Shown piece after piece: positions 1 through 64,000 of a stretch of DNA of 64,000 bases. The first letter of the stretch is position 1. Every line of letters starts with the position of its first letter. The DNA is taken from assembly GCF_016765695.1 (NCBI RefSeq), contig NZ_JAETGO010000075.1:1-64000 (forward strand), in the 5' to 3' direction. Made by a program: the position numbers and the translations under genes. Origin of the DNA: Sporosalibacterium faouarense (GTDB taxonomy: Bacteria > Bacillota > Clostridia > Tissierellales > VENL01). Below the pieces are notes generated by a model. It did no database searches, was not told the DNA's origin, and saw nothing but the letters and a program-made list of their open reading frames with translations.

Positions 1-66
1 TCTCTTCAGGTGGAGTGGAGTCTCCATCTGAAGTCCCGATGTTCTGCTTGAGCAGAACGAGTTCAC
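1..66 (+). mobile_element. probable right end of an IS200/IS605-family element
   Basis: Two hairpins stand in tandem. CTTCAGGTGGAG (from 4) pairs with CTCCATCTGAAG, and GTTCTGC-TTGA-GCAGAAC is a perfect 7-bp stem, followed at once by GAGTTCAC. A subterminal hairpin followed by a TTCAC-type end is typical of the right end of IS200/IS605 (tnpA/tnpB) elements, and the first hairpin could belong to the 3' part of an omega RNA. No transposase is in the window, because the rest of the element would lie to the left. It could instead be another structured RNA end. The family call is inferred from structure only. Confidence 0.4.
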
Positions 67-148
67 TAGAGTTTATGGGAGAGCATTTAATCATAAAAGA
101 AATTAAGTGATAAGTATTATCTATCACGTTAGGTGTTCATCATTTTAA

Positions 149-177
149 TTGCAAATATTAAATATATATGTTATTAT
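149..177 (+). promoter_or_regulatory. sigma-A-type promoter
   Basis: TTGCAA (149-154) and TATTAT (172-177) are separated by exactly 17 nt, which predicts a start near 184. It would drive the RNA ending at the terminator at 363-391 and, with read-through, the erm leader. Confidence 0.45.
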
Positions 178-183
178 TTATAT

Positions 184-391
184 TAAATTAGATGAAAAGA
201 GGGTTGCTCAAAGATGTGTGGAATATTTAGATTTCGATTTTATACTTTATAATATAATAAAATTAATAGTATTTAAAACCTCTGCCTGTGTGTAGAGTAA
301 TCGGGATTGATCTGCCTATTTTTGAGAAGAGCTCATTAACGTATATAAAAGGGAATTGTTCAAGAGGGAAGGATAAATCTACCCTCTTTTT
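184..391 (+). ncRNA. candidate ~205-nt leader or small RNA ending at an intrinsic terminator
   Basis: A promoter with start near 184 is followed by no convincing gene and then by a terminator: AGAGGG (363-368), a 13-nt loop, CCCTCT (382-387) and a T run. The 5' end of the RNA, AAAAGAGGG (195-203), is perfectly complementary to CCCTCTTTT (382-390). The molecule could therefore close end to end, as 6S-type RNAs do, or this pairing could act as an antiterminator. TGCCTGTGT at 283-291 also repeats the 3' arm of the next terminator (554-562). No known riboswitch core was recognised. It may be an independent small RNA or the first part of the erm attenuator. Confidence 0.35.
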
Positions 392-496
392 GTATGTCTT
401 TAAAATAGAATAGCTATAAAGAATATTCTCAATAGATTTTAGAACTATGAATTTGTTAGCTAGGTATTTTCTTTTTATAAATTTAAAAAGAAAACC

Positions 497-541
497 ATGG
501 AGAATAATTCTATTTTTTGCTATGATTTTTCCTTTACTTAA
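497..541 (+). CDS. possible 14-codon leader peptide upstream of a terminator
   Basis: ATG at 497 opens a 14-codon frame (MENNSIFCYDFSFT) whose TAA (539-541) touches the 5' arm of the terminator hairpin at 540-573. That geometry is usual where a ribosome stalled on a leader peptide blocks a terminator. The ribosome site is weak (AAAAAGAAAA), which lowers the case. If real, it would be a first, transcriptional attenuation step before the erm gene. It could also be chance. Confidence 0.25.
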   Translation: MENNSIFCYDFSFT

Positions 542-573
542 ACACAGGCAATTTGCCTGTGTTTTTGTTTTTT
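540..573 (+). terminator. intrinsic terminator in the erm leader region
   Basis: ACACAGGC (542-549), loop AATTT, GCCTGTGT (555-562), with flanking A:T pairs and a long T-rich tail. It lies between the upstream promoter and erm, with no clear promoter after it. It may therefore be a regulated (attenuator) terminator. The 5' arm could alternatively pair with TGCCTGTGT at 283-291. Confidence 0.65.
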
Positions 574-635
574 ATAAATTTAAACTCAGGTTAGCAATTG
601 GTAAGAAGATGAATACTGGTTTAGGAGGCGATTGT

Positions 636-680
636 ATGATGTTTAATGGCGGTATTTTTTATATAAGATTAAGAGGTTAA
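636..680 (+). CDS. erm leader peptide with RLR arrest motif
   Basis: AGGAGG (623-628) sits 7 nt before ATG 636. The frame encodes MMFNGGIFYIRLRG and stops at 678-680. Leader peptides that control erm genes are short and end near a stall motif. One well-studied class (the ErmD/ErmB-type leaders) stalls at R/K-x-R/K when a macrolide occupies the exit tunnel, and this peptide carries R-L-R near its end. It lies 112 nt before the erm start, with paired RNA segments between. It would act in cis, with stalling exposing or retaining erm expression. The reading frame, ribosome site and motif are seen; the stalling role is inferred from the family. Confidence 0.75.
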   Translation: MMFNGGIFYIRLRG

Positions 681-792
681 GGCACGGTTCACGACGTTGT
701 CTTTCCGAAAAAAGAAATTAATAACGTGAAAGTGAATAGTCATGATCCGTGCTATTTAGAAATTAAAATAGCTGAATTAAGGAGAATGATTA
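681..792 (+). promoter_or_regulatory. erm attenuator RNA segment
   Basis: Directly after the leader stop, GGCACGGTTCACGAC (from 681) pairs with GTCATGATCCGTGCT (739-753) with few mismatches. An inner segment AACGTGAA (723-730) can compete for the same 5' arm. Mutually exclusive stems between a leader peptide and a resistance gene are the hallmark of erm translational attenuation. The erm ribosome site AAGGAGA (779-785) lies just outside the closing stem, so how it is masked was not resolved by eye. Confidence 0.5.
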
Positions 793-1668
793 ATGAACAA
801 TAAACTAAAAAATTCACAGAATTTCTTAAGGAATAACCTTTTAGTAAAAAAACTTATAGAAGCAAGTAATATAGATTCAAAGGATATAGTTTTTGAAATA
901 GGTCCAGGAAAAGGTATAATTACAAAACACTTATCTAAAAACTGCTCAAAAGTAATTGCAATAGAATACGATAAGGAACTATATAAAAGTTTAAAGGATG
1001 AATTAAATGGATATACAAATATTGAATTGTATTTTGGAGATTTTTTAAATTTTCAATTACCATCAGAAGGTAAATATAAGATATTTTCTAGTATACCTTA
1101 TAATATAACTGCTCAAATATTATCAAAAATTTTTTCAGCTGGTAATCCACCAGCGGAAGCATATTTGATTATTCAGAAGGAAGCTGCACAAAAGTATGCA
1201 GGCTTTCCATACAGTTGTGAGTGTTTTCGGTCCCTTAGTATAAAGCCATATTTTGAACTATCAATTATTTATGAGCTTGAGAGAAGGGAGTTTACTCCTG
1301 TACCAAATGTAGATAGCGTGTTTTTAAGGATAAAAAAGAGGAAAGAGTGCTTGCTAGAGAAAAAAGATGCTATAAAGTATTCGGACTTCATTTCCTATGC
1401 ATTTAGTCGTCATGGGAAAGAGCTCCAGAAGAGATTTAAGAAAATATTTACCTACAAGCAATTTAGAATATTATCACAACAGTTAAAATTTGATATTTCT
1501 TCAGGTCCAACAGAAATAAAATTTAAACAGTGGATAGAATTGTTTAGGTATTATGGTAGAGGAGTATCTATAGAAAAGCAGCAATTAGTAGAAGGAGCTA
1601 CAGACAAACTAATTTTTCAACAAAGTAAAATTAAGAAGAGACATCGAACCAGCAGTATTAAAAGGTAA
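793..1668 (+). CDS. erm: Erm-type 23S rRNA (adenine-N6) methyltransferase
   Basis: Transfers methyl groups from S-adenosylmethionine to an adenine of 23S rRNA (A2058 in characterised Erm enzymes), giving macrolide-lincosamide-streptogramin B resistance. The N-terminus NSQNFLRN matches the family, the SAM loop EIGPGKG is at 35-41, the acidic SAM ligand E58-Y-D is in IAIEYD, GDF follows at 82-84, and the catalytic loop is SSIPYNIT at 99-106. The usual N-I-P-Y asparagine is serine 100 here. KsgA/Dim1 dimethylases share the fold, but the SQNF start, the RLR leader peptide and the basic C-terminal tail favour Erm. At 291 aa it is longer than typical 245-250-aa Erm, because of the last ~35 residues (KKRHRTSSIKR end). 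ATG 793 follows AAGGAG with 8-nt spacing. Confidence 0.85.
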   Translation: MNNKLKNSQNFLRNNLLVKKLIEASNIDSKDIVFEIGPGKGIITKHLSKNCSKVIAIEYDKELYKSLKDELNGYTNIELYFGDFLNFQLPSEGKYKIFSSIPYNITAQILSKIFSAGNPPAEAYLIIQKEAAQKYAGFPYSCECFRSLSIKPYFELSIIYELERREFTPVPNVDSVFLRIKKRKECLLEKKDAIKYSDFISYAFSRHGKELQKRFKKIFTYKQFRILSQQLKFDISSGPTEIKFKQWIELFRYYGRGVSIEKQQLVEGATDKLIFQQSKIKKRHRTSSIKR

Positions 1669-1684
1669 GGTCAAAGCTAATTTT

Positions 1685-1712
1685 TATTCCCCTTGTATAT
1701 ACAGGGGGAATA
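1685..1712 (+). terminator. stem-loop after erm
   Basis: ATTCCCC...GGGGGAAT flanks a self-complementary TGTATATACA core. It follows the erm stop by about 17 nt. No T run follows, so it may be a weak terminator or an mRNA 3' end structure. Confidence 0.35.
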
Positions 1713-1792
1713 TCCTTACTATACTAAATTTATCTGCTTTGTTGTTTGTAAAATTTGAAAATGATAGAATAAAAGAAGAAGGAGGAAAATAT

Positions 1793-2545
1793 ATGAGAAT
1801 TATTATTTCACCTGCAAAGAAGATGAGAGTAGATACAGATACTTTAGATTATTATCAACTTCCCCAATTTGTAGAGAATACAGAAATCCTTCTAGCATAT
1901 TTAAAGAGACTAAGTTATGAAAAGCTAAAATCAATATGGAAATGCAGTGATAAAATAGCTACTCTGAATTATGATCGAATTCAGAAGATAGATTTATATA
2001 GCAACTTGACACCAGCTATACTTTCGTTTGAAGGCATTCAATATCAATACATGGGCTCAGAAGTGTTTGATATTAATGAATTTGAATACCTACAGACGCA
2101 TTTGCGCATTTTTTCTGGATTTTATGGGATGTTACGCCCATTTGATGGTGTTGTTCCCTATAGATTAGAAATGCAATCAAAACTGAGAGGTAAGGAGTTA
2201 AACTCATTATATGAATTTTGGGATAGAAGTCTAGCAGATAGTCTTTTTTCAGAAAGTAATTGCATTATAAACTTGGCTTCCAAAGAGTATAGTAGATGTA
2301 TTTCTAATTATTTAGATAAAAGTATAAGATTTATTACTTGTATTTTTGGAGAAATGATTAAAGGAAAGATAGTTGAAAAGGGTACATTAGTAAAAATGGC
2401 AAGAGGTGAAATGGTAAGGTTTATGGCAGAAAATCAAATTAAAGATATAGAGGAAATTAAAACTTTCAATAGACTAAATTATACTTTTAGAGATAAACTA
2501 TCAGATGAAAACACATATGTATTTTTAAAAAAGAAAAATAACTAG
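1793..2545 (+). CDS. yaaA: YaaA-family peroxide-stress protein (DUF328)
   Basis: A 250-aa cytoplasmic protein. It begins MRIIISPAKKM, the signature start of YaaA/UPF0246, and carries the late conserved ARGEMVRFMAENQ segment. In E. coli, YaaA lowers free intracellular iron during peroxide stress and binds DNA; its chemistry is not settled. The start is the ATG after AAGAAGGAGGAAAAT, 18 codons inside a longer open frame. It is monocistronic in appearance, about 100 nt before the next gene. Confidence 0.88.
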   Translation: MRIIISPAKKMRVDTDTLDYYQLPQFVENTEILLAYLKRLSYEKLKSIWKCSDKIATLNYDRIQKIDLYSNLTPAILSFEGIQYQYMGSEVFDINEFEYLQTHLRIFSGFYGMLRPFDGVVPYRLEMQSKLRGKELNSLYEFWDRSLADSLFSESNCIINLASKEYSRCISNYLDKSIRFITCIFGEMIKGKIVEKGTLVKMARGEMVRFMAENQIKDIEEIKTFNRLNYTFRDKLSDENTYVFLKKKNN

Positions 2546-2640
2546 ATTGAAGATATTGCTTTAGTTAATAACTTAATAGATACAATTAAGATAAGAATAA
2601 AATGCAATTATAAAACACAAAATCAAAGGGGGATTATGAA

Positions 2641-3123
2641 ATGAGATACGAAGTAAGACAAAAGGTATTTAGTTTTGGGGATGATTTTACGATTAAGGAT
2701 AGTAATGAATATGACCAGTTTATAGTTAAGGGTAAAGTATTTTCATTAGGAGATAAATTAAAGGTCACAGATATGGAAGGAAATGAAGTGACAAGTATTG
2801 AACAGCAATTAATGAGCTTTTTACCAAAATACCATATATATACTAATGGTCAGCTAAGAGCTACTGTAAAGAAAGAATTGTCATTCTTTAAACCTAAGTT
2901 TTATATAGAAAGTAGCACAGGCAATTACTCTATGGAAGGGAATATTCTTGCTTATGATTTTAATATATTAAAAAATGGTGAGATTATTGCAATAGTAAAC
3001 AAAGGGTGGTTTACATTCTCTGATACTTATGGAGTTGATATTGTGGATAATGAAGACCAAGGATTTATATTATCTCTAGTTATAGTCATAGATCAAGTTT
3101 TACATGATAAGAAGAGCAACTAA
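2641..3123 (+). CDS. LURP-one-related (LOR, DUF567) protein
   Basis: A 160-aa soluble protein without signal or membrane segments. The sequence is a run of short beta hairpins (YEVRQKVFSFGDDFTIKD, GKVFSLGDKLKVTD, KPKFYIESSTGNYSMEG), which is the pattern of the LOR/Tubby-like beta-barrel family (B. subtilis YxjI type). The bacterial function is unknown; the fold is related to Tubby and scramblase proteins, suggesting lipid or membrane contact. The start follows AAAGGGGGATTATGAA. A strong terminator follows at 3236. Confidence 0.75.
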   Translation: MRYEVRQKVFSFGDDFTIKDSNEYDQFIVKGKVFSLGDKLKVTDMEGNEVTSIEQQLMSFLPKYHIYTNGQLRATVKKELSFFKPKFYIESSTGNYSMEGNILAYDFNILKNGEIIAIVNKGWFTFSDTYGVDIVDNEDQGFILSLVIVIDQVLHDKKSN

Positions 3124-3235
3124 ACTTATGACTAAAAGATCAAATACAAAGCATGATGACTAAGCTTCACATATGTACTATTTTATTGTGAATTACTAGT
3201 ATAAAAACATATAAAATATAAGTTTTAATGTGTAT

Positions 3236-3270
3236 AACCCTTCTATCTTTTAAGATAGAGGGGTTTCGTC
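3236..3270 (+). terminator. intrinsic terminator
   Basis: AACCCTTCTATCTT pairs with AAGATAGAGGGGTT, a 14-bp stem with a short loop, followed by TCGTCTTT. It ends the LOR transcript. The rest of the gap to the LysR gene (3271-3457) is AT-rich, with no convincing gene. Confidence 0.8.
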
Positions 3271-3457
3271 TTTGCGAAAAACATATAATAATGTCAAAAA
3301 AGAAGGAATTATATATATGAATATGGAATATTTATTTTTAAAGGTACTACCAATGACGATATTGTCTTTATAAAATTTAAGTTAGATTAGATATAAGTAA
3401 TTCTTATTGCAATAAAATAAGTATAAGACAAAATCTGATGATTGGAGGGATGAAGAA

Positions 3458-4330
3458 TTGAAAATCACTCAGATGCGTTACTTTCAAAAAGTATGTGAAT
3501 TTAATAATATAACTCGAGCAGCAAAGGAATTATATGTTTCTCAACCTGCAATATCTGCAAATATTAAAGAGTTAGAAAAAGATCTTAATGTTAAATTATT
3601 TGTTAGAAAAAATAATAAATTGATAATAACAGAGGAAGGCAAATTTTTATTACAGAAAGTAGACCATTTACTGAAAGAAATAGATGATCTAGTGCAAGAA
3701 ATGCATAATCTAAAAAGCTATCGCACAATCAATGTAGGAGTACCACCTATGATTGGTGAACTAATATTTCCCCACATATTTTATGAATTCAGAGAGAAAT
3801 ATCCAAGTGTTAATTTAAATATTGTTGAATGTGGATCGAAACAATTAATCGATTTAGTTAAAAATAATGAGATAAATGTAGGATTTGGAATAGTTGGGGA
3901 TAGTATTGATGATCATTTAAAAACTTTCAAATTATGTACAACTGAACTAGTTTTTGCCGTTAATAAGGAACATCATATGAAAGATTTTAATAGTATTAGT
4001 GTGGAATCATTAAGAGATGAATTGTTAGTTGTTATGAAAGAAGATTCATATCAGAATAAGAAAATTAAGAACATTTTTACAAGTCTTGGTTCAGAACCTA
4101 ATATAGTATTATATTCAAATCAGCTCAACACAATAAAAAAAATATTATCTAATGGTGAAGTTGGGGCATTTATAATTAAAGAAATAGCAGAAAATGATTC
4201 GGAGATTATAGGTATTCCATTGGAAAAACCTATTGAGCTAGATATAAGGTTAATTTGGAGAAAAAGAAATGATAACAATAGGGATGTGAGTAATTTTATC
4301 AAGTTTATAAAAAATAACGATATTATATAA
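3458..4330 (+). CDS. LysR-family transcriptional regulator
   Basis: 290 aa. The N-terminal winged helix (MKITQMRYFQKVCEFNNITRAAKELYVSQPAISANIKELEKDLNVKLF pattern, residues 1-60) is textbook LysR, followed by a linker helix and a periplasmic-binding-type effector domain (residues ~90-290). LysR proteins usually respond to a small-molecule coinducer and often control a neighbouring gene. The next gene downstream is a membrane hydrolase on the same strand, but a terminator separates them. The start follows GGAGGGATGAAGAA. The target and ligand cannot be told from sequence. Confidence 0.9.
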   Translation: MKITQMRYFQKVCEFNNITRAAKELYVSQPAISANIKELEKDLNVKLFVRKNNKLIITEEGKFLLQKVDHLLKEIDDLVQEMHNLKSYRTINVGVPPMIGELIFPHIFYEFREKYPSVNLNIVECGSKQLIDLVKNNEINVGFGIVGDSIDDHLKTFKLCTTELVFAVNKEHHMKDFNSISVESLRDELLVVMKEDSYQNKKIKNIFTSLGSEPNIVLYSNQLNTIKKILSNGEVGAFIIKEIAENDSEIIGIPLEKPIELDIRLIWRKRNDNNRDVSNFIKFIKNNDII

Positions 4331-4331
4331 A

Positions 4332-4373
4332 AACCATTTATTTGAAAGTGCTTTCAAATAAATGGTTTTTTTT
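4332..4373 (+). terminator. intrinsic terminator after lysR gene
   Basis: AACCATTTATTTGAAAG and CTTTCAAATAAATGGTT form a long, nearly perfect stem followed by eight T. Confidence 0.92.
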
Positions 4374-4603
4374 AAATGATGAAATTGCATACTTACAAAT
4401 TTAATATACTTATGCAAGCTTTCATACTAGGTGAAAATGACTTATTTAGTCACCTTTTCCTTAAATCAGACAGTAAAGTAGATGAATACTGGAGTTACGA
4501 GGGTATAACTTTGCATAAAATTTTAAATTACAATTTCCTTAAATAATTAGCTTTAAATAGATATACCATAAGCAAAACTTATGCTTTGATAAATAAGTAT
4601 TAG

Positions 4604-4632
4604 TGTAAACGTTTTCAAGATTGGAGTATAAT
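4604..4632 (+). promoter_or_regulatory. promoter with cre (CcpA) site over the -35 region
   Basis: TGTAAACGTTTTCA (4604-4617) matches the cre consensus TGWAANCGNTNWCA at every position. TATAAT (4627-4632) lies 17 nt after TGTAAA, so the cre covers the -35 box. CcpA binding there would repress the hydrolase gene, and possibly malic enzyme downstream, when preferred sugars are present. The rest of the 4374-4686 gap shows nothing recognisable. Confidence 0.7.
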
Positions 4633-4686
4633 TACTTTAAGAAATAGGCCTAAATTATAAATCAAATTGAGGGGGAAGAGTATAGT

Positions 4687-6546
4687 ATGAAAAGTGATAT
4701 AGCTTTAGAAAACAAAAGAAGTATTTCTCAAAAATTATTATTAATTTCATTAGCATTAATACTACTTAGTACTATTTTCGCATCCATCATTCAGACTGAT
4801 GGTGGTAAGGTTACTATAACTGGTTTAACCATTCCTACACAGAATGGGCAATATGTTTCAGCTGATTTGTACAAACCTAAAAGTGCTACAAAAGATAGTA
4901 AAAAACCACTAGTTATTTTAGTTCCTGGTTTTCAAAGAAGTAAGGAAACTATGACTTCATATGCTATTGAATTAGCACGTAGAGATGTTGTTGCTATTGT
5001 AATTGACCCATATGCACAAGGGAGTTCAAGCTCATCCATGAGTAGAACACCGGCAACAGATGAAGGATATGGACTGATACCTTTGGTGGATTATGTTTAT
5101 AATACTCCAAACTTAAATTACATTGATAAAACAAAAATTGGAGCTGCAGGACATTCAGCAGGAGGAAATGCTGCAATAAGAGCAGCTAACCACTTTGGAA
5201 CAGAAGCCATTGCTTCTGGTCAACCAAGTAAATTGGCGGCTGTATATGTCTCAGGGTATGTTTTAACTCTAACTGATGAGGTATTATCGTCTGTGAGGTC
5301 CAATGTAGGAATTAGTTATGCCCTTCATGATGAAGGAGCTTACCGTAATGAAAAAGGCAATGGAGATATGAGGACTGCACCAGAAGCACTTCGTTTAGTT
5401 AATTCTGGTCTTCCAGTGGATGGACAAGTTAATAAAGTTGAAATAGGAAAGCTTTATGGACAAGTTTATAATAAAACTTTGAGAGTTGTTTATAATGAAA
5501 AGATTAATCATGCATTCCAACCATATACAATAGAAAATAATGCACATATCTTAGAGTTTTTTGGAATTACATTTAATTTAGATAGAAAGTTAAAAATATC
5601 TGATCAGATTTGGTATCTTAGAGAAATATTAACTTTGATTGCGCTTATTGGAGCTTTCTTATTCATAGTTCCATTTGCTAAATTGTTGCTCAAGACACCA
5701 CTATTCAAATCATTGGTGCATAAAGTTCCAGATGCACTACCAAAGCAAGATAAAAAAGGAAAAATAATTTATTGGTCAGTTTTTGCATTGGGGGCTCTCA
5801 TCGCATGTTTTAGCTTTATGCCATTAGCTGATTTATCGAAGACTTTGTTTACTAAAGCATCTGGCTCACAGCAAACATGGTTTTTCCCAGAACGTATGAA
5901 TAATTCAGTACTATTATGGGCTGTGTTTAATGGGACTATAGGGATAATTATTTTCTATTTAACTTATAAACTATATGGTAAAAAGAATGGTATTAAGCCT
6001 GATATGTGGGGAATGAAAACAAATGTAAAAGAAATTCTAAAGACCATATTACTTGCATTAACAGTATTTACAGGGTTTTATGGGTTAGTATTTACTTGTT
6101 ATAAATTATTCCATGTTGATTTTAGGTTCTTATTTATTGCAGCTAGGGCGTTTTCTCCTAAGATTTTGGTTGTTTCATTAATGTACATTCCATTTTTCTT
6201 TATATTCTATATTTCTAATTCTATAAGAGTAAATGGATCAATGAGAATTGAAGGACAAAAAGAATGGGTGAGCATGTTAATATCTGGATTGGCTAATACT
6301 GTAGGTTTAATGTTGATAATGGCCACTCAATATGTAGTCTTTGTTAGTACTGGAACAGTATTTTGGACTACTAACTGGTTATATGTAAACATTTTATTTG
6401 GATTAATCCCTATGATGTTTATTTTACCGATTTTCAATAGAATATTTTTCAAAATGACTGGTAGGGTATATTTAGGGGCAATGGTCACATGTTTTATATT
6501 TATAATGATGCTATTGAGTAATAGTGTGGCTTACATTCCACTCTAA
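4687..6546 (+). CDS. membrane alpha/beta hydrolase with polytopic C-terminal domain
   Basis: 619 aa. One membrane anchor (residues ~16-34) is followed by an extracytoplasmic alpha/beta-hydrolase domain (~40-290): strand LVILVPGF (75-82), nucleophile elbow GHSAGG (155-160, Ser157), and the probable catalytic His in INHAF (~275). The C-terminal half (~312-619) has about eight hydrophobic spans. The substrate is unknown; a carboxylesterase/acyltransferase-type reaction at the outer membrane face is likely. Expression should be CcpA-controlled through the cre over its promoter. The long transmembrane C-terminus is not found in ordinary hydrolases. ATG follows GAGGGGGAAGAGT. Confidence 0.8.
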   Translation: MKSDIALENKRSISQKLLLISLALILLSTIFASIIQTDGGKVTITGLTIPTQNGQYVSADLYKPKSATKDSKKPLVILVPGFQRSKETMTSYAIELARRDVVAIVIDPYAQGSSSSSMSRTPATDEGYGLIPLVDYVYNTPNLNYIDKTKIGAAGHSAGGNAAIRAANHFGTEAIASGQPSKLAAVYVSGYVLTLTDEVLSSVRSNVGISYALHDEGAYRNEKGNGDMRTAPEALRLVNSGLPVDGQVNKVEIGKLYGQVYNKTLRVVYNEKINHAFQPYTIENNAHILEFFGITFNLDRKLKISDQIWYLREILTLIALIGAFLFIVPFAKLLLKTPLFKSLVHKVPDALPKQDKKGKIIYWSVFALGALIACFSFMPLADLSKTLFTKASGSQQTWFFPERMNNSVLLWAVFNGTIGIIIFYLTYKLYGKKNGIKPDMWGMKTNVKEILKTILLALTVFTGFYGLVFTCYKLFHVDFRFLFIAARAFSPKILVVSLMYIPFFFIFYISNSIRVNGSMRIEGQKEWVSMLISGLANTVGLMLIMATQYVVFVSTGTVFWTTNWLYVNILFGLIPMMFILPIFNRIFFKMTGRVYLGAMVTCFIFIMMLLSNSVAYIPL

Positions 6547-6635
6547 GATAATATTATTTTCCTACTGGAATAACTAATATACACCTAGTACTAATTCTGT
6601 ATTCATACTAAATAATTGTAAAGGAGAAAAAGACT

Positions 6636-7814
6636 ATGAATTATTTTGAAGAGTCGTTGAAATTACACCAGAAGATGAAGGGCAAATTAGAAGTCGCTTC
6701 TAGAATACCTAAATTTGATAAAGATATGCTTTCTCTAGCATATACACCTGGAGTAGCACAGCCATGTTTAGAAATTCAAAAGGATATAAATAAAAGTTTT
6801 GAATTAACTAGACGTTGGAACACTGTAGCAGTAGTTACAGATGGAACAGCCATATTAGGGTTAGGAGATATAGGTCCTGAGGCTGGTATGCCAGTTCTAG
6901 AGGGGAAAGCAATACTTTTTAAGAAGTTTGGTAATATTGATGCGATTCCTTTATGTATACGCTCAAAGGACCCTGATGAAATAGTTCGTACTATTGAACT
7001 TTTAGCGGGAACATTTGGTGGCATTAATTTAGAAGATATATCTGCCCCACGTTGTTTTGAGATAGAAAAAAGATTAAAAGAAAAATGTGAAATACCAGTT
7101 TTTCATGATGATCAACATGGGACTGCAATAGCAGTTGGGGCTGCATTAATCAATTCACTCAAGTTAGCTAATAAAAAAATTGATGAAATAAGAGTTGTAA
7201 TAAATGGTGCCGGTTCTGCAGGTATAGCCATAGCTAAATATATATTGAAACTAGGTGTGAAAGACCTAATTGTCTGTGATAAATTTGGAATTATTGATGA
7301 AGGTATGCAAGAACTAAATGAAGCACAAAGAGAAATAAGTTTGAAGACAAATAGATCTCATAAAAAAGGAGATTTAGCTGATGCACTTAAAAATTCAGAT
7401 GTATTTATAGGTGTATCTGTAGGCAATATTGTGTCAAAGAACATGATAGAGTCTATGGCTGAAAAAGCTATTGCTTTTACATTAGCTAATCCAACTCCTG
7501 AGATCCCTAGAGATGAGGCAATAGAAGCTGGAGCATATATTGTTGGTACAGGACGTTCTGATCTTCCAAATCAAATAAATAATTTGTTAGTATTTCCTGG
7601 AGTTTTTAGAGGAGCACTTGATGTTAGATCCAAAAGTATAAATGATGAAATGTTACTGGCAGCGGGTTATGCTATTGCTAACTCTATTTCAGAGGATGAT
7701 CTAAATGAAAATAATATAATTCCTTCTGCTTTAGATGAAAGGGTTCATAAAAAAGTATCAGATGCAGTGGCAAAGGCTGCTGTTGAAAGTAAAGCTGCAA
7801 AAATAAATGAGTAG
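6636..7814 (+). CDS. NAD(P)-dependent malic enzyme, short form
   Basis: Oxidatively decarboxylates malate to pyruvate. The 392-aa length matches the short bacterial malic enzymes. Seen in order: YTPGVAQPC (tyrosine and cap region), VTDGTAILGLGDIGPEAGMPVLEGKA (substrate-binding region), NLEDISAPRCFEIE (metal ligands), FHDDQHGTAIAV (metal Asp), and the Rossmann loop GAGSAGIAIA. NAD versus NADP preference cannot be read reliably. It starts 89 nt after the hydrolase gene, with no clear terminator between, so the two may be cotranscribed. SD AAAGGAG lies 9 nt before the ATG. Confidence 0.93.
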   Translation: MNYFEESLKLHQKMKGKLEVASRIPKFDKDMLSLAYTPGVAQPCLEIQKDINKSFELTRRWNTVAVVTDGTAILGLGDIGPEAGMPVLEGKAILFKKFGNIDAIPLCIRSKDPDEIVRTIELLAGTFGGINLEDISAPRCFEIEKRLKEKCEIPVFHDDQHGTAIAVGAALINSLKLANKKIDEIRVVINGAGSAGIAIAKYILKLGVKDLIVCDKFGIIDEGMQELNEAQREISLKTNRSHKKGDLADALKNSDVFIGVSVGNIVSKNMIESMAEKAIAFTLANPTPEIPRDEAIEAGAYIVGTGRSDLPNQINNLLVFPGVFRGALDVRSKSINDEMLLAAGYAIANSISEDDLNENNIIPSALDERVHKKVSDAVAKAAVESKAAKINE

Positions 7815-7841
7815 TGAGAGTAAACGATGGGAGGAGTAGAG

Positions 7842-9662
7842 ATGAGAAAAGAAATAAAGTTAGTTAGTTTTATTTTTTTAATTGTATTTCTATCTTTAAG
7901 TATAAGTGCATGTTCATATAATACACCATCTTATACTGTTAGTTTTGACAGTAATGGGGGAAGTTCAGTAGAAAGTACTTTAGTAGAAAAAGGACGACTA
8001 ATAACTTCAGAGGATTTAAAACCTTCTAAAGATGATGGATCCATGTTCTTAGGTTGGTACTCAGATAAAGACCTTACAGAGAAATGGCAATTTGATAAGT
8101 ATATTGTTACAGGGGATATGACACTTTATGCCAAATGGAGACTATTAGCTGATTATCCGTCAGAGCTTGCTATGGCTAATAAAGCATTTAGTAGCTCAAT
8201 TAAATGGATTCAAAGTGATGTAATACCACAAAAGACAAAATTCACTGTTTTATTAGCTAAAGGTTCAGAAAAAACAGATGAAAATGGTAATATAACTTAT
8301 AGTTATGGAAAAGCAGTTCCTGTAGATGGACTATTCACTGTAGCAGATGATCAATATACTGTTATTTGGACTCCAAATGAAATTCCACAATCAGGTGTAT
8401 ATAGAGCTACTATTAAAACAACTCAACCAAATAATAGTATAGAAATAAAAGATGTTACTTTAGAAGGAGCTGTTTTTAAAGGGGCAGGAACTTTGGATAA
8501 TCCATATATAGTATCTAGTGCTACTGATCTTGATACTATAACCAAAGGTGGAGGAACTATAGGAAATGGCAAATACTATCTTCAAACAAAAGATATTATG
8601 GATGCTACTGGAAATATAGGCGATGAAACCATATTTGATGGTAACTATGATGGAAATAATAGAACAATTACAATAGTTGGAGATTCAACTGCTGGATTAT
8701 TCTATCATATTAGTGGTAAGGTCAAAAACCTTAAATTATCTGGTTCAATTGTTTCAACAAATATTTCAAGTATTGGATTATTATCGAATTATAACTCAGG
8801 GATAATTGAAAATGTTTTAACATGTGAAAGAGGAGATTCAGTTAAAAGTAAGGCTGGTACTGTCGGCGATATTGATTCCAAGGATTTAGGCGGTGCAGGT
8901 GGTATAGTTGGCACTAATCTAAAGAGTGGGATTATTTTAGATAGTGAGAATAATGCCAGAGTGATGGCAAACATTGGCGCTGGTGGAATCGCAGGACAAA
9001 ATTTCGGAACTATCGAAAATTCTATAAATTATGGAAGAATCGGTGCTGGTAATACTCTTGAAAGTGGAAAAAGTAAGGCTAAGGCTTTATATAGTTATAT
9101 GGGAGGAATTGCTGGATTTAATTATGGTACTATTTCACGTAGTGGCAATTCAGTTAAATCAGATGCAAATAATTCTGGTAATGTTTTTACTCAGAGAAAT
9201 GATGTAGATGCTGAAAGTAATTTTAATATCTCACTAGGAGGAATTGCGGGATATAATAGCGATTCAGGAATAATTAAAGAATCTTATAACACAGCAGAAC
9301 GAATACATGGAGATTCTATTGCTGGTGGATTGGTTGGAACAAATGCTGGTGTGGTTGAATATAGCTATAGTACAACAGCCGTTGCAGCCAGAGAAAAAGT
9401 TGGTGGAATTGTTGGTACATTGATAGATAATGGTGTTGTTAATAATTGTTATAGTACTGGTACCGTATCAGTATTTAATACAGGAGCTAAAGCTTATGCA
9501 ATTAGTGAAATAGCTAATGATTCTGTATATATTTCTGGAGATGATTATGGGTCACCTCCAAATGGAGATAATAACGTCACTGGGAATCCCACTGTTAAAG
9601 ATATGATTAATACATTAGGAGATAAATTTACAAACACTGGTAAATTTACTTGGCAAAACTAA
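7842..9662 (+). CDS. surface lipoprotein with InlB-type repeat and GLUG-like repeats
   Basis: 606 aa. A lipoprotein signal peptide ends in the lipobox ISAC (Cys24). Residues ~30-105 match the Listeria-Bacteroides (InlB B-repeat) beta-grasp unit: YTVSFDSNGG...GWYSDKDLTEKW...MTLYAKW. The second half carries repeated GLUG-like units (GGIVGTN, GGIAGQNFGTIENS, GGIAGFNYGTIS, GGIAGYNSDSG, GGLVGTNAGVVEYSYS), expected to form a beta-helix. It is a probable adhesion or cell-surface binding protein. The start is the ATG after GGGAGGAGTAGAG; an upstream in-frame ATG overlaps that ribosome site. It lies 27 nt after malic enzyme. Confidence 0.82.
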   Translation: MRKEIKLVSFIFLIVFLSLSISACSYNTPSYTVSFDSNGGSSVESTLVEKGRLITSEDLKPSKDDGSMFLGWYSDKDLTEKWQFDKYIVTGDMTLYAKWRLLADYPSELAMANKAFSSSIKWIQSDVIPQKTKFTVLLAKGSEKTDENGNITYSYGKAVPVDGLFTVADDQYTVIWTPNEIPQSGVYRATIKTTQPNNSIEIKDVTLEGAVFKGAGTLDNPYIVSSATDLDTITKGGGTIGNGKYYLQTKDIMDATGNIGDETIFDGNYDGNNRTITIVGDSTAGLFYHISGKVKNLKLSGSIVSTNISSIGLLSNYNSGIIENVLTCERGDSVKSKAGTVGDIDSKDLGGAGGIVGTNLKSGIILDSENNARVMANIGAGGIAGQNFGTIENSINYGRIGAGNTLESGKSKAKALYSYMGGIAGFNYGTISRSGNSVKSDANNSGNVFTQRNDVDAESNFNISLGGIAGYNSDSGIIKESYNTAERIHGDSIAGGLVGTNAGVVEYSYSTTAVAAREKVGGIVGTLIDNGVVNNCYSTGTVSVFNTGAKAYAISEIANDSVYISGDDYGSPPNGDNNVTGNPTVKDMINTLGDKFTNTGKFTWQN

Positions 9663-9699
9663 AACTTGTTTTAACTAAGGTGATATAAATTATACACAT

Positions 9700-9738
9700 A
9701 AAAGGATAGGTTCTACTCGAGTAGAACCTATCCTTTTA
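9700..9738. terminator. bidirectional terminator
   Basis: AAAAGGATAGGTTCTACTC and GAGTAGAACCTATCCTTTT form a perfect 19-bp inverted repeat, with A/T runs at both ends. It can end the lipoprotein transcript on + and the glycosyltransferase transcript on -. Confidence 0.88.
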
Positions 9739-9879
9739 TATTTACGGCTAATGTTTAATAATTTCACCTGGCTTAGAAACATTTATTAATATTAAAGCAA
9801 TTATTAATATAGTTATCATTAGAAGTTAAAATAGAATATTGCTATTACTATTCTGTTAGTCATATATATACTACTAGAT

Positions 9880-10992
9880 TTAATCATTTTTAGCAGACTC
9901 AATTATCTTAAGATTATTCTTTAATCTTTCATTATCTGGAGCATAACTAAGTGCAGCTCTAGCATGTTCATAAGATTTATCCAGAAGATTCAAGTGGTAT
10001 GCAGAAATAGCACATAAATCATTAGGGGTGAAATCCCAGGCATATCCCATATTGACATATGTTTTAGTCTTTTGTTTAATTCTCAAAGCATTTTCAGACA
10101 AAAAGAATGTCATTGGCCAGTCTTTTAACTTATAACACATTTTTGAGAACTCAACATAAGGTTCGCGCATATGAGGAGCTTCAGCAATCGCTCTATAAAA
10201 CCAGCTGTAAGCATCTTTAATCAGATCAAGTTTCCAATAGCAATTTGCTATCCAACGCATAGCTGCACATCGCTCTTCATTCCATGTTGCAGATGGCATG
10301 TCAAGATAAGATTTGAGGGTATCAATACATTTTTGCCATTCACCCTTATACATATATTCTCTACCAAGATAATAGCGCATTCGGTCATCATCTGGCTCTT
10401 CCTTTACTGCAAACTCAAGAAGAGTTAAATAAGAACTGCGAGATTTCGAATTATCAGGATAATGATTGAGTACCATACCTTCAATGTATACCTTTTCAAC
10501 AGGCTTATTACCCTCATATTTTATATATTCATGAACTGGACATTTCCAGCGAAAACCGTGTCGTTCATGAACCTTAAAGTAGTTAATCTGGATACCAGGA
10601 GTTCCATCTGGTTTGAGACTTCGATTATAAAGATATTTCCCTGATTTTGCTATTGGACCTTTATGCCTAGGCTTATGGTTTCCCCATGCTGTTTCTAACT
10701 TTTCACGCCATCCAGGATTAAACACTTCATCAAGGTCGGTACAAACACATATATCCACATCTTTTGGGACATTATCAAGAGAAATATTACGTGCTACGTC
10801 AAACCTCCATGGTTTTACTTCAGTAGTATAGACAATTGCACCTCTTTTCTGAAGTTTATCTGGAGTTCCATCGGTAGAGCCAGTATCGGTCACTACTACA
10901 AGATCGGCTTCATCCATTGAATCCATCCATTTTTCAACAAAACTTACTTCATTTTTACATATTGCATAAACACATATTTTGTATTTACTCAT
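9880..10992 (-). CDS. family-2-like glycosyltransferase with TPR tail (copy 2)
   Basis: 370 aa, second gene of a two-gene unit. The N-terminal GT-A domain begins MSKYKICVYAICKNEVSFVEKW and has VTDTGSTDGT and the metal-binding CTDLDEVF (DxD-type) near residue 88. The C-terminal ~170 residues are helical repeats of TPR type (RMRYYLGREYMYKGEWQKCIDTLKSYL). There is no signal or membrane segment. It is paralogous to the gene just upstream (shared WRFD.ARNI, ATWNEER, YLGREYMY). The acceptor is unknown; similar proteins glycosylate surface or phage-related targets. ATG overlaps the upstream stop by 8 nt, with GGGGTG as ribosome site. Confidence 0.78.
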   Translation of the reverse strand: MSKYKICVYAICKNEVSFVEKWMDSMDEADLVVVTDTGSTDGTPDKLQKRGAIVYTTEVKPWRFDVARNISLDNVPKDVDICVCTDLDEVFNPGWREKLETAWGNHKPRHKGPIAKSGKYLYNRSLKPDGTPGIQINYFKVHERHGFRWKCPVHEYIKYEGNKPVEKVYIEGMVLNHYPDNSKSRSSYLTLLEFAVKEEPDDDRMRYYLGREYMYKGEWQKCIDTLKSYLDMPSATWNEERCAAMRWIANCYWKLDLIKDAYSWFYRAIAEAPHMREPYVEFSKMCYKLKDWPMTFFLSENALRIKQKTKTYVNMGYAWDFTPNDLCAISAYHLNLLDKSYEHARAALSYAPDNERLKNNLKIIESAKND

Positions 10993-12100
10993 GACAGCAC
11001 CCCATTTTCTGACTTTTCATTGAGTCTTTCTCTATCAATTCTAAATTGGATTTTAGACGTTGATTTAAGGGATTCAACTCATATGCCTTTTTAGCATAAT
11101 TTAATGATTCATCATATAATCCAAGTCTATAAGCACCAATGGCACCATAATCGTAGAGGGCAAAGTCCCAACATGCTTCTTCAACAAGATAACTACCCGA
11201 TTTTTTTGTGATAGATAGCCCTTTTTTAATCATTGCATAGACCATAGACCAATTTCTTTCCTTATAACCTAACTTAGCCATGTAGAGGTATGGCTCACGT
11301 ACATTTGGACATTCAGCTATAGCTCTAAAGAGCCAAGCTTTTGCTTTTCTTAGATTTCCTTTCGACTCATAGCATTGAGAAATAAAACGCATAGATGCAC
11401 TGCGCTCTTCATTCCATGTTGCAGTGGAAAGAGTTAGGTACTTTTTTAATACTTCAATGCATTGGTCGTACATCTCATAATACATGTACTCACGACCAAG
11501 CCAAAAAATAGTTCTATCATCTTGAGGGTTTTCCTTTGCTGAAAGTTCTAGTAGGGGTAGGTATTGACTTCGAGATTTAGTTTTATCTGGATAATGATTA
11601 AGGACTAGTCCATTCACCCATACGGTTTTATCATCTTTAGTTCCACTGTATTCTAAAATTTCATGAACAGGATGAATCCAATGGAAATTATGGCGACAGT
11701 GTATTTTTTCCATAGGATATTGTTTTTTTGGTGTTTTATCAGAATTATAGCTACTAGTGAATAGGTATCTTGCACGGGTATACTTTGAACTCCATGCTGA
11801 TTCTAGTTTTTGTCTCCATCCAGACTCAAAAACTTCGTCAAGATCATTACAAACGCAGATATCTACATCTTCAGGTACGTGACTTAACGCAATATTTCGA
11901 GCTTTATCAAAACGCCAAGGTGATATAATCTTTTCATAAACGATGGCTCCCTTTTGGCGTAGCTTCTCAACAGTATTATCTTCTGAGCCTGTATCTAATA
12001 CAACAACCATATCCGCTTCGCTAACAGAATCCATCCAGCGATCCACAAATTGTTCTTCATTTTTACTGATTGCATATACACAAATTTTATACTTTGACAA
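10985..12100 (-). CDS. family-2-like glycosyltransferase with TPR tail (copy 1)
   Basis: 371 aa, first gene of the pair. It begins MSKYKICVYAISKNEEQFVDRWMDS, with VLDTGSEDNT and the DxD-like NDLDEVF, then TPR-like helices (FWLGREYMYYEMYDQCIEVLKKYL). It is clearly homologous to its downstream neighbour along the whole length, so the pair arose by tandem duplication, probably giving related specificities. The start codon is TTG (12098-12100), about 9 nt after AGGAG; no in-frame ATG fits better. The substrate is not known. Confidence 0.78.
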   Translation of the reverse strand: MSKYKICVYAISKNEEQFVDRWMDSVSEADMVVVLDTGSEDNTVEKLRQKGAIVYEKIISPWRFDKARNIALSHVPEDVDICVCNDLDEVFESGWRQKLESAWSSKYTRARYLFTSSYNSDKTPKKQYPMEKIHCRHNFHWIHPVHEILEYSGTKDDKTVWVNGLVLNHYPDKTKSRSQYLPLLELSAKENPQDDRTIFWLGREYMYYEMYDQCIEVLKKYLTLSTATWNEERSASMRFISQCYESKGNLRKAKAWLFRAIAECPNVREPYLYMAKLGYKERNWSMVYAMIKKGLSITKKSGSYLVEEACWDFALYDYGAIGAYRLGLYDESLNYAKKAYELNPLNQRLKSNLELIEKDSMKSQKMGCCHE

Positions 12101-12369
12101 AACTATTCACTCCTATATTAAAAACAATAATATTTGATTCATAATAATATATGCACTACTAAAGATTCGAGTTCATAAAAGGCAAAGCTTTAAAATGTGA
12201 ATCAATGAATTAAGATATTATATAACTGTTTCTTTGTGTTATCTATGATAAAAAAGAAAGTTTATATAAATGACTATGAAGACAGTGATTTTGAAAATAC
12301 ATGAAACATTTTTTTGATATTCTCCGTCAAAAGAATATAGATGAGAAAATTGCATATAAAAATCTTTTA

Positions 12370-12416
12370 AAAATATATTTGATTTGTAAATATGCAATTT
12401 CCATAGATAATAAAAA
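12370..12416 (+). promoter_or_regulatory. promoter block shared with the Crp/Fnr gene
   Basis: TTGTAA (12384-12389), 16 nt, GATAAT (12406-12411). The whole 47-bp block is identical at 42 positions to 42759-42805 upstream of the Crp/Fnr gene, without gaps. It includes the partial inverted repeat TTGTAAATATGCAA over the -35. Common control of the two genes is likely. The rest of the 12101-12369 gap holds only AT-rich sequence. Confidence 0.55.
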
Positions 12417-12437
12417 TATGAAAAGTGAGGGAATAAA

Positions 12438-13115
12438 ATGGATTTAAAATCAAGAATCTTTACAATAAGTACAGCTGCTTTATTAACAATGTCCTTTACA
12501 GTTGGAAGTTTTGCTGACAGTCCAAAGTTTACTGATTTGTCAGATATAAAGGGAAAAGATAAAATATTAGAACTTCAAGATAAAGGTTATGTAAAAGGTG
12601 TTGGCAATGATTTATTTGAGCCTAATAAGGCCATTACAACTGCAGAAAGTATACAGCTTATGGTCAATGCTTTTGAATTTAACATCGATTTAGTAAGGTT
12701 CATAAAAGCACCTAAGGCAACAGATTATTTCACTAATGCAGATGATGATGCTTGGTATGCAGATGCATTAATTATTGCTTCTGTTAATGGATTAAGCTTT
12801 GAAAATGATATTGAATTATCTCATGAAATGACAAGGGAAGAATTCACATTTCAGCTTATAAAAGCAATGGAACAAAAAGGTGATTTACCAATGATAAATA
12901 TTGTGCCAATTGAAATTACAGATGAAGACCAAATGGCAATAGAATATTCAGGTGCAATTCAAAGAGCAATTATTTATGGTGTAGTAGAACTAGATTCAGA
13001 TGGTAAATTTGATCCAAAGACTGAAATAAGCCGTGAAGAAGCTGCAGTGCAAATATACAATGCTTTAGAGTATTTAAAGGCACATCCAGCTCCTGTTATA
13101 GAGCCAGAAAAATAA
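12438..13115 (+). CDS. secreted S-layer-homology (SLH) protein
   Basis: 225 aa. A signal peptide (~1-26, ends SFADS) is followed by three SLH-like units: FTDLSDIKGKDKILELQDKGYVKGVGNDLFEPNKAITTAESIQL, then DDAWYADALIIASVNGL...MTREEFTFQL, then YSGAIQRAIIYGVV...FDPKTEISREEAAVQI. SLH domains hold proteins to pyruvylated secondary cell-wall polymers. There is no further domain, so it may be a small wall-anchored structural or adaptor protein. The start is ATG 12438 after GAGGGAATAAA. Its promoter block matches that of the Crp/Fnr gene at 42821. Confidence 0.82.
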   Translation: MDLKSRIFTISTAALLTMSFTVGSFADSPKFTDLSDIKGKDKILELQDKGYVKGVGNDLFEPNKAITTAESIQLMVNAFEFNIDLVRFIKAPKATDYFTNADDDAWYADALIIASVNGLSFENDIELSHEMTREEFTFQLIKAMEQKGDLPMINIVPIEITDEDQMAIEYSGAIQRAIIYGVVELDSDGKFDPKTEISREEAAVQIYNALEYLKAHPAPVIEPEK

Positions 13116-13161
13116 TTATTGTCTTTTTTAATATAGTAGCTTTAAAAAAACTATAAACATG

Positions 13162-13212
13162 AAAAAAGGATTGAACTCTGTATTATACAGTGGGATATCC
13201 TTTCTTTTTTTA
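13162..13212 (+). terminator. intrinsic terminator after SLH gene
   Basis: AAAAAAGGAT pairs with ATCCTTTCTTTTTT, with an inner CTGTATTATACAG hairpin and a long T run. The remaining gap (13213-13466) is AT-rich with no gene seen. Confidence 0.7.
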
Positions 13213-13466
13213 AAAGTTTTATTATATAAGGTAAATTCTCTAAAAGAAACGCAAAAATATAGAATAGTAGAGACTTTTACATAAAGTACTAATTTAATAA
13301 GAATACAAAATATAACTATTAAAATAATTTTAGCTATTTTTATATTGACAATTAAAAACCTTTCTCCTATAATGAAATTATAGAAGCTTCTAGTATAACG
13401 CTGTATATGGTTTTGTGGCGTTTTGTTTATATAACTGTATAATCATATTATATGAGGAGTGATAAG

Positions 13467-14906
13467 ATGAACGACACAATATTGAACGGTCTTAATGAAA
13501 CAATAAAAAATGCAATGACTGAATTGAATGTACCTGGTGCTCAGGTAGCCATTGTAAAGGATGGAGAAGTCATTTACTCAGAAGCGTTTGGGTATGCGAA
13601 TTTAGACAAAAAAATTCTAATGACAAAAGAACACATCTTACCTATAGGTTCTTCTAGCAAGTCGTTTACGGCTACAGCTGCTGTTATGCTAGCAAATGAT
13701 GGGAAATTAGATCTAGATGAACCAATACGTACTTATATGCCAGAATTTAAACTGTATGACTCTATAGCTACTTATCAGGCTACACCAAGAGACTTACTTT
13801 GTCACAGGACGGGAATTCCAAGGCATGATTTAATGTGGTTTAATTGGAATGATTTAGAACGTAAGGATCTAGCTCTAAATAGAATTTCACATCTGAAAAA
13901 TAGTATTCCATTTAGAAGTGGGTGGCAATATCAAAATCAAATGTTTGCTATGATAGGATACTTAATTGAAAAAATAAGTGGCAAAACATGGGAAGAGTTT
14001 GTAGAAGAGAAGATTTTTGAACCTTTAGGAATTAAAGAGTATAGTTTCCAAATTCCATATCCAGATAATAGTGGAAAATATGCAAGATTATACACACCAA
14101 ATAAGGATGGTGTTAATGAGGAAAACGAACCATTAGTTATAGATGCTTTAGGACCAGCAGGTTCTATTAATACAACAATCGATGAATTAGCAAAATGGAT
14201 TATTTTTAATCTTAATATTGGAAAAGTAGGAGAGAAATCATTAATAGAGGAAAATCAATTTAAAGAATTATACAAACCTAATATTCCATATCAGATACTA
14301 CCATTTGAATTCCAAGAGCGTACAACAGTAGGATATGGACTAGGATGGACTATCGATTCTTTCCGTGGGCATAAAGTTGTTGACCATGGGGGTAATGTGA
14401 ATGGAGGTTCTGCATTAATTTCCTTTATGCCAGATGATAGTATTGGATGTGCCATTCTTACAAATGCCAACAGCAATCTATTTGGTGATGCATTGTCCAT
14501 GGAAATATATGATAGATATCTTGGATATGAAGGGGAAAAGAATTGGTTTACTGAATATCAGGATGGAATGAATGCTCTACTATCAGCCATGAAAGGACAA
14601 CTCTATGCTATTTATGATACAAAGATTGAAGATAAGCCTTACAGTCATAAATTAGAAGAATATGCAGGAGAATATACTAATTCTGGTTATGGTGATATCA
14701 GCATTACAGTTAAAGGAAATGTACTGCATATGCAGTATCATAATAATTCGATGGAAGTTAAACATCTTCATTATGATATTTTTACTTTTGAATTGTTTGG
14801 AGGACCTCACTCTATTTCATTTGCTACAGGAGTAGATGGAAGTATTTCATCACTAAGTATACCCTTTGAACCTTCTGTAGAACCAATATTATTTACTAAG
14901 AAATAA
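13467..14906 (+). CDS. serine hydrolase of the beta-lactamase/PBP (class C-like) family
   Basis: 479 aa. Active-site motif S62-S-S-K65 in GSSSKSFTA, second motif Y-Q-N in GWQYQNQMF, and third motif H-G-G in VDHGGNVNGG: the triad of AmpC/EstB/DD-peptidase-like serine hydrolases. A C-terminal ~100-residue beta domain follows (DUF3471-like position). There is no signal peptide, so the protein appears cytoplasmic, which points to an esterase or peptidase of cell-wall or peptide fragments rather than a secreted beta-lactamase. The start is the ATG after GAGGAGTGATAAG. It lies upstream of the XRE-epimerase cluster, with ~75 nt before that operon's operator. Confidence 0.82.
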   Translation: MNDTILNGLNETIKNAMTELNVPGAQVAIVKDGEVIYSEAFGYANLDKKILMTKEHILPIGSSSKSFTATAAVMLANDGKLDLDEPIRTYMPEFKLYDSIATYQATPRDLLCHRTGIPRHDLMWFNWNDLERKDLALNRISHLKNSIPFRSGWQYQNQMFAMIGYLIEKISGKTWEEFVEEKIFEPLGIKEYSFQIPYPDNSGKYARLYTPNKDGVNEENEPLVIDALGPAGSINTTIDELAKWIIFNLNIGKVGEKSLIEENQFKELYKPNIPYQILPFEFQERTTVGYGLGWTIDSFRGHKVVDHGGNVNGGSALISFMPDDSIGCAILTNANSNLFGDALSMEIYDRYLGYEGEKNWFTEYQDGMNALLSAMKGQLYAIYDTKIEDKPYSHKLEEYAGEYTNSGYGDISITVKGNVLHMQYHNNSMEVKHLHYDIFTFELFGGPHSISFATGVDGSISSLSIPFEPSVEPILFTKK

Positions 14907-14981
14907 ATTATTAAAAGGACTGTTAGAAAGTATAGCTCTCTTTGAAAATTACTAATTTAACTTATTCTGTAAATGAAAAAA

Positions 14982-14998
14982 ATAGTATGGTATACTAT
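14982..14998 (+). promoter_or_regulatory. palindromic operator at the XRE-cupin promoter
   Basis: ATAGTAT-GGT-ATACTAT is a perfect 7-3-7 inverted repeat containing TATACT, a usable -10 box, about 50 nt before the first XRE-cupin start. It is a natural site for autoregulation by one or both downstream XRE regulators. A small AGGCG/CGCCT hairpin follows in the leader (15003-15022). Confidence 0.5.
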
Positions 14999-15049
14999 GG
15001 ATGAGGCGTAGTTTGACACGCCTAAATAGTGATAGAAGAGGGAAAATTT

Positions 15050-15619
15050 ATGTTAGGAGATATATTAAGAGAAGCTAGAAAAAATAAAAAACTTACATTA
15101 GCAGAAGTAGCAAATCAAATTGGAGTAACAACAGGTTATCTTTCAAATCTAGAAAAAAACAGACAAGAACCTTCACTCTCAGTGTTAAGAGATCTTTCTG
15201 AAAAACTGGATATAGCAACATCTATGTTGTTCATGGAAGATACAGCTGAGGATGCTATTGTACTACGCAAGGGAGAAAGGTCCAATATTAAGTTTCAAAA
15301 TCTTGTTAGTGAAAGTGAAATTTTGACTCCTATGACATGGAGAAGTACAGATCCTACAGAAATAGAAGCGCTACGATTAGAGATTCCTCCCCGAAAACGT
15401 ATTTGTTCAGAGGACTTATCTACTAGTTCAGGTGAATGCATTTATGTACTAGAAGGAGAACTTGAATACAGGTATGGAAATGACAGTAAGAAGATAGAGA
15501 AGGGTGGAAGCATTTATATTCCACGGAAAACTGGACACTACATTTTTAATCCAGGAGAAGCTCCAGCTACTATTATATGGATTACAAAATCCACTATAGG
15601 AGGTCAGGGCAATGGGTAA
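15050..15619 (+). CDS. XRE-family regulator with cupin effector domain (1)
   Basis: 189 aa. An N-terminal XRE helix-turn-helix (LREARKNKKLTLAEVANQIGVTTGYLSNLEKNRQEPSLSVL, ~5-50) is followed by a cupin_2 domain (LEGELEYRYGNDSKKIEKGGSIYIPRKTGHYIFNPGE). Such HTH-cupin proteins sense small metabolites bound in the cupin barrel. The ATG at 15050 follows GAGGGAAAATTT; the GTG seven codons upstream lacks a ribosome site. It overlaps the next gene, a paralogue, by 8 nt, and the pair precedes a dipeptide epimerase, suggesting control of murein-peptide or amino-acid recycling. Confidence 0.88.
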   Translation: MLGDILREARKNKKLTLAEVANQIGVTTGYLSNLEKNRQEPSLSVLRDLSEKLDIATSMLFMEDTAEDAIVLRKGERSNIKFQNLVSESEILTPMTWRSTDPTEIEALRLEIPPRKRICSEDLSTSSGECIYVLEGELEYRYGNDSKKIEKGGSIYIPRKTGHYIFNPGEAPATIIWITKSTIGGQGNG

Positions 15620-16208
15620 GAAAGAAGTTTCCTTTAAGCTTATGGGAGATAAAATTCGGGATTTAAGACGAGAAAAGAAGATATCTTCTACTATTTTAGC
15701 AGAGTCGATAGGAGTGACACCTGCGTATATTTCACAGATTGAACGTAATATAGTGGAGCCATCTCTTCCTGTTCTTAGAAATCTTGCAAAGGCTTTAAAT
15801 GTTGAACTGTTATTTCTTTTTGAGTATGAAGCACCTACAGATGTACTTATTACATCTACTGGAAATGTTATGGAAAAGACAATTTCACAGGCAAATGCAA
15901 AATATCAGATACTTACCCCCATGAGACTTTATAATGGAGTTAAACCAGACATGTCTGTTATGATAGTGAAAATTGCAGGAGAAAAGACCGACTATGATGA
16001 AATGGTAACCCACGACTTTGTAGAGTTTTGTTATGTTCTAGAAGGGTGTATAGAATATAGAACAGATAAAAAGAATTATCATCTTTCAGAAGGAGATAGT
16101 ATTTATATTAAGAGAAATGTTCCACATTTACTTTATAATCCTAGTAGGAAAGAGGCGAAGCTTTTAGCTGTGTTAGGAAATATTCACCCTCATTTACAAA
16201 CAAGATAA
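15612..16208 (+). CDS. XRE-family regulator with cupin effector domain (2)
   Basis: 198 aa. Same architecture as the preceding gene: HTH (MGDKIRDLRREKKISSTILAESIGVTPAYISQIERNIVEPSLPVLRNLAKAL) then cupin (VEFCYVLEGCIEYRTDKKNYHLSEGDSIYIKRNVPHLLYNPS). The two may work as a heteromer or bind different ligands. The start overlaps the previous stop, with GGAGG 10 nt before the ATG. The dipeptide epimerase begins 123 nt later, with no terminator seen between. Confidence 0.88.
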   Translation: MGKKEVSFKLMGDKIRDLRREKKISSTILAESIGVTPAYISQIERNIVEPSLPVLRNLAKALNVELLFLFEYEAPTDVLITSTGNVMEKTISQANAKYQILTPMRLYNGVKPDMSVMIVKIAGEKTDYDEMVTHDFVEFCYVLEGCIEYRTDKKNYHLSEGDSIYIKRNVPHLLYNPSRKEAKLLAVLGNIHPHLQTR

Positions 16209-16331
16209 AGAGATTTTTGGTTCTTAAAACTAACAGCATCAAAGTATGATACTTACTATCTATCTGCTAATGAAATTATCAATAAACAGTCCTTTCTTTT
16301 AATGTAATGTAGAGAAAGAGAGGAAAACAAA

Positions 16332-17399
16332 ATGATAATAAAGGAAATTGTAGCTAAAAAAATCAAGTTGGAGTTAACGAATCCAATTTCCATCGCCATT
16401 GGTTCAATTGATTATTGTGAAACTGTTATTGTTAAGATTGAAACTGACGAAGGTCTTATAGGATATGGAGAAGGAGCCGGTATCACATTTGTGACAGGAG
16501 AAACAATTGATACAGTTATTAATGCAGTTGAAATATTAAAGAATAAACTAAAAGGTCTAAATCCATTTAGTATAGAATATATTCATAAAATAATGGATAA
16601 GACTCTTGTTAATAATACATCTGCAAAGGCAGCCATTGATATTGCCCTATATGATATTATGAGTAAATATACCAAAATGCCTTTGTATCGTTTACTTGGT
16701 GGAATTGCTAATAAAATAGAAACTGATATGACGATTGGAATTAGCACTCCAGAAGAAATGGCTAAAGAAGCGCTTCAAATTGTAAAGAGAGGATTTCGCT
16801 ATATTAAGATCAAGGCGGGACTGAATTCAAATGATGATATTGAGGCAATACGACAAATAAGGCAAGCAGTTGGAAAGTCAATCCATTTGAAAGTTGATGC
16901 AAATCAAGGCTGGAGCGTAGGGGATTCTATTCGCGTAATTCGGAGATTTGACGAATATGGTGTTGATGCTGTAGAACAACCAATTCCTTATTGGGATATT
17001 GATGGACTTGCATATATTAGATCAAAGTCACCTTTAAAAATAATGGCTGATGAAAGCTGTTTTTCTCCTCAAGATGCATTAAAATTAGTGAAAAAAGATG
17101 CAGTTGATATAATTAATATCAAATTAATGAAATGTGGAGGCATATATAAAGCTTTACAAATAAATACTATAGCGGAGGCAAGCGGAGTCCAATGTATGCT
17201 TGGTTGTATGATGGAGAGCAGAATCGGTATTTCAGCGGGGATAGCTTTAGTGACTTCTAGACAAAATTTTGTTTATGGAGATTTAGATAGCTTTATGTAT
17301 TTTAAAGAAGACGATATATTTCGAGGTGGATTTACCTATAAAGGACCTGATATTACATTATCAGATGATTATGGATTAGGAATTGAGATAGATTTTTAG
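16332..17399 (+). CDS. dipeptide epimerase (enolase superfamily, muconate-lactonizing subgroup)
   Basis: 355 aa, the usual length. Interconverts L- and D- configured residues in dipeptides; the best-known members act on L-Ala-D/L-Glu from murein recycling. The active site is seen in order: acid/base K in YIKIKAG, metal ligands D in LKVDANQGW, E in VEQPIPYWD and D in MADESC, and the second K in INIKLMKCGG. Substrate specificity varies widely in this subgroup, so L-Ala-L-Glu is only the default guess. It is the last gene of the XRE-cupin unit. ATG follows AGAGAGGAAAACAAA. Confidence 0.87.
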   Translation: MIIKEIVAKKIKLELTNPISIAIGSIDYCETVIVKIETDEGLIGYGEGAGITFVTGETIDTVINAVEILKNKLKGLNPFSIEYIHKIMDKTLVNNTSAKAAIDIALYDIMSKYTKMPLYRLLGGIANKIETDMTIGISTPEEMAKEALQIVKRGFRYIKIKAGLNSNDDIEAIRQIRQAVGKSIHLKVDANQGWSVGDSIRVIRRFDEYGVDAVEQPIPYWDIDGLAYIRSKSPLKIMADESCFSPQDALKLVKKDAVDIINIKLMKCGGIYKALQINTIAEASGVQCMLGCMMESRIGISAGIALVTSRQNFVYGDLDSFMYFKEDDIFRGGFTYKGPDITLSDDYGLGIEIDF

Positions 17400-17406
17400 G
17401 ATTAAT

Positions 17407-17442
17407 AAAAGGACAATCAGTAATTTGTTGATTGTCCTTTTA
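17407..17442 (+). terminator. intrinsic terminator after epimerase
   Basis: AAAAGGACAATCA and TGATTGTCCTTTT form a 13-bp stem with a 9-nt loop. The following gap to feoA holds, from 17627, the feo promoter and Fur-like box; 17443-17626 shows nothing else. Confidence 0.85.
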
Positions 17443-17626
17443 TGGTGTTCTTGATTTATTAATATTTACATTACTTATCAAGTATAAAGCATATACAGAA
17501 AATAGGAAATAACTTTAATAATGTAATAAATAAGGAATAAAATTCTACATAGGTGATGACTAAAATTTTTAAAAAAGACATATAAGTTTTTAGATAATAA
17601 TATTAAATTATCAAAAAACTATTGTA

Positions 17627-17675
17627 TTGGCAAAATATTTATGATATATTATAGAATGTAATGAGAATCATTATC
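17627..17675 (+). promoter_or_regulatory. feoA promoter with Fur-like box
   Basis: TTGGCA (17627-17632), 17 nt, TATAGA (17650-17655), then TGTAATGAGAATCATTATC (17657-17675), which matches the 19-bp Fur consensus at 16 positions. A repressor bound there would sit on the transcription start. Confidence 0.7.
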
Positions 17676-17859
17676 AAAAGTTAAATATAATCAAAATATA
17701 TTTATTTACATCTAATAGAATTTTATAATATGAGAAAATTTAACTGAATGATAAAGTGAATAACAACAAACCAATAGAAATGTATTTTAAACGGTACATA
17801 TATAGAAAAAAGTTTTGGTGTAAATATTTATAAGTAATACAAACTTTGGAGGGATAGAT

Positions 17860-18144
17860 ATGGAAAATATCATGAGCAATAAATCTATGACTGGGGCTTT
17901 AAATAAAACAGAAGGATTGGGTGGTCTAATGAAGAATCTAGCACAAGGAAGAATTAATACAGAATACACTATAAAAGATATTGATACTAATGACGAAGAA
18001 CTTAAAAACTTCTTGTTTACATTAGGCTGTTACGAAGGTGAACTAATAACTGTAATTTCTGTACTTGCTGAAAATTTTGTTATTAATGTAAAAGATGCAA
18101 GATACAGTATTGATAAGGACCTGGCTAAAGCTATTATTATATAG
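17860..18144 (+). CDS. feoA: FeoA ferrous-iron transport protein
   Basis: 94 aa. SH3-like FeoA core with LKNFLFTLGCYEGELITVISVLAENFVINVKDARYSIDKDLAKAIII, the family's typical C-terminal half. An N-terminal ~30-residue extension (GALNKTEGLGGLMKNLAQG) is unusual but shared by some clostridial FeoA. It assists the FeoB Fe(II) importer from the cytoplasmic side. ATG follows GGAGGGATAGAT. feoB starts 130 nt downstream, with its own regulatory motifs between. Confidence 0.88.
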   Translation: MENIMSNKSMTGALNKTEGLGGLMKNLAQGRINTEYTIKDIDTNDEELKNFLFTLGCYEGELITVISVLAENFVINVKDARYSIDKDLAKAIII

Positions 18145-18224
18145 TTTTCATTTGTTAACAAAGTTAACTTAGTTTAACATTTGCTTATAAGTTACAAATT
18201 TCATAATATTTTTATTCCAAAAAA

Positions 18225-18240
18225 GTTAGATAAGACTAAC
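18225..18240 (+). promoter_or_regulatory. GTTAGA-N4-ACTAAC inverted repeat before feoB
   Basis: GTTAGATAAGACTAAC shares its layout with GTTAGAGTACTCTAAC (36870) and GTTAGAATGCTCTAAC (38062), both next to the other iron locus and a DtxR-family gene. Further GTTAAC-type half sites lie at about 18155-18178. Candidate DtxR-family operator. Confidence 0.5.
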
Positions 18241-18274
18241 AATTTTTCAAAAAAATATAAGGAGGTAAATTTTG

Positions 18275-20293
18275 ATGAATATGGAGGGAAAGATGAGAGT
18301 AGCACTAACGGGGAATCCCAATAGTGGGAAAACAACGCTATTCAATGCAATAACGGGGAGAATTGAGCATGTAGGTAACTGGGCAGGTGTAACAGTTGAG
18401 AAAAAAGAAGGGGATATTAAGAAAAATCTTAATAAAACAAATGTTGAAATCACAGCTGTAGATCTTCCGGGAGCATATTCAATGTCTCCATTCACTTCTG
18501 AAGAAAGCATCACAAGTGGTTTTGTAAAAAATGAAAATCCAGACGTTATTATTAATATCGTTGATGCTACTAACTTAAGTAGAAGTTTATTTTTCACAAC
18601 ACAGCTTCTTGAATTAGATATACCAGTTGTTGTTGCTCTAAATAAGAGCGATTTAACCAAGAAGAAAAAGACAGCAATAGATGTGAGTAAATTATCTAAA
18701 TCATTAGGTTGTCCTGTTGTTGAAACAGTATCAACAAAAGGAAATAACAATGGCTTAGAAAAGCTTATTTCTAAAGTTGTAGAGGTGAAAGATAAAGCTC
18801 AAACTGCACCATTTGATAGTAAAGGTGTAAATATGTCAGATAAAAACTCTGTTGAAGCTTATGATAAGAAACGCTACGATTTTGTTAAGGGAATAGTTTC
18901 AAAAGTAGAGGCTAGGGAGGTAAGTAGTAATACTCAAACTAAGCAAGATGCTGCTGACAGAGTTTTGGCACATAAATGGTTAGGTATTCCTATCTTTGCA
19001 GTGATTATGTGGGCAGTTTTCTCAATTTCACAAACACATTTAGGTCCACTTTTGGCAGATACACTTGTTGGTTGGATTGATTTATTCTATGGTTGGGTAG
19101 AAGGATTACTAGGCGAAGGAACATCACCTGTACTTTCCTCAATCTTATTAGATGGTATTATTGGCGGAGTCGGAGCAGTCGTTGGTTTCTTACCACTTAT
19201 CATGGTATTATTTTTCTTATTAGCATTACTAGAAGACTGTGGCTATATGGCTCGTGTTGCTGTTGTTATGGACCGTTTTTTCAAGAGAGTAGGTTTATCA
19301 GGTAAATCAATTATTCCGATGGTTATTGGTACTGGTTGTGCTATTCCAGGTGTTATGGCAACAAGAACTATTAAAAATGAAAGACAAAGAAGAACAACTG
19401 CAATGCTAACACCTTTTATGCCATGCGGTGCTAAGCTACCTGTTATTGCATTATTTGCAGGTGCATTCTTTAACGATTCGGCATGGGTTGGAACAACAAT
19501 GTACTTCGTAGGTATTGCAATTATAATTCTAGGAGCTTTAGTAGTAGTAAGAATAACTGGTGAGAAGCATGCAAGATCATTCTTCATTATGGAATTACCA
19601 GAATATAAATTTCCAAGTGTTAAAAGAGCTACTATATCTATGTTTTCAAGAGCCAAAGCCTTCATTATTAAGGCTGGTACAATCATTCTTCTTTGTAACG
19701 CGGCAGTACAAATTATGCAAACATTCAACTGGCAATTCCAAGTTGTTGCTGAAGGTGCAGAGAACACAAGTATTTTGGCAAGTATAGCATCGCCGTTCGC
19801 TGTTTTATTAATACCATTAGGTTTCGGTGTATGGCAATTAGCTGCAGCTGCAATTACTGGTTTTATTGCTAAGGAGAACGTAGTTGGAACATTAGCAGTT
19901 GTATACGGAATAACAAATTTTATTGATACTGAAGAACTAGCTTTAGTATCTGATGGAGCAAATGTTGCAAGTATTATGGGATTAACTTCTGTAGCTGCAT
20001 TAGCATATTTGATGTTTAACTTGTTTACACCACCTTGCTTTGCTGCAATTGGTGCTATGAACTCTGAGATGGAGGATAAAAAGTGGTTATGGGGCGGTAT
20101 TGCATTCCAGTTTGGTATGGGATACGCCGTGGCATTTATTACTTATCAAGTAGGAACATTATTAACAACAGGTGCATTTGGCGCTGGGTTCCTGCCAGGA
20201 TTAATTGTTGTAGCAGCAATGATTGCTTACGTTGTATATCTTATAAAAAAAGGTAATGAAAAAGCTGAGAGGAAGTTGGCATTAAGTGTTTAG
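18275..20293 (+). CDS. feoB: FeoB ferrous-iron transporter
   Basis: 672 aa. The N-terminal GTPase has G1 GNPNSGKT (13-20), switch VGNWAGVTVE, G3 DLPGAYSM and G4 NKSD; a helical spacer follows, then the membrane domain with paired gate signatures GTGCAIPGVMATRTI and FMPCGAKLPV. It imports Fe(II) across the cytoplasmic membrane. ATG 18275 is 9 nt after GGAGG; a TTG directly before it is also in frame. A small Cys-rich partner gene follows after 9 nt. Confidence 0.95.
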   Translation: MNMEGKMRVALTGNPNSGKTTLFNAITGRIEHVGNWAGVTVEKKEGDIKKNLNKTNVEITAVDLPGAYSMSPFTSEESITSGFVKNENPDVIINIVDATNLSRSLFFTTQLLELDIPVVVALNKSDLTKKKKTAIDVSKLSKSLGCPVVETVSTKGNNNGLEKLISKVVEVKDKAQTAPFDSKGVNMSDKNSVEAYDKKRYDFVKGIVSKVEAREVSSNTQTKQDAADRVLAHKWLGIPIFAVIMWAVFSISQTHLGPLLADTLVGWIDLFYGWVEGLLGEGTSPVLSSILLDGIIGGVGAVVGFLPLIMVLFFLLALLEDCGYMARVAVVMDRFFKRVGLSGKSIIPMVIGTGCAIPGVMATRTIKNERQRRTTAMLTPFMPCGAKLPVIALFAGAFFNDSAWVGTTMYFVGIAIIILGALVVVRITGEKHARSFFIMELPEYKFPSVKRATISMFSRAKAFIIKAGTIILLCNAAVQIMQTFNWQFQVVAEGAENTSILASIASPFAVLLIPLGFGVWQLAAAAITGFIAKENVVGTLAVVYGITNFIDTEELALVSDGANVASIMGLTSVAALAYLMFNLFTPPCFAAIGAMNSEMEDKKWLWGGIAFQFGMGYAVAFITYQVGTLLTTGAFGAGFLPGLIVVAAMIAYVVYLIKKGNEKAERKLALSV

Positions 20294-20302
20294 GAGGGAA
20301 TT

Positions 20303-20455
20303 ATGTCAAATATAATTGTAATTCTAGTTATATTAGCAATAGTAGGTATTGCAATCAGAAAAATTGTTGTTGAAAAAAGAAATGGTGCCAAGTGCATTGG
20401 GTGCCCAGCTGGTAAAACTGGTAAAAGTGATTGCAATTGTAGCACTACAAAGTAG
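20303..20455 (+). CDS. FeoB-associated Cys-rich membrane peptide
   Basis: 50 aa: MSNIIVILVILAIVGIAIRK, one membrane span, then a basic stretch and a Cys-rich tail with CIGCPAG and CNC. This matches the small FeoB-associated Cys-rich proteins that follow feoB in many Firmicutes and stand where FeoC is in enterobacteria. It may assist iron or redox sensing. SD GGAGGG is 4-5 nt before the ATG. It is coupled to feoB by a 9-nt gap. Confidence 0.85.
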   Translation: MSNIIVILVILAIVGIAIRKIVVEKRNGAKCIGCPAGKTGKSDCNCSTTK

Positions 20456-20481
20456 TATAACAATTTAAAATAATAAATCTA

Positions 20482-20514
20482 AAACTCTGAATAAATCTTT
20501 ATTCAGGGTTTTTC
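20482..20514 (+). terminator. intrinsic terminator after feo operon
   Basis: AACTCTGAATAAA pairs with TTTATTCAGGGTT, followed by TTTTC. Confidence 0.85.
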
Positions 20515-20556
20515 TTATCTAATATATCATATAAAACATATTAAATTTGATAAATG

Positions 20557-20588
20557 TTCATATTGAGTTCACATGAAAATGCTAAAAT
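20557..20588 (+). promoter_or_regulatory. direct-repeat regulator box and -10, copy 1
   Basis: TTCATAT-TGAG-TTCACAT (20557-20574), then 8 nt, then TAAAAT (20583-20588). The direct repeat with 11-bp period replaces a -35 box, as in PhoB/OmpR-type activated promoters. It lies upstream of the response regulator itself, so autoregulation is likely. Confidence 0.65.
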
Positions 20589-20710
20589 GAATTAAGTGTT
20601 TAAAAACAAAACTTTAAGTCATAAACTTTCCACTAAAATTAGAAATGTTTGACTAAGAATTATAATCTAGGTTATATTTTTACTAGCACTATTAAATAGA
20701 GGTGAGGTAT

Positions 20711-21385
20711 ATGGTTAATATTTTAGTAGTTGAGGATGATAGAAATCTCCAAAAACTAATGAAAGCTGTCTTAAGACAACAAGGCTATAATGTACTAAGT
20801 GCTAATGACGGAGGAGAAGCTTTAGAAATAATAGATAAATCTCATGTGGATTTAGTTATTAGTGACATTATGATGCCTAATATGAATGGTTTTGATTTAA
20901 CAGAAGCTCTTAGAAAATCCAATTATAATCTACCGATTTTAATGATAACAGCTAAAGAAACTTTAGAGGATAAAAGAAAGGGATTTCTTGTAGGGACCGA
21001 TGATTACATGGTAAAACCTATTGATATGGATGAAATGGGTTTCAGGGTCGCAGCACTATTACGTAGATCTCGTATAGCCAATGAAGCCCGTCTTTCGATT
21101 GGAGAAATAGAACTTAATTATGATACTTTAACAGTTAAAAGTAAAGAAGAATCAGTTCTTCTACCTAAAAAAGAATTTTATCTTCTATTTAAGCTATTAA
21201 GTTATCCAAAGCAGATATTTACAAGACAACAAATTATGGATGAAATATGGGGTATGGATGTCGATACTGATGAGCGAACGGTAGATGTTCATATTAAAAG
21301 GTTGAGAGAAAAGTTTTCTCATTTTGAAGAATTTGAGATTATAACTGTTCGAGGATTAGGTTATAAGGTAGAAATAAAAATATGA
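20711..21385 (+). CDS. OmpR-family response regulator
   Basis: 224 aa. Receiver domain MVNILVVEDDRN with the phospho-acceptor D52 (ISDIMMPNMNG) and the switch lysine in DYMVKPID; C-terminal winged helix (LSIGEIELNYDTLTVKS...TRQQIMDEIWGMDVDTDERTVDVHIKRLREKF). The ATG at 20711 is 8 nt after AGAGG; a GTG three codons upstream overlaps that site. The stop overlaps the kinase ATG by 4 nt. It probably binds TTCATAT-N4-TTCAYAT, which occurs before this gene, the alarmone synthetase gene and yidC. Confidence 0.93.
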   Translation: MVNILVVEDDRNLQKLMKAVLRQQGYNVLSANDGGEALEIIDKSHVDLVISDIMMPNMNGFDLTEALRKSNYNLPILMITAKETLEDKRKGFLVGTDDYMVKPIDMDEMGFRVAALLRRSRIANEARLSIGEIELNYDTLTVKSKEESVLLPKKEFYLLFKLLSYPKQIFTRQQIMDEIWGMDVDTDERTVDVHIKRLREKFSHFEEFEIITVRGLGYKVEIKI

Positions 21386-22674
21386 AAAAAATCACTATAA
21401 AGTTAGCATTATTTTTCATTTTACTTATTTCTATATCCTCTATTTTAGTTTTTTTGATTTCAACTTTTTTTACAGATGGTATTAAAAATGAGGTAAAAAC
21501 AAATCAAAAGGCAATTGCCACTTCTATATCAGAGTTAAAACAAAGAAGTGATTTAACCGTAGACGAGATTATTGCCATTACGTCTTCATCTATGTTTGAT
21601 ATTAGTATAATTGAAGATATCAATTTGGTAGAAATAACAGAAGAGGAATTAAGTCGAATTCAAAATAATGAAATTGTTTTTATATATCACGGCATATTTC
21701 ATAATCCTAAGACAATATTAATGATTGATAATTCGTATATTCATATAGGGATGCACCCTAATGGCACAATATTTGAAATAGTTACGTCTCGTATATGGTT
21801 TTCAATATTTTTATATATTCTTATAGGTGCTTCATTAACTAGTTTATCAGCCAAAAAAATGGTTAATCCAATACTAAGGCTAGCTTCTGCTACTCAAGAA
21901 GTGGCAAAGGGAAACTTTGATGTACAAGTTAAAAACGAAAGTAAAGATGAGGTTGGATTACTCACAAAAAATTTTAATAAAATGACTAAGGAACTAAAAA
22001 ATATAGAATATCTTCGTAAGGACTTTATTAGCAATGTATCCCATGAATTTAAAACTCCCATTGCTTCTATTCAAGGTTTTGTTAAGCTATTGCAAAAAGG
22101 AAATTTATCTGAAGATGAAAAGCAGGAGTATACTAGCATAATTGTTGAAGAAACTGAGAGATTATCTAACCTTTCTTCTAATATTTTAAAGCTATCAAAA
22201 CTTGAAAATCAAGAAATCATAGATAAGAATCTTTCATTTTCATTAGATGAGCAAATTCGAAAAAGTATATTATTGCTAGAGCATCAATGGAGCAAGAAAA
22301 ATATAGAATTTAATCTTGAACTTAATAAAATTCTATATTTCGGTGATGAGGAGTTATTGCAACAAGTTTGGATAAATATTATATCTAATGGCATTAAATT
22401 TTCAAATAAAAACAGTATAATTGATATAGTACTAATAAAAAGTGATTCAAATATAATAGTGAAAATAAGAGATTATGGTGTTGGTATGGATGAAAGAACT
22501 AAGAAGCGTGTCTTTGAAAAGTTTTATCAAGGCAATGAGGCTCATTCACATGAAGGAAATGGGTTGGGGTTGGCTCTAGTAAAACGTATTATTGATCTCT
22601 ATGATGGAAGTATTAATGTGGAAAGTGAAATAAATGAGGGAACTACTTTTATTGTTCAATTACCTTTAGAGTGA
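21382..22674 (+). CDS. sensor histidine kinase
   Basis: 430 aa. Two membrane spans (~7-30 and ~138-156) enclose a ~105-residue outside sensor segment. HAMP follows (~160-210), then HisKA with phospho-histidine H221 in NVSHEFKTPIASIQGF, and the ATPase domain with WINIISNGIKFS, DYGVGMD and GNGLGLALVKRI. It is the partner of the preceding regulator by gene overlap. The stimulus is unknown; the gene set carrying the shared motif (stringent response, membrane-protein insertion) hints at envelope stress. Confidence 0.93.
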   Translation: MKKITIKLALFFILLISISSILVFLISTFFTDGIKNEVKTNQKAIATSISELKQRSDLTVDEIIAITSSSMFDISIIEDINLVEITEEELSRIQNNEIVFIYHGIFHNPKTILMIDNSYIHIGMHPNGTIFEIVTSRIWFSIFLYILIGASLTSLSAKKMVNPILRLASATQEVAKGNFDVQVKNESKDEVGLLTKNFNKMTKELKNIEYLRKDFISNVSHEFKTPIASIQGFVKLLQKGNLSEDEKQEYTSIIVEETERLSNLSSNILKLSKLENQEIIDKNLSFSLDEQIRKSILLLEHQWSKKNIEFNLELNKILYFGDEELLQQVWINIISNGIKFSNKNSIIDIVLIKSDSNIIVKIRDYGVGMDERTKKRVFEKFYQGNEAHSHEGNGLGLALVKRIIDLYDGSINVESEINEGTTFIVQLPLE

Positions 22675-22707
22675 ATAAAAGTAAATATGGGCTATTAATT
22701 AGAAGAG

Positions 22708-22739
22708 TTCATATTGAGTTCACATTATTCATTTAAAAT
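22708..22739 (+). promoter_or_regulatory. direct-repeat regulator box and -10, copy 2
   Basis: TTCATAT-TGAG-TTCACAT (22708-22725), 8 nt, TAAAAT (22734-22739). All 18 bases equal copy 1, and the spacing to the -10 is identical. It drives the alarmone synthetase gene at 22920. Confidence 0.65.
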
Positions 22740-22919
22740 AGAACTATAATAATTGAGCAACGAACAATATATTCCAAGATAAATCGCTCCTACTTAAAAC
22801 AAGTGGAAAGTGTAAGTTGATGAGATAGACAGTATATTTAATAATTTTGAAGAGTCTTTATTAAGATTTACACTTGTATAATAAATTAAATCTAAAGTAA
22901 AAATGAAGGAGAATTAACA

Positions 22920-23603
22920 ATGCATACAAATATAGCAGCTAACGAAGTAGAGGAATGGACAAACATGTTATTAATTTATAAGTTTGCCATAGAAGAAGTT
23001 AATACTAAGTTAAAAATCTTGAATGAAGAATTTCAGTATATTCATAAACATAATCCTATTGAACATCTAAAAGATAGAGTAAAAAAACCGAAAAGTATAA
23101 TGAAGAAACTTCAGAGAAAGGGTATAGATATTACTATTGATAATGCAAGAAAGCATATTCACGACATTGCAGGAATCAGGGTCATATGTTCTTTCACATC
23201 AGATATATATACATTATTTGAAATGATAAAGAAGCAAAGTGATATAAAAGTGATAGAGGTAAAGGACTATATAAAATCACCAAAGCCAAATGGATACAAA
23301 AGTTTGCATATGATTATTGAAATACCAGTATTTTTATCAAGAAAAAAAGAGTATGTAAAAGTTGAAATTCAAATAAGAACGGTAGCAATGGATTTTTGGG
23401 CAAGTCTAGAACATAAGATCTATTACAAATACGATAAATCAGTTCCTGATAATTTAATGTCAGAACTTAAGCAGGTAGCAGATTCAATATCACAATTAGA
23501 TAGGAAAATGGAGAATATTCATAAAACGGTTAATCGATATAAGGAATCAGAAGATATTAAAGATGACACCCAAAAGCTTTTTGTTTTCTCCATGCCAATT
23601 TAA
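22920..23603 (+). CDS. small alarmone synthetase (RelQ/YjbM-type GTP pyrophosphokinase)
   Basis: 227 aa, with synthetase domain only: DIAGIRVICSF, the substrate motif KPNGYKSLHMIIEIP, EIQIRTVAMDFWASLEHKIYYKY. It transfers pyrophosphate from ATP to GTP/GDP to make (p)ppGpp and lacks the hydrolase, TGS and ACT domains of Rel. Small synthetases are usually transcriptionally induced by envelope stress; here the promoter carries the two-component box at 22708. ATG follows AAGGAGAATTAACA. A strong terminator follows. Confidence 0.9.
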   Translation: MHTNIAANEVEEWTNMLLIYKFAIEEVNTKLKILNEEFQYIHKHNPIEHLKDRVKKPKSIMKKLQRKGIDITIDNARKHIHDIAGIRVICSFTSDIYTLFEMIKKQSDIKVIEVKDYIKSPKPNGYKSLHMIIEIPVFLSRKKEYVKVEIQIRTVAMDFWASLEHKIYYKYDKSVPDNLMSELKQVADSISQLDRKMENIHKTVNRYKESEDIKDDTQKLFVFSMPI

Positions 23604-23670
23604 TATAGAATTAAAAAAGATTAATTATAATAAAAGATAGAAGTAATTAAATTGATTAATAAAGATATAT

Positions 23671-23723
23671 AAAGAGCATCGACTTAAAGAATCTTTTTCT
23701 TTAAGTCGATGCTCTTTATATTT
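23671..23723 (+). terminator. intrinsic terminator
   Basis: AAAGAGCATCGACTTAAAGAA pairs with TTCTTTAAGTCGATGCTCTTT: a ~21-bp stem followed by a T-rich tail. Confidence 0.92.
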
Positions 23724-24042
23724 GAAGCAAAAAGTAAAGATTAGGTAAAGAAAAAAGTAGAGAGAGACAAAAAGAAGGAAAACCCCAAAATTATGTAGAA
23801 TAATATAAAAAAATGTCGAATAAACAGAGAGGGAGTTTAGAGTAGATAAAAAAAGAATTGAGGGGAGCTGTATATGTGAAGAAAATTTAAGAAAATAAAT
23901 TTTGTATAATTAGCATAGATAATTTTCAGTCTCTTGTTAATGAATTCAAAACTTAAATCGCAGAGATATAAGGAATCTATCTAGTTAAATAAAATGGAAA
24001 CAATATAATTTTTAATAATATATCACTTAGGGGGCTATGTTA
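23724..24042. other. purine-rich intergenic region without a recognised gene
   Basis: About 300 nt of A/G-rich sequence on + . No open frame with a good ribosome site, no hairpin of note and no clear promoter were seen apart from AT-rich stretches before the chemoreceptor. Confidence 0.5.
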
Positions 24043-26028
24043 ATGAAATTAAGACTTAAAGATTGGAAGATAACCACAAAGATAGTATCTTCATTTATCA
24101 CTTTAATGATATTATTTTTCTTTATAATAGGACAATCTTATTTATCAATCACTGATATTAATCAAGATAAACTTCCATTGTTATCATCTAATGAAGAAGT
24201 TGCCAAGGCAATGCTAGAGATGAGAAAAAATGAGAAGGATTTTCTAATGAGAGAAGTTTCAAATGTGGATTTTTTTAGAGAAGGAAAAAGCACTTATATT
24301 GAAGATTATGAAAAGAACTATGAGATACTTAATAATAATATAAAATTGATTAAGAACAATGCTGATATTATTCAAGATACTCAGATGGTTAAAAAACTTG
24401 ATACAATTTTATTAGAGGCAAAAACCTATCATGATAACTTTCTTAAAGTAGTGGATAGAATAAAGAAAAGAGGATTTGAAGATTTTGGTATCGAGGGTGA
24501 GTTAAGAGAAGCAATACATAATATTGAGGATAGGATTAGTCAACAAGACCAAGTTATGTTAATGCTTCAAGCTAGACGGGCCGAAAAAGATTATTTTTTG
24601 AGACATGATTTAGAATATGTTGAAAAGCTCAATGGAATTGTAACTGATTTAAAATTCTCACTTCAAGACTCCGGAAAGGAATATGAAGTTGAGTTACTAG
24701 ATAAATATTTTGAGAAATTTAATGATATAGTTGTCATAGAGAAAGAAATCGGATTAACAGAAGATGAAGGTTTAAAAGGAAATTATAGAGAGGCTATACA
24801 TAAACTAAATCCTCTTCTTAATGATTTGAGTACAAGTATGAAAGCAATGATTAATGATAGAGCTAAAGGGACACAAAAAATTATGCTAGTTTCATTTATC
24901 GTTATATTTAGTATTGCCTTATTATTTAGTATATTTATATCAAGGGTGATAGCTAAGCCTATATATAAAGCTAATCAGATGCTTAAAGATATTGCAGAGG
25001 GTGAAGGGGATTTAACCAAAAACTTAGAAGTAGATACAAAAGATGAATTGGGTACATTATCATTATGGTTTAATGTATTTACAGATAAAATAAAAGAGAT
25101 TATTGCACTTGTGAAAAGTAATGCAGATATTATTGCCTTGTCTTCAGAGGAAATAGCTATAGCTACAGAACAATCTAATCAAGGAATGGAAAGTATAGCA
25201 AAGGAGATTACAATAATATCGGATGGGTTACAGAATAACGCAAGCGTTATCGAAGAAGCTACTGCAGGTATAGAAGAGATAACTAGTGGAGCTTTTGTTG
25301 TTTCAGAAGAATCAGAAGAGGCAACTAAAAATAGTGAAGAGGCTCTTAATGCTGCGAGATATGGCGCAAGTAAGTTAAAAGAAGTAGTTGAAGCTATAGA
25401 TAGTGTCTATCATTCTTCAAACAATATGACTATTTTGATAGAACAGTTAAAAGATTCTTCTGCTAAAATCAATGATATTGCCTCTTTGATAACTGGAATA
25501 TCTGAGGAAACAAATTTGTTAGCTTTAAATGCATCTATAGAAGCAGCTAGAGCAGGTGAAAGTGGTAAAGGATTTGTAGTTGTAGCTGATGAAGTTAGAA
25601 AGCTTGCAGAGGAAAGTAAGCTTTCAGCCCATGATATTTCAATGTTAATTAAGGAGATTCAACAAAAAATAGAAACGGCTTATAGTGGAATGAAAGAAGA
25701 ACAAGAATTAGTTACTACTAGTGTAAAAAAAGCAGAAGAAACGAATATAGAGTTTGAAAACATACTGGATAGAATAGCAAAGACTACAGAGAAGATGTCG
25801 ATTATTTCACAATCAGTGAAACAACAGTCTGAGATAACGAAAGATATGACTAAGGCCATGGACGAGATATCAGAAGCAACTCAACAAAGTGCCTCAGCAT
25901 CTCAAAAAATTAATTCAAGTATTCAAGAGCAAGTTAGCACATATGAAGAGGTTAGTGCAAGTATTGAAGAGCTAAGTAATATTTCAAAAACTTTGAAAAA
26001 ACAAACTGATAGATTTAAAACAAAGTAA
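24043..26028 (+). CDS. methyl-accepting chemotaxis protein
   Basis: 661 aa. First span (~12-32), long helical extracytoplasmic sensor (~33-280; the [17 protein letters not shown] and [11 protein letters not shown] repeats resemble the helical bimodular HBM type), second span (~284-304), HAMP, then the cytoplasmic signalling hairpin with the conserved tip [47 protein letters not shown]. It signals to CheA/CheW, not present in this window. The ATG at 24043 is 8 nt after AGGGGG; an ATG two codons upstream is too close. No C-terminal CheR tether is seen. Confidence 0.93.
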
Positions 26029-26049
26029 ATGTTTTAAGTGAATTTAGCA

Positions 26050-26093
26050 AATCATAACCACTAGATTTACGAGTGGTTATGATTTTATTTTTT
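26050..26093 (+). terminator. intrinsic terminator after chemoreceptor gene
   Basis: AATCATAACCACT pairs with AGTGGTTATGATT, followed by TTATTTTTTG. Confidence 0.9.
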
Positions 26094-26323
26094 GCTATTT
26101 ATTATGGTGAATTTAATATATATAAATAATGATTTGTAAAATATTTGAAAATTTCAAGGTGTAATTTACTATGAACTTATTTCATTTGCACATTGGGTAA
26201 CCTATATGCCTATCATTAATAATTACTAAAAAATTAAGGCAAAATAATAACATATACTGGAGTCTTTTATGAATATTTTATTGAAGAAAGCATTAAGCTA
26301 AAGATTACATTCTTAATTTGAAA

Positions 26324-26851
26324 CTATTCTTCGGCTTCAGCATCTGCTTTAGTTTGATGGATAGTTCCATGAGGATGCTCAGGAGGAGCATAAATAGTGT
26401 ATAGTTTAAGAGGTTTATATCCAGTATTGATTATATTATGCCATGTTCCTGCAGGAACCATTATTGCATAGTCATCATAGACTTGTGCTTGAAAATCCAA
26501 CCTAGTTTTATCTTCTCCCATTTTGACAAGGCCTTGGCCTTCTTCAATGCGTATGAACTGATCAACAGTGGGATGGACCTCTAAACCTATATCTTCTCCA
26601 ACATTAAGACTCATCAAAGTGACCTGTAAATGCTCTCCGGTCCATAAAGCAGTACGAAAATTAATATTCTCTTTGGTGGCTTTATCAATATTAATAACAA
26701 AAGGATTTGGTCCATAGTCCTTAATCTTAGTAGGAGGGTTCATAGAATATGGATTGTATATTGGCTGGTTACTCCAATAAGGATATGTTCCATATCCATT
26801 GTACATTGATCTATTCATATAATGATGACATGGATATGTCCTATAGTACAT
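26324..26851 (-). CDS. cupin protein with Tyr-rich N-terminus
   Basis: 175 aa. A Tyr/Asn/Pro-rich N-terminal segment (YYRTYPCHHYMNRSMYNGYGTYPYWSN) precedes a single cupin domain (MSLNVGEDIGLEVHPTVDQFIRIEEGQGLVKMG...MVPAGTWHNIINTGYKPLKLYTIYAPPEHPHGT) with histidines in metal-ligand positions. The C-terminal domain is common in clostridial cupins of unknown substrate. The Tyr-rich leader recalls spore-coat or cross-linked surface proteins, but that is inference. Start chosen at the ATG 9 nt after AAAGGA; upstream in-frame ATGs overlap that site. Confidence 0.75.
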   Translation of the reverse strand: MYYRTYPCHHYMNRSMYNGYGTYPYWSNQPIYNPYSMNPPTKIKDYGPNPFVINIDKATKENINFRTALWTGEHLQVTLMSLNVGEDIGLEVHPTVDQFIRIEEGQGLVKMGEDKTRLDFQAQVYDDYAIMVPAGTWHNIINTGYKPLKLYTIYAPPEHPHGTIHQTKADAEAEE

Positions 26852-27107
26852 ATTACTCATTCCTTTCATAGACTTTATACTATAATATGCACAATATTAA
26901 ATATGGTTCTTTAATTAGTTTATAGGAGATGTAGATAGTTTAATTTTCCTATTTTGTGACAGCAGTCACATATTAAAAAGTGCAATAAATGGTATATTAA
27001 ATATAAGAGAAATAATTATTTTAATAAAATATTAGCAGTCATAAAATTATTAGATTTTAAAAAGACTATTGTTTAAGTAAAAAATCAATAGAAAGGGTGT
27101 TAGCTAA

Positions 27108-28913
27108 ATGAATAAAGAAATTAATTATATCACCATTGACGGCCGTGGAGAACATGAAACATTTAGAGATTGTATAACTAAAGCAATTCAGGATTTAAAA
27201 CCTAATGAAGGAATTCATATTATTAAAGATTTTGAACCATTTCCCATGTATAAAATGATGGAAGATAAAGGATTTGATAAGTATGTGGAAAAAATAAGTG
27301 ATGAAGAATATCATGCATATTTTACTCCAAAGAAAAAGTTAAAAAAACTTCAAATGGAAGAGTACTTAAACATTGACGAAAGTAAAATGAAAAAAATAAT
27401 TGATATTAAACTAAATTATTTAAAGGGAAATATTTCTCTAGAAGAAGCTAAGAAGAAAATGAAAAATAATATTAAAGAGGTAACTGCACAAGAATTTGCT
27501 ATCTGTGAACAATATCTCCAGCAGCATGGAATTTCAGATGATGAGTTAGCTGAAAGAATGGATGAAATATTAGAGATTTTCGATGGAATATTAGTAACTA
27601 ATAAATTAAATCTGCCATCTGGACATCCTATTAGAACTTATCTTGATGAAGTTGACGCAATCAGAAAAGTACTAGATGACATGAAAGAAATGCTTAAGAG
27701 GAAGTTTATAAAAAATCAATGGGCAGAGTTATATGATAAATTAAATGAAATAAATATACATTTTTCAAGGAAACAAAATCAGTTGTTTTCAGCCTTAGAA
27801 AAAAAAGGCTTTGATAAGCCTTCAAAGGTTATGTGGACATTAGATAATAATATAAAAGATATTATTAGTAGGTCTAAGAAATACTTGGAGTTTGACAAAG
27901 ATAATGAATTTTTAAAACTACAGGACGAAGTAATTGAAATGGTAGAAGATATGATGGTAAAAGAAGAAGAAATTCTCTATCCAACATCTATGGATTTACT
28001 TTCTCATGAGGATTTTGTTGAAATGAGAAAAGGAGATGATGAAATAGGATACTGCTTAATAGAAAAACCTCTTCCCTATGATAATGAAGAAATAGAAGAC
28101 AAGGATAAAATCTCTAGTGATAGTGAATTAGTGAAGGATTTATCAAATGTTCTTCAAAAGCATGGAATCCTTAATTCTACATCAAACAATGATGCTTTAG
28201 ATGTTAGTCAAGGAAAGCTGACTCTAGAACAAATTAACCTTATATTCAAACATTTACAAGTAGATTTGTCTTATGTGGATGAAAATGAAATTGTAAAATT
28301 CTATAGTGATACTAAACATAGAGTATTTCCAAGAAGTGCAGGTGTAATTGGAAGAAAGGTTCAAAATTGTCATCCAAGGGAAAGTGTAGACACAGTTGAA
28401 GAAATTATTGAAGCCTTTAGAAATGGAGAGCACGATGAGGCAGAATTTTGGCTAGAAATGGGTGGAAAATTTATATATATCATATATAATGCGGTAAGAG
28501 ATAAAGAAGGGAACTTTAGAGGTGTACTAGAGATGATGCAAGATGTAACTCATATTAGAAGTCTTGAAGGAAGTCAAAGATTATTATCGTGGAGTGATAA
28601 AAAACAAGATGATAGTGGACTAGATAATAGTGGACTAGATAATAGCATAGATAGTGAACAAGAAAAGACAAATAATCAATATGGCATTTCAAAGGAAACA
28701 ATAATTGGCGATTTGGTTAAAAAGTATCCCTTTATAAAGGAATTTTTATTCAACTTATCTCCTAAATTCAGCAAATTAAAAAATCCTGTAATTTTTAAAA
28801 CAATGTCATCAATAGCTACCCTGGAAATGATTAGTGAAAGGGGCAATTTTGAGCCTCAATATCTCATAAATAAAATTGTGGAAGAAATAAACTCAAAAAC
28901 GAAGGAAGTTTGA
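27108..28913 (+). CDS. DUF2249/DUF438/PAS/DUF1858 sensor protein
   Basis: 601 aa, cytoplasmic. In order: a DUF2249-like start (YITIDGRGEHETFRDCITKAIQDLKPNEGIHIIKDFEPFPMYKMMEDKGF), DUF438 (~80-190), a hemerythrin-like helical segment (~195-310: HFSRKQNQLFSALEKKGF, MMVKEEEILYP), a PAS domain (~390-490: VFPRSAGVIGRKVQNCHP), and a DUF1858-like tail. A short tandem repeat DSGL-DNSGL-DNS (28609-28650) links the last two. Related proteins are thought to sense NO, oxygen or redox state through iron or haem; no output domain is present. It is followed closely by a DUF454 gene. Confidence 0.8.
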   Translation: MNKEINYITIDGRGEHETFRDCITKAIQDLKPNEGIHIIKDFEPFPMYKMMEDKGFDKYVEKISDEEYHAYFTPKKKLKKLQMEEYLNIDESKMKKIIDIKLNYLKGNISLEEAKKKMKNNIKEVTAQEFAICEQYLQQHGISDDELAERMDEILEIFDGILVTNKLNLPSGHPIRTYLDEVDAIRKVLDDMKEMLKRKFIKNQWAELYDKLNEINIHFSRKQNQLFSALEKKGFDKPSKVMWTLDNNIKDIISRSKKYLEFDKDNEFLKLQDEVIEMVEDMMVKEEEILYPTSMDLLSHEDFVEMRKGDDEIGYCLIEKPLPYDNEEIEDKDKISSDSELVKDLSNVLQKHGILNSTSNNDALDVSQGKLTLEQINLIFKHLQVDLSYVDENEIVKFYSDTKHRVFPRSAGVIGRKVQNCHPRESVDTVEEIIEAFRNGEHDEAEFWLEMGGKFIYIIYNAVRDKEGNFRGVLEMMQDVTHIRSLEGSQRLLSWSDKKQDDSGLDNSGLDNSIDSEQEKTNNQYGISKETIIGDLVKKYPFIKEFLFNLSPKFSKLKNPVIFKTMSSIATLEMISERGNFEPQYLINKIVEEINSKTKEV

Positions 28914-28921
28914 AAGAGAAA

Positions 28922-29299
28922 ATGAAAAGAATCTTACTGATTATTATTGGAAGTATAAGTTTAGTGTTCGGAATTATTGGTATTATTTTACCCATAATTC
29001 CAACTACTCCTTTTTTGTTATTCTCACTTTTTGTATTTATGAAGAGTAGTAAAAAGTTATATGATTTCATACTTTCGAATAAATACTTAGGGCCCTATGT
29101 TCAAGAGTATGTTTCAGGAAAAGGAGTATCTATGAAATCAAAGAAAAAAGCCATATTTTTAATCTGGATAACTATAGGCTTTTCTATTGTATTTGTTATT
29201 GATAAAATTATTCTTAGATTAATGCTTATAGTTATAGCTGTAACTGTTTCCACATATATTTGGACCAGAAAGACTTTAAAAGTAGACAGCTACGAGTAA
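28922..29299 (+). CDS. DUF454 (YbaN-type) inner-membrane protein
   Basis: 125 aa with three hydrophobic spans: KRILLIIIGSISLVFGIIGIILPIIPTTPFLLFSLF (two close spans with the family's LPIIPTTPF motif) and a C-terminal pair (AIFLIWITIGFSIVFVI, LMLIVIAVTVSTYIW). The function is unknown across the family. ATG 28922 was preferred over TTG 28910, because the latter leaves only 1 nt after the AAGGAAG site. It is almost contiguous with the DUF438 gene, so probably one transcript. Confidence 0.8.
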   Translation: MKRILLIIIGSISLVFGIIGIILPIIPTTPFLLFSLFVFMKSSKKLYDFILSNKYLGPYVQEYVSGKGVSMKSKKKAIFLIWITIGFSIVFVIDKIILRLMLIVIAVTVSTYIWTRKTLKVDSYE

Positions 29300-29330
29300 A
29301 TTTATTTTATTTGTAGCTATTTTACTTTTA
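29288..29330 (+). terminator. weak terminator after DUF454 gene
   Basis: AGCTAC (29288) pairs with GTAGCT (29313-29318), followed by ATTTTACTTTT. The hairpin overlaps the end of the coding region. Confidence 0.35.
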
Positions 29331-29423
29331 ATTAAAATAATAAACATGAAATAAAATTATGGAACAAAATACTTTTGGAATCGTCTAAAGTTGTAAGAAG
29401 AAAATGATAAGAGGTGTGGTTCT

Positions 29424-31304
29424 GTGAAAAAAAAAGTTGTTAGAAATGTTGTTATATCAGGTGTTTTATCTGCAGGATTAGTAATTCCATCAGTTTCTCT
29501 AGCTACAAATATGTCTTCTATAGATAATAATGATAGAATTACTAATATTGAAAAGACAGCTATAGGTGATGAAAATGATACTATAGTTACTAAACCAAAG
29601 TTTGATGAACAATCTATTGTAAAAGGTAAGCTAGAAACTAGAGGAAGCTACGAGATTAAAGATGGTAAGGTCATATTTGATTTTGAATTAATGAACCATT
29701 ATACAGATGCTATACAATTGGAATTTGGTTCTGGACAGCAGTATGAGATTATTATAACTGATGAAGCAGGAAAAGAAGTATACAAATATTCTGAAGGTAA
29801 GTTCTTTACAATGGCTCTTGTGTATAAAAGCATTAGTCCAGGCGAGTCTTTGAAATGGCAAGATTCATGGGATATGACTAATAAAAAAGGAGAAAAGCTA
29901 ACTACAGGAAAATATAAGGCTAAAATTACTGTTGCAGCGAGGACCGGAGAAAATGATAGAAAGACTGGTCGAAACTCATTAACGACTATAATAGATTTTA
30001 GATTGCAAGAGTTTAGTAAGGAAGAAGTTAAACAGATAGCTAAGAATTTTTTGCCAGAAGGTACTGAGTTTACAACTCCTAAAGAGTCGCAGCAAGGTGA
30101 AAGCTTTACTCAAATAGATTTAAATAAAGATGGTAATGATGAAATTGTAGCATTTTATAAAGGACAATCTAGTGTTGGTGCTATTGTAATAGAGCAAGAT
30201 GCATTAGGTTGGAAACTAAAAAACAAAATCGAAGGATATGGTAATAGTTTAAATTATGTTGGTTTCCACGATATAGATGGAAATGATAAACTAGATATAC
30301 TTATTGGTGGACAAGACGAAAATAACAACAATAAATTATTAATTTATAAGCTTAATAATAGAACATATGAAGAAATTAACAGTTTATATTATGAAAGATT
30401 CTCAATAGGGAATTTGGATGAAGATAGTAAATTAGATATAGCCACCTTGATAAGTTTAGATAATGAAATGCCTTCAGTGAAACTACAAGTATATAGCTTA
30501 TTTGATAATGCCTATAAACTAGAATTTGAAAAAGAATTTAAATATAGTTCTTTCCCATATAATATAGCAATAGGTGGAGTTAGTCGAGAACAGAAGGGTA
30601 TCTTTGCTGATATGGTTGTGGGAGCCCATTCGGCAATTACAGAGGTTTTCATTAAAGAAAATGGAGAATATAAAAGCGCATTAAAGGAAAAAGGTGATGA
30701 TGAATTGCAGCTCACTTTCAAACCTTATCCGCTTGAAAGCCAGGATGTAAATAACGACGGTGTAATAGAGATTGGAATACAATCTGCACCACCAGAAACC
30801 GATGATTTGCCTATGGCAGCAATACCTTGGATTAATTGCTGGTACAAACTAGATGATGAAGGAAGATTAGTATCTGAGCCAGTTATGAAGGACTATTCTA
30901 ATTATAGTGAAGGGTATAAATTTAGCATACCTAAAAGCTGGTATGGAAAGTTTACAATTAAAAGAGAAATAGTAGAAGAATCTGGGATTAATTCAGTTCA
31001 ATTCATGTATTTAGCTAAGAATAATCAGAAAGCAAGATTCTTTACATTACATCATATAGCAAAATCAGATTGGGAGCATGATAAACAAAGGTTTCAAGAA
31101 AAAGGAAAATCATATTTTATATTAGGAGAAAATAATACAAATATGTTTGTAATTGAATTGCCACAGGGAAATAAAGTACTCCGAGATGACAATCTTAATG
31201 AATACAAGAGTATTTTCCTCGATAGAGAGGGTATTATAGATAGCTTTGTAGCTTATGGAGATAATGGAAATGCAATAACATGGATAGGTGATAGTTTAAA
31301 ATAG
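29424..31304 (+). CDS. secreted BsuPI-domain and FG-GAP-like repeat protein
   Basis: 626 aa. Signal peptide (~1-28, VSLATN). Residues ~65-180 resemble the BsuPI intracellular-proteinase-inhibitor beta sandwich (FDFELMNHYTDAIQLEFGSGQQYEIIITDEAGKEVYKYSEGKFFTMAL...SWDMTNKKGEKLTTGKYKAKI). Then come FG-GAP/VCBS-type beta-propeller blades with calcium loops (DLNKDGNDEIV, DIDGNDKLDIL, DEDSKLDIA, DVNNDGVIEIG), and a C-terminal domain (~490-626) of unknown type. Likely a wall or extracellular protein. The start is GTG 29424 after AGAGGTGTGGTTCT. Confidence 0.75.
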   Translation: MKKKVVRNVVISGVLSAGLVIPSVSLATNMSSIDNNDRITNIEKTAIGDENDTIVTKPKFDEQSIVKGKLETRGSYEIKDGKVIFDFELMNHYTDAIQLEFGSGQQYEIIITDEAGKEVYKYSEGKFFTMALVYKSISPGESLKWQDSWDMTNKKGEKLTTGKYKAKITVAARTGENDRKTGRNSLTTIIDFRLQEFSKEEVKQIAKNFLPEGTEFTTPKESQQGESFTQIDLNKDGNDEIVAFYKGQSSVGAIVIEQDALGWKLKNKIEGYGNSLNYVGFHDIDGNDKLDILIGGQDENNNNKLLIYKLNNRTYEEINSLYYERFSIGNLDEDSKLDIATLISLDNEMPSVKLQVYSLFDNAYKLEFEKEFKYSSFPYNIAIGGVSREQKGIFADMVVGAHSAITEVFIKENGEYKSALKEKGDDELQLTFKPYPLESQDVNNDGVIEIGIQSAPPETDDLPMAAIPWINCWYKLDDEGRLVSEPVMKDYSNYSEGYKFSIPKSWYGKFTIKREIVEESGINSVQFMYLAKNNQKARFFTLHHIAKSDWEHDKQRFQEKGKSYFILGENNTNMFVIELPQGNKVLRDDNLNEYKSIFLDREGIIDSFVAYGDNGNAITWIGDSLK

Positions 31305-31329
31305 CCTTGAAGAAATATAATGGATTATT

Positions 31330-31375
31330 AATAAGTCGACTAGGAAGAGTTTACCTTGTCGACTTATTGTTATTT
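31330..31375 (+). terminator. intrinsic terminator
   Basis: AATAAGTCGAC pairs with GTCGACTTATT across an 18-nt loop, followed by GTTATTT. Confidence 0.75.
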
Positions 31376-31486
31376 AGTCATAACGATTTAATCATGGTCT
31401 ATACTTGACTCCTTTTCTAAAATAATTATAATGGTTATTAAAGATAGGAGTTATTTTTATAAATAATTATTAAAGAGGTGTTTTAA

Positions 31487-32002
31487 ATGGAAAATGGATA
31501 TACTCATATTTACACAGGGAACGGTAAGGGTAAGACAACTGCTGCATTAGGGTTATCACTAAGAGCAATTTGTTCCGGCAAAAAGGTATATTTTGGACAA
31601 TTTGTAAAGGGAATGAAATATAATGAAACGAAGGCAGTAGATCATTTACCTAATTTTGAAATACATCAGTTTGGGAGAAATTGTTTTATTTATAATGATC
31701 CAACTCAAGAGGATATAGACGCAGCAAGAAAAGGGCTTGAAGTATGTAAGAAAGTATTATCTGAAGGGAAATACGACATAGTAGTTCTAGATGAGTTAAC
31801 TATAGCGTTGTATTATAAGCTATTTTCTGTAGAAGAAACTATAGATATGCTAAAAAATAAAGCATCCCATGTAGAGGTTATTATAACCGGGCGGTATGCA
31901 CCACAAGAATTGATAGAGTTAGCAGATTTAGTAACAGAGATGCAAGAAATCAAACACTATTATCAAAAAGGTGTTGAAGCAAGAGAAGGAATAGAAAGGT
32001 GA
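31487..32002 (+). CDS. CobO/BtuR-type cob(I)alamin adenosyltransferase
   Basis: 171 aa, the family length. P-loop GNGKGKTTAALGLSLRA at ~11-27, with the nucleotide-binding pattern peculiar to CobA/CobO; YDIVVLDELTIALYYKL (Walker-B-like) and IITGRYAPQELIELADLVTEM follow. It adenosylates corrinoid at the cobalt to make the adenosyl form. It stands alone here between terminators, so it probably serves salvage or general cofactor supply. ATG follows AAAGAGGTGTTTTAA. Confidence 0.92.
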   Translation: MENGYTHIYTGNGKGKTTAALGLSLRAICSGKKVYFGQFVKGMKYNETKAVDHLPNFEIHQFGRNCFIYNDPTQEDIDAARKGLEVCKKVLSEGKYDIVVLDELTIALYYKLFSVEETIDMLKNKASHVEVIITGRYAPQELIELADLVTEMQEIKHYYQKGVEAREGIER

Positions 32003-32026
32003 GGTAAATGGTATAAAGATAATCAC

Positions 32027-32090
32027 AATAAAAAACTAAAGCTATAGCCATACTTTTATCTATAGCTTTAGTTTTTTATTGTATTTTTTT
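32027..32090 (+). terminator. intrinsic terminator after cobO gene
   Basis: AATAAAAAACTAAAGCTATAG pairs with CTATAGCTTTAGTTTTTTATT, then GTATTTTTTT. A very long A/T-flanked stem. Confidence 0.9.
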
Positions 32091-32120
32091 AGAATAAAAT
32101 TAAAGTATTAATTATTATAG

Positions 32121-32152
32121 TTCATATTGAGTTCATATTATTACTTTACAAT
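32121..32152 (+). promoter_or_regulatory. direct-repeat regulator box and -10, copy 3
   Basis: TTCATAT-TGAG-TTCATAT (32121-32138), 8 nt, TACAAT (32147-32152). It differs from copies 1 and 2 at one base within the box and keeps the exact spacing. It drives yidC and the short frame at 32185. Confidence 0.65.
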
Positions 32153-32184
32153 AAAATCATATTAAAAATTGAGGGGAGTAAAAA

Positions 32185-32223
32185 GTGAAACTTCAACTCT
32201 TTTTTTATATTTATTATTACTAA
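32185..32223 (+). CDS. possible 12-codon leader peptide before yidC
   Basis: GAGGGGAG (32171-32178) is 6 nt before GTG 32185, which opens MKLQLFFYIYYY and stops at 32223, 12 nt before the yidC ribosome site. The stretch GAGT..AAGT..ACTT..ACTC followed by seven T inside the same segment looks like a weak terminator. B. subtilis controls its second YidC through a stalling leader (MifM), so a short frame here is notable. It is not homologous to MifM and may be chance. Confidence 0.3.
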   Translation: MKLQLFFYIYYY

Positions 32224-32247
32224 AAAGTTATTATGGAGGTTTTAAAT

Positions 32248-32901
32248 TTGAATGTTATAGTACAACCATTAGGTGCGCTTCTGAAAATGATTTTTGATGT
32301 GGTTGGGAATTATGGTATCTCAATAATTACATTTACAATAATTGTAAAACTTGCAATGATTCCTTTGACAATAAAACAATCAAAATCTATGAAGAAAATG
32401 CAGGAAATACAACCACAGATTAAAGAACTACAAGAAAAATATAAAGATGATAAAGAGCAAATGAATATTAAAATGATGGAATTTTATAAGGAGAATAATG
32501 TAAGTCCCTTTGGAGGTTGTTTACCATTATTAATTCAGTTTCCAGTTATAATAGGATTATTTACAGTACTAAGAAATCCTATGGATTTTGGTTTTACTCA
32601 AGAAGTGGTACAAGCAGCTTTTTTATGGGTACCTAACCTATCTCAATCGGACCCATGGATACTACCTTTATTAGCGGGAATAACTACTTATTTATCTAGT
32701 GCAATAATGCCAAATACAAATAATCAACAAAAGACACAACTAAATGTTATGAAATATATTATGCCCGTTATGATCTTTATTTGGGGGAGAAGCTTTCCTG
32801 CTGGATTAGCTCTATACTGGGTGACCAGCAATATATTCCAAGCAGTTCAGCAAATATTAATAAATAAACCTAATTTAAAACAAGTTGAGATTACAAGATA
32901 G
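32248..32901 (+). CDS. yidC: YidC/Oxa1-family membrane protein insertase (stand-alone copy)
   Basis: 217 aa. Five-span clostridial YidC: MNVIVQPLGALLKMIFDVVGNYGISIITFTIIVKLAMIPLTIKQSKSMKKMQEIQPQIKELQEKY (first span and basic coiled hairpin), PFGGCLPLLIQFPVIIGLF and ALYWVTSNIFQAVQQ. It inserts proteins into the cytoplasmic membrane. The hydrophilic-groove position usually held by Arg is Lys34. It is not in the usual rnpA-yidC-jag setting, so it is probably a second paralogue, here under the two-component motif. The TTG start lies 8 nt after GGAGG; the upstream ATG overlaps that site. Confidence 0.88.
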   Translation: MNVIVQPLGALLKMIFDVVGNYGISIITFTIIVKLAMIPLTIKQSKSMKKMQEIQPQIKELQEKYKDDKEQMNIKMMEFYKENNVSPFGGCLPLLIQFPVIIGLFTVLRNPMDFGFTQEVVQAAFLWVPNLSQSDPWILPLLAGITTYLSSAIMPNTNNQQKTQLNVMKYIMPVMIFIWGRSFPAGLALYWVTSNIFQAVQQILINKPNLKQVEITR

Positions 32902-32992
32902 TAAATAAAGTGATGATTAGACTTAATTATAAATATTTTAAGCTTAACTTAACATATTTATCAATGATAGAGGGCTAAGGAGTGTTTAAATA

Positions 32993-33520
32993 TTGCATTT
33001 AAGATATCATAGAGTAAAGAAACATATTCAAAGTAAGAAGGATCCAAGTAATTATATTAGGAAATTTGTTTCACAAGGATTATATGGAACACTAATAGTG
33101 ATGTCTCTAATAGTAGCTCTAGATAAACAACAAAAGACCCCTGGTCAAGTAATAGTATCATTACTTACAACAGTGTTAGCTTTTGCCATAGCTCATTTCT
33201 ACTCAGAAATGATTGCAGATAGAATTGTATCAAAAGAAAAACTTACTATAAAAAAGCTGAAAAATTTGTTTTATGAAATAGCACCTATCGGAATAGGTTC
33301 TCATATACCTACTATTATTTTTTTCTTTGCCCTATTTGGATTTATTTCAATTGAAAAAGCATTTTTGTTTGCAAAGGTTGCAGGGCTAGGTGCTTTATTC
33401 CTATATGGATTTTTAGTAGGTAAATATTCAAACAAATCAAAATATAACTCTTTTTTTATTGGAGCTATTAATATGCTAATTGGAGCTATAGTTGTTGTAA
33501 TAAAAGCTTTAGTACATTAA
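32993..33520 (+). CDS. integral membrane protein, unknown
   Basis: 175 aa. A basic N-terminus (RYHRVKKHIQSKKDPSNYIRK) is followed by about five hydrophobic spans (YGTLIVMSLIVAL, VIVSLLTTVLAFAIAHFY, SHIPTIIFFFALFGFI, AGLGALFLYGFLVGKY, FFIGAINMLIGAIVVVIKALV). The family was not recognised. It begins with TTG 10 nt after AAGGAG and follows yidC by 92 nt, so it may share the stress-regulated transcript. Confidence 0.6.
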   Translation: MHLRYHRVKKHIQSKKDPSNYIRKFVSQGLYGTLIVMSLIVALDKQQKTPGQVIVSLLTTVLAFAIAHFYSEMIADRIVSKEKLTIKKLKNLFYEIAPIGIGSHIPTIIFFFALFGFISIEKAFLFAKVAGLGALFLYGFLVGKYSNKSKYNSFFIGAINMLIGAIVVVIKALVH

Positions 33521-33567
33521 GGTTAATGGAAATTAGAATATTTCACTAAATTTAAAAATAAGTCTAT

Positions 33568-33620
33568 AAAAGGCATTAGCTTAGTTAGATTATCTAATTT
33601 TGAGTTAATGTCTTTTATAT
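33568..33620 (+). terminator. intrinsic terminator
   Basis: AAAAGGCATTAGCTTAGTTAGAT and ATCTAATTTTGAGTTAATGTCTTTT form a long stem with a few mismatches and a T-rich end. Confidence 0.7.
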
Positions 33621-33726
33621 TTGATACATAATTTTTAAAATATGAAAAAAATTTAAAGTGTAATTTAATATAAAATTCTATATAATTTAGGGTATCTAAA
33701 TAAATAATATTAAGGAGAAATTGAAT

Positions 33727-35100
33727 ATGAAAGATACCCATTTAAATGCAAATAAAAAAGAGGTTAGAAGAAAAATCTATTCTATGATTTTACCCATTAC
33801 TATGGAAAATATATTGGTTATGGTGGCAGGCTTTGTCTCTATGGGTATGCTAGGGCGTATAGACACATTAGCTATAGGTGCCTTTGGATTAAGTGATAGA
33901 TTGACTAAAATAATATGGGCACTGTTTAAAGGAGTTACAATGGGAGCAAGTGTATTTGTTGCTCAAGCCTATGGATCTCAAAATCATAGTAGATTGAAGA
34001 AAGTTATTCAGCAGACACTTTTGTCGTCAATCATCCTTGTAATTTTGTTACAACAATTTGTATTTTGGAAAGCACCAATGCTATTAGGGATTTATAATCC
34101 CGATCCTAATTTGATGCATGACTCCATTGCTTATTTGAGAATTGTCTCATGGGGACTACCATTCTTAGCTATTATGTTAGTAGTAGCAGGTGTGCTACAA
34201 GGAATGGGTAATGCAAGAACACCTATGTTGATTGCACTAATTATGAATATAACTAATATTATTTTTGGGTATGGTTTTATATTTGGCAATTTTGGGCTGC
34301 CTAAATTAGGTCTCAAAGGAGCTGCCATTGCTACTATAATATCCCAGGTCACAGCAGCTATGTTAGGTATTTACGTATTATTTAACAAAAAAGGTGTATT
34401 AAGTACATTACTTAATAAGAGATTTTTTAAGCTGGATATAAAAGAAGTATTATCTATTTATAAAGTAGGAATGCCATCGGCATTGGAGTCGATTTTCTGG
34501 CAGGTATCATCTATTATTTTAACTAAAATTATTATGACATTTGGAAATACTGCCTTGGCGGCTTATCAAGTGGGTTTACAGGCAGAATCAATTTCATATA
34601 TGCCAGCTGCTGGCTTTAGTATTGCTGCCACTGCATTTATAGGTCAAGCATTGGGTGCAAGAAAAGAAAAATTAGGCAGAACCTATCTAAAAGAAACTAT
34701 TAAAGGATCAATGATTATAACCAGTTTGAGTGTAATTTTATTGGTAGGGTTTCCCCATATCATTCTTGGACTTTTAACTAACCAAGCAGATGTAATTAAA
34801 TTAGGCTCTATATACTTAGTATTGATGGGAATAGTTCAAATTCCTCAAAATTTATCAGGAGTTTTAAATGGAGCTTTAAGGGGAGCAGGTCATACAAGGG
34901 TGCCCATGTTTGTAGCTGGAGCAGGGTTATGGATTGTTAGAATCCCTATTTCTTTAATCTTAACTTATTGGCTTCATATGGACATTGTTGCAATTTGGGT
35001 TGTTATGTGTTTTGATTTAGTATTTAGATTTGTACTTAGTCTAATTCTATATAAAACGAAGAATATTTATAAAACTGAGCTTGTACTAGAGAAAAACTAA
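33727..35100 (+). CDS. MATE-family multidrug/Na+ antiporter
   Basis: 457 aa, with twelve predicted spans in two homologous halves. Typical segments are MILPITMENILVMVAGFVSMGMLGRID in the first half, QGMGNARTPMLIALIMNITNIIFGYGFIFG, and GMPSALESIFWQVSSIILTKII...SISYMPAAGFSIAATAFIGQALGA in the second half. It exports cationic drugs or metabolites in exchange for Na+ or H+. ATG 33727 is 9 nt after AAGGAG; a TTG two codons upstream is in frame. It stands alone, and the next gene converges from the minus strand. Confidence 0.92.
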   Translation: MKDTHLNANKKEVRRKIYSMILPITMENILVMVAGFVSMGMLGRIDTLAIGAFGLSDRLTKIIWALFKGVTMGASVFVAQAYGSQNHSRLKKVIQQTLLSSIILVILLQQFVFWKAPMLLGIYNPDPNLMHDSIAYLRIVSWGLPFLAIMLVVAGVLQGMGNARTPMLIALIMNITNIIFGYGFIFGNFGLPKLGLKGAAIATIISQVTAAMLGIYVLFNKKGVLSTLLNKRFFKLDIKEVLSIYKVGMPSALESIFWQVSSIILTKIIMTFGNTALAAYQVGLQAESISYMPAAGFSIAATAFIGQALGARKEKLGRTYLKETIKGSMIITSLSVILLVGFPHIILGLLTNQADVIKLGSIYLVLMGIVQIPQNLSGVLNGALRGAGHTRVPMFVAGAGLWIVRIPISLILTYWLHMDIVAIWVVMCFDLVFRFVLSLILYKTKNIYKTELVLEKN

Positions 35101-35123
35101 TAGATGGATTTTATCTTGCCGAC

Positions 35124-36221
35124 TTATTTATAAGGAAATCTCCGTTTATTATTATCATTATGAACTGAATAAGCTGCAATAAAGCAAGTCAAAGGAATAG
35201 TGAATATTAGACCAATACTGCCACATAAAGATCTAATTATCTCTACTGCCATAAGCTCAGTATTTATTGAATATAAAAAACTAGAATTAGAAGATAAGTA
35301 TATTATTAATAAAGGCATAAAGCTACCAACATATGCTAAAACAAGGGTGTTTACCATTGTTGACATTACATCTTTTCCTATTTTTAATCCAGATTGAAGT
35401 AATCCTCCAAATTTTATATTTGGAGATTGACTTTTAATTTCAAATATTGATGATGTTATTGACATACTAACATCCATTACTACACCAATCGTTCCAATTA
35501 TAATAGCACCCATATATAATCCTCTATAATCCAATTTAATACCTAGGTTTGACACAATGAACATAACATCTTCACTAGCAAGACCTGTTATTTTGGTAGA
35601 GTTTATATAAATATGTGACAATATACCTGCAGTGACAGTTCCACCAATTGTACCTAAAATTGCAATTAAACTTTTTTTAGTAAAGCCTGAAATCAATATA
35701 AAACTTACAACGCTTATTAATATAGCACAAATTATTGAAAGTACTACAGCGTTATATCCTTTTAGAATATAAGGGATTAAGAACTTTATAATAATAAATC
35801 CAGAAAAAATAAGTGCAGTTAGTGATAGCACACCCTTTAATCTTCCAAAAACAATTAAAGACACTAGAAATATTATACCTAAGGTTTTTAACTGTTCAAC
35901 TCTCCAAATATTTATTAGGCTTCCTTGTAAAGAGTTATTTTCTAAATAAACTTCAATTAAAACTGTATCTCCTCTTTCTAAAACATAGCTATGAGTTGAA
36001 TATTCAATTATAAGTCTTTCTAGTGTGATAATCTGATCTTTATATTTTCCCTCTAAAATTCTAACTTTTACTAATTGATTGTTAATATCAGTCCCTGCAA
36101 AAGAAGGATTCTTTTCAATAGAAATAACTTCTGCTTTAACTTGATTAGGATTTGAAGAAGCCCATACAGTACTAAAAATTATCATTAAAATTATTATTAT
36201 AGAGAAAATTCTTTTAGTCAA
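35124..36221 (-). CDS. YibE/F-family membrane protein
   Basis: 365 aa. A signal-like span (1-22) and a beta-rich extracytoplasmic domain (~28-125: QVKAEVISIEK...VKVRILEGKYKDQIITLE) are followed by about seven or eight spans matching YibE/F (GIIFLVSLIVFGRLKGVLSLTALIFSGFIIIKFLIP; GVVMDVSMSITSSIFEIK). The function is unknown; homologues are predicted transporters. TTG start, 7 nt after GGAGG. It lies 71 nt downstream of the DtxR-type regulator on the same strand and may be cotranscribed, which would suggest a link with metal homeostasis. Confidence 0.8.
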   Translation of the reverse strand: MTKRIFSIIIILMIIFSTVWASSNPNQVKAEVISIEKNPSFAGTDINNQLVKVRILEGKYKDQIITLERLIIEYSTHSYVLERGDTVLIEVYLENNSLQGSLINIWRVEQLKTLGIIFLVSLIVFGRLKGVLSLTALIFSGFIIIKFLIPYILKGYNAVVLSIICAILISVVSFILISGFTKKSLIAILGTIGGTVTAGILSHIYINSTKITGLASEDVMFIVSNLGIKLDYRGLYMGAIIIGTIGVVMDVSMSITSSIFEIKSQSPNIKFGGLLQSGLKIGKDVMSTMVNTLVLAYVGSFMPLLIIYLSSNSSFLYSINTELMAVEIIRSLCGSIGLIFTIPLTCFIAAYSVHNDNNKRRFPYK

Positions 36222-36292
36222 AAAAACACCTCCCTTTAATAATTATGAAAGGAGGTGGACAAACAGAACTAGTTTTAGTAAGAAAAAAGCAG

Positions 36293-36670
36293 TTACTTTT
36301 TTTCTGTATGCATGAATTTCTCCATGGCTTTGATAGAGTCATTACTTATTACATGTTCAATTGCACAGGCATCAGTTTCGGCAATTGAAGGATCTACTCT
36401 TAGAATTTTAGTCAAGAATCCCTGTATTACATGATGTTTTTTTGAAACAGTTTTGGCTAGCTTATAGCCTTCTGGAGTAAGGACTACTTCTTTATATTTT
36501 TCATTTATTATAAGACCCTTTTCTGCGAGGGTAGACATGGCACTGCTAGTACTTGCCTTTGTAACTCCCATACGGGCAGCTATATCTGAAACACGTGCTC
36601 CATTTTCTTGAATCGATAGTTCATATATTGCTTCAAGGTAGTTTTCCATTGTAAATGTAAGTTTTTCCAC
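36293..36670 (-). CDS. DtxR/MntR-family metal-dependent repressor
   Basis: 125 aa: N-terminal winged helix (MENYLEAIYELSIQENGARVSDIAARMGVTKASTSSAMSTLAEKGLI) and a dimerisation/metal domain, without the SH3-like third domain. Ligand positions by DtxR-like numbering: H79, C102, E105, H106 (DACAIEHVIS) as in iron-type DtxR/IdeR, while residue 10 is Asn, where DtxR has Met and MntR has Asp. Iron or manganese preference is therefore open; neighbours favour iron. The likely operator is GTTAGA-N4-TCTAAC, seen twice nearby and again before feoB. Confidence 0.88.
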   Translation of the reverse strand: MEKLTFTMENYLEAIYELSIQENGARVSDIAARMGVTKASTSSAMSTLAEKGLIINEKYKEVVLTPEGYKLAKTVSKKHHVIQGFLTKILRVDPSIAETDACAIEHVISNDSIKAMEKFMHTEKK

Positions 36671-36778
36671 TTATATCCCTCCAAACTATTACATTACTGT
36701 ATAATCCCAAATTTATTATAAGTTATAATTTAAACTCAATAACATTTCAATAATATTGTTGTAATAATATTTAATAAC

Positions 36779-36794
36779 ATTAGTATATACTAAT
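36779..36794 (+). promoter_or_regulatory. perfect palindrome upstream of the DtxR-type gene
   Basis: ATTAGTATATACTAAT is a perfect 16-bp inverted repeat about 110 nt upstream of the minus-strand repressor start, in the divergent region with the AraC gene. It may be an operator; AT-rich palindromes also arise by chance. Confidence 0.3.
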
Positions 36795-36857
36795 ATACTT
36801 AGAAAATAAAGATAGAGTGATAATTAAGTTTATGGTTTGTTGTAAATTTTGGAAACC

Positions 36858-36897
36858 ATATGATATAATGTTAGAGTACTCTAACATTATATCATAT
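36858..36897 (+). promoter_or_regulatory. perfect 40-bp palindrome upstream of AraC gene
   Basis: Twenty bases on each side of the centre (36877/36878) are exactly complementary. The core is GTTAGAGTACTCTAAC (36870-36885), flanked by ATGATATAAT and ATTATATCAT. The core recurs before the ABC genes and, slightly changed, before feoB. It is a probable operator for the neighbouring DtxR-type repressor or for AraC autoregulation; as RNA it would form a 20-bp hairpin without a T run. Confidence 0.6.
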
Positions 36898-36987
36898 ATA
36901 TAAGTATATAATTCTAAAATAGAATATTACAAAAAGTCATCAAGAATAAGAGTATTTTTATAATTATATAGGGAGTGGTGAAGTAAA

Positions 36988-37947
36988 ATGGAAGATAGAT
37001 TAAAAGGAGATGCCTTTTATTGTGATAATATGATTACTGTAAAAGAAGATGCTGAGTGTACAATATATAAAATGAAGGATGGTAGTGGAGAAGGGACAAT
37101 GACTTGTTATAAGGTTTTTCCTGGTATTGATTTGATATATAATGATTTTCATATGCAAAATTGCTTATCAAAATTTCAACCAAAGGTAGAAATGTTAGGA
37201 ATTGATCACTGCAAGGAAGGACGTATAGAATGGCAATTTAAAAATGGATCATACTTGTATTTAGAAGAGGGAGATTTTCAGATAAATTTAAAAGAAAGTC
37301 ATGACATTGGTTTTGGATTTCCTCTTTCTCATTATCATGGAATTACTATTGCAGTATATATTGATAAAGCAACAAACTCACTCTCAAAAGCTTTTGGTGA
37401 ATTTTCCATAGATGTAAAAAAGCTTTGTGAAAAATTTTGTTCAAATAATAAAACGTTTATTATGCGTGCAGATAAATCAATAGAACATATTTTTTCTGAG
37501 CTTTATACAGTACCGGACACAATTAGAAATAATTATTTTAAGATTAAAGTTCTTGAACTCCTTTTGTTTCTCAGTGCTCTAGATGAATCAGAAGATAGTG
37601 AAGAAAGAGTTTATTTTCCTAAAAGACAAGTTGAGAAAGTAAAATTAATAATGAAATATATAACAAAAAACTTAGATAAACATTTTACTTTAGATGAATT
37701 ATCTACAATATTTGAGATGTCTCTCACATCTTTAAAACTGTGTTTTAAGGGGGTATATGGGAAATCAGTTTATGCATATATACGTTCTTATCGTATTCAT
37801 ACAGCTGCTATAATGTTGAAAGAAACTAATGCTAATATTACTGATATTGCCGGTAGGGTAGGATATGCTAATCCTAGTAAATTTTCTGCAGCTTTTAAAA
37901 AAATAATGGGTATGGCTCCTTCAAAATATCGAAAACAAGTTGTCTAA
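36988..37947 (+). CDS. AraC-family regulator of siderophore-type ABC transporter
   Basis: 319 aa. N-terminal ligand domain (~1-200), and C-terminal double HTH (~215-319: VKLIMKYITKNLDKHFTLDELSTIFEMSLTSLKLCFKGVYGKSVYAYIRSYRIHTAAIMLKETNANITDIAGRVGYANPSKFSAAFKKIMGMAPSKYRK). The type resembles PchR/YbtA-like regulators that are induced by an iron-siderophore and activate its uptake genes. The ABC pair follows 206 nt downstream. GTG or ATG choice is simple: ATG follows GGGAGTGGTGAAGTAAA. Control is probably through the 40-bp palindrome. Confidence 0.88.
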   Translation: MEDRLKGDAFYCDNMITVKEDAECTIYKMKDGSGEGTMTCYKVFPGIDLIYNDFHMQNCLSKFQPKVEMLGIDHCKEGRIEWQFKNGSYLYLEEGDFQINLKESHDIGFGFPLSHYHGITIAVYIDKATNSLSKAFGEFSIDVKKLCEKFCSNNKTFIMRADKSIEHIFSELYTVPDTIRNNYFKIKVLELLLFLSALDESEDSEERVYFPKRQVEKVKLIMKYITKNLDKHFTLDELSTIFEMSLTSLKLCFKGVYGKSVYAYIRSYRIHTAAIMLKETNANITDIAGRVGYANPSKFSAAFKKIMGMAPSKYRKQVV

Positions 37948-38012
37948 TTGGAGTATATTTTGACTACATGGAGCAGATGGCTATATAGAATTTTGTTATA
38001 ATAACGCTATAC

Positions 38013-38031
38013 GATAATGATTCTCAATTGA
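38013..38031 (+). promoter_or_regulatory. Fur-like box before the ABC pair
   Basis: GATAATGATTCTCAATTGA matches the 19-bp Fur consensus best in its left half (GATAATGAT). A promoter TTGACT (37960) with TATATA (37982), or TATAAT (37997-38002), lies just upstream, so a repressor here would block transcription. Confidence 0.45.
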
Positions 38032-38061
38032 TGCTGAAAGGCGCTTTTATTATAGCTAAAA

Positions 38062-38077
38062 GTTAGAATGCTCTAAC
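38062..38077 (+). promoter_or_regulatory. GTTAGA-N4-TCTAAC inverted repeat before the ABC pair
   Basis: GTTAGAATGCTCTAAC repeats the core of the 40-bp palindrome at 36870 and the element at 18225. It is extended on both sides by AA/TT. Candidate operator shared by iron loci. Confidence 0.55.
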
Positions 38078-38153
38078 TTTACAAACGTAATAAACTACAA
38101 AACTTTTTAGCTATTCAATAAGCTTCATTGAATTATTGAAAGGAGTGTGAACA

Positions 38154-39968
38154 ATGAATCAAACTAGTTCGAAAAATGGGATATCCAGACTTTTAGAGCT
38201 TGCTTCAAGTAAAAAGCCATTGGTGATAAGCTCTGTAGTTTTATCTGCTTTAGCATCCATTGTTTCTTTTATACCCTATATAGCAATTTATTTTATTATT
38301 AAAGAGATGCTAAGTGTTTATCCTGAGTTTACAAACTTAGATTTAGAAAGAACACTTGGCTTTGGGTGGATTGCACTAGGAGGAGTATTAGGAAATGTTA
38401 TACTCTATTTCTTAGCCTTAGTGTGCTCCCATCTAGCTGCATTTGGAACACTATATGAGTTGAAGGTGAACTTCGCTTCCCATATTGCTAAGCTTCCCCT
38501 TGGATTCCATTTAAACTATGGAAGTGGGAAATTGCGTAAAGTTATGGACGAAAATATTGAAAAAATTGAAGGCTTTATTGCCCATCAGCTTCCAGATATT
38601 GTAGCCTCCATGGTAGCGCCTATTGTGATGTTTATTGTCTTACTCACCATTGATTGGCGTTTTGGTATAGCAGCGGCTTTTGGTATCATAATTGCCTTTG
38701 TATTACAATTTAGAGCTTATGGAAACGATGGAGCAAAGGCAATGATGGAAGAATATCAAACTGCTTTAGAAGAGATGAATAATGCATCAGTGGAATATAT
38801 CCGCGGGATTTCTGTTGTTAAAGCCTTTAAGCAGACAGTATATTCATTTCGCAGATTACATGAAACTATCAAAGCTTATACTAGGTTTGTATTGCCTTAT
38901 ACTTTGAGTTGGGAAAATTACATGTCAGGATTCTTAACAATTGTAAATAATATTTATCTTTTTATCATACCAGTAGGAGTACTAATTGGCTTGAATACAA
39001 CGGACTATTCTCAATATGCATTAACCTTTATTTTTTATCTTATCTTTGTCCCATCTATTTCATCGGTGATGATGAAAATTTTATATGTTTCTAGTAATAT
39101 GATGCAGATTTATAGCGGGATTGAAAGGATGGATAACGTTCTTAATACTTCAGTTTTGCCAGAAGCTAGTGCTACTGAAACCTGCAGGAATCATGAGATT
39201 GAATTTAAAAATGTTTCTTTCTCTTATGATAAAGATAAAAGTACAGCAGCATTAACCGATGTGTCATTTAAGGCTGAACAAGGAGAGGTTACTGCAATAG
39301 TGGGTCCTTCAGGTAGCGGTAAAAGTACTATAGCTCATTTGGTTCCTAGATTTTTTGACATTTCAGAAGGCTCGATTAGAATTGGGGAAGCAGATATTCG
39401 AAATATAAAAATTGATTATTTGATGAATAAGGTAAGCTTTGTATTTCAGGATGTATTTTTATTTAAGCAAAGTATTATGGATAATATAAGAATTGGTAAT
39501 CAAGAAGCAACGGATGAGCAGGTGATTGCAGCAGCTAAAGCAGCACAGTGTCATGAGTTCATTATAAAGTTGCCACAAGGCTATAATACTGTAATAGGTA
39601 CACGAGGAGTGCATCTTTCAGGTGGGGAACAGCAAAGAGTTGCTATAGCTAGGGCCATTGTCAAAGATGCTCCTATTATTGTCTTAGATGAAGCTACTGC
39701 TTTTGCAGATCCTGAAAATGAATATTTAATACAGAAAGCCTTTGAAAAACTGATGCAAGATAAAACTGTTATTATAATTGCTCATAGATTGTCTACTATA
39801 CGTGGAGCTAATAAGATTATTGTAATGGATAAAGGTAGATTAGTAGAGAAAGGGACTCATAGTGAGCTATTGGAGAAAAAAGGAAAGTACAATGATATGT
39901 GGGAAATGTATACAAAATCATTACAGTGGAAAATAGATAGTACAAAGGGGGTTGAGATGAATGTTTAA
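38154..39968 (+). CDS. ABC transporter half-protein (exporter fold), siderophore-uptake type, subunit 1
   Basis: 604 aa: membrane domain with six spans (~20-320), then a nucleotide-binding domain with Walker A GPSGSGKST, signature LSGGEQQRVAIARAI, Walker B IIVLDEATAFADPENE and the H-loop AHRLST. A half-transporter that pairs with the overlapping next gene, like YbtP/YbtQ or IrtA/IrtB, exporter-fold proteins that import siderophores. The AraC regulator, Fur-like box and DtxR-type repressor next door support iron uptake; drug or peptide export is the alternative. ATG follows GAAAGGAGTGTGAACA. Confidence 0.85.
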   Translation: MNQTSSKNGISRLLELASSKKPLVISSVVLSALASIVSFIPYIAIYFIIKEMLSVYPEFTNLDLERTLGFGWIALGGVLGNVILYFLALVCSHLAAFGTLYELKVNFASHIAKLPLGFHLNYGSGKLRKVMDENIEKIEGFIAHQLPDIVASMVAPIVMFIVLLTIDWRFGIAAAFGIIIAFVLQFRAYGNDGAKAMMEEYQTALEEMNNASVEYIRGISVVKAFKQTVYSFRRLHETIKAYTRFVLPYTLSWENYMSGFLTIVNNIYLFIIPVGVLIGLNTTDYSQYALTFIFYLIFVPSISSVMMKILYVSSNMMQIYSGIERMDNVLNTSVLPEASATETCRNHEIEFKNVSFSYDKDKSTAALTDVSFKAEQGEVTAIVGPSGSGKSTIAHLVPRFFDISEGSIRIGEADIRNIKIDYLMNKVSFVFQDVFLFKQSIMDNIRIGNQEATDEQVIAAAKAAQCHEFIIKLPQGYNTVIGTRGVHLSGGEQQRVAIARAIVKDAPIIVLDEATAFADPENEYLIQKAFEKLMQDKTVIIIAHRLSTIRGANKIIVMDKGRLVEKGTHSELLEKKGKYNDMWEMYTKSLQWKIDSTKGVEMNV

Positions 39969-41712
39969 TTTAAAAGACAAACTAATGCTTACCGACAAAG
40001 GGTACTCAGATTTAAAGAAGGCTATTGCAGCTTGTACCCTTACTAATCTCTCTCTAATGCTACCTTTTGGAATTACTATTCAGATATTTGCAGAATTATT
40101 AAAACCTTTAATGGGACAGCAAATATCTTGGATGAAAATGTGGATTTATTTTGGGCTAGGTATAATAGCGGCAGGGATTGTATTTTTATCAAATAAAAAT
40201 GACTATAAAAAAACATATGTGGCTTCATATAAGGAATCGGAGGCCGTTAGAATCCGTGTTGCTGAGCATATTAGAAAGCTTCCCATGAATTTCTTTAATA
40301 CAAAGAATTTATCAGAGCTTACAACTAATATTATGGGAGATTGTGCAACAAGTGAGCATGTGTTGAGTCATATTATACCTCAGCTTATGGCAAATGGCAT
40401 CTCTATTTTAATAGTTTGTATTGCACTTGCTATTTTTGATTGGAGAATGGCATTGACTGTTTTTTGTACAGTCCCTATTGCTTTTCTGATTATTGTATTA
40501 AGTAGAAAAATCCAGAAGAGATTAAGTGAGAGGCATATAGAATCAAAACTAGAAGCATCAGATAAAGTGCAAGAATACTTAGAAGGGATTAAAGTAATTA
40601 AGTCTTGCGGATTAGAGGGAGCTAGATTTAATACATTAGACCAAGCCTTAAGATTAATGAAGGATATGGCTATAAAAATGGAGTTTGGAACAGGAATATT
40701 TGTTACAGGAGCACAAATTATTGTGCAGATGGGTATAGGGCTTACAGTTTTTGTAGGAACTTATCTTTTAACAGGAGGTAAAATTGAACTAATTCCCCTA
40801 CTTATGTTTTTCTTAATCGTAGTAAGGATATATGGACCAATACTTACAGAGCTCACCCTTCTACCTGAGTTACTGTATATGCAAACTTCTACTAAACGAA
40901 TGAGAACTTTATTTACAACACCTATTATGGAAGGAGATAAAGAAAAGCAAATTATTGATTACAACATAGATTTTCATAATGTATCTTTTAGCTACACTGG
41001 AGAGCTCTCTACCGATAAAACAGTCATTGATGATATGAATATTTCTATACCATCTAATGGCATTACTGCGCTAGTGGGTCCATCTGGAAGTGGTAAAAGT
41101 ACCCTTGCAAAGCTAATAGCCAGATTCTGGGATGTTAATAAAGGCGTAATAAAAATAGGGGGAATTGATATCAGAACTCTAGATCCAGAACATCTAATGG
41201 GATATATGTCAATTGTATTTCAAGATGTTGTACTTTTTAACGATACCGTTTATAACAATATTCGCATAGGGAATTTGAATGCTACTGATGAAGAGATTAT
41301 GGCTGCAGCAAAGGCGGCATGCTGCGACGAATTTGTAAGTAATCTCCCAAATGGGTATCAGACTATTTTAGGAGAAAATGGAAGCACTATTTCTGGAGGA
41401 GAAAGGCAAAGGATATCAATTGCACGGGCATTACTAAAAGATGCTCCCATTGTTCTTCTTGATGAAGCAACTGCTTCTCTAGATCCCGAAAATGAAGTGT
41501 TTATTCAGCAGGCAATTTCAAAGCTTATAGAAGGAAAAACAGTAATTGTGATTGCTCACCGATTAAGAACTGTAGCTGGTGCAGATAAAATAATTGTACT
41601 TAATAAAGGGAAAGCTGTGGAAGAAGGAACACATAGTGAATTGATTAATAATAAAGGATTATATGAGAAGCTTTATAATCTGCAGCAAAAAAGTTTGGGA
41701 TGGAGTGTATAA
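39961..41712 (+). CDS. ABC transporter half-protein (exporter fold), siderophore-uptake type, subunit 2
   Basis: 583 aa. Membrane domain (~20-310), then ATPase with Walker A GPSGSGKST, signature SGGERQRISIARALL, Walker B IVLLDEATASLDPENE and AHRLRT. It overlaps subunit 1 by 8 nt, with GGGGGTTGAG before the ATG, so the two are translated together as a heterodimer. The substrate rests on context only: iron-siderophore is favoured. A terminator follows at once. Confidence 0.85.
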   Translation: MFNLKDKLMLTDKGYSDLKKAIAACTLTNLSLMLPFGITIQIFAELLKPLMGQQISWMKMWIYFGLGIIAAGIVFLSNKNDYKKTYVASYKESEAVRIRVAEHIRKLPMNFFNTKNLSELTTNIMGDCATSEHVLSHIIPQLMANGISILIVCIALAIFDWRMALTVFCTVPIAFLIIVLSRKIQKRLSERHIESKLEASDKVQEYLEGIKVIKSCGLEGARFNTLDQALRLMKDMAIKMEFGTGIFVTGAQIIVQMGIGLTVFVGTYLLTGGKIELIPLLMFFLIVVRIYGPILTELTLLPELLYMQTSTKRMRTLFTTPIMEGDKEKQIIDYNIDFHNVSFSYTGELSTDKTVIDDMNISIPSNGITALVGPSGSGKSTLAKLIARFWDVNKGVIKIGGIDIRTLDPEHLMGYMSIVFQDVVLFNDTVYNNIRIGNLNATDEEIMAAAKAACCDEFVSNLPNGYQTILGENGSTISGGERQRISIARALLKDAPIVLLDEATASLDPENEVFIQQAISKLIEGKTVIVIAHRLRTVAGADKIIVLNKGKAVEEGTHSELINNKGLYEKLYNLQQKSLGWSV

Positions 41713-41721
41713 AATAATGAA

Positions 41722-41766
41722 AAAGAATGAGAAGTTTAGGCTCTAAGCTTCTCATTCTTTTTCTTA
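41722..41766. terminator. terminator between convergent genes
   Basis: AAAGAATGAGAAG and CTTCTCATTCTTT form a 13-bp stem with TTTTC on +. The hairpin overlaps the last codons of the minus-strand gene, so it serves mainly the ABC operon. Confidence 0.8.
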
Positions 41767-42194
41767 TCTAATATTAAATTATAGCTTAAGCCAGACAGAA
41801 CTAAGAGTCCTCCCATAACTTTACCAATAGATACTTGGTTTAAGCTAAGATAATCAATAATAATTCCAGCAAATAATTGACCTATAAAAATGAGTAAGGT
41901 TAAATAGAAAGTGGGAATTTTATGGGTCATATAGCTTGACAATCCAACAACTAATACTCCAACCAATCCACCTAGATAAGCCCATAAAGGCAAAGAGCTA
42001 AAAGATAAATTGTTGATTGTAAAGGGTTTATTTACCAGTAGAAAAACTATTAATGCAACGAATAAACCAATTATATAGTTGAAAAAAGTGCCTTGGAGAA
42101 GTCCAATGTGCTTTGCTAGATTAGCATTTATTATTCTAGCTAATACGATTGAGACCCCAGCTAGAATTGATAATAAAATGGCTATATAAAACAT
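41736..42194 (-). CDS. YdcZ-family (DUF606) small DMT transporter, second subunit
   Basis: 152 aa with five hydrophobic spans (FYIAILLSILAGVSIVLARIINANLAKHIG; GTFFNYIIGLFVALIVFLLV; LPLWAYLGGLVGVLVVGLSSYM; TFYLTLLIFIGQLFAGIIIDYL; VGGLLVLSGLSY-like end). The QLFAGIIIDY segment is typical of DUF606. Members occur as tandem pairs, probably heterodimers of the drug/metabolite superfamily. It begins 12 nt after the first copy. AAGGGGGTAAAAAC precedes the ATG. Confidence 0.85.
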   Translation of the reverse strand: MFYIAILLSILAGVSIVLARIINANLAKHIGLLQGTFFNYIIGLFVALIVFLLVNKPFTINNLSFSSLPLWAYLGGLVGVLVVGLSSYMTHKIPTFYLTLLIFIGQLFAGIIIDYLSLNQVSIGKVMGGLLVLSGLSYNLILDKKKNEKLRA

Positions 42195-42206
42195 GTTTTT
42201 ACCCCC

Positions 42207-42629
42207 TTAAGAAATAGTCATGATAAAGATTCCTAAAATAATTAACGATAATCCAATGTACTTTTTCTTGTTAAATTTATCAACTTTCATTCCCAACAAA
42301 CCAAAGTGATCAATAATAATAGATGTAAGGGACTGACCAAGTAACCCTAGAGCTAAAGGAATTGATACTCCCAATATTGAGAATCCAAAATTGTTAAAAA
42401 GAACTGTAAAAACCCCTATTGCACCAGCACTATACAAATATAAAGGAATTTGATTATGGATCTTAATTTTTGATCTGCTTATTATAATCACTGCAACAAT
42501 TGAAAAAAGTCCAACAATATGAATGATAATTGTTGATACATAGTTTCCAAAGAAATTAGCTAATGTTCCATTTATCATAATCATTAGAGAAATTAATGCT
42601 CCTATGAATGCTGAAACCAAATTGTTCAT
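42207..42629 (-). CDS. YdcZ-family (DUF606) small DMT transporter, first subunit
   Basis: 140 aa, five spans (NNLVSAFIGALISLMIMINGTLANFFGNYVS; IIIHIVGLFSIVAVIII; LYLYSAGAIGVFTVLFNNFGFSILGVSIPLALGLLGQSLTSIIIDHFGLL; KYIGLSLIILGIFIMTI). Paired with the next gene. Start chosen at the ATG after GGGAGTAGAATTAAT; a start 12 codons upstream lacks a ribosome site. It is divergent from a Crp/Fnr gene, with a palindromic Crp-type site placed about 40 nt before the expected start of transcription. Confidence 0.85.
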   Translation of the reverse strand: MNNLVSAFIGALISLMIMINGTLANFFGNYVSTIIIHIVGLFSIVAVIIISRSKIKIHNQIPLYLYSAGAIGVFTVLFNNFGFSILGVSIPLALGLLGQSLTSIIIDHFGLLGMKVDKFNKKKYIGLSLIILGIFIMTIS

Positions 42630-42691
42630 ATTAATTCTACTCCCTTCACTAAATTCTAAGTTCAATTTATCATGAAATTGTTGTAATTAGT

Positions 42692-42707
42692 TATGACATA
42701 TGTCATA
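42692..42707 (-). promoter_or_regulatory. Crp/Fnr-type palindromic site before the YdcZ pair
   Basis: TATGACATATGTCATA is a perfect 16-bp palindrome. On the minus strand, GATAAA (-10-like) follows 20 nt later, putting the site centre near -40, the usual class II activator position. The divergent Crp/Fnr protein is the obvious ligand. Confidence 0.6.
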
Positions 42708-42758
42708 CTAAATACGATAAAATTTTTTAGATAAAGAAATTAAATACTAAATTTATAA

Positions 42759-42805
42759 AAAATATATCTAATTTGTAAATATGCAATCTCCTCAGATAAT
42801 AAAAA
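42759..42805 (+). promoter_or_regulatory. promoter of the Crp/Fnr gene, shared block
   Basis: TTGTAA (42773-42778), 16 nt, GATAAT (42795-42800). It is 42/47 identical to the SLH-gene promoter at 12370-12416. The predicted start is ~7 nt after the -10, giving a short leader before the AGAAGGTG ribosome site. Confidence 0.55.
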
Positions 42806-42820
42806 GTAGAAGGTGAATAT

Positions 42821-43516
42821 ATGATAAAGGTTAATAATTTAAGGATTATGAATTACTATATTAAGAAGCATAAAATTGATGAAATTTTTTCAAGGGATAT
42901 GAGTAACTTTATGGAGCTTTTTTTATTTAAAAAAGGCGAGCATATATGTAAAGAAACAGATGAAATTAAGAATATATTCTTTTTTGTAGAAGGTAAAGCA
43001 AAGGTATACGTTACATTAAGCAATGGTAAGTCATTATTGCTTTGCTTTTATGATAGCTTTAGAATATTGGGAGATGTAGAAGTTGCAGGGATAAAGAAAG
43101 CATCAACAAATGTACAAGTTATTGAGGATTCTTATTGTATAGGAATATCAATGGAAAGGGCAAAGAAATATTTACTTAATGATGCTAAGTTTCTAAGAAT
43201 AATCTGTAATTCCCTCGGGAAAAAGTTAAACAGGAGTTCAAAAAATAGCTCAATAAATCTTCTTTTTCCTCTTAAAAACAGACTATCAAGCTATATACTC
43301 GCTACTGGAAAAAACACAGGAGATAGTAGCCCTGGTAAAATTGAATTTCAAGGGAATTTAACTGAGATAGCTGAACTATTAGGAACCAGCTATAGACATT
43401 TATTAAGAACCTTAAATGAACTTGTTTTAGAAGGAATATTAGAAAAAAGAAGTAAATCTTTTAGAGTAATAAATGAAGAATTATTAAGGGATTTAGCAGC
43501 AGATTTATATAGATAA
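42821..43516 (+). CDS. Crp/Fnr-family transcriptional regulator
   Basis: 231 aa. N-terminal cyclic-nucleotide-type beta barrel (FKKGEHICKETDEIKNIFFFVEGKAKVYVTLSNGKSLLLCFYDSFRILGDVEV, ~35-110), dimer helix, and C-terminal HTH_Crp (FQGNLTEIAELLGTSYRHLLRTLNELVLEGILEKRSKSFRVI). There is no Fnr-type N-terminal Cys cluster. Such genes commonly sit divergent from YdcZ transporter pairs, whose expression they control. The likely operator is TATGACATATGTCATA. The effector is unknown. Confidence 0.9.
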   Translation: MIKVNNLRIMNYYIKKHKIDEIFSRDMSNFMELFLFKKGEHICKETDEIKNIFFFVEGKAKVYVTLSNGKSLLLCFYDSFRILGDVEVAGIKKASTNVQVIEDSYCIGISMERAKKYLLNDAKFLRIICNSLGKKLNRSSKNSSINLLFPLKNRLSSYILATGKNTGDSSPGKIEFQGNLTEIAELLGTSYRHLLRTLNELVLEGILEKRSKSFRVINEELLRDLAADLYR

Positions 43517-43750
43517 GAAATAGATAACTCCATAATGCTTATGTTATTGTAAAATGTTGAAGCAATAAGTCATAATACTAAATATTTCTTAGGCTTAAAT
43601 TTTATATGGTAAGAAAAGGATTTTTTTATATTTCTGTTGAATCTTTAAGTGAAGAAGTTATATAGAGATATTTCTACTAATGACGACAAAAAAAGTCGAG
43701 TCATTTTAAAGGAATAGAATATACAATGTATTTGGAGGGAGACAGAACAT

Positions 43751-44620
43751 ATGAAATGGGTAGAACGAATTAACGATGTAGTAAATTATGTTGAAGATAA
43801 TCTAGATAAGGAGATTTCTTACGATAAGATTTCTGAGCTTGCAGTATGTTCAATATATAATTTTCAAAGAATGTTCTCTTATATAGCTGAGAAATCATTA
43901 AGTGAGTACATAAGAAATAGACGACTAACATTAGCAGCATTTGATATTTTAAATGGTAAAGAGAATATTATTGAAATAGCAATGAGGTATGGGTATACTT
44001 CCCATGACTCTTTTACTAGAGCTTTTCAAAAGTTTCATGGTGTTCTACCATCAAAGGTAAGGACAGATACGGTTTCACTTAAATCTTGCCCTAAGATTTC
44101 CTTTCAAATAAAAATAAAAGGAGATAGTTATATGAATTATCAAATTGAAGAGTGGCCAGCTTTTACTGTATCAGGAATAAGGAAAAGGATTATAACAGAT
44201 GAAGCATTTAAGATCATACCACAAATTTGGGAAACAGCTAGAGCAAACGGCACTATGCAGCAATTATTTGAGCTTTTATGTAAAGCTGATATGAGGCCTG
44301 CAGGACTGATTGGACTAAGCGTTGGGGGACAATGGGGAGAATCAAAAGAAATGGATTATTATCTAGGTATAACCACCCATGTTGAAGTTGATAACTGTAA
44401 AAAGGTTAATCCACCTAAGAATATGGAGGAGTTTAAGTTTCCTAAAGCAAAATGGGCAATATTTGAAGCAAATGGGACATTACCAGAAGCTGTCCAAAGT
44501 ATCTATAAAAAGTTCTATACCGAATGGCTACCTAATTCTGGATATGAACTGGACGATCTACCAGTAATAGAAAGTTATCTACAGAATGATAAACAAAAAG
44601 TGTGGATTGCAATAAAATAA
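43751..44620 (+). CDS. AraC-family regulator with GyrI-like effector domain
   Basis: 289 aa. The DNA-binding part is N-terminal (VERINDVVNYVEDNLDKEISYDKISELAVCSIYNFQRMFSYIAEKSLSEYIRNRRLTLAAFDILNGKENIIEIAMRYGYTSHDSFTRAFQKFHGVLPS), followed by a GyrI/SOUL-type effector domain (YQIEEWPAFTVSGIRKRI...YLGITTHVE). This Rob/BmrR-like layout senses lipophilic or cationic compounds. A GACGAC/GTCGAGTC inverted repeat lies in the promoter region (43680-43703). ATG follows TTGGAGGGAGACAGAACAT. The next gene is 23 nt downstream. Confidence 0.88.
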   Translation: MKWVERINDVVNYVEDNLDKEISYDKISELAVCSIYNFQRMFSYIAEKSLSEYIRNRRLTLAAFDILNGKENIIEIAMRYGYTSHDSFTRAFQKFHGVLPSKVRTDTVSLKSCPKISFQIKIKGDSYMNYQIEEWPAFTVSGIRKRIITDEAFKIIPQIWETARANGTMQQLFELLCKADMRPAGLIGLSVGGQWGESKEMDYYLGITTHVEVDNCKKVNPPKNMEEFKFPKAKWAIFEANGTLPEAVQSIYKKFYTEWLPNSGYELDDLPVIESYLQNDKQKVWIAIK

Positions 44621-44643
44621 ATTAGAATTGAAGTGATGAAAAA

Positions 44644-45315
44644 GTGAAATATAATTTTGCAGGTGAATTATTGAAAGAAGGGAAACGTACATTTATTCCA
44701 ATCCCTTTCAATGTATGGGAAGAATGTAATCAAAAAGGTATGCTTCCTGTAGTGGTGACAATAAATAATATAACTTTTGAATGTAAGCTTACACCTAAAG
44801 GAAAAGGATATTATTATATACCAATTAACAAGGGGATAATTAGTCAGTTAGACAATGTTGAGGACTTAGATATGTCCTTTGAAATCATTACTGGATTAAC
44901 TCGTATAAATAAGAATAGTCCATATACCATTGAAAATCCTATAAGAATAATAGACAGTATAAAAAGCATTATTCAACCGCAAGATGGAATGTGTGGACAA
45001 ACATGTGTTGCAATGTTAGCAGGGATAACAGTGGAGGAAGTAGTAAAGGTTATGAATGCAAGGAAATGGCAAGCCTCTATTAGTAAAGTGATTGAGACCT
45101 TAGACTATTATGGAATTTCTCATTCTTCTAAAATGGTTTATGGCAAAACAAGGTTTGAAAATCTTCCTAAATGTTGTATTTTAAATGTTCATTTAGAAAG
45201 GTGCAATCACCTTTTATTATTTTATAATGGTAAATATTATGATCCATCTTTAGGAGTATTAGAAGAATATGATAAAGAGAAAATCATTGGATATTTAGAA
45301 ATCTTTCTGAGTTAA
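44644..45315 (+). CDS. DUF1905-like domain fused to C39-like cysteine peptidase
   Basis: 223 aa. The N-terminal ~95 residues (FAGELLKEGKRTFIPIPFNVWEECNQKG...VVVTINNITFECKLTPKGKGYYYIPINKGI) look like DUF1905/YdeI small barrels. The C-terminal part has papain-like C39 hallmarks: GMCGQTCVAMLAG (catalytic Cys), NVHLERCNHLLLFYNGKYYDPS (His then Asp). There is no signal peptide, so a cytoplasmic peptidase or peptidase-like protein is expected. The fusion is unusual. The GTG start has only a weak ribosome site and follows the AraC gene by 23 nt, so coupling is likely. Confidence 0.65.
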   Translation: MKYNFAGELLKEGKRTFIPIPFNVWEECNQKGMLPVVVTINNITFECKLTPKGKGYYYIPINKGIISQLDNVEDLDMSFEIITGLTRINKNSPYTIENPIRIIDSIKSIIQPQDGMCGQTCVAMLAGITVEEVVKVMNARKWQASISKVIETLDYYGISHSSKMVYGKTRFENLPKCCILNVHLERCNHLLLFYNGKYYDPSLGVLEEYDKEKIIGYLEIFLS

Positions 45316-45349
45316 TTCTTGTGAAGGGAAAAGAATATATGGAATTGTA

Positions 45350-45400
45350 GGAATAAGATAGCTAAGGTGAGCTCATATTAGTTATCTTATTCCTATTTTA
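45350..45400 (+). terminator. intrinsic terminator
   Basis: GGAATAAGATAGCTAA pairs with TTAGTTATCTTATTCC, followed by TATTTT. Confidence 0.85.
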
Positions 45401-45469
45401 AATTAAAGGAATTTTATACATAAAATAGAAATTATATTAATAACTAGATTTTTAGAGAGGGAATTACTT

Positions 45470-46459
45470 ATGAAAGTAACTAATAAAACTGTAAACTATA
45501 CTATGGGAATTCTTTTGATTCTTATTGCAATTTTAATATTTGTACTATTTTTTATAAATGATGAATCCACTAATATTAGTGCAAATAAACCAAAACATCA
45601 TTTTTATTTTATAGGGCAAAATCAAGTGGACCCCTATTGGAAGAATATAAGAAAGGGAATAGAAGACGCTTCAAATAAATACAATGTAGTGTTTGAATAC
45701 AATTCACCGAGATTTACCAATTCTGATGAAGAAACAATGTTTTTAGATATAGCCATTTCTTCCAATGTGGATGGCATTATAGCTAATGGTGTCAATACAG
45801 ATAAGTTTACTGAGCTTATAAGAGAAGCATTCTATAAGCAGATACCAATTATCACTATAGAAAATGATAATAAAAACAGTAAGAGAAGTACATTTGTTGG
45901 AGCCAATAGTTATTTATTAGGAGAAGAAGCAGGTAGATTGATGGCTAAGGCAACAAAAGGAAAAGCCAATATTGCTATTATAGTCAATAATGATAACAAT
46001 AAAAACTCAATAAATCATAATTTAAGAATCAATGGGTTTTTAAGTATCATCAAGAATTACAAAAATATGGAAGTGGTCGATATATATACTTCTGAACTAG
46101 GTATATTAAGTGCTGAGGAGATTACTCAGTCAATAATTAATGACAAGAATATAGATGCTATTTATACTACTAATACAGTTGATACCATTGGGTCAGCTCA
46201 GCTTATTGTTGACTTGAATAAGGTCGAGAAAATAAAGTTAATTGGCTATGGAGACACCGATGAAATAGCTAGATATATAGAAAAGGGGATAATCTATGGA
46301 ACAGTAATGAGTGATCCATATAAGATAGGATATGAAAGTGTAAAAACACTATTAGATATAAAGGAGAATAATAGAGTAACCACTTTTATTGATACTGGGA
46401 TAGAGGTTATAACCAAAGAAAACCTATCAGAATATAAAGATATAATAAAAGTGAATTAG
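45470..46459 (+). CDS. membrane-anchored LacI-type sugar-binding protein (sensor accessory)
   Basis: 329 aa. One uncleaved-looking span (~12-32) and a periplasmic-binding type I domain (HFYFIGQNQVDPYWKNIRKGIEDASNKYNVVFEY...IDAIYTTNTVDTIGSAQLIVDLNKVEKIKLIGYGDTDEIARYIEKGIIYGTVMSDPYKIGYESVKTLLD). It lies directly before a YesM/LytS kinase and YesN regulator. In C. beijerinckii a sugar-binding protein (XylFII), LytS and YesN form a three-component xylose sensor; this protein or the one at 49572 would fill that role. ATG follows AGAGAGGGAATTACTT. Confidence 0.85.
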   Translation: MKVTNKTVNYTMGILLILIAILIFVLFFINDESTNISANKPKHHFYFIGQNQVDPYWKNIRKGIEDASNKYNVVFEYNSPRFTNSDEETMFLDIAISSNVDGIIANGVNTDKFTELIREAFYKQIPIITIENDNKNSKRSTFVGANSYLLGEEAGRLMAKATKGKANIAIIVNNDNNKNSINHNLRINGFLSIIKNYKNMEVVDIYTSELGILSAEEITQSIINDKNIDAIYTTNTVDTIGSAQLIVDLNKVEKIKLIGYGDTDEIARYIEKGIIYGTVMSDPYKIGYESVKTLLDIKENNRVTTFIDTGIEVITKENLSEYKDIIKVN

Positions 46460-46470
46460 TGGGTGAAGAC

Positions 46471-47976
46471 ATGAAAAGAGAGTTATTTCATTTTCGAGGT
46501 ATAAGAAAAAAGTTGATTTTATTTTATTTAATAATAACATTGATACTGACTATTACAAGCTTATTTTCTTACTACAATGCTAAATCGGTTCTTAAAAGGC
46601 AAAAGAGTATAATTGAAGATTATGTATTTCTAAATTCTTTTAACAATGATATAACCAATTTAGAAATAGAGGTTGAGAAATATCTTACAACTAAGTCATC
46701 AGAGTCTCTTATCAATTACTATAATATTTATAATGAAATAAATACAAAAGTTTCCAATATACCTAGGGAAGTTGTTAATGATAAGAAAAGTTTGATGCTT
46801 AAAGATATAGGTTATATGATTGAAAATCTACTTAAAGAAACAGATAATGCTATCCAAGCTAAAAGAGGGAGGATAAGTAGCCAATATACTGAACACTTTA
46901 AGAGAGCTAACGAAATAGCAGGCTATATTAAATTCTATATAAATAGTGTTATAAATGACAAATTGCAGAACCTATCAATTGAATACAGTGTCATAAATAA
47001 TAAAGTAAATTATATAAGTGTGTTAAATATAATAATTATAGTATCTTCAGTAATAATAAATACTTTTATTGCTGTAATCTTTACATATAAATTAACAAGG
47101 CCAATAATTAAATTATCAAGCTCAGCTGAAAAAATAGCCAACGGTAATTTTGATATAAAGCCTGTAATTATCAATACAGATGACGAGATAAATATCCTTG
47201 CTAAAGCTTTCAATAAAATGACTGTTAATATAAAGAATCATATAGAAGAAATTAAGGGACAAGTTATGATGGAAAAGCTCTTAAAGGAAAAGGAAATGCA
47301 AAATATTAAAATGAAAAGTCTATTAAAGGATACCGAGCTTAAAATGCTACAGTCTCAGATAAATCCTCATTTTCTATTTAATACTCTTAATGCAGCAGCT
47401 CAGCTTTCCATTATAGAAGGAGCTGAACATGCTTCTGAGTTTATAGAAAAGGTAGCTGAATTATTTAGATATAATTTGAAAAAGCTAGATCAACCAGTTA
47501 CTTTAGAAGATGAAGTGAGAAATGTTAAGACATATATGTATATCTTAGGGACAAGATTTGGTGAGAAAATAAAATATTCTTATGAAGCTGATAAGAGTGT
47601 TTTAGATACAGTTATTCCTTGTACAATATTGCAGCCAATTGTTGAAAACGCTTATATTCATGGATTAGAGGATCTTGAAAGAAATGGAAGGATTGATATC
47701 AAGGTAGAAAGAATAGATGATAAAGTAAAGATTGAAATTAGTGATAATGGCAAGGGAATGACGAAAGAAAATATTGATTCTATTTTATCACCGGAAAGTT
47801 TATTTAATATATCAAAAAATCACGTAACTGGGATTGGAATGCATAATGTAATAGATAGATTAAGGCTTTTTTACAATATAGAAGATATAAACAAAATAAT
47901 TGAAATTGAAAGTAAACTTAATATTGGAACAAAAGTAACATTAAAATTACCTTATATTAAGGAAGTGATACAGTGA
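46471..47976 (+). CDS. LytS/YesM-family sensor histidine kinase
   Basis: 501 aa. Two spans (~14-35 and ~182-206) enclose a helical outside domain, then HAMP (~207-260) and a His_kinase domain with H300 in SQINPHFLFNTLNAAAQLS, followed by an ATPase domain (IVENAYIHGLEDL, DNGKGM, GIGMHNVIDRLRLFY). The small sensor domain suggests that the sugar is sensed by a binding-protein partner, as in XylFII-LytS. ATG 46471 was preferred; an in-frame GTG overlaps the previous stop. The stop overlaps the regulator GTG. Confidence 0.92.
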   Translation: MKRELFHFRGIRKKLILFYLIITLILTITSLFSYYNAKSVLKRQKSIIEDYVFLNSFNNDITNLEIEVEKYLTTKSSESLINYYNIYNEINTKVSNIPREVVNDKKSLMLKDIGYMIENLLKETDNAIQAKRGRISSQYTEHFKRANEIAGYIKFYINSVINDKLQNLSIEYSVINNKVNYISVLNIIIIVSSVIINTFIAVIFTYKLTRPIIKLSSSAEKIANGNFDIKPVIINTDDEINILAKAFNKMTVNIKNHIEEIKGQVMMEKLLKEKEMQNIKMKSLLKDTELKMLQSQINPHFLFNTLNAAAQLSIIEGAEHASEFIEKVAELFRYNLKKLDQPVTLEDEVRNVKTYMYILGTRFGEKIKYSYEADKSVLDTVIPCTILQPIVENAYIHGLEDLERNGRIDIKVERIDDKVKIEISDNGKGMTKENIDSILSPESLFNISKNHVTGIGMHNVIDRLRLFYNIEDINKIIEIESKLNIGTKVTLKLPYIKEVIQ

Positions 47977-49559
47977 TTAGAGTACTAATTGCAGATGATG
48001 AACATTTATCTATTGATTATCTAAAGCTTATTATAGAAAAGAATATTGAAGATGCTGAGATTATTGCAATTGCAAAATCAGGGAGAGAAGCTATTGAAAA
48101 ATCTATAAGTCATAGTCCAGACATAGTATTTATGGATATAAAGATGCCTGGAATAAATGGTATTGAGGCTATTAAAGAAATAAGAAAGACGAATGTCAAT
48201 ATTAATTTTATAATAACAACTGCTTATGAATATTTTGATTATGCAAAAGATGCGGTAAATCTAGGGGTTTATGACTATCTTTTAAAGCCCCTTAATAAAG
48301 TAAAGCTTATAGATACATTCAATAATTTAAAAAATTTAATAGAGGAAAGACGGAAATCTCTTCAAAACGAGGTTCTTCTTAGGGAAAAAATGAATAAAAT
48401 AATACCACGAATGGAGAGTCAATTTGTATATACACATATAGTAAATGAAAGGAAAATCAGAGATTTAGATTTTTATGAAAGTATATTTGATATGAAGTTA
48501 TATAAAGGATATATAATGGTTGCTACCTTAGAAGAATACAAAGCAAAAAGTAAAGAGGAAAATTATCACAAGAATATTTTAATGCATGAGTTTTATGATT
48601 TATTTAATATGACTATAAAAAAATACACTCACTGCTTGGTTGGACAACCTTTATTAGATAGAATAATAGTCTATGTACCTGTAGAGAAAGAACTAGATGA
48701 ATATTTGATAAGAAATATTGCCATTGATATCGCAAATAAGATATTAAAGAAGATTAATGAAAGTTTAGAAGGAAACTATAAGATAGGTATTGGTAGGGCT
48801 TATAATATTGATAATTTACTTAAGTCATATAATGAAGCATTTACATCAACCACCCTAAGTTCTAATAATGAGATTACACATATAGATGATATAGTTCTGA
48901 ATAGTGAAATTGATGAATATCCATTGGATAAAGAGAAAACTATGATTAAATACTTTATATCTAGAGATATTGATGGAGCAATTAAGGTTCTTGAAGAGAT
49001 ATTTACTTGGATGATCATAAATTATAAGGATGATATAGATAAAATTAAATCTAAGCTTATTGAATTACTCATAGTTATTAAAAGAAATATTCCTTATAAA
49101 ATCAATGAAAGTGATTATAAAGAGCAAATATTTATTATGAAGTTATTAAAAACAAAAGAAGTGAATGAGTTAATGCCTAACTTTTCTACCTATATAAAGC
49201 AAATGCTATTAGATATAAATAATAATAGAGAGAAACAGTTAGAAGGAATAATAATAGAGGCAATAGAATTCATTAAGGAAAATTATAATAAGAATGTAAG
49301 CTTGAGGGACGTGGCAAAAAATTTAAACATGAGCTATCATTATTTCAGTAAATTTTTTAAGGAATCCATCGGTAAGAACTTCGTTGATTATGTTACTGAC
49401 ATTAGAATGTCAAAGGCCAAGGAGCTACTGGAAAATGAGGATTATAGTATTAAGGCAATAAGCTTTGATATTGGATATAATGATCCTAATTACTTTAGTA
49501 AAATATTTAAAAAATACTTTGGAATGAGTCCCACAGAATTTAGACAAAATTCTGTTTAA
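47973..49559 (+). CDS. YesN-type response regulator with AraC output
   Basis: 528 aa. Receiver domain (MIRVLIADDEHLS, phospho-acceptor D55 in FMDIKMPG, switch K in YLLKPLNK), a long middle region (~130-420), and C-terminal AraC double HTH (EFIKENYNKNVSLRDVAKNLNMSYHYFSKFFKESIGKNFVDYVTDIRMSKAKELLENEDYSIKAISFDIGYNDPNYFSKIFKKYFGMSPTEFRQ). GTG start after GGAAGTGATACA, overlapping the kinase stop by 4 nt. It probably activates the sugar ABC operon downstream. Confidence 0.93.
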   Translation: MIRVLIADDEHLSIDYLKLIIEKNIEDAEIIAIAKSGREAIEKSISHSPDIVFMDIKMPGINGIEAIKEIRKTNVNINFIITTAYEYFDYAKDAVNLGVYDYLLKPLNKVKLIDTFNNLKNLIEERRKSLQNEVLLREKMNKIIPRMESQFVYTHIVNERKIRDLDFYESIFDMKLYKGYIMVATLEEYKAKSKEENYHKNILMHEFYDLFNMTIKKYTHCLVGQPLLDRIIVYVPVEKELDEYLIRNIAIDIANKILKKINESLEGNYKIGIGRAYNIDNLLKSYNEAFTSTTLSSNNEITHIDDIVLNSEIDEYPLDKEKTMIKYFISRDIDGAIKVLEEIFTWMIINYKDDIDKIKSKLIELLIVIKRNIPYKINESDYKEQIFIMKLLKTKEVNELMPNFSTYIKQMLLDINNNREKQLEGIIIEAIEFIKENYNKNVSLRDVAKNLNMSYHYFSKFFKESIGKNFVDYVTDIRMSKAKELLENEDYSIKAISFDIGYNDPNYFSKIFKKYFGMSPTEFRQNSV

Positions 49560-49571
49560 TGAGGTGATCCT

Positions 49572-50651
49572 ATGAATAGAAATCTATTAAAAAGAATAAT
49601 AACCTTATCTCTGTTTTTAATACTTATCACACTTGCAGTTATAACATACAATGACGTTAAGAAGCTTTCTTCAAATCAAGATGATAGTATAGCTGTTATA
49701 GATTCTAATAATAATAAGATAAAGGTTGGTTTCTCTTTAGGAACCTTGAAGGAAGAAAGATGGATACGAGATAGGGATATATTAGTAGCAAAGTTAATAG
49801 AATTTGGAGCTGATGTTTTAGTACAAAATGCTAACAATGACGATGAAGACCAATTGAAGCAGGTTAAGTATTTAATAAGTCAGAATATAGATGTACTTAT
49901 CCTAGTTCCAAACGATTATGAAAAAGCAAAGGAATCAGTAAGAATAGCGAAAGAAAATGGCGTAAAGGTAATCTCCTATGATAGACTTGTTTTAAATTCG
50001 GATGTAGACTTATATATATCCTTTGACAATGAGAAGGTAGGAGAGCTTATGGCATCTTATCTTGTAAAACGGATACCTAGAGGGAATTACCTTATTATAA
50101 ATGGTGCAAAGAGTGATAATAATACTAGTATGATAAAAAAAGGCTATGATAAAGTCTTGAGTAGTAAAATTAAAAATAAAGATATAAATATATTGAAGGA
50201 AGAATGGTCAGTGAACTGGATGAATGAGTACGCATTCAGAGTTACCGACGAATTAATACAAGATAATGAAGAAATAGACGCCATCATAACAGGAGATGAC
50301 AATCTAGCAGGAGGAGTAATCAAAGCTTTATCGGAACATAGGATGGCTGGTAATGTATTAGTAACTGGTCAAGATGCTGACTTATCTGCTTGTCAAAGGA
50401 TTGTTGAAGGGACCCAAGCCATGACAGTATATAAACCAATTGAAAAATTAGCTGAGGCAACAGCATCATTTGCCATAAAACTTGCTAATAATGAAAATGT
50501 AAACGTGGAAAAAACCATTTTTGATGGTAGCTTTGATGTTCCCTATTGTGTTTTAGAGCCTATACTGGTGGATAAATATAACATGGATGATACTATTATT
50601 AAGGATGGATTTCATCTTAAAAATGAAGTATATAAAAATTTTACTGATTAA
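49572..50651 (+). CDS. membrane-anchored XylF-like sugar-binding protein
   Basis: 359 aa. N-terminal span (~8-27) without a lipobox Cys, then a type I binding domain strongly like the XylF lipoprotein at 50846 (KVGFSLGTLKEERWIRDRDILVAKLIEFGADVLVQNANND; VISYDRLVLNSDVDLYISFDNEKVGELMASYLV; VTGQDADLSACQRIVEGTQAMTVYKPI). It is in the same unit as the kinase and regulator (12-nt gap). It is best read as a sensory homologue of XylF (XylFII-like) rather than the transporter's own receptor. A terminator separates it from xylF. Confidence 0.85.
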   Translation: MNRNLLKRIITLSLFLILITLAVITYNDVKKLSSNQDDSIAVIDSNNNKIKVGFSLGTLKEERWIRDRDILVAKLIEFGADVLVQNANNDDEDQLKQVKYLISQNIDVLILVPNDYEKAKESVRIAKENGVKVISYDRLVLNSDVDLYISFDNEKVGELMASYLVKRIPRGNYLIINGAKSDNNTSMIKKGYDKVLSSKIKNKDINILKEEWSVNWMNEYAFRVTDELIQDNEEIDAIITGDDNLAGGVIKALSEHRMAGNVLVTGQDADLSACQRIVEGTQAMTVYKPIEKLAEATASFAIKLANNENVNVEKTIFDGSFDVPYCVLEPILVDKYNMDDTIIKDGFHLKNEVYKNFTD

Positions 50652-50663
50652 TAGAGAAAGTTA

Positions 50664-50691
50664 CAGGTCAAATTGGCCTGTATTTTTTTAT
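50664..50691 (+). terminator. intrinsic terminator of the sensor operon
   Basis: TACAGGTC pairs with GGCCTGTA (one G:T pair), loop AAATT, followed by seven T. Confidence 0.88.
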
Positions 50692-50788
50692 GTTAAAAAA
50701 TTACTATTGCAATTTGAATATTCTGAAAATAATAAAATTATCAAGCAGTTAAAAAAAATAATCTAGATACATAGAGTATAGGCTTTAG

Positions 50789-50823
50789 TATAATTAAAAT
50801 ACGAACGTTGGAAACGTTTTCTA
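50789..50823 (+). promoter_or_regulatory. xylF promoter -10 and cre-like palindrome
   Basis: TATAAT (50789-50794) predicts a start near 50801. TTGGAAACGTTTTCTAA (from 50809) is a near-perfect palindrome matching cre at 12 of 14 core positions. It lies just inside the transcript, where CcpA acts as a roadblock. No good -35 is visible, which fits an activator-dependent (YesN) promoter. Confidence 0.65.
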
Positions 50824-50845
50824 ATAAAAAGGGGGAAATACTAAA

Positions 50846-51862
50846 ATGAAAAAAGCATTATCATTGTTAATTGCTATGATTTTAATTGTTACTTTGATTG
50901 GTGGATGTTCTCAAAGTAAAGAAACATCAAGTGATAAGGTCAAAGTAGGTCTATCATTACCAACACAAAGAGAAGAAAGATGGGTAAGAGATAAGGATAA
51001 GATGATAGAAGTAGCTGAAGAAAAGGGAATAGACCTATTAGTTAAAGTTGCTGATGCTGATATGCAAGAACAAATAACTCAAGTTGAAGCATTATTGAGT
51101 CAAGGCATTGATGTATTGATACTAGCACCTCATGATGCATCTGCAGCAGCTACATTAGTTGAAAAGGCTAAAAAAGAAGGAGTACCAGTAATTTCTTATG
51201 ACCGTTTAATAACAAACACAGATAAATTAGATTATTACTTATCATTTGATAATGTTAAAGTTGGTGAATTGCAAGGCAAATTCATAACTGAAAAGGTTCC
51301 AGAAGGTAAATACATTATAATGTCAGGTGCACCAACTGATAATAATGCTAAGCTATTCAAACAAGGTGCTATGAAATACATACAACCATTAATAGATGAT
51401 GGAAAAATAGAAGTTATTGCAGAACAGGCTGTTGAAAATTGGGTTCCAGAAAATGCTCTTAAGATAGTTGAGGCTGCCTTAGCTGCAAATAATAATGAAG
51501 TTGATGCAATATTAGCACCAAATGATGGTACAGCAGGTGCAGCTATCCAAGCATTAACTGCTCAAGGACTAGCTGGTGAGGTACCTATTACTGGTCAAGA
51601 TGCTGAGAAAGCAGCAGCTAAAAGAATTTTAGAGGGAACTCAATCAATGACTATATTTAAAGACACTAGAGCTTTAGGTGAAGAAGCAATAGATATGGCT
51701 ATAAAGTTAGCAAATGGAGAATCAATTGAAGCTAATGGGGCAGTAGACAATGGAAAAATTGAAGTTCCTTCAGTATTATTAACACCACAAGTTGTAGATA
51801 AAGATAACTTAAATGAAACACTAGTTGATAGCGGATACATTAAAGAGTCTGAGCTTGAATAA
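50846..51862 (+). CDS. xylF: XylF-type sugar ABC transporter substrate-binding lipoprotein
   Basis: 338 aa. Lipoprotein signal peptide with lipobox LIGGC (Cys21), then a periplasmic-binding type I domain with KVGLSLPTQREERWVRDKDKM and ISYDRLITNTDKLDYYLSFDNVKVGELQG, characteristic of XylF/ChvE-type receptors for xylose, glucose or arabinose. It acts at the outer membrane face. ATG follows AAAGGGGGAAATACTAAA. Separated from the ATPase gene by an mRNA hairpin. Exact sugar not determinable; D-xylose is the leading guess. Confidence 0.9.
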   Translation: MKKALSLLIAMILIVTLIGGCSQSKETSSDKVKVGLSLPTQREERWVRDKDKMIEVAEEKGIDLLVKVADADMQEQITQVEALLSQGIDVLILAPHDASAAATLVEKAKKEGVPVISYDRLITNTDKLDYYLSFDNVKVGELQGKFITEKVPEGKYIIMSGAPTDNNAKLFKQGAMKYIQPLIDDGKIEVIAEQAVENWVPENALKIVEAALAANNNEVDAILAPNDGTAGAAIQALTAQGLAGEVPITGQDAEKAAAKRILEGTQSMTIFKDTRALGEEAIDMAIKLANGESIEANGAVDNGKIEVPSVLLTPQVVDKDNLNETLVDSGYIKESELE

Positions 51863-51872
51863 TTAGTCTGTT

Positions 51873-51900
51873 AGAGGAATAGCTTAAGGGTTATTCCTCT
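51873..51900 (+). terminator. intercistronic hairpin between xylF and xylG
   Basis: AGAGGAATA pairs with TATTCCTCT. Only ATCTTTT follows, so it is probably a partial terminator or an mRNA-stabilising 3' structure that raises binding-protein output over the transporter genes. Confidence 0.6.
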
Positions 51901-51928
51901 ATCTTTTAGAAAGGTGGTCTAGTTACAC

Positions 51929-53467
51929 ATGAGCGAATACATATTGGAAATGAAAAATATTATAAAAGAATTTCCAGGAGTTAGAGCACTAGATGATGTA
52001 AATTTTAAAGTAAAGAAGGGGGAAATTCATGCTTTAGTTGGAGAGAATGGAGCAGGAAAATCAACTCTTATGAAGGTCTTAAGTGGAGTATATCCAAATG
52101 GGACCTATGAAGGAAAGATAATTATAAATGAAGAAGAAAAGGAATTTAGTAATATAAAGGATTCAGAGAGAGCTGGAATAGGTATAATTTATCAAGAACT
52201 GACTTTGGTTAAGCAAATGAATATATGTGAGAATATATTTTTAGGAAGTGAATTTTCTAAATATGGAGTAATTGACTGGAATAGAGCAATGTCAGAGACA
52301 AAAAAAGTATTAAAGGAAGTTGGATTAAATGATAGTCCAGATACTAAAATAGTCCATTTAGGGATAGGAAAGCAGCAACTGGTAGAAATAGCAAAGGCTA
52401 TATCAAAGAAGGTAAATATTCTGATATTAGATGAGCCGACTGCTGCCCTTAATGAAAATGATAGTGAGAATTTATTAGATATAATAAGAAGTTTAAAAGA
52501 TCAAGGAATCACCTGCATATATATTTCTCATAAACTGAAAGAAGTAAAGGAGATAGCAGATACTATTACTATATTACGGGATGGTCAGACAATTGAAACC
52601 TTTGAAAATAATAAGGATGCTACAATGGATAGAATTATAACAGATATGGTTGGCAGGGAGATGACTCAATTATTTCCAAGGGAAGAGCATATACCTGGAG
52701 ATATAGTACTTGAAGTGAACAATTTCTCAGTTTACAATCCCGAGCTTCCAGATAAAAGGGTTATAGATAATGTCAGTTTTAAAGCAAGGAAAGGAGAAAT
52801 ACTAGGAATAGCTGGTCTTATGGGGTCAGGAAGAACAGAGCTTATGATGAGCTTATTTGGAGCCTATGGAATCAATAAATCAGGTGAAGTAACTATAGAT
52901 AATGAAAAAGTAAAGATAAAGAGCCCAGAGGATGCTATAAAAAAAGGTTTCTGTTATCTATCTGAGGATAGAAAAAAGAGTGGATTGGTTCTTATGATGG
53001 ATATAAAGGAAAACACAACTCTTGCAAGTCTTAGAAAGATTTCATCTATTAGAGGAATAAATGAAAATGAAGAAATAAAAGTAACGAATAATTATGTGGA
53101 TGTTTTAAAAATAAAAACACCTTCTATAGAGCAAAAAGTTAGAAATCTAAGTGGAGGAAATCAGCAGAAAGTAGTTATATCAAAATGGTTAATGGCTGAG
53201 CCTAAGATACTTGTATTAGATGAGCCTACTAGAGGCATAGACGTTGGAGCCAAATATGAAATATATAATATTATGAACCAGTTAGTTGATAAAGGTGTTA
53301 GTATCATAATGATCTCTTCGGAGTTACCAGAGGTATTGGGTATGAGCGACAGAATATTGGTTATGAATGAAGGGAAATTTACGGCTGAACTAGACTTTAA
53401 AGATGCAGACCAAGAAAAGGTTATGTATTATGCAACTGGTGGGCAAATCATAGAAGCCACTAATTAA
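51929..53467 (+). CDS. xylG: XylG-type sugar ABC transporter ATPase (two NBDs)
   Basis: 512 aa with two nucleotide-binding domains, as in MglA/RbsA/XylG. NBD1: Walker A GENGAGKST, signature LGIGKQQLVEIAKA, Walker B ILILDEPTAALNEND. NBD2: degenerate P-loop GLMGSGRTE, signature LSGGNQQKVVISKWL, Walker B ILVLDEPTRGIDVGAKYEIYNIMNQL. It powers sugar import with the permease that follows after 13 nt. ATG follows AAAGGTGGTCTAGTTACAC. Confidence 0.93.
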   Translation: MSEYILEMKNIIKEFPGVRALDDVNFKVKKGEIHALVGENGAGKSTLMKVLSGVYPNGTYEGKIIINEEEKEFSNIKDSERAGIGIIYQELTLVKQMNICENIFLGSEFSKYGVIDWNRAMSETKKVLKEVGLNDSPDTKIVHLGIGKQQLVEIAKAISKKVNILILDEPTAALNENDSENLLDIIRSLKDQGITCIYISHKLKEVKEIADTITILRDGQTIETFENNKDATMDRIITDMVGREMTQLFPREEHIPGDIVLEVNNFSVYNPELPDKRVIDNVSFKARKGEILGIAGLMGSGRTELMMSLFGAYGINKSGEVTIDNEKVKIKSPEDAIKKGFCYLSEDRKKSGLVLMMDIKENTTLASLRKISSIRGINENEEIKVTNNYVDVLKIKTPSIEQKVRNLSGGNQQKVVISKWLMAEPKILVLDEPTRGIDVGAKYEIYNIMNQLVDKGVSIIMISSELPEVLGMSDRILVMNEGKFTAELDFKDADQEKVMYYATGGQIIEATN

Positions 53468-53480
53468 AGGAGGAAAATTT

Positions 53481-54686
53481 ATGGAAAGTAAAGCAAAAAT
53501 AAAACAAGGTTCTATAGATATAATAAGAATGTCCTTAAAAAACAACATAAGACAATATACCATGTTTATTGCACTTATAGGAATTATGATTATATTTTCC
53601 CTTTTAAGTGACGTTTTTTTTACACCTAGAAATCTGTCAATGCTATTTCTACAAACCGCTCATATAGCTATATTGGCTTGTGGAGTTGTACTGGTCATAG
53701 TTGCAGGTCATATAGATTTGTCAATTGGCGCAGTAGTAGGATTGACTGGTGCAATTACGGCAATTCTTCAAGCTAAGCTTGGACTTGGCGTATTTCCAGC
53801 AGTATTATTAACTATAGGATTTGGAGCACTAATTGGACTTTGGCAAGGATATTGGGTTGCCTATAGAGAAGTACCAGCTTTCATTGTAACCTTGGCAGGT
53901 ATGATGATATTCAATGGCTTGTTATTAGGAGTTAGTAATGGTGAAACTATTGCTACTAGTTCTTTTTTCAATAAAATTGGCCAAGATTATATACCCACAC
54001 TATTTGTAGAAAATAATCCTAAAGATATGCTTCCCCACGATACAACAATTATCATTATGGGTCTAGTCATTATAGGATATTTATTCCTTGAGATAAGAAA
54101 GAGGAAAGAAAGAAAAAAATACGACTTTGATATATTACCTATGAATTTATTTGTATTGAAGGTGGGTCTTGTAATTGTATTAATAGCATCAATATTTATA
54201 ATTTTATCTCTATATCTTGGAATTCCTTATTCAATACTTCTATTAATGGGAATTGGAGGTCTGTATACTTATTTAACTAATAAAACTACTTTTGGTAGAC
54301 ATGTATATGCTATAGGAGGAAATAAAGAAGCTGCAAAGTTATCAGGTATAGATATAAAGAAAAGAACCTTATGGATATTTATTTCATCTGGAATACTTGG
54401 TGCAATAGGTGGTATGGTATATACTGCAAGGGTTGGATCTGCTGCAGCTTCAGCAGGTCAAGGTATGGAGCTTGATGTAATAGCAGCTGCTATAATAGGT
54501 GGTACATCTACCCTTGGTGGAGAAGGTACTATAGTAGGAGCGATAATAGGAGCATTGGTAATGAGTACACTGAATAATGGTATGTTATTACTAGATGTGG
54601 GAGTGACACAGAGATTAATAGTAAAGGGACTAGTTTTGCTACTAGCTGTTTGGGTAGATATATCTTCACGTAAAAAATCTAGCTAA
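53481..54686 (+). CDS. xylH: XylH-type sugar ABC transporter permease
   Basis: 401 aa, about ten spans. BPD_transp_2 family: LACGVVLVIVAGHIDLSIGAVVGLTGAITAILQAKLGLG and the late signature GGNKEAAKLSGIDIKKRTLWIFISSGILGAIGGMVYTARVGSAAASAGQGMELDVIAAAIIGGTSTLGGEGTIVGAIIGALVMSTLNNGM. The extra length compared with RbsC (~320 aa) is typical of XylH/GguB. SD AAAGGAGGAAAATTT. Confidence 0.93.
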   Translation: MESKAKIKQGSIDIIRMSLKNNIRQYTMFIALIGIMIIFSLLSDVFFTPRNLSMLFLQTAHIAILACGVVLVIVAGHIDLSIGAVVGLTGAITAILQAKLGLGVFPAVLLTIGFGALIGLWQGYWVAYREVPAFIVTLAGMMIFNGLLLGVSNGETIATSSFFNKIGQDYIPTLFVENNPKDMLPHDTTIIIMGLVIIGYLFLEIRKRKERKKYDFDILPMNLFVLKVGLVIVLIASIFIILSLYLGIPYSILLLMGIGGLYTYLTNKTTFGRHVYAIGGNKEAAKLSGIDIKKRTLWIFISSGILGAIGGMVYTARVGSAAASAGQGMELDVIAAAIIGGTSTLGGEGTIVGAIIGALVMSTLNNGMLLLDVGVTQRLIVKGLVLLLAVWVDISSRKKSS

Positions 54687-54717
54687 TATAAGCCTTTTAA
54701 ATACCCCTTATTATATA

Positions 54718-54745
54718 AGTCAGGCAGTAATGCCTGACTGTTTTT
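54718..54745 (+). terminator. intrinsic terminator after xylH
   Basis: AGTCAGGCA, loop GTAA, TGCCTGACT, then GTTTTT. Confidence 0.92.
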
Positions 54746-54851
54746 AATTAAGATAATAAATTTTGTCTTTGATAATGGTGGAATTTAATATATAATATTA
54801 AAATAGAATTTGAAAAATATGGATTTCATTACAAAGATAGGGGGAAGTATC

Positions 54852-55592
54852 ATGTTAGTGAATCGTATATATTTTATTGTTATTACTTTTATTATTATGA
54901 TTTCTTTATCATTTTTGATAGAGAATACTGTTGTGGCTGGAATAATTACATTTGCAGTTGTAATGATAGGCTATATAATAATTAGTCTTATGCGTAATAA
55001 GAATAGAGTAAGCTTATTAGAAGAAGAATGTGATCCACAAGCTTTTCTAGAAGCGACTGAAAGACAAAGAAAAATTACGGGTAGGAATCCCAAGATGAAT
55101 ACATTGCTCAATATTGATAGATCAGCAGGACTTATTTTAAATGGAGAATTCGAAAAAGCAAAGGATACCTTATTATCAGTTGATAAATCATATTTATCAG
55201 AAAAAAATGGGTCATTGTTTGTTTATAATGTCAACTTAATATCATGTCACTATGAACTTGGAGAGAATGAAAGTGCTGAAAGACTATTTGAAAAAGAAAT
55301 GCCTTTACTGTCACCAACAAACAAAAGAATGAAATTATCAATTAAGCTTTTAAATGCTGACAGACTTTTAAGATTAAAAAGATTTGAAGAAAGTGAAATA
55401 GAATTTAAAAGACTTTTAGAAGAGAAGATAAGTAAAAGAGTGGAATTAAGTATACTTCATAGTTTAGCACAAATTGATGAGCATAAAGGCAATCTTAAGG
55501 ATGCAATTTATAAATATGATGAAGTATCAAATAATGGGAATAAATTATGGATTGCTGAGCAATCGAGAAAAAAACTTACTGAACTGAAGTAA
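54852..55592 (+). CDS. membrane-anchored TPR-like protein
   Basis: 246 aa. Two N-terminal spans (LVNRIYFIVITFIIMISLSFLI and TVVAGIITFAVVMIGYIIISLM) are followed by a ~190-residue cytoplasmic helical repeat region of TPR type (LNIDRSAGLILNGEFEKAKDTLLSVDKSYL; LISCHYELGENESAERLFEKEMPLL; LNADRLLRLKRFEESEIEFKRLL; HSLAQIDEHKGNLKDAIYKYDEV). Function not known. The ATG after AGGGGGAAGTATC was chosen over one 14 codons upstream. Confidence 0.72.
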   Translation: MLVNRIYFIVITFIIMISLSFLIENTVVAGIITFAVVMIGYIIISLMRNKNRVSLLEEECDPQAFLEATERQRKITGRNPKMNTLLNIDRSAGLILNGEFEKAKDTLLSVDKSYLSEKNGSLFVYNVNLISCHYELGENESAERLFEKEMPLLSPTNKRMKLSIKLLNADRLLRLKRFEESEIEFKRLLEEKISKRVELSILHSLAQIDEHKGNLKDAIYKYDEVSNNGNKLWIAEQSRKKLTELK

Positions 55593-56173
55593 TTAAATTA
55601 AGAATATTGCATAAGTATATAAATGAGAAAGTAAAAATAATATTTCATCAGCATTTTCTAATTAAGTATTTTTAAATAAAGAAATCAATTAGAGTTTAGA
55701 AAATAACAGATTCTTTTAAAAATATTCAATCAATATATTGCAATGGAAAAAAATGTGTGTTACTATATTATTAAATTGGTATATACAACATAACAATAAT
55801 ACAAACCTCTTATATTTCTTTCTATATATCTACTAATGATTTGTAATAAATATATGTCTAACCTATCAGAGCGATTATAATATATATATTTCCTAAAATT
55901 TCAAATAATCCTTATTTTTTGCTTTTTTAATAAAATCCTAGACCAGTTTAACTTTCAAATATTTAGCTATATCGTCAATAGAAAATACCATAGTCTAATA
56001 TTGAAAACAAGTAAGTTTAGTTGTTTTATTATGTCTCACTTTATAGGGGATGGAAATCTATATAGATTTATAGTTATATAGATTGACATAAGATCAAAAG
56101 CAAGGAGGTGGAAGTGTTTTTTAGTTTTTAGTTCTTTATTTTAAATTATAAAAATATTAAAGGGGGTTAAATT
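55593..56173. other. long AT-rich intergenic region before the PTS operon
   Basis: 580 nt without a credible gene. Near its right end lie a perfect 16-bp palindrome AAATCTATATAGATTT (56054-56069), a second TATATAGATT (56076-56085), and TTGACA (56084-56089) without a matching -10. The palindrome is a candidate operator for the PTS operon. No sigma-54 promoter (GG-N10-GC type), which many mannose-family PTS operons use, was recognised. Confidence 0.4.
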
Positions 56174-56914
56174 GTGCACGATTATGGTTTTCTAATACCA
56201 TTATTACTAGGGCTATGGGCATACATATCAATAATTGCTCAGCTTACAGGTTTATGGTGGGCAGAGGCACTAATAAGTGGAGCTCTTACAGGTCTTATTG
56301 TTGGTGATGTTAATTTAGGATTACAAATTGGTGCTACTCTGACTCTTATGTCATTAGGCATGTGGACATATGGTGGAGCAACAATGCCAGACTTTAACAC
56401 AGGTGCTATTATAGGTACAGCAATAGGGGCTCTAGGTTCAGGACTGGAAGGTGGATTAGCAATAGCTATTCCTACTTCGATTTTAATGACGCAGCTTGAT
56501 GTTCTTGCCCGTGCAACTACAACTGTTTTTATTCATGGAGCAGACAAACATTTAGAGAAAGGAAATCTAAAAGGAATTACAAAAATGCATTTGTTGGGTC
56601 AAATACCTTGGGGACTAAGTAGGGGCATACCAGTATTTTTAGCAGTATGGCTAGGTGCTGGACCTATACAAAAAGTTATTGAGTGGTTCCCAGAGTGGTT
56701 TATGGGTGGTATGCAATTAGCAGGAAAAGTTTTACCAGCCCTTGGATTTGCACTATTACTTAATCAAATTAATGTTAAGAAGTACTGGCCATTCCTATTG
56801 GTAGGATTTGCTTTATTTGCTTATATTAATATGCCTATTATGGGTATAGCAATGTTAGGTTTGGCTATTGCAATCGTTTATATGCGCTTAGAAGGGGGGT
56901 CTTCTAATGCCTAG
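56174..56914 (+). CDS. PTS mannose/fructose/sorbose-family IIC component
   Basis: 246 aa, many hydrophobic spans. Family signatures: FLIPLLLGLWAYISIIAQLTGLWWAEALISGALTGLIVGDVNLGLQIGATLTLMSLGMWTYGGATMPDFNTGAIIGTAIGA. With IID it forms the membrane channel of a mannose-type (splinter) PTS, importing and phosphorylating a sugar. GTG start after AAAGGGGGTTAAATT. First gene of a probable operon reaching the end of the window. Confidence 0.92.
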   Translation: MHDYGFLIPLLLGLWAYISIIAQLTGLWWAEALISGALTGLIVGDVNLGLQIGATLTLMSLGMWTYGGATMPDFNTGAIIGTAIGALGSGLEGGLAIAIPTSILMTQLDVLARATTTVFIHGADKHLEKGNLKGITKMHLLGQIPWGLSRGIPVFLAVWLGAGPIQKVIEWFPEWFMGGMQLAGKVLPALGFALLLNQINVKKYWPFLLVGFALFAYINMPIMGIAMLGLAIAIVYMRLEGGSSNA

Positions 56915-57746
56915 TACTGATATGGAAAAAACAACAAAAACTAAAATAGATAAAGCTACGTTAAAAAAGGCAATGTGGAGAGATATTTTTACATTACAAT
57001 GGTCATGGAACTATGAAAGAATGCAAGCATTAGGATTCTTATGGGCTATTTTACCAGTTTTACAGAAGGTATATAAGAAAGGTGAAGAATTAAAAGAAGC
57101 AATGCAAAGGCATCTTCAATTCTATAATACTAATCCAGTGGCATCTCCTTTAATTTTAGGTGCTTCTATCGCCTTAGAAGAAGATAAGGCAGGGCAAGCT
57201 GCTAGTAGTATTAAGGTAGGACTAATGGGTCCATTGGCTGGTATAGGAGACACTATACAAGCAGTTTTATTTAGACCTATTATAGCAGTTATAGCAGCTT
57301 CCTTAGCAATGGGAGGGAGTATGTCTGGTCCACTCTTAATTTTCCTAGCTGGTATTCTTTGGATGGCAGTTAAGGTACCTTTATTCTGGTTAGGCTACAA
57401 TAAGAGTACAGGATTAATAGGTGAAGTAGCAGGTAAAGGTCTACTTGATAAAGTTACTAATACTGCAACGATTGCTGGATTAATTGTTATCGGTGGATTT
57501 ATACCGAGTATTTTAAGTCGATTAACAACACCATTACAGTTTGCTAGAACAGTTACTGTTGATGGTGAAGCGGTAGAAAAGGTAATTAAGGTTCAAGAGG
57601 TATTAGATGGTATAGTACCTTTCTTGATTCCAGTATTAATCGTTGGATTAGGGTATTATTTAATAAAACGTAAGCTTTCCCCAATCAAAGTGTTATTGAT
57701 ATTAGTAGCTCTATCCTTCATTACAAATGCATTGGGAATCTTATAA
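56907..57746 (+). CDS. PTS mannose/fructose/sorbose-family IID component
   Basis: 279 aa. Cytoplasmic N-terminal half (MWRDIFTLQWSWNYERMQALGFLWAILPVLQKVYKKGEELKEAMQRHLQFYNTNPVASPLILGASIALEE, characteristic of IID), then spans including GLMGPLAGIGDTIQAVLFRPIIAVIAASLA. It overlaps IIC by 8 nt, with AAGGGGGG before the ATG. A hairpin follows that may reduce read-through to IIA and IIB. Confidence 0.92.
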   Translation: MPSTDMEKTTKTKIDKATLKKAMWRDIFTLQWSWNYERMQALGFLWAILPVLQKVYKKGEELKEAMQRHLQFYNTNPVASPLILGASIALEEDKAGQAASSIKVGLMGPLAGIGDTIQAVLFRPIIAVIAASLAMGGSMSGPLLIFLAGILWMAVKVPLFWLGYNKSTGLIGEVAGKGLLDKVTNTATIAGLIVIGGFIPSILSRLTTPLQFARTVTVDGEAVEKVIKVQEVLDGIVPFLIPVLIVGLGYYLIKRKLSPIKVLLILVALSFITNALGIL

Positions 57747-57776
57747 TATTAGATTGAATTAAAGATATTTGACTAA

Positions 57777-57836
57777 TAAAATAGTCTCCTTTTAAAGGAA
57801 AATTAATCTTCTAAGAGGAGGCTATTTATTTTTAAT
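57777..57836 (+). terminator. hairpin between IID and IIA
   Basis: AAAATAGTCTCCTTTT pairs with AAGAGGAGGCTATTT with small mismatches, followed by ATTTTTAAT. It is a probable partial terminator inside the operon. Confidence 0.65.
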
Positions 57837-57858
57837 AAACAGAGAGAGGAAGTAAGAA

Positions 57859-58251
57859 ATGATAGGAATTATACTAGCAAGTCATGGTCCATTGGCAAAG
57901 GCAACATTGAAATCAGCAGAAATGATCATGGGAGAACAAGAGAATATTACAGCTTTGGCTTTAGAGCCTCAAGATGATCCACAAGAATTAAAGAATAAGA
58001 TTTATGATGCTGCAGAAAAGGTTGATATGGGAAAAGGAGTAATTATCTTAGTTGATTTACTTGGAGGATCACCTGGAAATGCAGCAGCATATCTAGCTAA
58101 GGATGGCTACCCTGTTATTACAGGACTAAATTTACCCATGTTATTAGAAGTAATAGGCATGAGATATGGTGACTTAGAAGAAGGCGTTAGAATAGCTATT
58201 GATGCAGGTATAGAGGGTATTAAGGATTTAAGAGAATTTTTAAGGGGGTAA
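57859..58251 (+). CDS. PTS mannose-family IIA component
   Basis: 130 aa. MIGIILASHGPLAKATLKSAEMIMG gives the phosphorylated H9; the body is EIIA-man-like (VIILVDLLGGSPGNAAAYLAKDGYPVITGLNLPMLLEVI). It takes phosphate from HPr and passes it to IIB, as a separate polypeptide here. ATG follows AGAGAGAGGAAGTAAGA. The gap to IIB is 5 nt. Confidence 0.93.
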   Translation: MIGIILASHGPLAKATLKSAEMIMGEQENITALALEPQDDPQELKNKIYDAAEKVDMGKGVIILVDLLGGSPGNAAAYLAKDGYPVITGLNLPMLLEVIGMRYGDLEEGVRIAIDAGIEGIKDLREFLRG

Positions 58252-58256
58252 AATGA

Positions 58257-58739
58257 ATGATAGTACATATGAGAATTGATAACAGGTTAATACATGGTCA
58301 GGTTACTGTGAGCTGGGTAAGTTCAGTAGGTGCAGAGCATTTATTAGTAGTAAATGATGAAGTGTCTAAAGATCCTATTCAAAAGCAGATGCTTCCAATG
58401 GCTGCTAGAGGAGTCAAAACATCAGTATTTTCTATTGATGAAGCCGTTGATTATGTTAAGAATTCTGATAGCAAAGAAAAAATAATGATAATAGCTAAAT
58501 TTCCTTCAGATGCACTGAACTTATTAGAAAACGGATTAGAGCCTCAAGAAATAAATGTTGGAAATCAAGCTCCATTACCAGGGACTAAATACAAAATGGT
58601 AACAAAGTCTATAGCAGTTACAGAGGAAGATGCATCTATATATAGACAAATTAATAAAAAGCATCATTTAACTTCACAAATGATGCCCTCTAATTCAAAA
58701 AAGAGCTTCATAGAGATAATTGAGGAAAAAGGTCTTTAG
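58257..58739 (+). CDS. PTS mannose-family IIB component
   Basis: 160 aa. MIVHMRIDNRLIHGQVTVSWV carries the phospho-histidine H13 in the family motif R-(I/L)-D-x-R-L-(I/L)-H-G-Q-V, and ends in the usual IIB fold (LPMAARGVKTSVFSIDEAVDYV). It phosphorylates the sugar as it passes IIC-IID. SD is AAGGGGGT in the end of the IIA gene. Confidence 0.93.
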   Translation: MIVHMRIDNRLIHGQVTVSWVSSVGAEHLLVVNDEVSKDPIQKQMLPMAARGVKTSVFSIDEAVDYVKNSDSKEKIMIIAKFPSDALNLLENGLEPQEINVGNQAPLPGTKYKMVTKSIAVTEEDASIYRQINKKHHLTSQMMPSNSKKSFIEIIEEKGL

Positions 58740-58772
58740 ATTATATACTAATTTTATTGTGGAGGTTTTAAT

Positions 58773-60041
58773 ATGAAAATTGGTAGGGGAAAACAAGATA
58801 TTACTCCTCTATATCCAATTGTAATGGGAGGCTATGGAGACAGGTCAGGTAAATCTCAAGATGTTCTAGATAGAATTTTTGCAAGAACAATAGTTTTAGA
58901 AGATGATGAAGAACAAAAGATTGTTATAATTGCCTTAGATATAATTGGATTAACAAGAGTACAGATTCAATATATAAAGAAGAATATATTTAAACTAACA
59001 GGCATTTTAAAAGAAAATATTGTTATTAGTGTAACCCATACTCATTCAGGACCTTTGACATATGATTACCCTACAATGGGTAAAGCAGATGAAGAATATG
59101 TTGAATGGCTATATAAGGTTATACCAACAACAGTAGTTAAAGCATTGAAAGATTTAAAAGAATGTAAGATAGATTGGTACCAAGGGAATTTCTCAGATGT
59201 AGGGAATTCTAGACGTTCAAGAAATAAAAAAGTTGAACCGATATTAACCATTTTAGGATTTACTGATTTAAGAGATAATCTATTAGCTACTTTATTTAAT
59301 TATAATTGTCATCCCACAGTATTATCAGCAGCTAATTTGGAGATATCAGCTGACTACCCCGGTGCTAGTATAGATTTACTAGAGAAGGTATACGGAGAGG
59401 ATGCCTTATTTGTTTTTACAAATGGAGCATGTGGAGATATTAGCACTCGCTTTACAAGGAGAAGCCAGGACTATAGAGAGGTTAAACGACTAGGGAGCCT
59501 GTTAGCAGCAGAGGTTATTAAAGTCCTTAATAAAATGGAGTTTACCCAAGAGGTACCCAATGTTTTTATTAAAGGAAGGGACTTTGAATTACAGCCTAGA
59601 GAATTACCAAGCTTAGAAGAGTTAGAAACACAAGAAAAAGTTTATCAAGAAAGACTTATAAAACTAGAAAATGAAGGGGCAGATGGTGGAGATATTAGAA
59701 TAGCCCATACGGCTCTTCAAGGTGTAAGAGTACAGAAACTTCTGAAGGAGTATGCTTCGAGATTAGAACTTAATGGCATAATGAAGGGAATCAAAATAGG
59801 TAATGGAGTAATTATAACTCAACCTGCAGAGTTGTTTTCCAGTCTTGGAAATACTATTATAAATGCTTCTCCCTATGAAATAACAATGGTTATAGGATAT
59901 GCTGAGGGCTCAATTGGGTATTTACCTGATAAAAAATCTTATAATGAAGGTGGATATGAAGCTCTTTCTTGTAGATTTAAGGTAGGAGAAGGCGAAAGAT
60001 TAGCAGACATGGCAATATCACTACTAAAGGAAATGGAGTGA
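58773..60041 (+). CDS. neutral-ceramidase-superfamily hydrolase, cytoplasmic
   Basis: 422 aa. MKIGRGKQDITPLYPIVMGGYGDRS is the typical start of the neutral/alkaline ceramidase N-terminal domain; VTHTHSGP and NYNCHPTVL hold putative zinc histidines, and FTNGACGDISTR follows. True ceramidases are secreted zinc amidases of ~650 aa or more; this one is shorter and has no signal peptide, so it should act inside the cell on an imported compound. Standing between PTS and SIS genes, an N-acyl or phosphorylated sugar amide is a possible substrate (inference). ATG follows GTGGAGGTTTTAAT. Confidence 0.78.
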   Translation: MKIGRGKQDITPLYPIVMGGYGDRSGKSQDVLDRIFARTIVLEDDEEQKIVIIALDIIGLTRVQIQYIKKNIFKLTGILKENIVISVTHTHSGPLTYDYPTMGKADEEYVEWLYKVIPTTVVKALKDLKECKIDWYQGNFSDVGNSRRSRNKKVEPILTILGFTDLRDNLLATLFNYNCHPTVLSAANLEISADYPGASIDLLEKVYGEDALFVFTNGACGDISTRFTRRSQDYREVKRLGSLLAAEVIKVLNKMEFTQEVPNVFIKGRDFELQPRELPSLEELETQEKVYQERLIKLENEGADGGDIRIAHTALQGVRVQKLLKEYASRLELNGIMKGIKIGNGVIITQPAELFSSLGNTIINASPYEITMVIGYAEGSIGYLPDKKSYNEGGYEALSCRFKVGEGERLADMAISLLKEME

Positions 60042-60045
60042 GTTT

Positions 60046-60792
60046 ATGCTATTTGAATTCTATGATAAGGTTGAAGATCTTTTAAATGAAATTAAAGATA
60101 CTCAAAGCAGTACCATACAGTTAATAGCTGATAAAGTAGCAACTATTATAGATAGGGGAGGGATTTTATATACCTTTGGGACAGGTCACTCTCACCTTTT
60201 AGCAGAAGAGATATATGCTAGAGCAGGGGGATTATTTCAAGTAAAAGCTATTTTAGAGCCAGAGCTTATGCTACATCAAATCCATGGTAAAAGCACATTA
60301 ATCGAGAGACTATCTGGTTATGCTGACATTATATTAGAGATAAATGAAGTAAGGAAAGGCGATGCTATCATTATAATATCAAATTCTGGAAGAAATTCTG
60401 TACCTATTGAATTAGCTATTAAAGCTAAGGAAAAAGGTCTATTAGTTATTGCTTTGACTAATTTGAAGCATAGCAAAAGTGTTGATTCTAGAAATAAAAG
60501 TGGAAAAAGACTATTTGAAGTTGCAGATTTTGTATTAGATAATTGTGGAGTACCAGGAGATGCTATTTTAAAAGTTAAAAATAAGCACTTTAAGATTGCT
60601 CCAACCTCAACCATAGCTGGAGCGGTAATTTTGCAAGGATTAGTCGCTGGAATAGTTGATAAGATTCATGGTGAGGGTAAAGAAGTTCCAGTAATGGTAA
60701 GTGCAAATCTTGATAACAGTGATCAATATAATGAAAAGCAATTAGAGAAATTACTAGAAAAGCATCCAGAACTTTTTAAAATATTAAGATAA
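60046..60792 (+). CDS. SIS-domain sugar isomerase-type protein (1)
   Basis: 248 aa. SIS fold with the phosphosugar-binding motifs YTFGTGHSHLLAEEIYARAGGL (~45-66) and IIIISNSGRNSVPIELAIKAKEKG (~108-131), then DNCGVPGDAIL and APTSTIAGAVILQGLVAGI, matching the UPF0309 type. It binds phosphorylated sugars, isomerising or deaminating them in known relatives; the substrate is unknown. It starts 4 nt after the ceramidase-like gene and is a paralogue of the gene at 62123, on the other side of nagA. Confidence 0.87.
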   Translation: MLFEFYDKVEDLLNEIKDTQSSTIQLIADKVATIIDRGGILYTFGTGHSHLLAEEIYARAGGLFQVKAILEPELMLHQIHGKSTLIERLSGYADIILEINEVRKGDAIIIISNSGRNSVPIELAIKAKEKGLLVIALTNLKHSKSVDSRNKSGKRLFEVADFVLDNCGVPGDAILKVKNKHFKIAPTSTIAGAVILQGLVAGIVDKIHGEGKEVPVMVSANLDNSDQYNEKQLEKLLEKHPELFKILR

Positions 60793-60891
60793 AGAAATTA
60801 TATTTTAAATTTCAATTCTTTGCAAAATTGATTATGGATGTTTATGTGTAATCTCAAAAACAGTGAATTCGATAATGAAGGGGGAAATAAG

Positions 60892-62133
60892 GTGTCCAAA
60901 GTTTTATTGAAAAGCAAAATGATATATACAAGTGATGGATTAAAGAGTGGCGCTATACTTATAGAAGATAGCAAAATAAAAGATATTATTTTCAACACTG
61001 AAGAGATTAGAAGTTTTGAAGGTAAAGTAATTGATGTAGAGAACAATTCTATTATTCCAGGATTGATAGACATACATATTCATGGTGCAGGAGGATGGAC
61101 TGTAACCGGTGGAACTGTGGAAGATATTAAAGGGTTAACTACTTATTTAACCACTAGAGGGGTCACATCTTTCCAACCTACTATCGGGGGAAGTCCTTTA
61201 GAGGCCATAAAGAATACATTGAAAGAATTAAGTATAGCTATAAAGAATAAAAGTCAAGGAACAAGAATACTAGGAATTCATTTAGAAGGTCCATTTTTAA
61301 ATCCAGAGAAGAAAGGTGCCTTTAGTCTTGAATTTTTAGAAAAGCCTTCTGTTGAGTTAGTTAAAGAATTTATAGAATTGAGTAATGATAATATAATCCA
61401 TGTTTCATTGGCACCTGAACTAGAAGGAGCAAAAGAAGTTATTGAGTATTTAGTAGATAAAGGTATTTTAGTTTCAGGGGCTCATACGAATGCAACAATA
61501 GAAGAAACTAAAAAAGCCATACGATGGGGAGTGAGTCTCTCAAATCATACTTGTAATGCTCAAAGGTCTATACATCATAGAGAACCTGGAGCATTAGGAG
61601 GATATTTATTAGATGATGGTGTGGACTGTGAGTTAATATGTGACTCATTCCATGTACATCCTGATATGATAAGACTAGTCACTAAAATAAAGACGATTGA
61701 TAAAATCTGTGTAATATCTGATGCTATTACAGCTTCTGGGGTAAAGCCAGGAGAATATGCATTTTTAGGACGTAAAGCCTTAATAGATAAAGATGGTTGG
61801 AGTAGATTACCTGATGGAACTATCGCTGGTAGTACAAGGGATTTATTATATGGACTAGAGAATCTAGTAGAGAATATTGGGTATTCCATGGAGGATGCTT
61901 TGAAAATGACTTCTTTAAATCCCGCTAGACTATCTGGATATCAAGAATGCAAGGGAAGCATAGAAGTGGGTAAGGATGCAGACTTAGTTATCCTAGATGA
62001 GAATTATAAAATTAAATATACCTTTGTTGAAGGAGAGATGGTATATAGTTCAGAACAAGAAGGACCATTTACTAATCCAAAGATTCAGCCTATAAGAAGT
62101 ATTGAAGAAGTGGGGGATGAGTATGAAAATTAA
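60892..62133 (+). CDS. nagA: N-acetylglucosamine-6-phosphate deacetylase
   Basis: 413 aa. Amidohydrolase with GLIDIHIHGAGGW, GIHLEGPFLNPEKKGA (metal Glu), VSGAHTNATIEETKKA, SNHTCNAQRSIHHREPGALGG, and the catalytic Asp in VISDAITASG. It removes acetate from an N-acetyl-hexosamine 6-phosphate. GlcNAc-6-P is the default; GalNAc-6-P (AgaA) is possible, since a SIS protein rather than NagB is adjacent. The GTG start is 6 nt after AAGGGGGA; an ATG 18 codons upstream lacks a ribosome site. The stop overlaps the next gene. Confidence 0.9.
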   Translation: MSKVLLKSKMIYTSDGLKSGAILIEDSKIKDIIFNTEEIRSFEGKVIDVENNSIIPGLIDIHIHGAGGWTVTGGTVEDIKGLTTYLTTRGVTSFQPTIGGSPLEAIKNTLKELSIAIKNKSQGTRILGIHLEGPFLNPEKKGAFSLEFLEKPSVELVKEFIELSNDNIIHVSLAPELEGAKEVIEYLVDKGILVSGAHTNATIEETKKAIRWGVSLSNHTCNAQRSIHHREPGALGGYLLDDGVDCELICDSFHVHPDMIRLVTKIKTIDKICVISDAITASGVKPGEYAFLGRKALIDKDGWSRLPDGTIAGSTRDLLYGLENLVENIGYSMEDALKMTSLNPARLSGYQECKGSIEVGKDADLVILDENYKIKYTFVEGEMVYSSEQEGPFTNPKIQPIRSIEEVGDEYEN

Positions 62134-62866
62134 TGCTGAAGTTTTCTTTAAAGAGGCTTATAAAATCTTAGATGAGCTTAAGGAAACACAGATGGAAAAA
62201 ATTAAAGAAGCAAGTTATATATTAACTGAATCTATTTCTAGAGACGGAGTTATACATATTTTCGGTTCAGGGCACTCTAAGGCATTTGCAATGGAATTAG
62301 TTTATAGAGCAGGTGGATTGGTACCAATGCATAGGGTAACGTTGGATGACTTAGCACTGAAAGGAGATCTTTCAGCTGAGGATTTACTAGATCCACAAAT
62401 TGAAAGGGATCCAGAAAATGCTCACAAGTTATGGAACCTTTACGAAATTCATCCCCAGGATGCCTTTATTATAGTTTCAAATTCAGGAAGGAATGGAACC
62501 ATAGTTGAGTTTGCATCCATGGTTAAAGAAAAGAATATGCCATTAATTGTTGTAACATCCATAGCGCATTCAAAGGATACTGTATCGAGACATAATAGTG
62601 GCAAGAAATTATATGAGTTAGGGGATGTGGTAATAGATAACTGTGGACCTAAGGGAGATGCTTTAATTCCAGTAGAAGGTTTAAGGATGAAAGCTTGCTC
62701 CATTTCGTCAATTACTGGTGCATTCATTGCCCAAGGATTAACAGCAGAAACTATAAACAATTTTAAAGAAAAAGGTGTAACACCACCTGTGTTTATAAGC
62801 GCTAATGTTGATGGAGGAGACCAGCATAATGATGCACTAAGGGCTAAGTACGAGGGTAGAATATAG
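62123..62866 (+). CDS. SIS-domain sugar isomerase-type protein (2)
   Basis: 247 aa. IHIFGSGHSKAFAMELVYRAGGLVP and IIVSNSGRNGTIVEFASMVKEKNMPLIVVTS, then DNCGPKGDALI and CSISSITGAFIAQGLTAETI. Same UPF0309-like family as the gene at 60046, but clearly diverged, so the pair probably acts on different phosphosugars. ATG follows GTGGGGGATGAGT and overlaps the nagA stop by 11 nt, giving tight coupling to deacetylation. Confidence 0.87.
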   Translation: MKINAEVFFKEAYKILDELKETQMEKIKEASYILTESISRDGVIHIFGSGHSKAFAMELVYRAGGLVPMHRVTLDDLALKGDLSAEDLLDPQIERDPENAHKLWNLYEIHPQDAFIIVSNSGRNGTIVEFASMVKEKNMPLIVVTSIAHSKDTVSRHNSGKKLYELGDVVIDNCGPKGDALIPVEGLRMKACSISSITGAFIAQGLTAETINNFKEKGVTPPVFISANVDGGDQHNDALRAKYEGRI

Positions 62867-62947
62867 ATGATTTTGAAAAGTACAATAGCCAATTCATCCA
62901 TAAATATAGGGAAGGAATTAGGGGTTGCAATGGGAGTGTTTTTATGA
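62867..62947 (+). CDS. 26-codon frame bridging SIS and dehydrogenase genes
   Basis: ATG 62867 directly follows the SIS stop; the frame MILKSTIANSSINIG... runs to a TGA that overlaps the dehydrogenase ATG (ATGA). GAGGG lies 10 nt upstream. It may only couple translation, or be a remnant; no family is recognised. Confidence 0.2.
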   Translation: MILKSTIANSSINIGKELGVAMGVFL

Positions 62948-64000
62948 GGAAAATAAAGGTTGGATTAGTAGGATACGGTTATATAGGAAAGGTTCATTCT
63001 GTTGGATATTCAAATATACCAATAGTTATTGATAACTTGGATATAGAAATTGAAATGTCTAAGGTAATTAGAAGAAAAGAATCAATAAAAGAAAAAAATC
63101 TTTGGTTGAGTCTTGGACATGAAATCGAAGATTTAGTTAATGAAGGTGTAGAAATAGCAGATATATGTACACCTAATTATCTTCATAGGTCTCAGGTAGA
63201 ATATTTGGCTAAAAATGGTGTGAATATTTATTGTGAAAAACCATTGGGACTTAATTACGAAGAGTGTACTAGGTTGGCAGATATTACTGAAGAAGAAGAT
63301 ATTATCAATCAAGTTGCTCTCGTTTACAGATTTATGCCAGCTATAGCAAAGGCGAGGAGTTTTTTATTAAATAATGGTTTAGGGGATATAATCAACTTTC
63401 GAGGACATTTATTCCATGGAAGCTATTTAAATCCTAAGCGACCCATTTCATGGAGACTCCAAAGAAACAAATCAGGTGGAGGAGCTCTAGTTGATTTAGG
63501 AATTCATATTGTAGATACAGTAAGATTTCTATTAGGGGAAGTGGAGTCGGTAAAGGCTGAGACTAACACAGTGTTTAAGGAAAGACCAAATGATGATGGA
63601 GGATATTCTATAGTAGATGTAGATGATTGGGGATTAGTCAATTTAGATATGGTAGATGGAGCTAAAGGGACCATTGAAGTTTCAAAAGTATCTGTAAATC
63701 CTTTAGAAGTGTTCAATATTGAAATTTACGGTACAAAGGGGTTTATAAAGATTACTGATAAGGATTTCTATGAACCGAATGTGTTTTTATTTAATAAAGA
63801 CAATAATCTTGAGAAAATAACTATTGCAGATTTTGATCCTTACTCAAGATATTTAAATACTATAATTCCATCACCTAAGATGTCATTAGGCAGTATGATA
63901 GATATGCATCTAGCCAGCCAGGTGAATATCCTAAATAATATTTCAAAAAACAGAATTATTTTTCATGAGACTCCTACTTTTTCAGAAGGAGCTAAATCTC
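62944..64000 (+). CDS. Gfo/Idh/MocA-family oxidoreductase (partial, runs off the window)
   Basis: 352 codons are visible and no stop is reached. Rossmann start MRKIKVGLVGYGYIGKVHSVGYS (GxGxxG), then the family's EKP motif in VNIYCEKPLGLNYEEC (~103), and GGGALVDLGIHIVDTVRFLLGEVESV (~178) in the substrate domain. These NAD(P)-dependent enzymes oxidise or reduce a hydroxyl of sugars, inositols or their phosphates; some start NAD-dependent glycoside cleavage or sugar epimerisation. GGGAGTG is 5 nt before the ATG. It extends the amino-sugar operon. Confidence 0.9.
   Translation, partial: MRKIKVGLVGYGYIGKVHSVGYSNIPIVIDNLDIEIEMSKVIRRKESIKEKNLWLSLGHEIEDLVNEGVEIADICTPNYLHRSQVEYLAKNGVNIYCEKPLGLNYEECTRLADITEEEDIINQVALVYRFMPAIAKARSFLLNNGLGDIINFRGHLFHGSYLNPKRPISWRLQRNKSGGGALVDLGIHIVDTVRFLLGEVESVKAETNTVFKERPNDDGGYSIVDVDDWGLVNLDMVDGAKGTIEVSKVSVNPLEVFNIEIYGTKGFIKITDKDFYEPNVFLFNKDNNLEKITIADFDPYSRYLNTIIPSPKMSLGSMIDMHLASQVNILNNISKNRIIFHETPTFSEGAKS

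Follow-up and report, generated by a model that had tools for sequence, protein, structure and literature searches.

The nagA-nagB-nagR and nagP genes of B. subtilis are among the closest described relatives of the operon analyzed here, which begins near the end of a 64,000-nucleotide stretch of Sporosalibacterium faouarense DNA (the window) and continues beyond it. Both systems have NagA, NagB, a NagR-like regulator of the GntR/HutC type, and a dre-like operator. However, the window operon adds MurQ, a ceramidase-like protein (CER), two SIS proteins (SIS1 and SIS2), a Gfo/Idh/MocA dehydrogenase (Gfo) and a HAD hydrolase, and a mannose-family PTS replaces NagP. The MurNAc operons murQ-murP (E. 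coli) and murQ-murR-murP-amiE-nagZ (B. subtilis) also combine MurQ with a PTS. In contrast to these, the window operon has no MurR and, by its gene list, no MurP-type EIIBC, and has predicted NagR-type control instead. The amidase-like hydrolase of the unit is AmiE in B. subtilis and CER in the window operon; in contrast to AmiE, CER is a zinc ceramidase-like protein and apparently cytoplasmic. Aga-type GalNAc operons resemble the window operon in having a mannose-family PTS and a NagA-type deacetylase, but they carry AgaS and KbaY, whereas the window operon lacks AgaS, KbaY and LacC.

Some of the individual proteins also have described relatives. Neutral ceramidases (P. aeruginosa, 2zws; human, 4wgk) have the catalytic-domain fold and four zinc ligands in common with CER. 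However, they are secreted, two-domain proteins of ~640-690 aa, whereas CER has 422 aa in a single domain, no signal peptide apparent from its sequence, and a genomic context of amino sugars. Streptomyces NagS (SCO4393), a GlcNAc-6P dehydratase, is in the same family as SIS1 and SIS2 and shares its essential residues with them; NagS is linked to dmdR1, whereas SIS1 and SIS2 are clustered with PTS and CER genes.

Results

Thirteen genes behind a single predicted operator

We found nine genes, all on the + strand, in the order IIC-IID-IIA-IIB-CER-SIS1-NagA-SIS2-Gfo, with Pfam matches above cut-off. A sequence-only reading had given the same order, correctly for 9/9 genes. It had also described the gaps as a few bases or overlaps. 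This holds for most of them, but three are wider: IID-IIA (112 bp), SIS1-NagA (99 bp) and SIS2-Gfo (77 bp). No terminator-like site was found on the + strand in any of these three gaps. Four more genes lie beyond base 64000 of the window, and the operon totals 13 genes behind a single NagR-type operator (Table 1).

Table 1. Features of the operon and its control region. Positions above 64000 are on the same contig, outside the window.
Feature	Position	Strand	Evidence or remark
Candidate promoter, TGGAAA-16-TATTAT	55744..55771	+	Weak consensus match only; just 5' of operator
Predicted NagR/DasR-type operator (dre-like), TTGGTATATACAACAT	55776..55791	+	Sequence pattern and conservation
PTS mannose/sorbose-family EIIC	56174..56914	+	PF03609, 228 bits
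PTS mannose-family EIID	56907..57746	+	PF03613, 285 bits
PTS mannose-family EIIA	57859..58251	+	PF03610, 94 bits
PTS mannose-family EIIB	58257..58739	+	PF03830, 144 bits
CER, neutral-ceramidase-like putative zinc amidase	58773..60041	+	PF04734, 67 bits
SIS1, UPF0309/NagS-type SIS	60046..60792	+	NF002805, 281 bits (cut-off 135); PDB 3cvj, 9eol (NagS)
NagA, GlcNAc-6-P deacetylase	60892..62133	+	TIGR00221, 344 bits (cut-off 226)
SIS2, UPF0309/NagS-type SIS	62123..62866	+	NF002805, 296 bits (cut-off 135); probable start ATG 62123
Gfo/Idh/MocA dehydrogenase	62944..64000, on to contig base 64062	+	PF22725, 90 bits; PF01408, 55 bits
HAD hydrolase	64059-64880	+	
MurQ, N-acetylmuramic acid-6-P etherase	64931-65827	+	
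GntR/NagR-like regulator	65852-66586	+	
NagB	66638-67426	+	Last operon gene
Hairpin, 13-bp stem	67453-67482		3' of NagB; end of operon

The IIA, IIB, IIC and IID components of a Man/Sor-type PTS are all present, in place of a glucose-family NagP/NagE transporter. A GalNAc-only (Aga) PTS was rejected because the equivalog cut-offs were not reached (AgaW, 151 vs 300 bits; AgaE, 138 vs 500; AgaF, 94 vs 130).

MurQ (TIGR00274, 352 vs 302 bits), NagB (TIGR00502, 288 vs 237 bits) and NagA pass NCBI equivalog cut-offs within one strand-consistent run. The probable start of NagA is GTG 60892, after a GGGGG run; its reading frame reaches back to ATG 60838. NagB retains R172, K208 and the G-x-T loop and thus fits 6-phosphate substrates. 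As judged from these matches, MurQ, NagA and NagB are predicted to form a complete route from MurNAc-6P and GlcNAc-6P to fructose-6P, by which imported amino sugars would enter glycolysis. MurQ, NagB and the NagR-type regulator, which lie past the window edge and thus outside the sequence-only reading, make this the best-supported part of the pathway. The earlier proposal of an amino-sugar pathway was therefore right, but plain GlcNAc use is incomplete as an explanation.

The regulator and the operator fit predicted NagR/DasR-dre control. The nearest solved relatives of the regulator are B. subtilis NagR/YvoA and DasR. The 16-mer operator occurs as one exact copy in the 4.1-Mb genome, and it is identical upstream of orthologous PTS operons in two other families (loci L015-L017 and L119). 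At L015, a counterpart promoter, TTGACA-17-TAATAT, directly precedes it. The operator is asymmetric: one half-site has GG, and the other has T-5/G-4 and also G-7, a pattern known from native NagR dre sites (PMC4333415). The leader of ~380 bp had no Rfam match to a riboswitch or other RNA element at E values up to 0.1.

CER keeps the zinc ligands of neutral ceramidases

We found that CER H89, H180, E353 and Y383 align with the zinc ligands H97, H204, E411 and Y448 of the P. aeruginosa ceramidase. These four positions are invariant in 15 sequences, and CER also retains H91, R147 and Y395. The top PDB matches in a Foldseek search were neutral ceramidases (probability 1.00); the AlphaFold model was moderate (pLDDT 69) and supports the fold only. 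CER is unlikely to be a true ceramidase: it scores 27.9 bits against 1200 for NF041649, is too short, and has no apparent signal peptide. The sequence-only reading had suggested a hydrolase of an amide or ester; CER probably acts on an amide. The best reading is that CER is an intracellular zinc amidase that would remove an amide-linked group that NagA cannot. A literature search for CER in amino-sugar operons returned general amino-sugar papers and nothing relevant. Cytoplasmic proteins of this kind are usually annotated as ceramidases, and for the CER group in anaerobes and Alphaproteobacteria that name may give the wrong substrate.

SIS1, SIS2 and the dehydrogenase

The residues essential in Streptomyces NagS, H53, R64, E94 and D179 (PMC12680351), are invariant in 57/57 SIS proteins, including both window copies. 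Residue 91, a substrate-site position where Ser91 affects NagS catalysis, differs by operon type; it is Thr in SIS1 and Pro in SIS2, and Ser91 is absent from both. Distant NagS homologues have negligible or no activity on GlcNAc-6P (PMC12680351). An AgaS-type deaminase was ruled out for SIS1 and SIS2 by the NF002805/NagS and 3cvj matches. Modeling of the SIS pair with AlphaFold (two sequences) gave a poor result, with a pLDDT of 55, which was left out of the evidence.

For Gfo, the top-scoring PDB sequence is 6a3f, a "putative dehydrogenase", and the top curated family is levoglucosan dehydrogenase (NF052479), at 174 bits against a 650-bit cut-off. Levoglucosan or anhydro-sugar use was rejected on this score and because a 1,6-anhydro sugar cannot take the PTS phosphate at C6. 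Oxidation-assisted cleavage by Gfo is possible.

The gene set recurs in other genomes

Of 18 CER genes in the host's order, 15 have a NagS-type SIS gene no more than 8 kb away (0.17 expected). Locus L119, from another family, has IIC-IID-IIA-IIB-CER-NagA-SIS-Gfo-MurQ-GntR with 52-82% identity. CER-SIS-NagA-NagB with ABC or symporter uptake is recurrent in Alphaproteobacteria and Firmicutes. Because the same set recurs in many genomes, it is not a chance association, and the CER, SIS and Gfo genes are not passengers in the operon. The claim of a single pathway is backed by this repeated co-localization of CER, SIS, NagA, Gfo and PTS genes, and a neighborhood survey, which might have assigned the enzymes to unrelated units, did not do so.

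L107 has the same PTS (IIC 81%, IID 75%) alongside SIS2, Gfo and NagA, yet it lacks both CER and MurQ, and no full MurQ was found in its genome. Neither protein is therefore obligatory for the transported sugar. SIS2 is 65-72% identical in L107 and L119 and is a highly conserved partner of this type of PTS. A wide CER profile search across the class reached the whole superfamily, with mixed contexts; its informative subset (L048, L049, L051, L058, L060 and L063) lies beside NagA/NagB-like genes. A single scan of genome contigs gave just two remote relatives, both without a PTS.

Discussion

The explanation that we favor, with slightly better than even confidence, is one PTS-fed operon under NagR-type control that would handle N-acylated amino sugars, from uptake to breakdown, and MurNAc-6P, with CER as an amidase and the SIS proteins performing C2/C3 elimination. 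From family knowledge, the PTS would import the sugar as a 6-phosphate, and MurQ, by C2-C3 elimination chemistry, would yield GlcNAc-6P, which NagA would deacetylate and NagB deaminate to fructose-6P. In the cytoplasm, CER would strip an amide-linked group that is beyond the reach of NagA; this would most likely be either an acyl group other than acetyl or the amide on a MurNAc derivative's lactyl arm. The SIS enzymes might catalyze C2-C3 elimination of other C3-substituted or epimeric derivatives, and Gfo and the HAD phosphatase may adjust oxidation state or rescue dead-end phosphates. Counting against this explanation are L107, with the same PTS but neither CER nor MurQ, the negligible or absent activity of distant NagS homologues on GlcNAc-6P, the lack of one sugar that fits all CER loci, and a MupG locus with a separate PTS in G000, whose sole MurQ may act in that pathway. 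Because operon structure is conserved, an operator is shared and active sites are retained, two orphan groups, the cytoplasmic ceramidase-like proteins and UPF0309 SIS proteins outside Streptomyces, are linked to amino-sugar metabolism, and a concrete substrate set for them becomes testable.

A narrower form of this explanation, which we consider rather unlikely, is that the PTS imports amide-bearing MurNAc (MurNAc-L-Ala, MurNAc-peptide or muramic lactam), CER cuts the amide, MurQ removes lactate, and NagA and NagB finish. MurQ is encoded in the window operon and at L119, directly adjoins the PTS in L015-L017, and in genomes G041 and G015 the PTS-linked MurQ is the only full one. G041, G015 and G248 have no MupG, and G248 has only a single weak glucose-family EIIC. 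In L116, a hydrolase of the beta-lactamase fold that looks cytoplasmic and MurQ come after a related mannose-type PTS (IIC 51%), an arrangement that parallels B. subtilis murQ-murR-murP-amiE (PMC5061867). If this reading is correct, CER would do inside the cell what AmiE does outside it in muropeptide salvage. However, other CER clusters lack MurQ, and several such genomes have it at separate loci; L107 keeps the PTS in a genome without full MurQ; and CER also lies beside AgaS/KbaY/LacC, a galacto configuration with no muramic analogue. Use of plain GlcNAc or GalNAc, with CER, SIS and Gfo only widening tolerance or clearing by-products, as in the 6P-chromogen I chemistry of NagS and NagA in Streptomyces, we regard as unlikely. 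SIS relatives without CER do occur in ordinary nagE-nagA-nagB-gntR operons, so SIS alone is no sign of an exotic substrate; NagA is promiscuous toward the NagS product (PMC12680351); and the NagR-type operator suits control by GlcNAc-6P or GlcN-6P. Against this, position 91 mostly differs between CER-linked and nagE-operon SIS proteins, and CER is retained together with SIS, NagA and NagB in different phyla and alongside several kinds of transporter, which goes beyond what occasional tolerance would require.

A 3-O-glycosylated HexNAc (e.g., Gal- or uronosyl-1,3-HexNAc), its C3 bond cleaved non-hydrolytically by SIS or Gfo, seems quite improbable. It would explain why no glycosidase was recognized in the CER-PTS clusters, C2-C3 elimination is the chemistry of NagS and MurQ, and mannonate dehydratase genes occur at some non-PTS CER loci, but it leaves CER unexplained and is wholly inferential. 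We find it very improbable that the cell imports and phosphorylates GlcNAc-Asn or another glycosylamide of this kind, with CER as a glycosylasparaginase and the glycosylamine hydrolyzing to GlcNAc-6P. CER, an amidase by family, would then carry out one indispensable step ahead of NagA and NagB. However, among the linked genes in the loci, none for asparagine or aspartate was recognized, MurQ and SIS would be left unexplained, and the known glycosylasparaginases are, to our knowledge, Ntn hydrolases.

The recurrence of the dehydrogenase, CER and NagS-type SIS with amino-sugar genes points to an undescribed sugar-degradation step. A broader proposal, possible though doubtful, is that CER and NagS-type SIS, often with Gfo, form an undescribed module for modified N-acyl amino sugars, in a 6-phosphate (PTS) version and a version whose SIS and NagB-like enzymes have lost residues that bind phosphate (ABC/symporter); the SIS proteins would be C3 lyases, and CER would be an amidase specific for hexosamines. 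For the latter version, the residues give a mixed picture: the SIS and NagB-like enzymes of ABC/symporter loci lack phosphate-binding residues, as might be expected for non-phosphorylated substrates, but NagA R227/H251 are retained. No single sugar fits all CER loci, since some carry NanE or AgaS/KbaY/LacC; L022 is one with AgaS/KbaY/LacC.

Extent and core pathway of the operon

The sequence-only reading described an amino-sugar PTS operon of nine genes, and all nine are present on the + strand in the claimed order, each matching its family. Reading onward along the contig (78,259 bases, with the window covering bases 1-64,000), we found that the same-strand run goes on beyond the window edge. 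Because this run continues to a hairpin after nagB, and because the genes upstream of the operon end near a terminator-like hairpin, we conclude that the operon is a unit of 13 genes and ~11 kb. Spacing, strand and the absence of terminators suggest that the 13 genes are co-transcribed. Beyond the distal hairpin lies a separate RpiR gene, with genes for an Opp transporter and an M20 hydrolase. The upstream hairpin also ends a gene set (49572-54686) separate from the amino-sugar operon, in which ABC ATPase and permease genes come after those for two xylose/ChvE-like sugar-binding proteins.

Positions of the operon features on the contig
Feature	Position	Strand	Remarks
Terminator-like hairpin	54718-54739		upstream of operon
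Candidate operator (16-mer), TTGGTATATACAACAT	55776-55791		exact match and conservation
PTS IIC, IID, IIA, IIB	56174-58739	+	
CER (ceramidase-like, PF04734)	58773-60041	+	
SIS1 (UPF0309/NagS-type)	60046-60792	+	
NagA	60892-62133	+	probable start
SIS2 (UPF0309/NagS-type)	62123-62866	+	
Gfo (Gfo/Idh/MocA)	62944-64062	+	
HAD (Cof type)	64059-64880	+	
MurQ	64931-65827	+	
GntR-UTRA	65852-66586	+	
NagB	66638-67426	+	
Hairpin	67453-67482		13-bp stem, after NagB

MurQ, NagA and NagB each score above the cut-off of a curated equivalog, and the route from MurNAc-6P through GlcNAc-6P and GlcN-6P to fructose-6P is therefore predicted to be fully encoded, with the steps assigned from established family functions. 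The transporter is a full mannose-family set (IIA/IIB/IIC/IID) that scored below the cut-offs of the GalNAc and galactosamine equivalogs in a curated family search. The operon backbone is textbook; CER, SIS and Gfo are conserved additions beyond it.

A candidate operator

The nearest solved structures to the GntR protein are B. subtilis NagR/YvoA (E = 1.6e-48) and DasR. The candidate operator occurs as a single exact copy in the 4.1-Mb genome, and the identical 16-mer is found 5' of related operons at four other loci (L015, L016, L017 and L119); in L015 it is immediately 3' of a TTGACA-17-TAATAT promoter. With two mismatches allowed, 0.58 occurrences of the operator pattern are expected by chance in the 64-kb window, and the case for the operator therefore rests on the exact match, genomic rarity and conservation. 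The operator halves are unlike (one half-site has GG, the other T-5, G-4 and G-7), an asymmetry that native NagR dre sites are also reported to have (PMC4333415). An RNA family search with the long operon leader gave no match. At L099/L087 (G041:C1:1397972), a second exact operator copy lies ahead of another GntR gene, which is divergent from Gfo-type and zinc-dehydrogenase-like genes.

CER resembles neutral ceramidases

In the neutral ceramidase of P. aeruginosa, zinc is bound by H97, H204, E411 and Y448; all four align with invariant CER residues (H89, H180, E353 and Y383), as do ceramidase H99, R160 and Y460 (CER H91, R147 and Y395). The position of ceramidase S274 is Ser in CER of PTS loci and Asn in Alphaproteobacteria. 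An AlphaFold model of CER (moderate, pLDDT 69) had confident PDB matches to neutral ceramidases only (TM 0.64-0.69 over the query). CER is 422 amino acids long, without an apparent signal peptide, and its 28 bits fall far short of the 1200-bit ceramidase cut-off. The natural reading is that CER is an active zinc amidase with an altered substrate. N-acyl amino sugars would be like ceramide at the cleaved bond, with an N-acyl 2-amino group next to oxygenated carbons. A literature search of incomplete coverage found no paper on UPF0309 and none that places a ceramidase-like protein among the genes of an amino-sugar operon, which is weak evidence of absence.

SIS proteins and phosphate-binding residues

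SIS1 and SIS2 are both homologous to Streptomyces NagS (PDB 9eol) and to 3cvj. NagS has GlcNAc-6P dehydratase activity, and homologues at 26-36% identity were inactive or almost inactive (PMC12680351). Residues essential in NagS (H53, R64, E94 and D179) are unchanged across 57 relatives. Among the same 57, position 91 differs by operon type: Ser where the operon is nagE-nagAB (L036, L041 and L104), Thr in SIS1 and in agaS-linked SIS, Pro in PTS-Gfo/MurQ clusters (SIS2 among them), Gly in other PTS clusters and Met in the non-PTS version, a trend drawn from related sequences and with exceptions (e.g., L100, L074 and L111).

In the SIS of 8/8 non-PTS CER loci examined, Asn and Tyr take the place of phosphate-binding serines 119 and 121. 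The NagB-like enzymes of these loci (7 examined) lack R172 and the G-x-T loop, and their NagA-like enzymes retain R227 and H251 (residue roles as in the E. coli enzymes). The window operon retains all of these SIS, NagB and NagA residues, consistent with substrates that would be 6-phosphates. In Listeria monocytogenes (L034), a UPF0309 SIS gene follows ascorbate-type PTS, phosphotriesterase, creatininase-family and KDGP-aldolase-family genes.

Conservation of CER loci

We surveyed 249 genomes of the order and found 18 short CER genes, leaving out one gene of ceramidase length (732 aa). A UPF0309 SIS gene was within 8 kb of 15 of the 18 (0.17 expected), and most have mannose-type PTS genes alongside (including L108, L119, L120 and L125). 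L119, from a different family, is nearly a gene-for-gene counterpart of the window operon, operator included (identities: IIC 83%, IID 81%, IIA 64%, IIB 74%, CER 54%, NagA 61%, SIS2 72%, Gfo 59%, MurQ 73%, GntR 52%). Gfo orthologues (49-59% identity) are inside like clusters of L020, L108, L119 and L120; that of L122 is outside such a cluster. L107 has the window-type PTS (IIC 81%, IID 75%) with SIS2 (65%), Gfo and NagA, and is without CER and MurQ (its genome has no full MurQ). Therefore, SIS2, NagA and Gfo are tied more closely than CER to the core role of this PTS.

CER also occurs without a PTS. The gene order in Devosia, Martelella, Nitratireductor, Ponticoccus and Microvirga is LacI, NagB-like, SIS, NagA-like, CER and ABC transporter; an AGE-type protein is usually present as well, and Devosia has a Gfo gene in addition. 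The alphaproteobacterial module is on plasmids in six cases (L024, L026, L027, L028, L030 and L044). Two genomes of the window's own order (L121 and L128) have the non-PTS gene set with a sodium:solute symporter. At six further loci (L048, L049, L051, L058, L060 and L063) CER adjoins or lies near NagA-like genes, and several of the loci also encode an FGGY-type kinase and a divergent NagB-like protein (~310-340 aa); the two NagB-like proteins searched had no Pfam match. Small proteins starting MISCT(E/Q)FIP are encoded beside CER loci (L049:6389-7283, L060:7697-8613 and L051:1483-2505), in L049 and L060 in tandem with a neighbour of similar size; the one searched had no Pfam family.

Which sugar?

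MurNAc is favoured as the sugar in genomes with MurQ in the cluster and without MupG, the 6-phospho-N-acetylmuramidase (G015, G041 and G248). This reading is weaker for the window genome, which has its own MupG locus with separate, lactose/cellobiose-type-looking PTS subunits (L130; G000:C55:68560-71706), and it does not fit CER clusters carrying NanE or AgaS/KbaY/LacC. We therefore chose a broader reading and lean, by a little, towards an N-acyl amino sugar, MurNAc included, as the substrate of the window operon, with CER taking off an amide-linked group. The narrower proposal that the substrate is a MurNAc-amide seems to us rather unlikely.

At L116 (G016:C1, ~599-604 kb), a related mannose-family PTS probably belongs to a MurNAc operon. 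An RpiR regulator and mannose-type IIC-IID-IIB come first, then a beta-lactamase-fold hydrolase that looks cytoplasmic, and MurQ. Its combination of PTS, hydrolase and MurQ parallels B. subtilis murP-amiE (PMC5061867).
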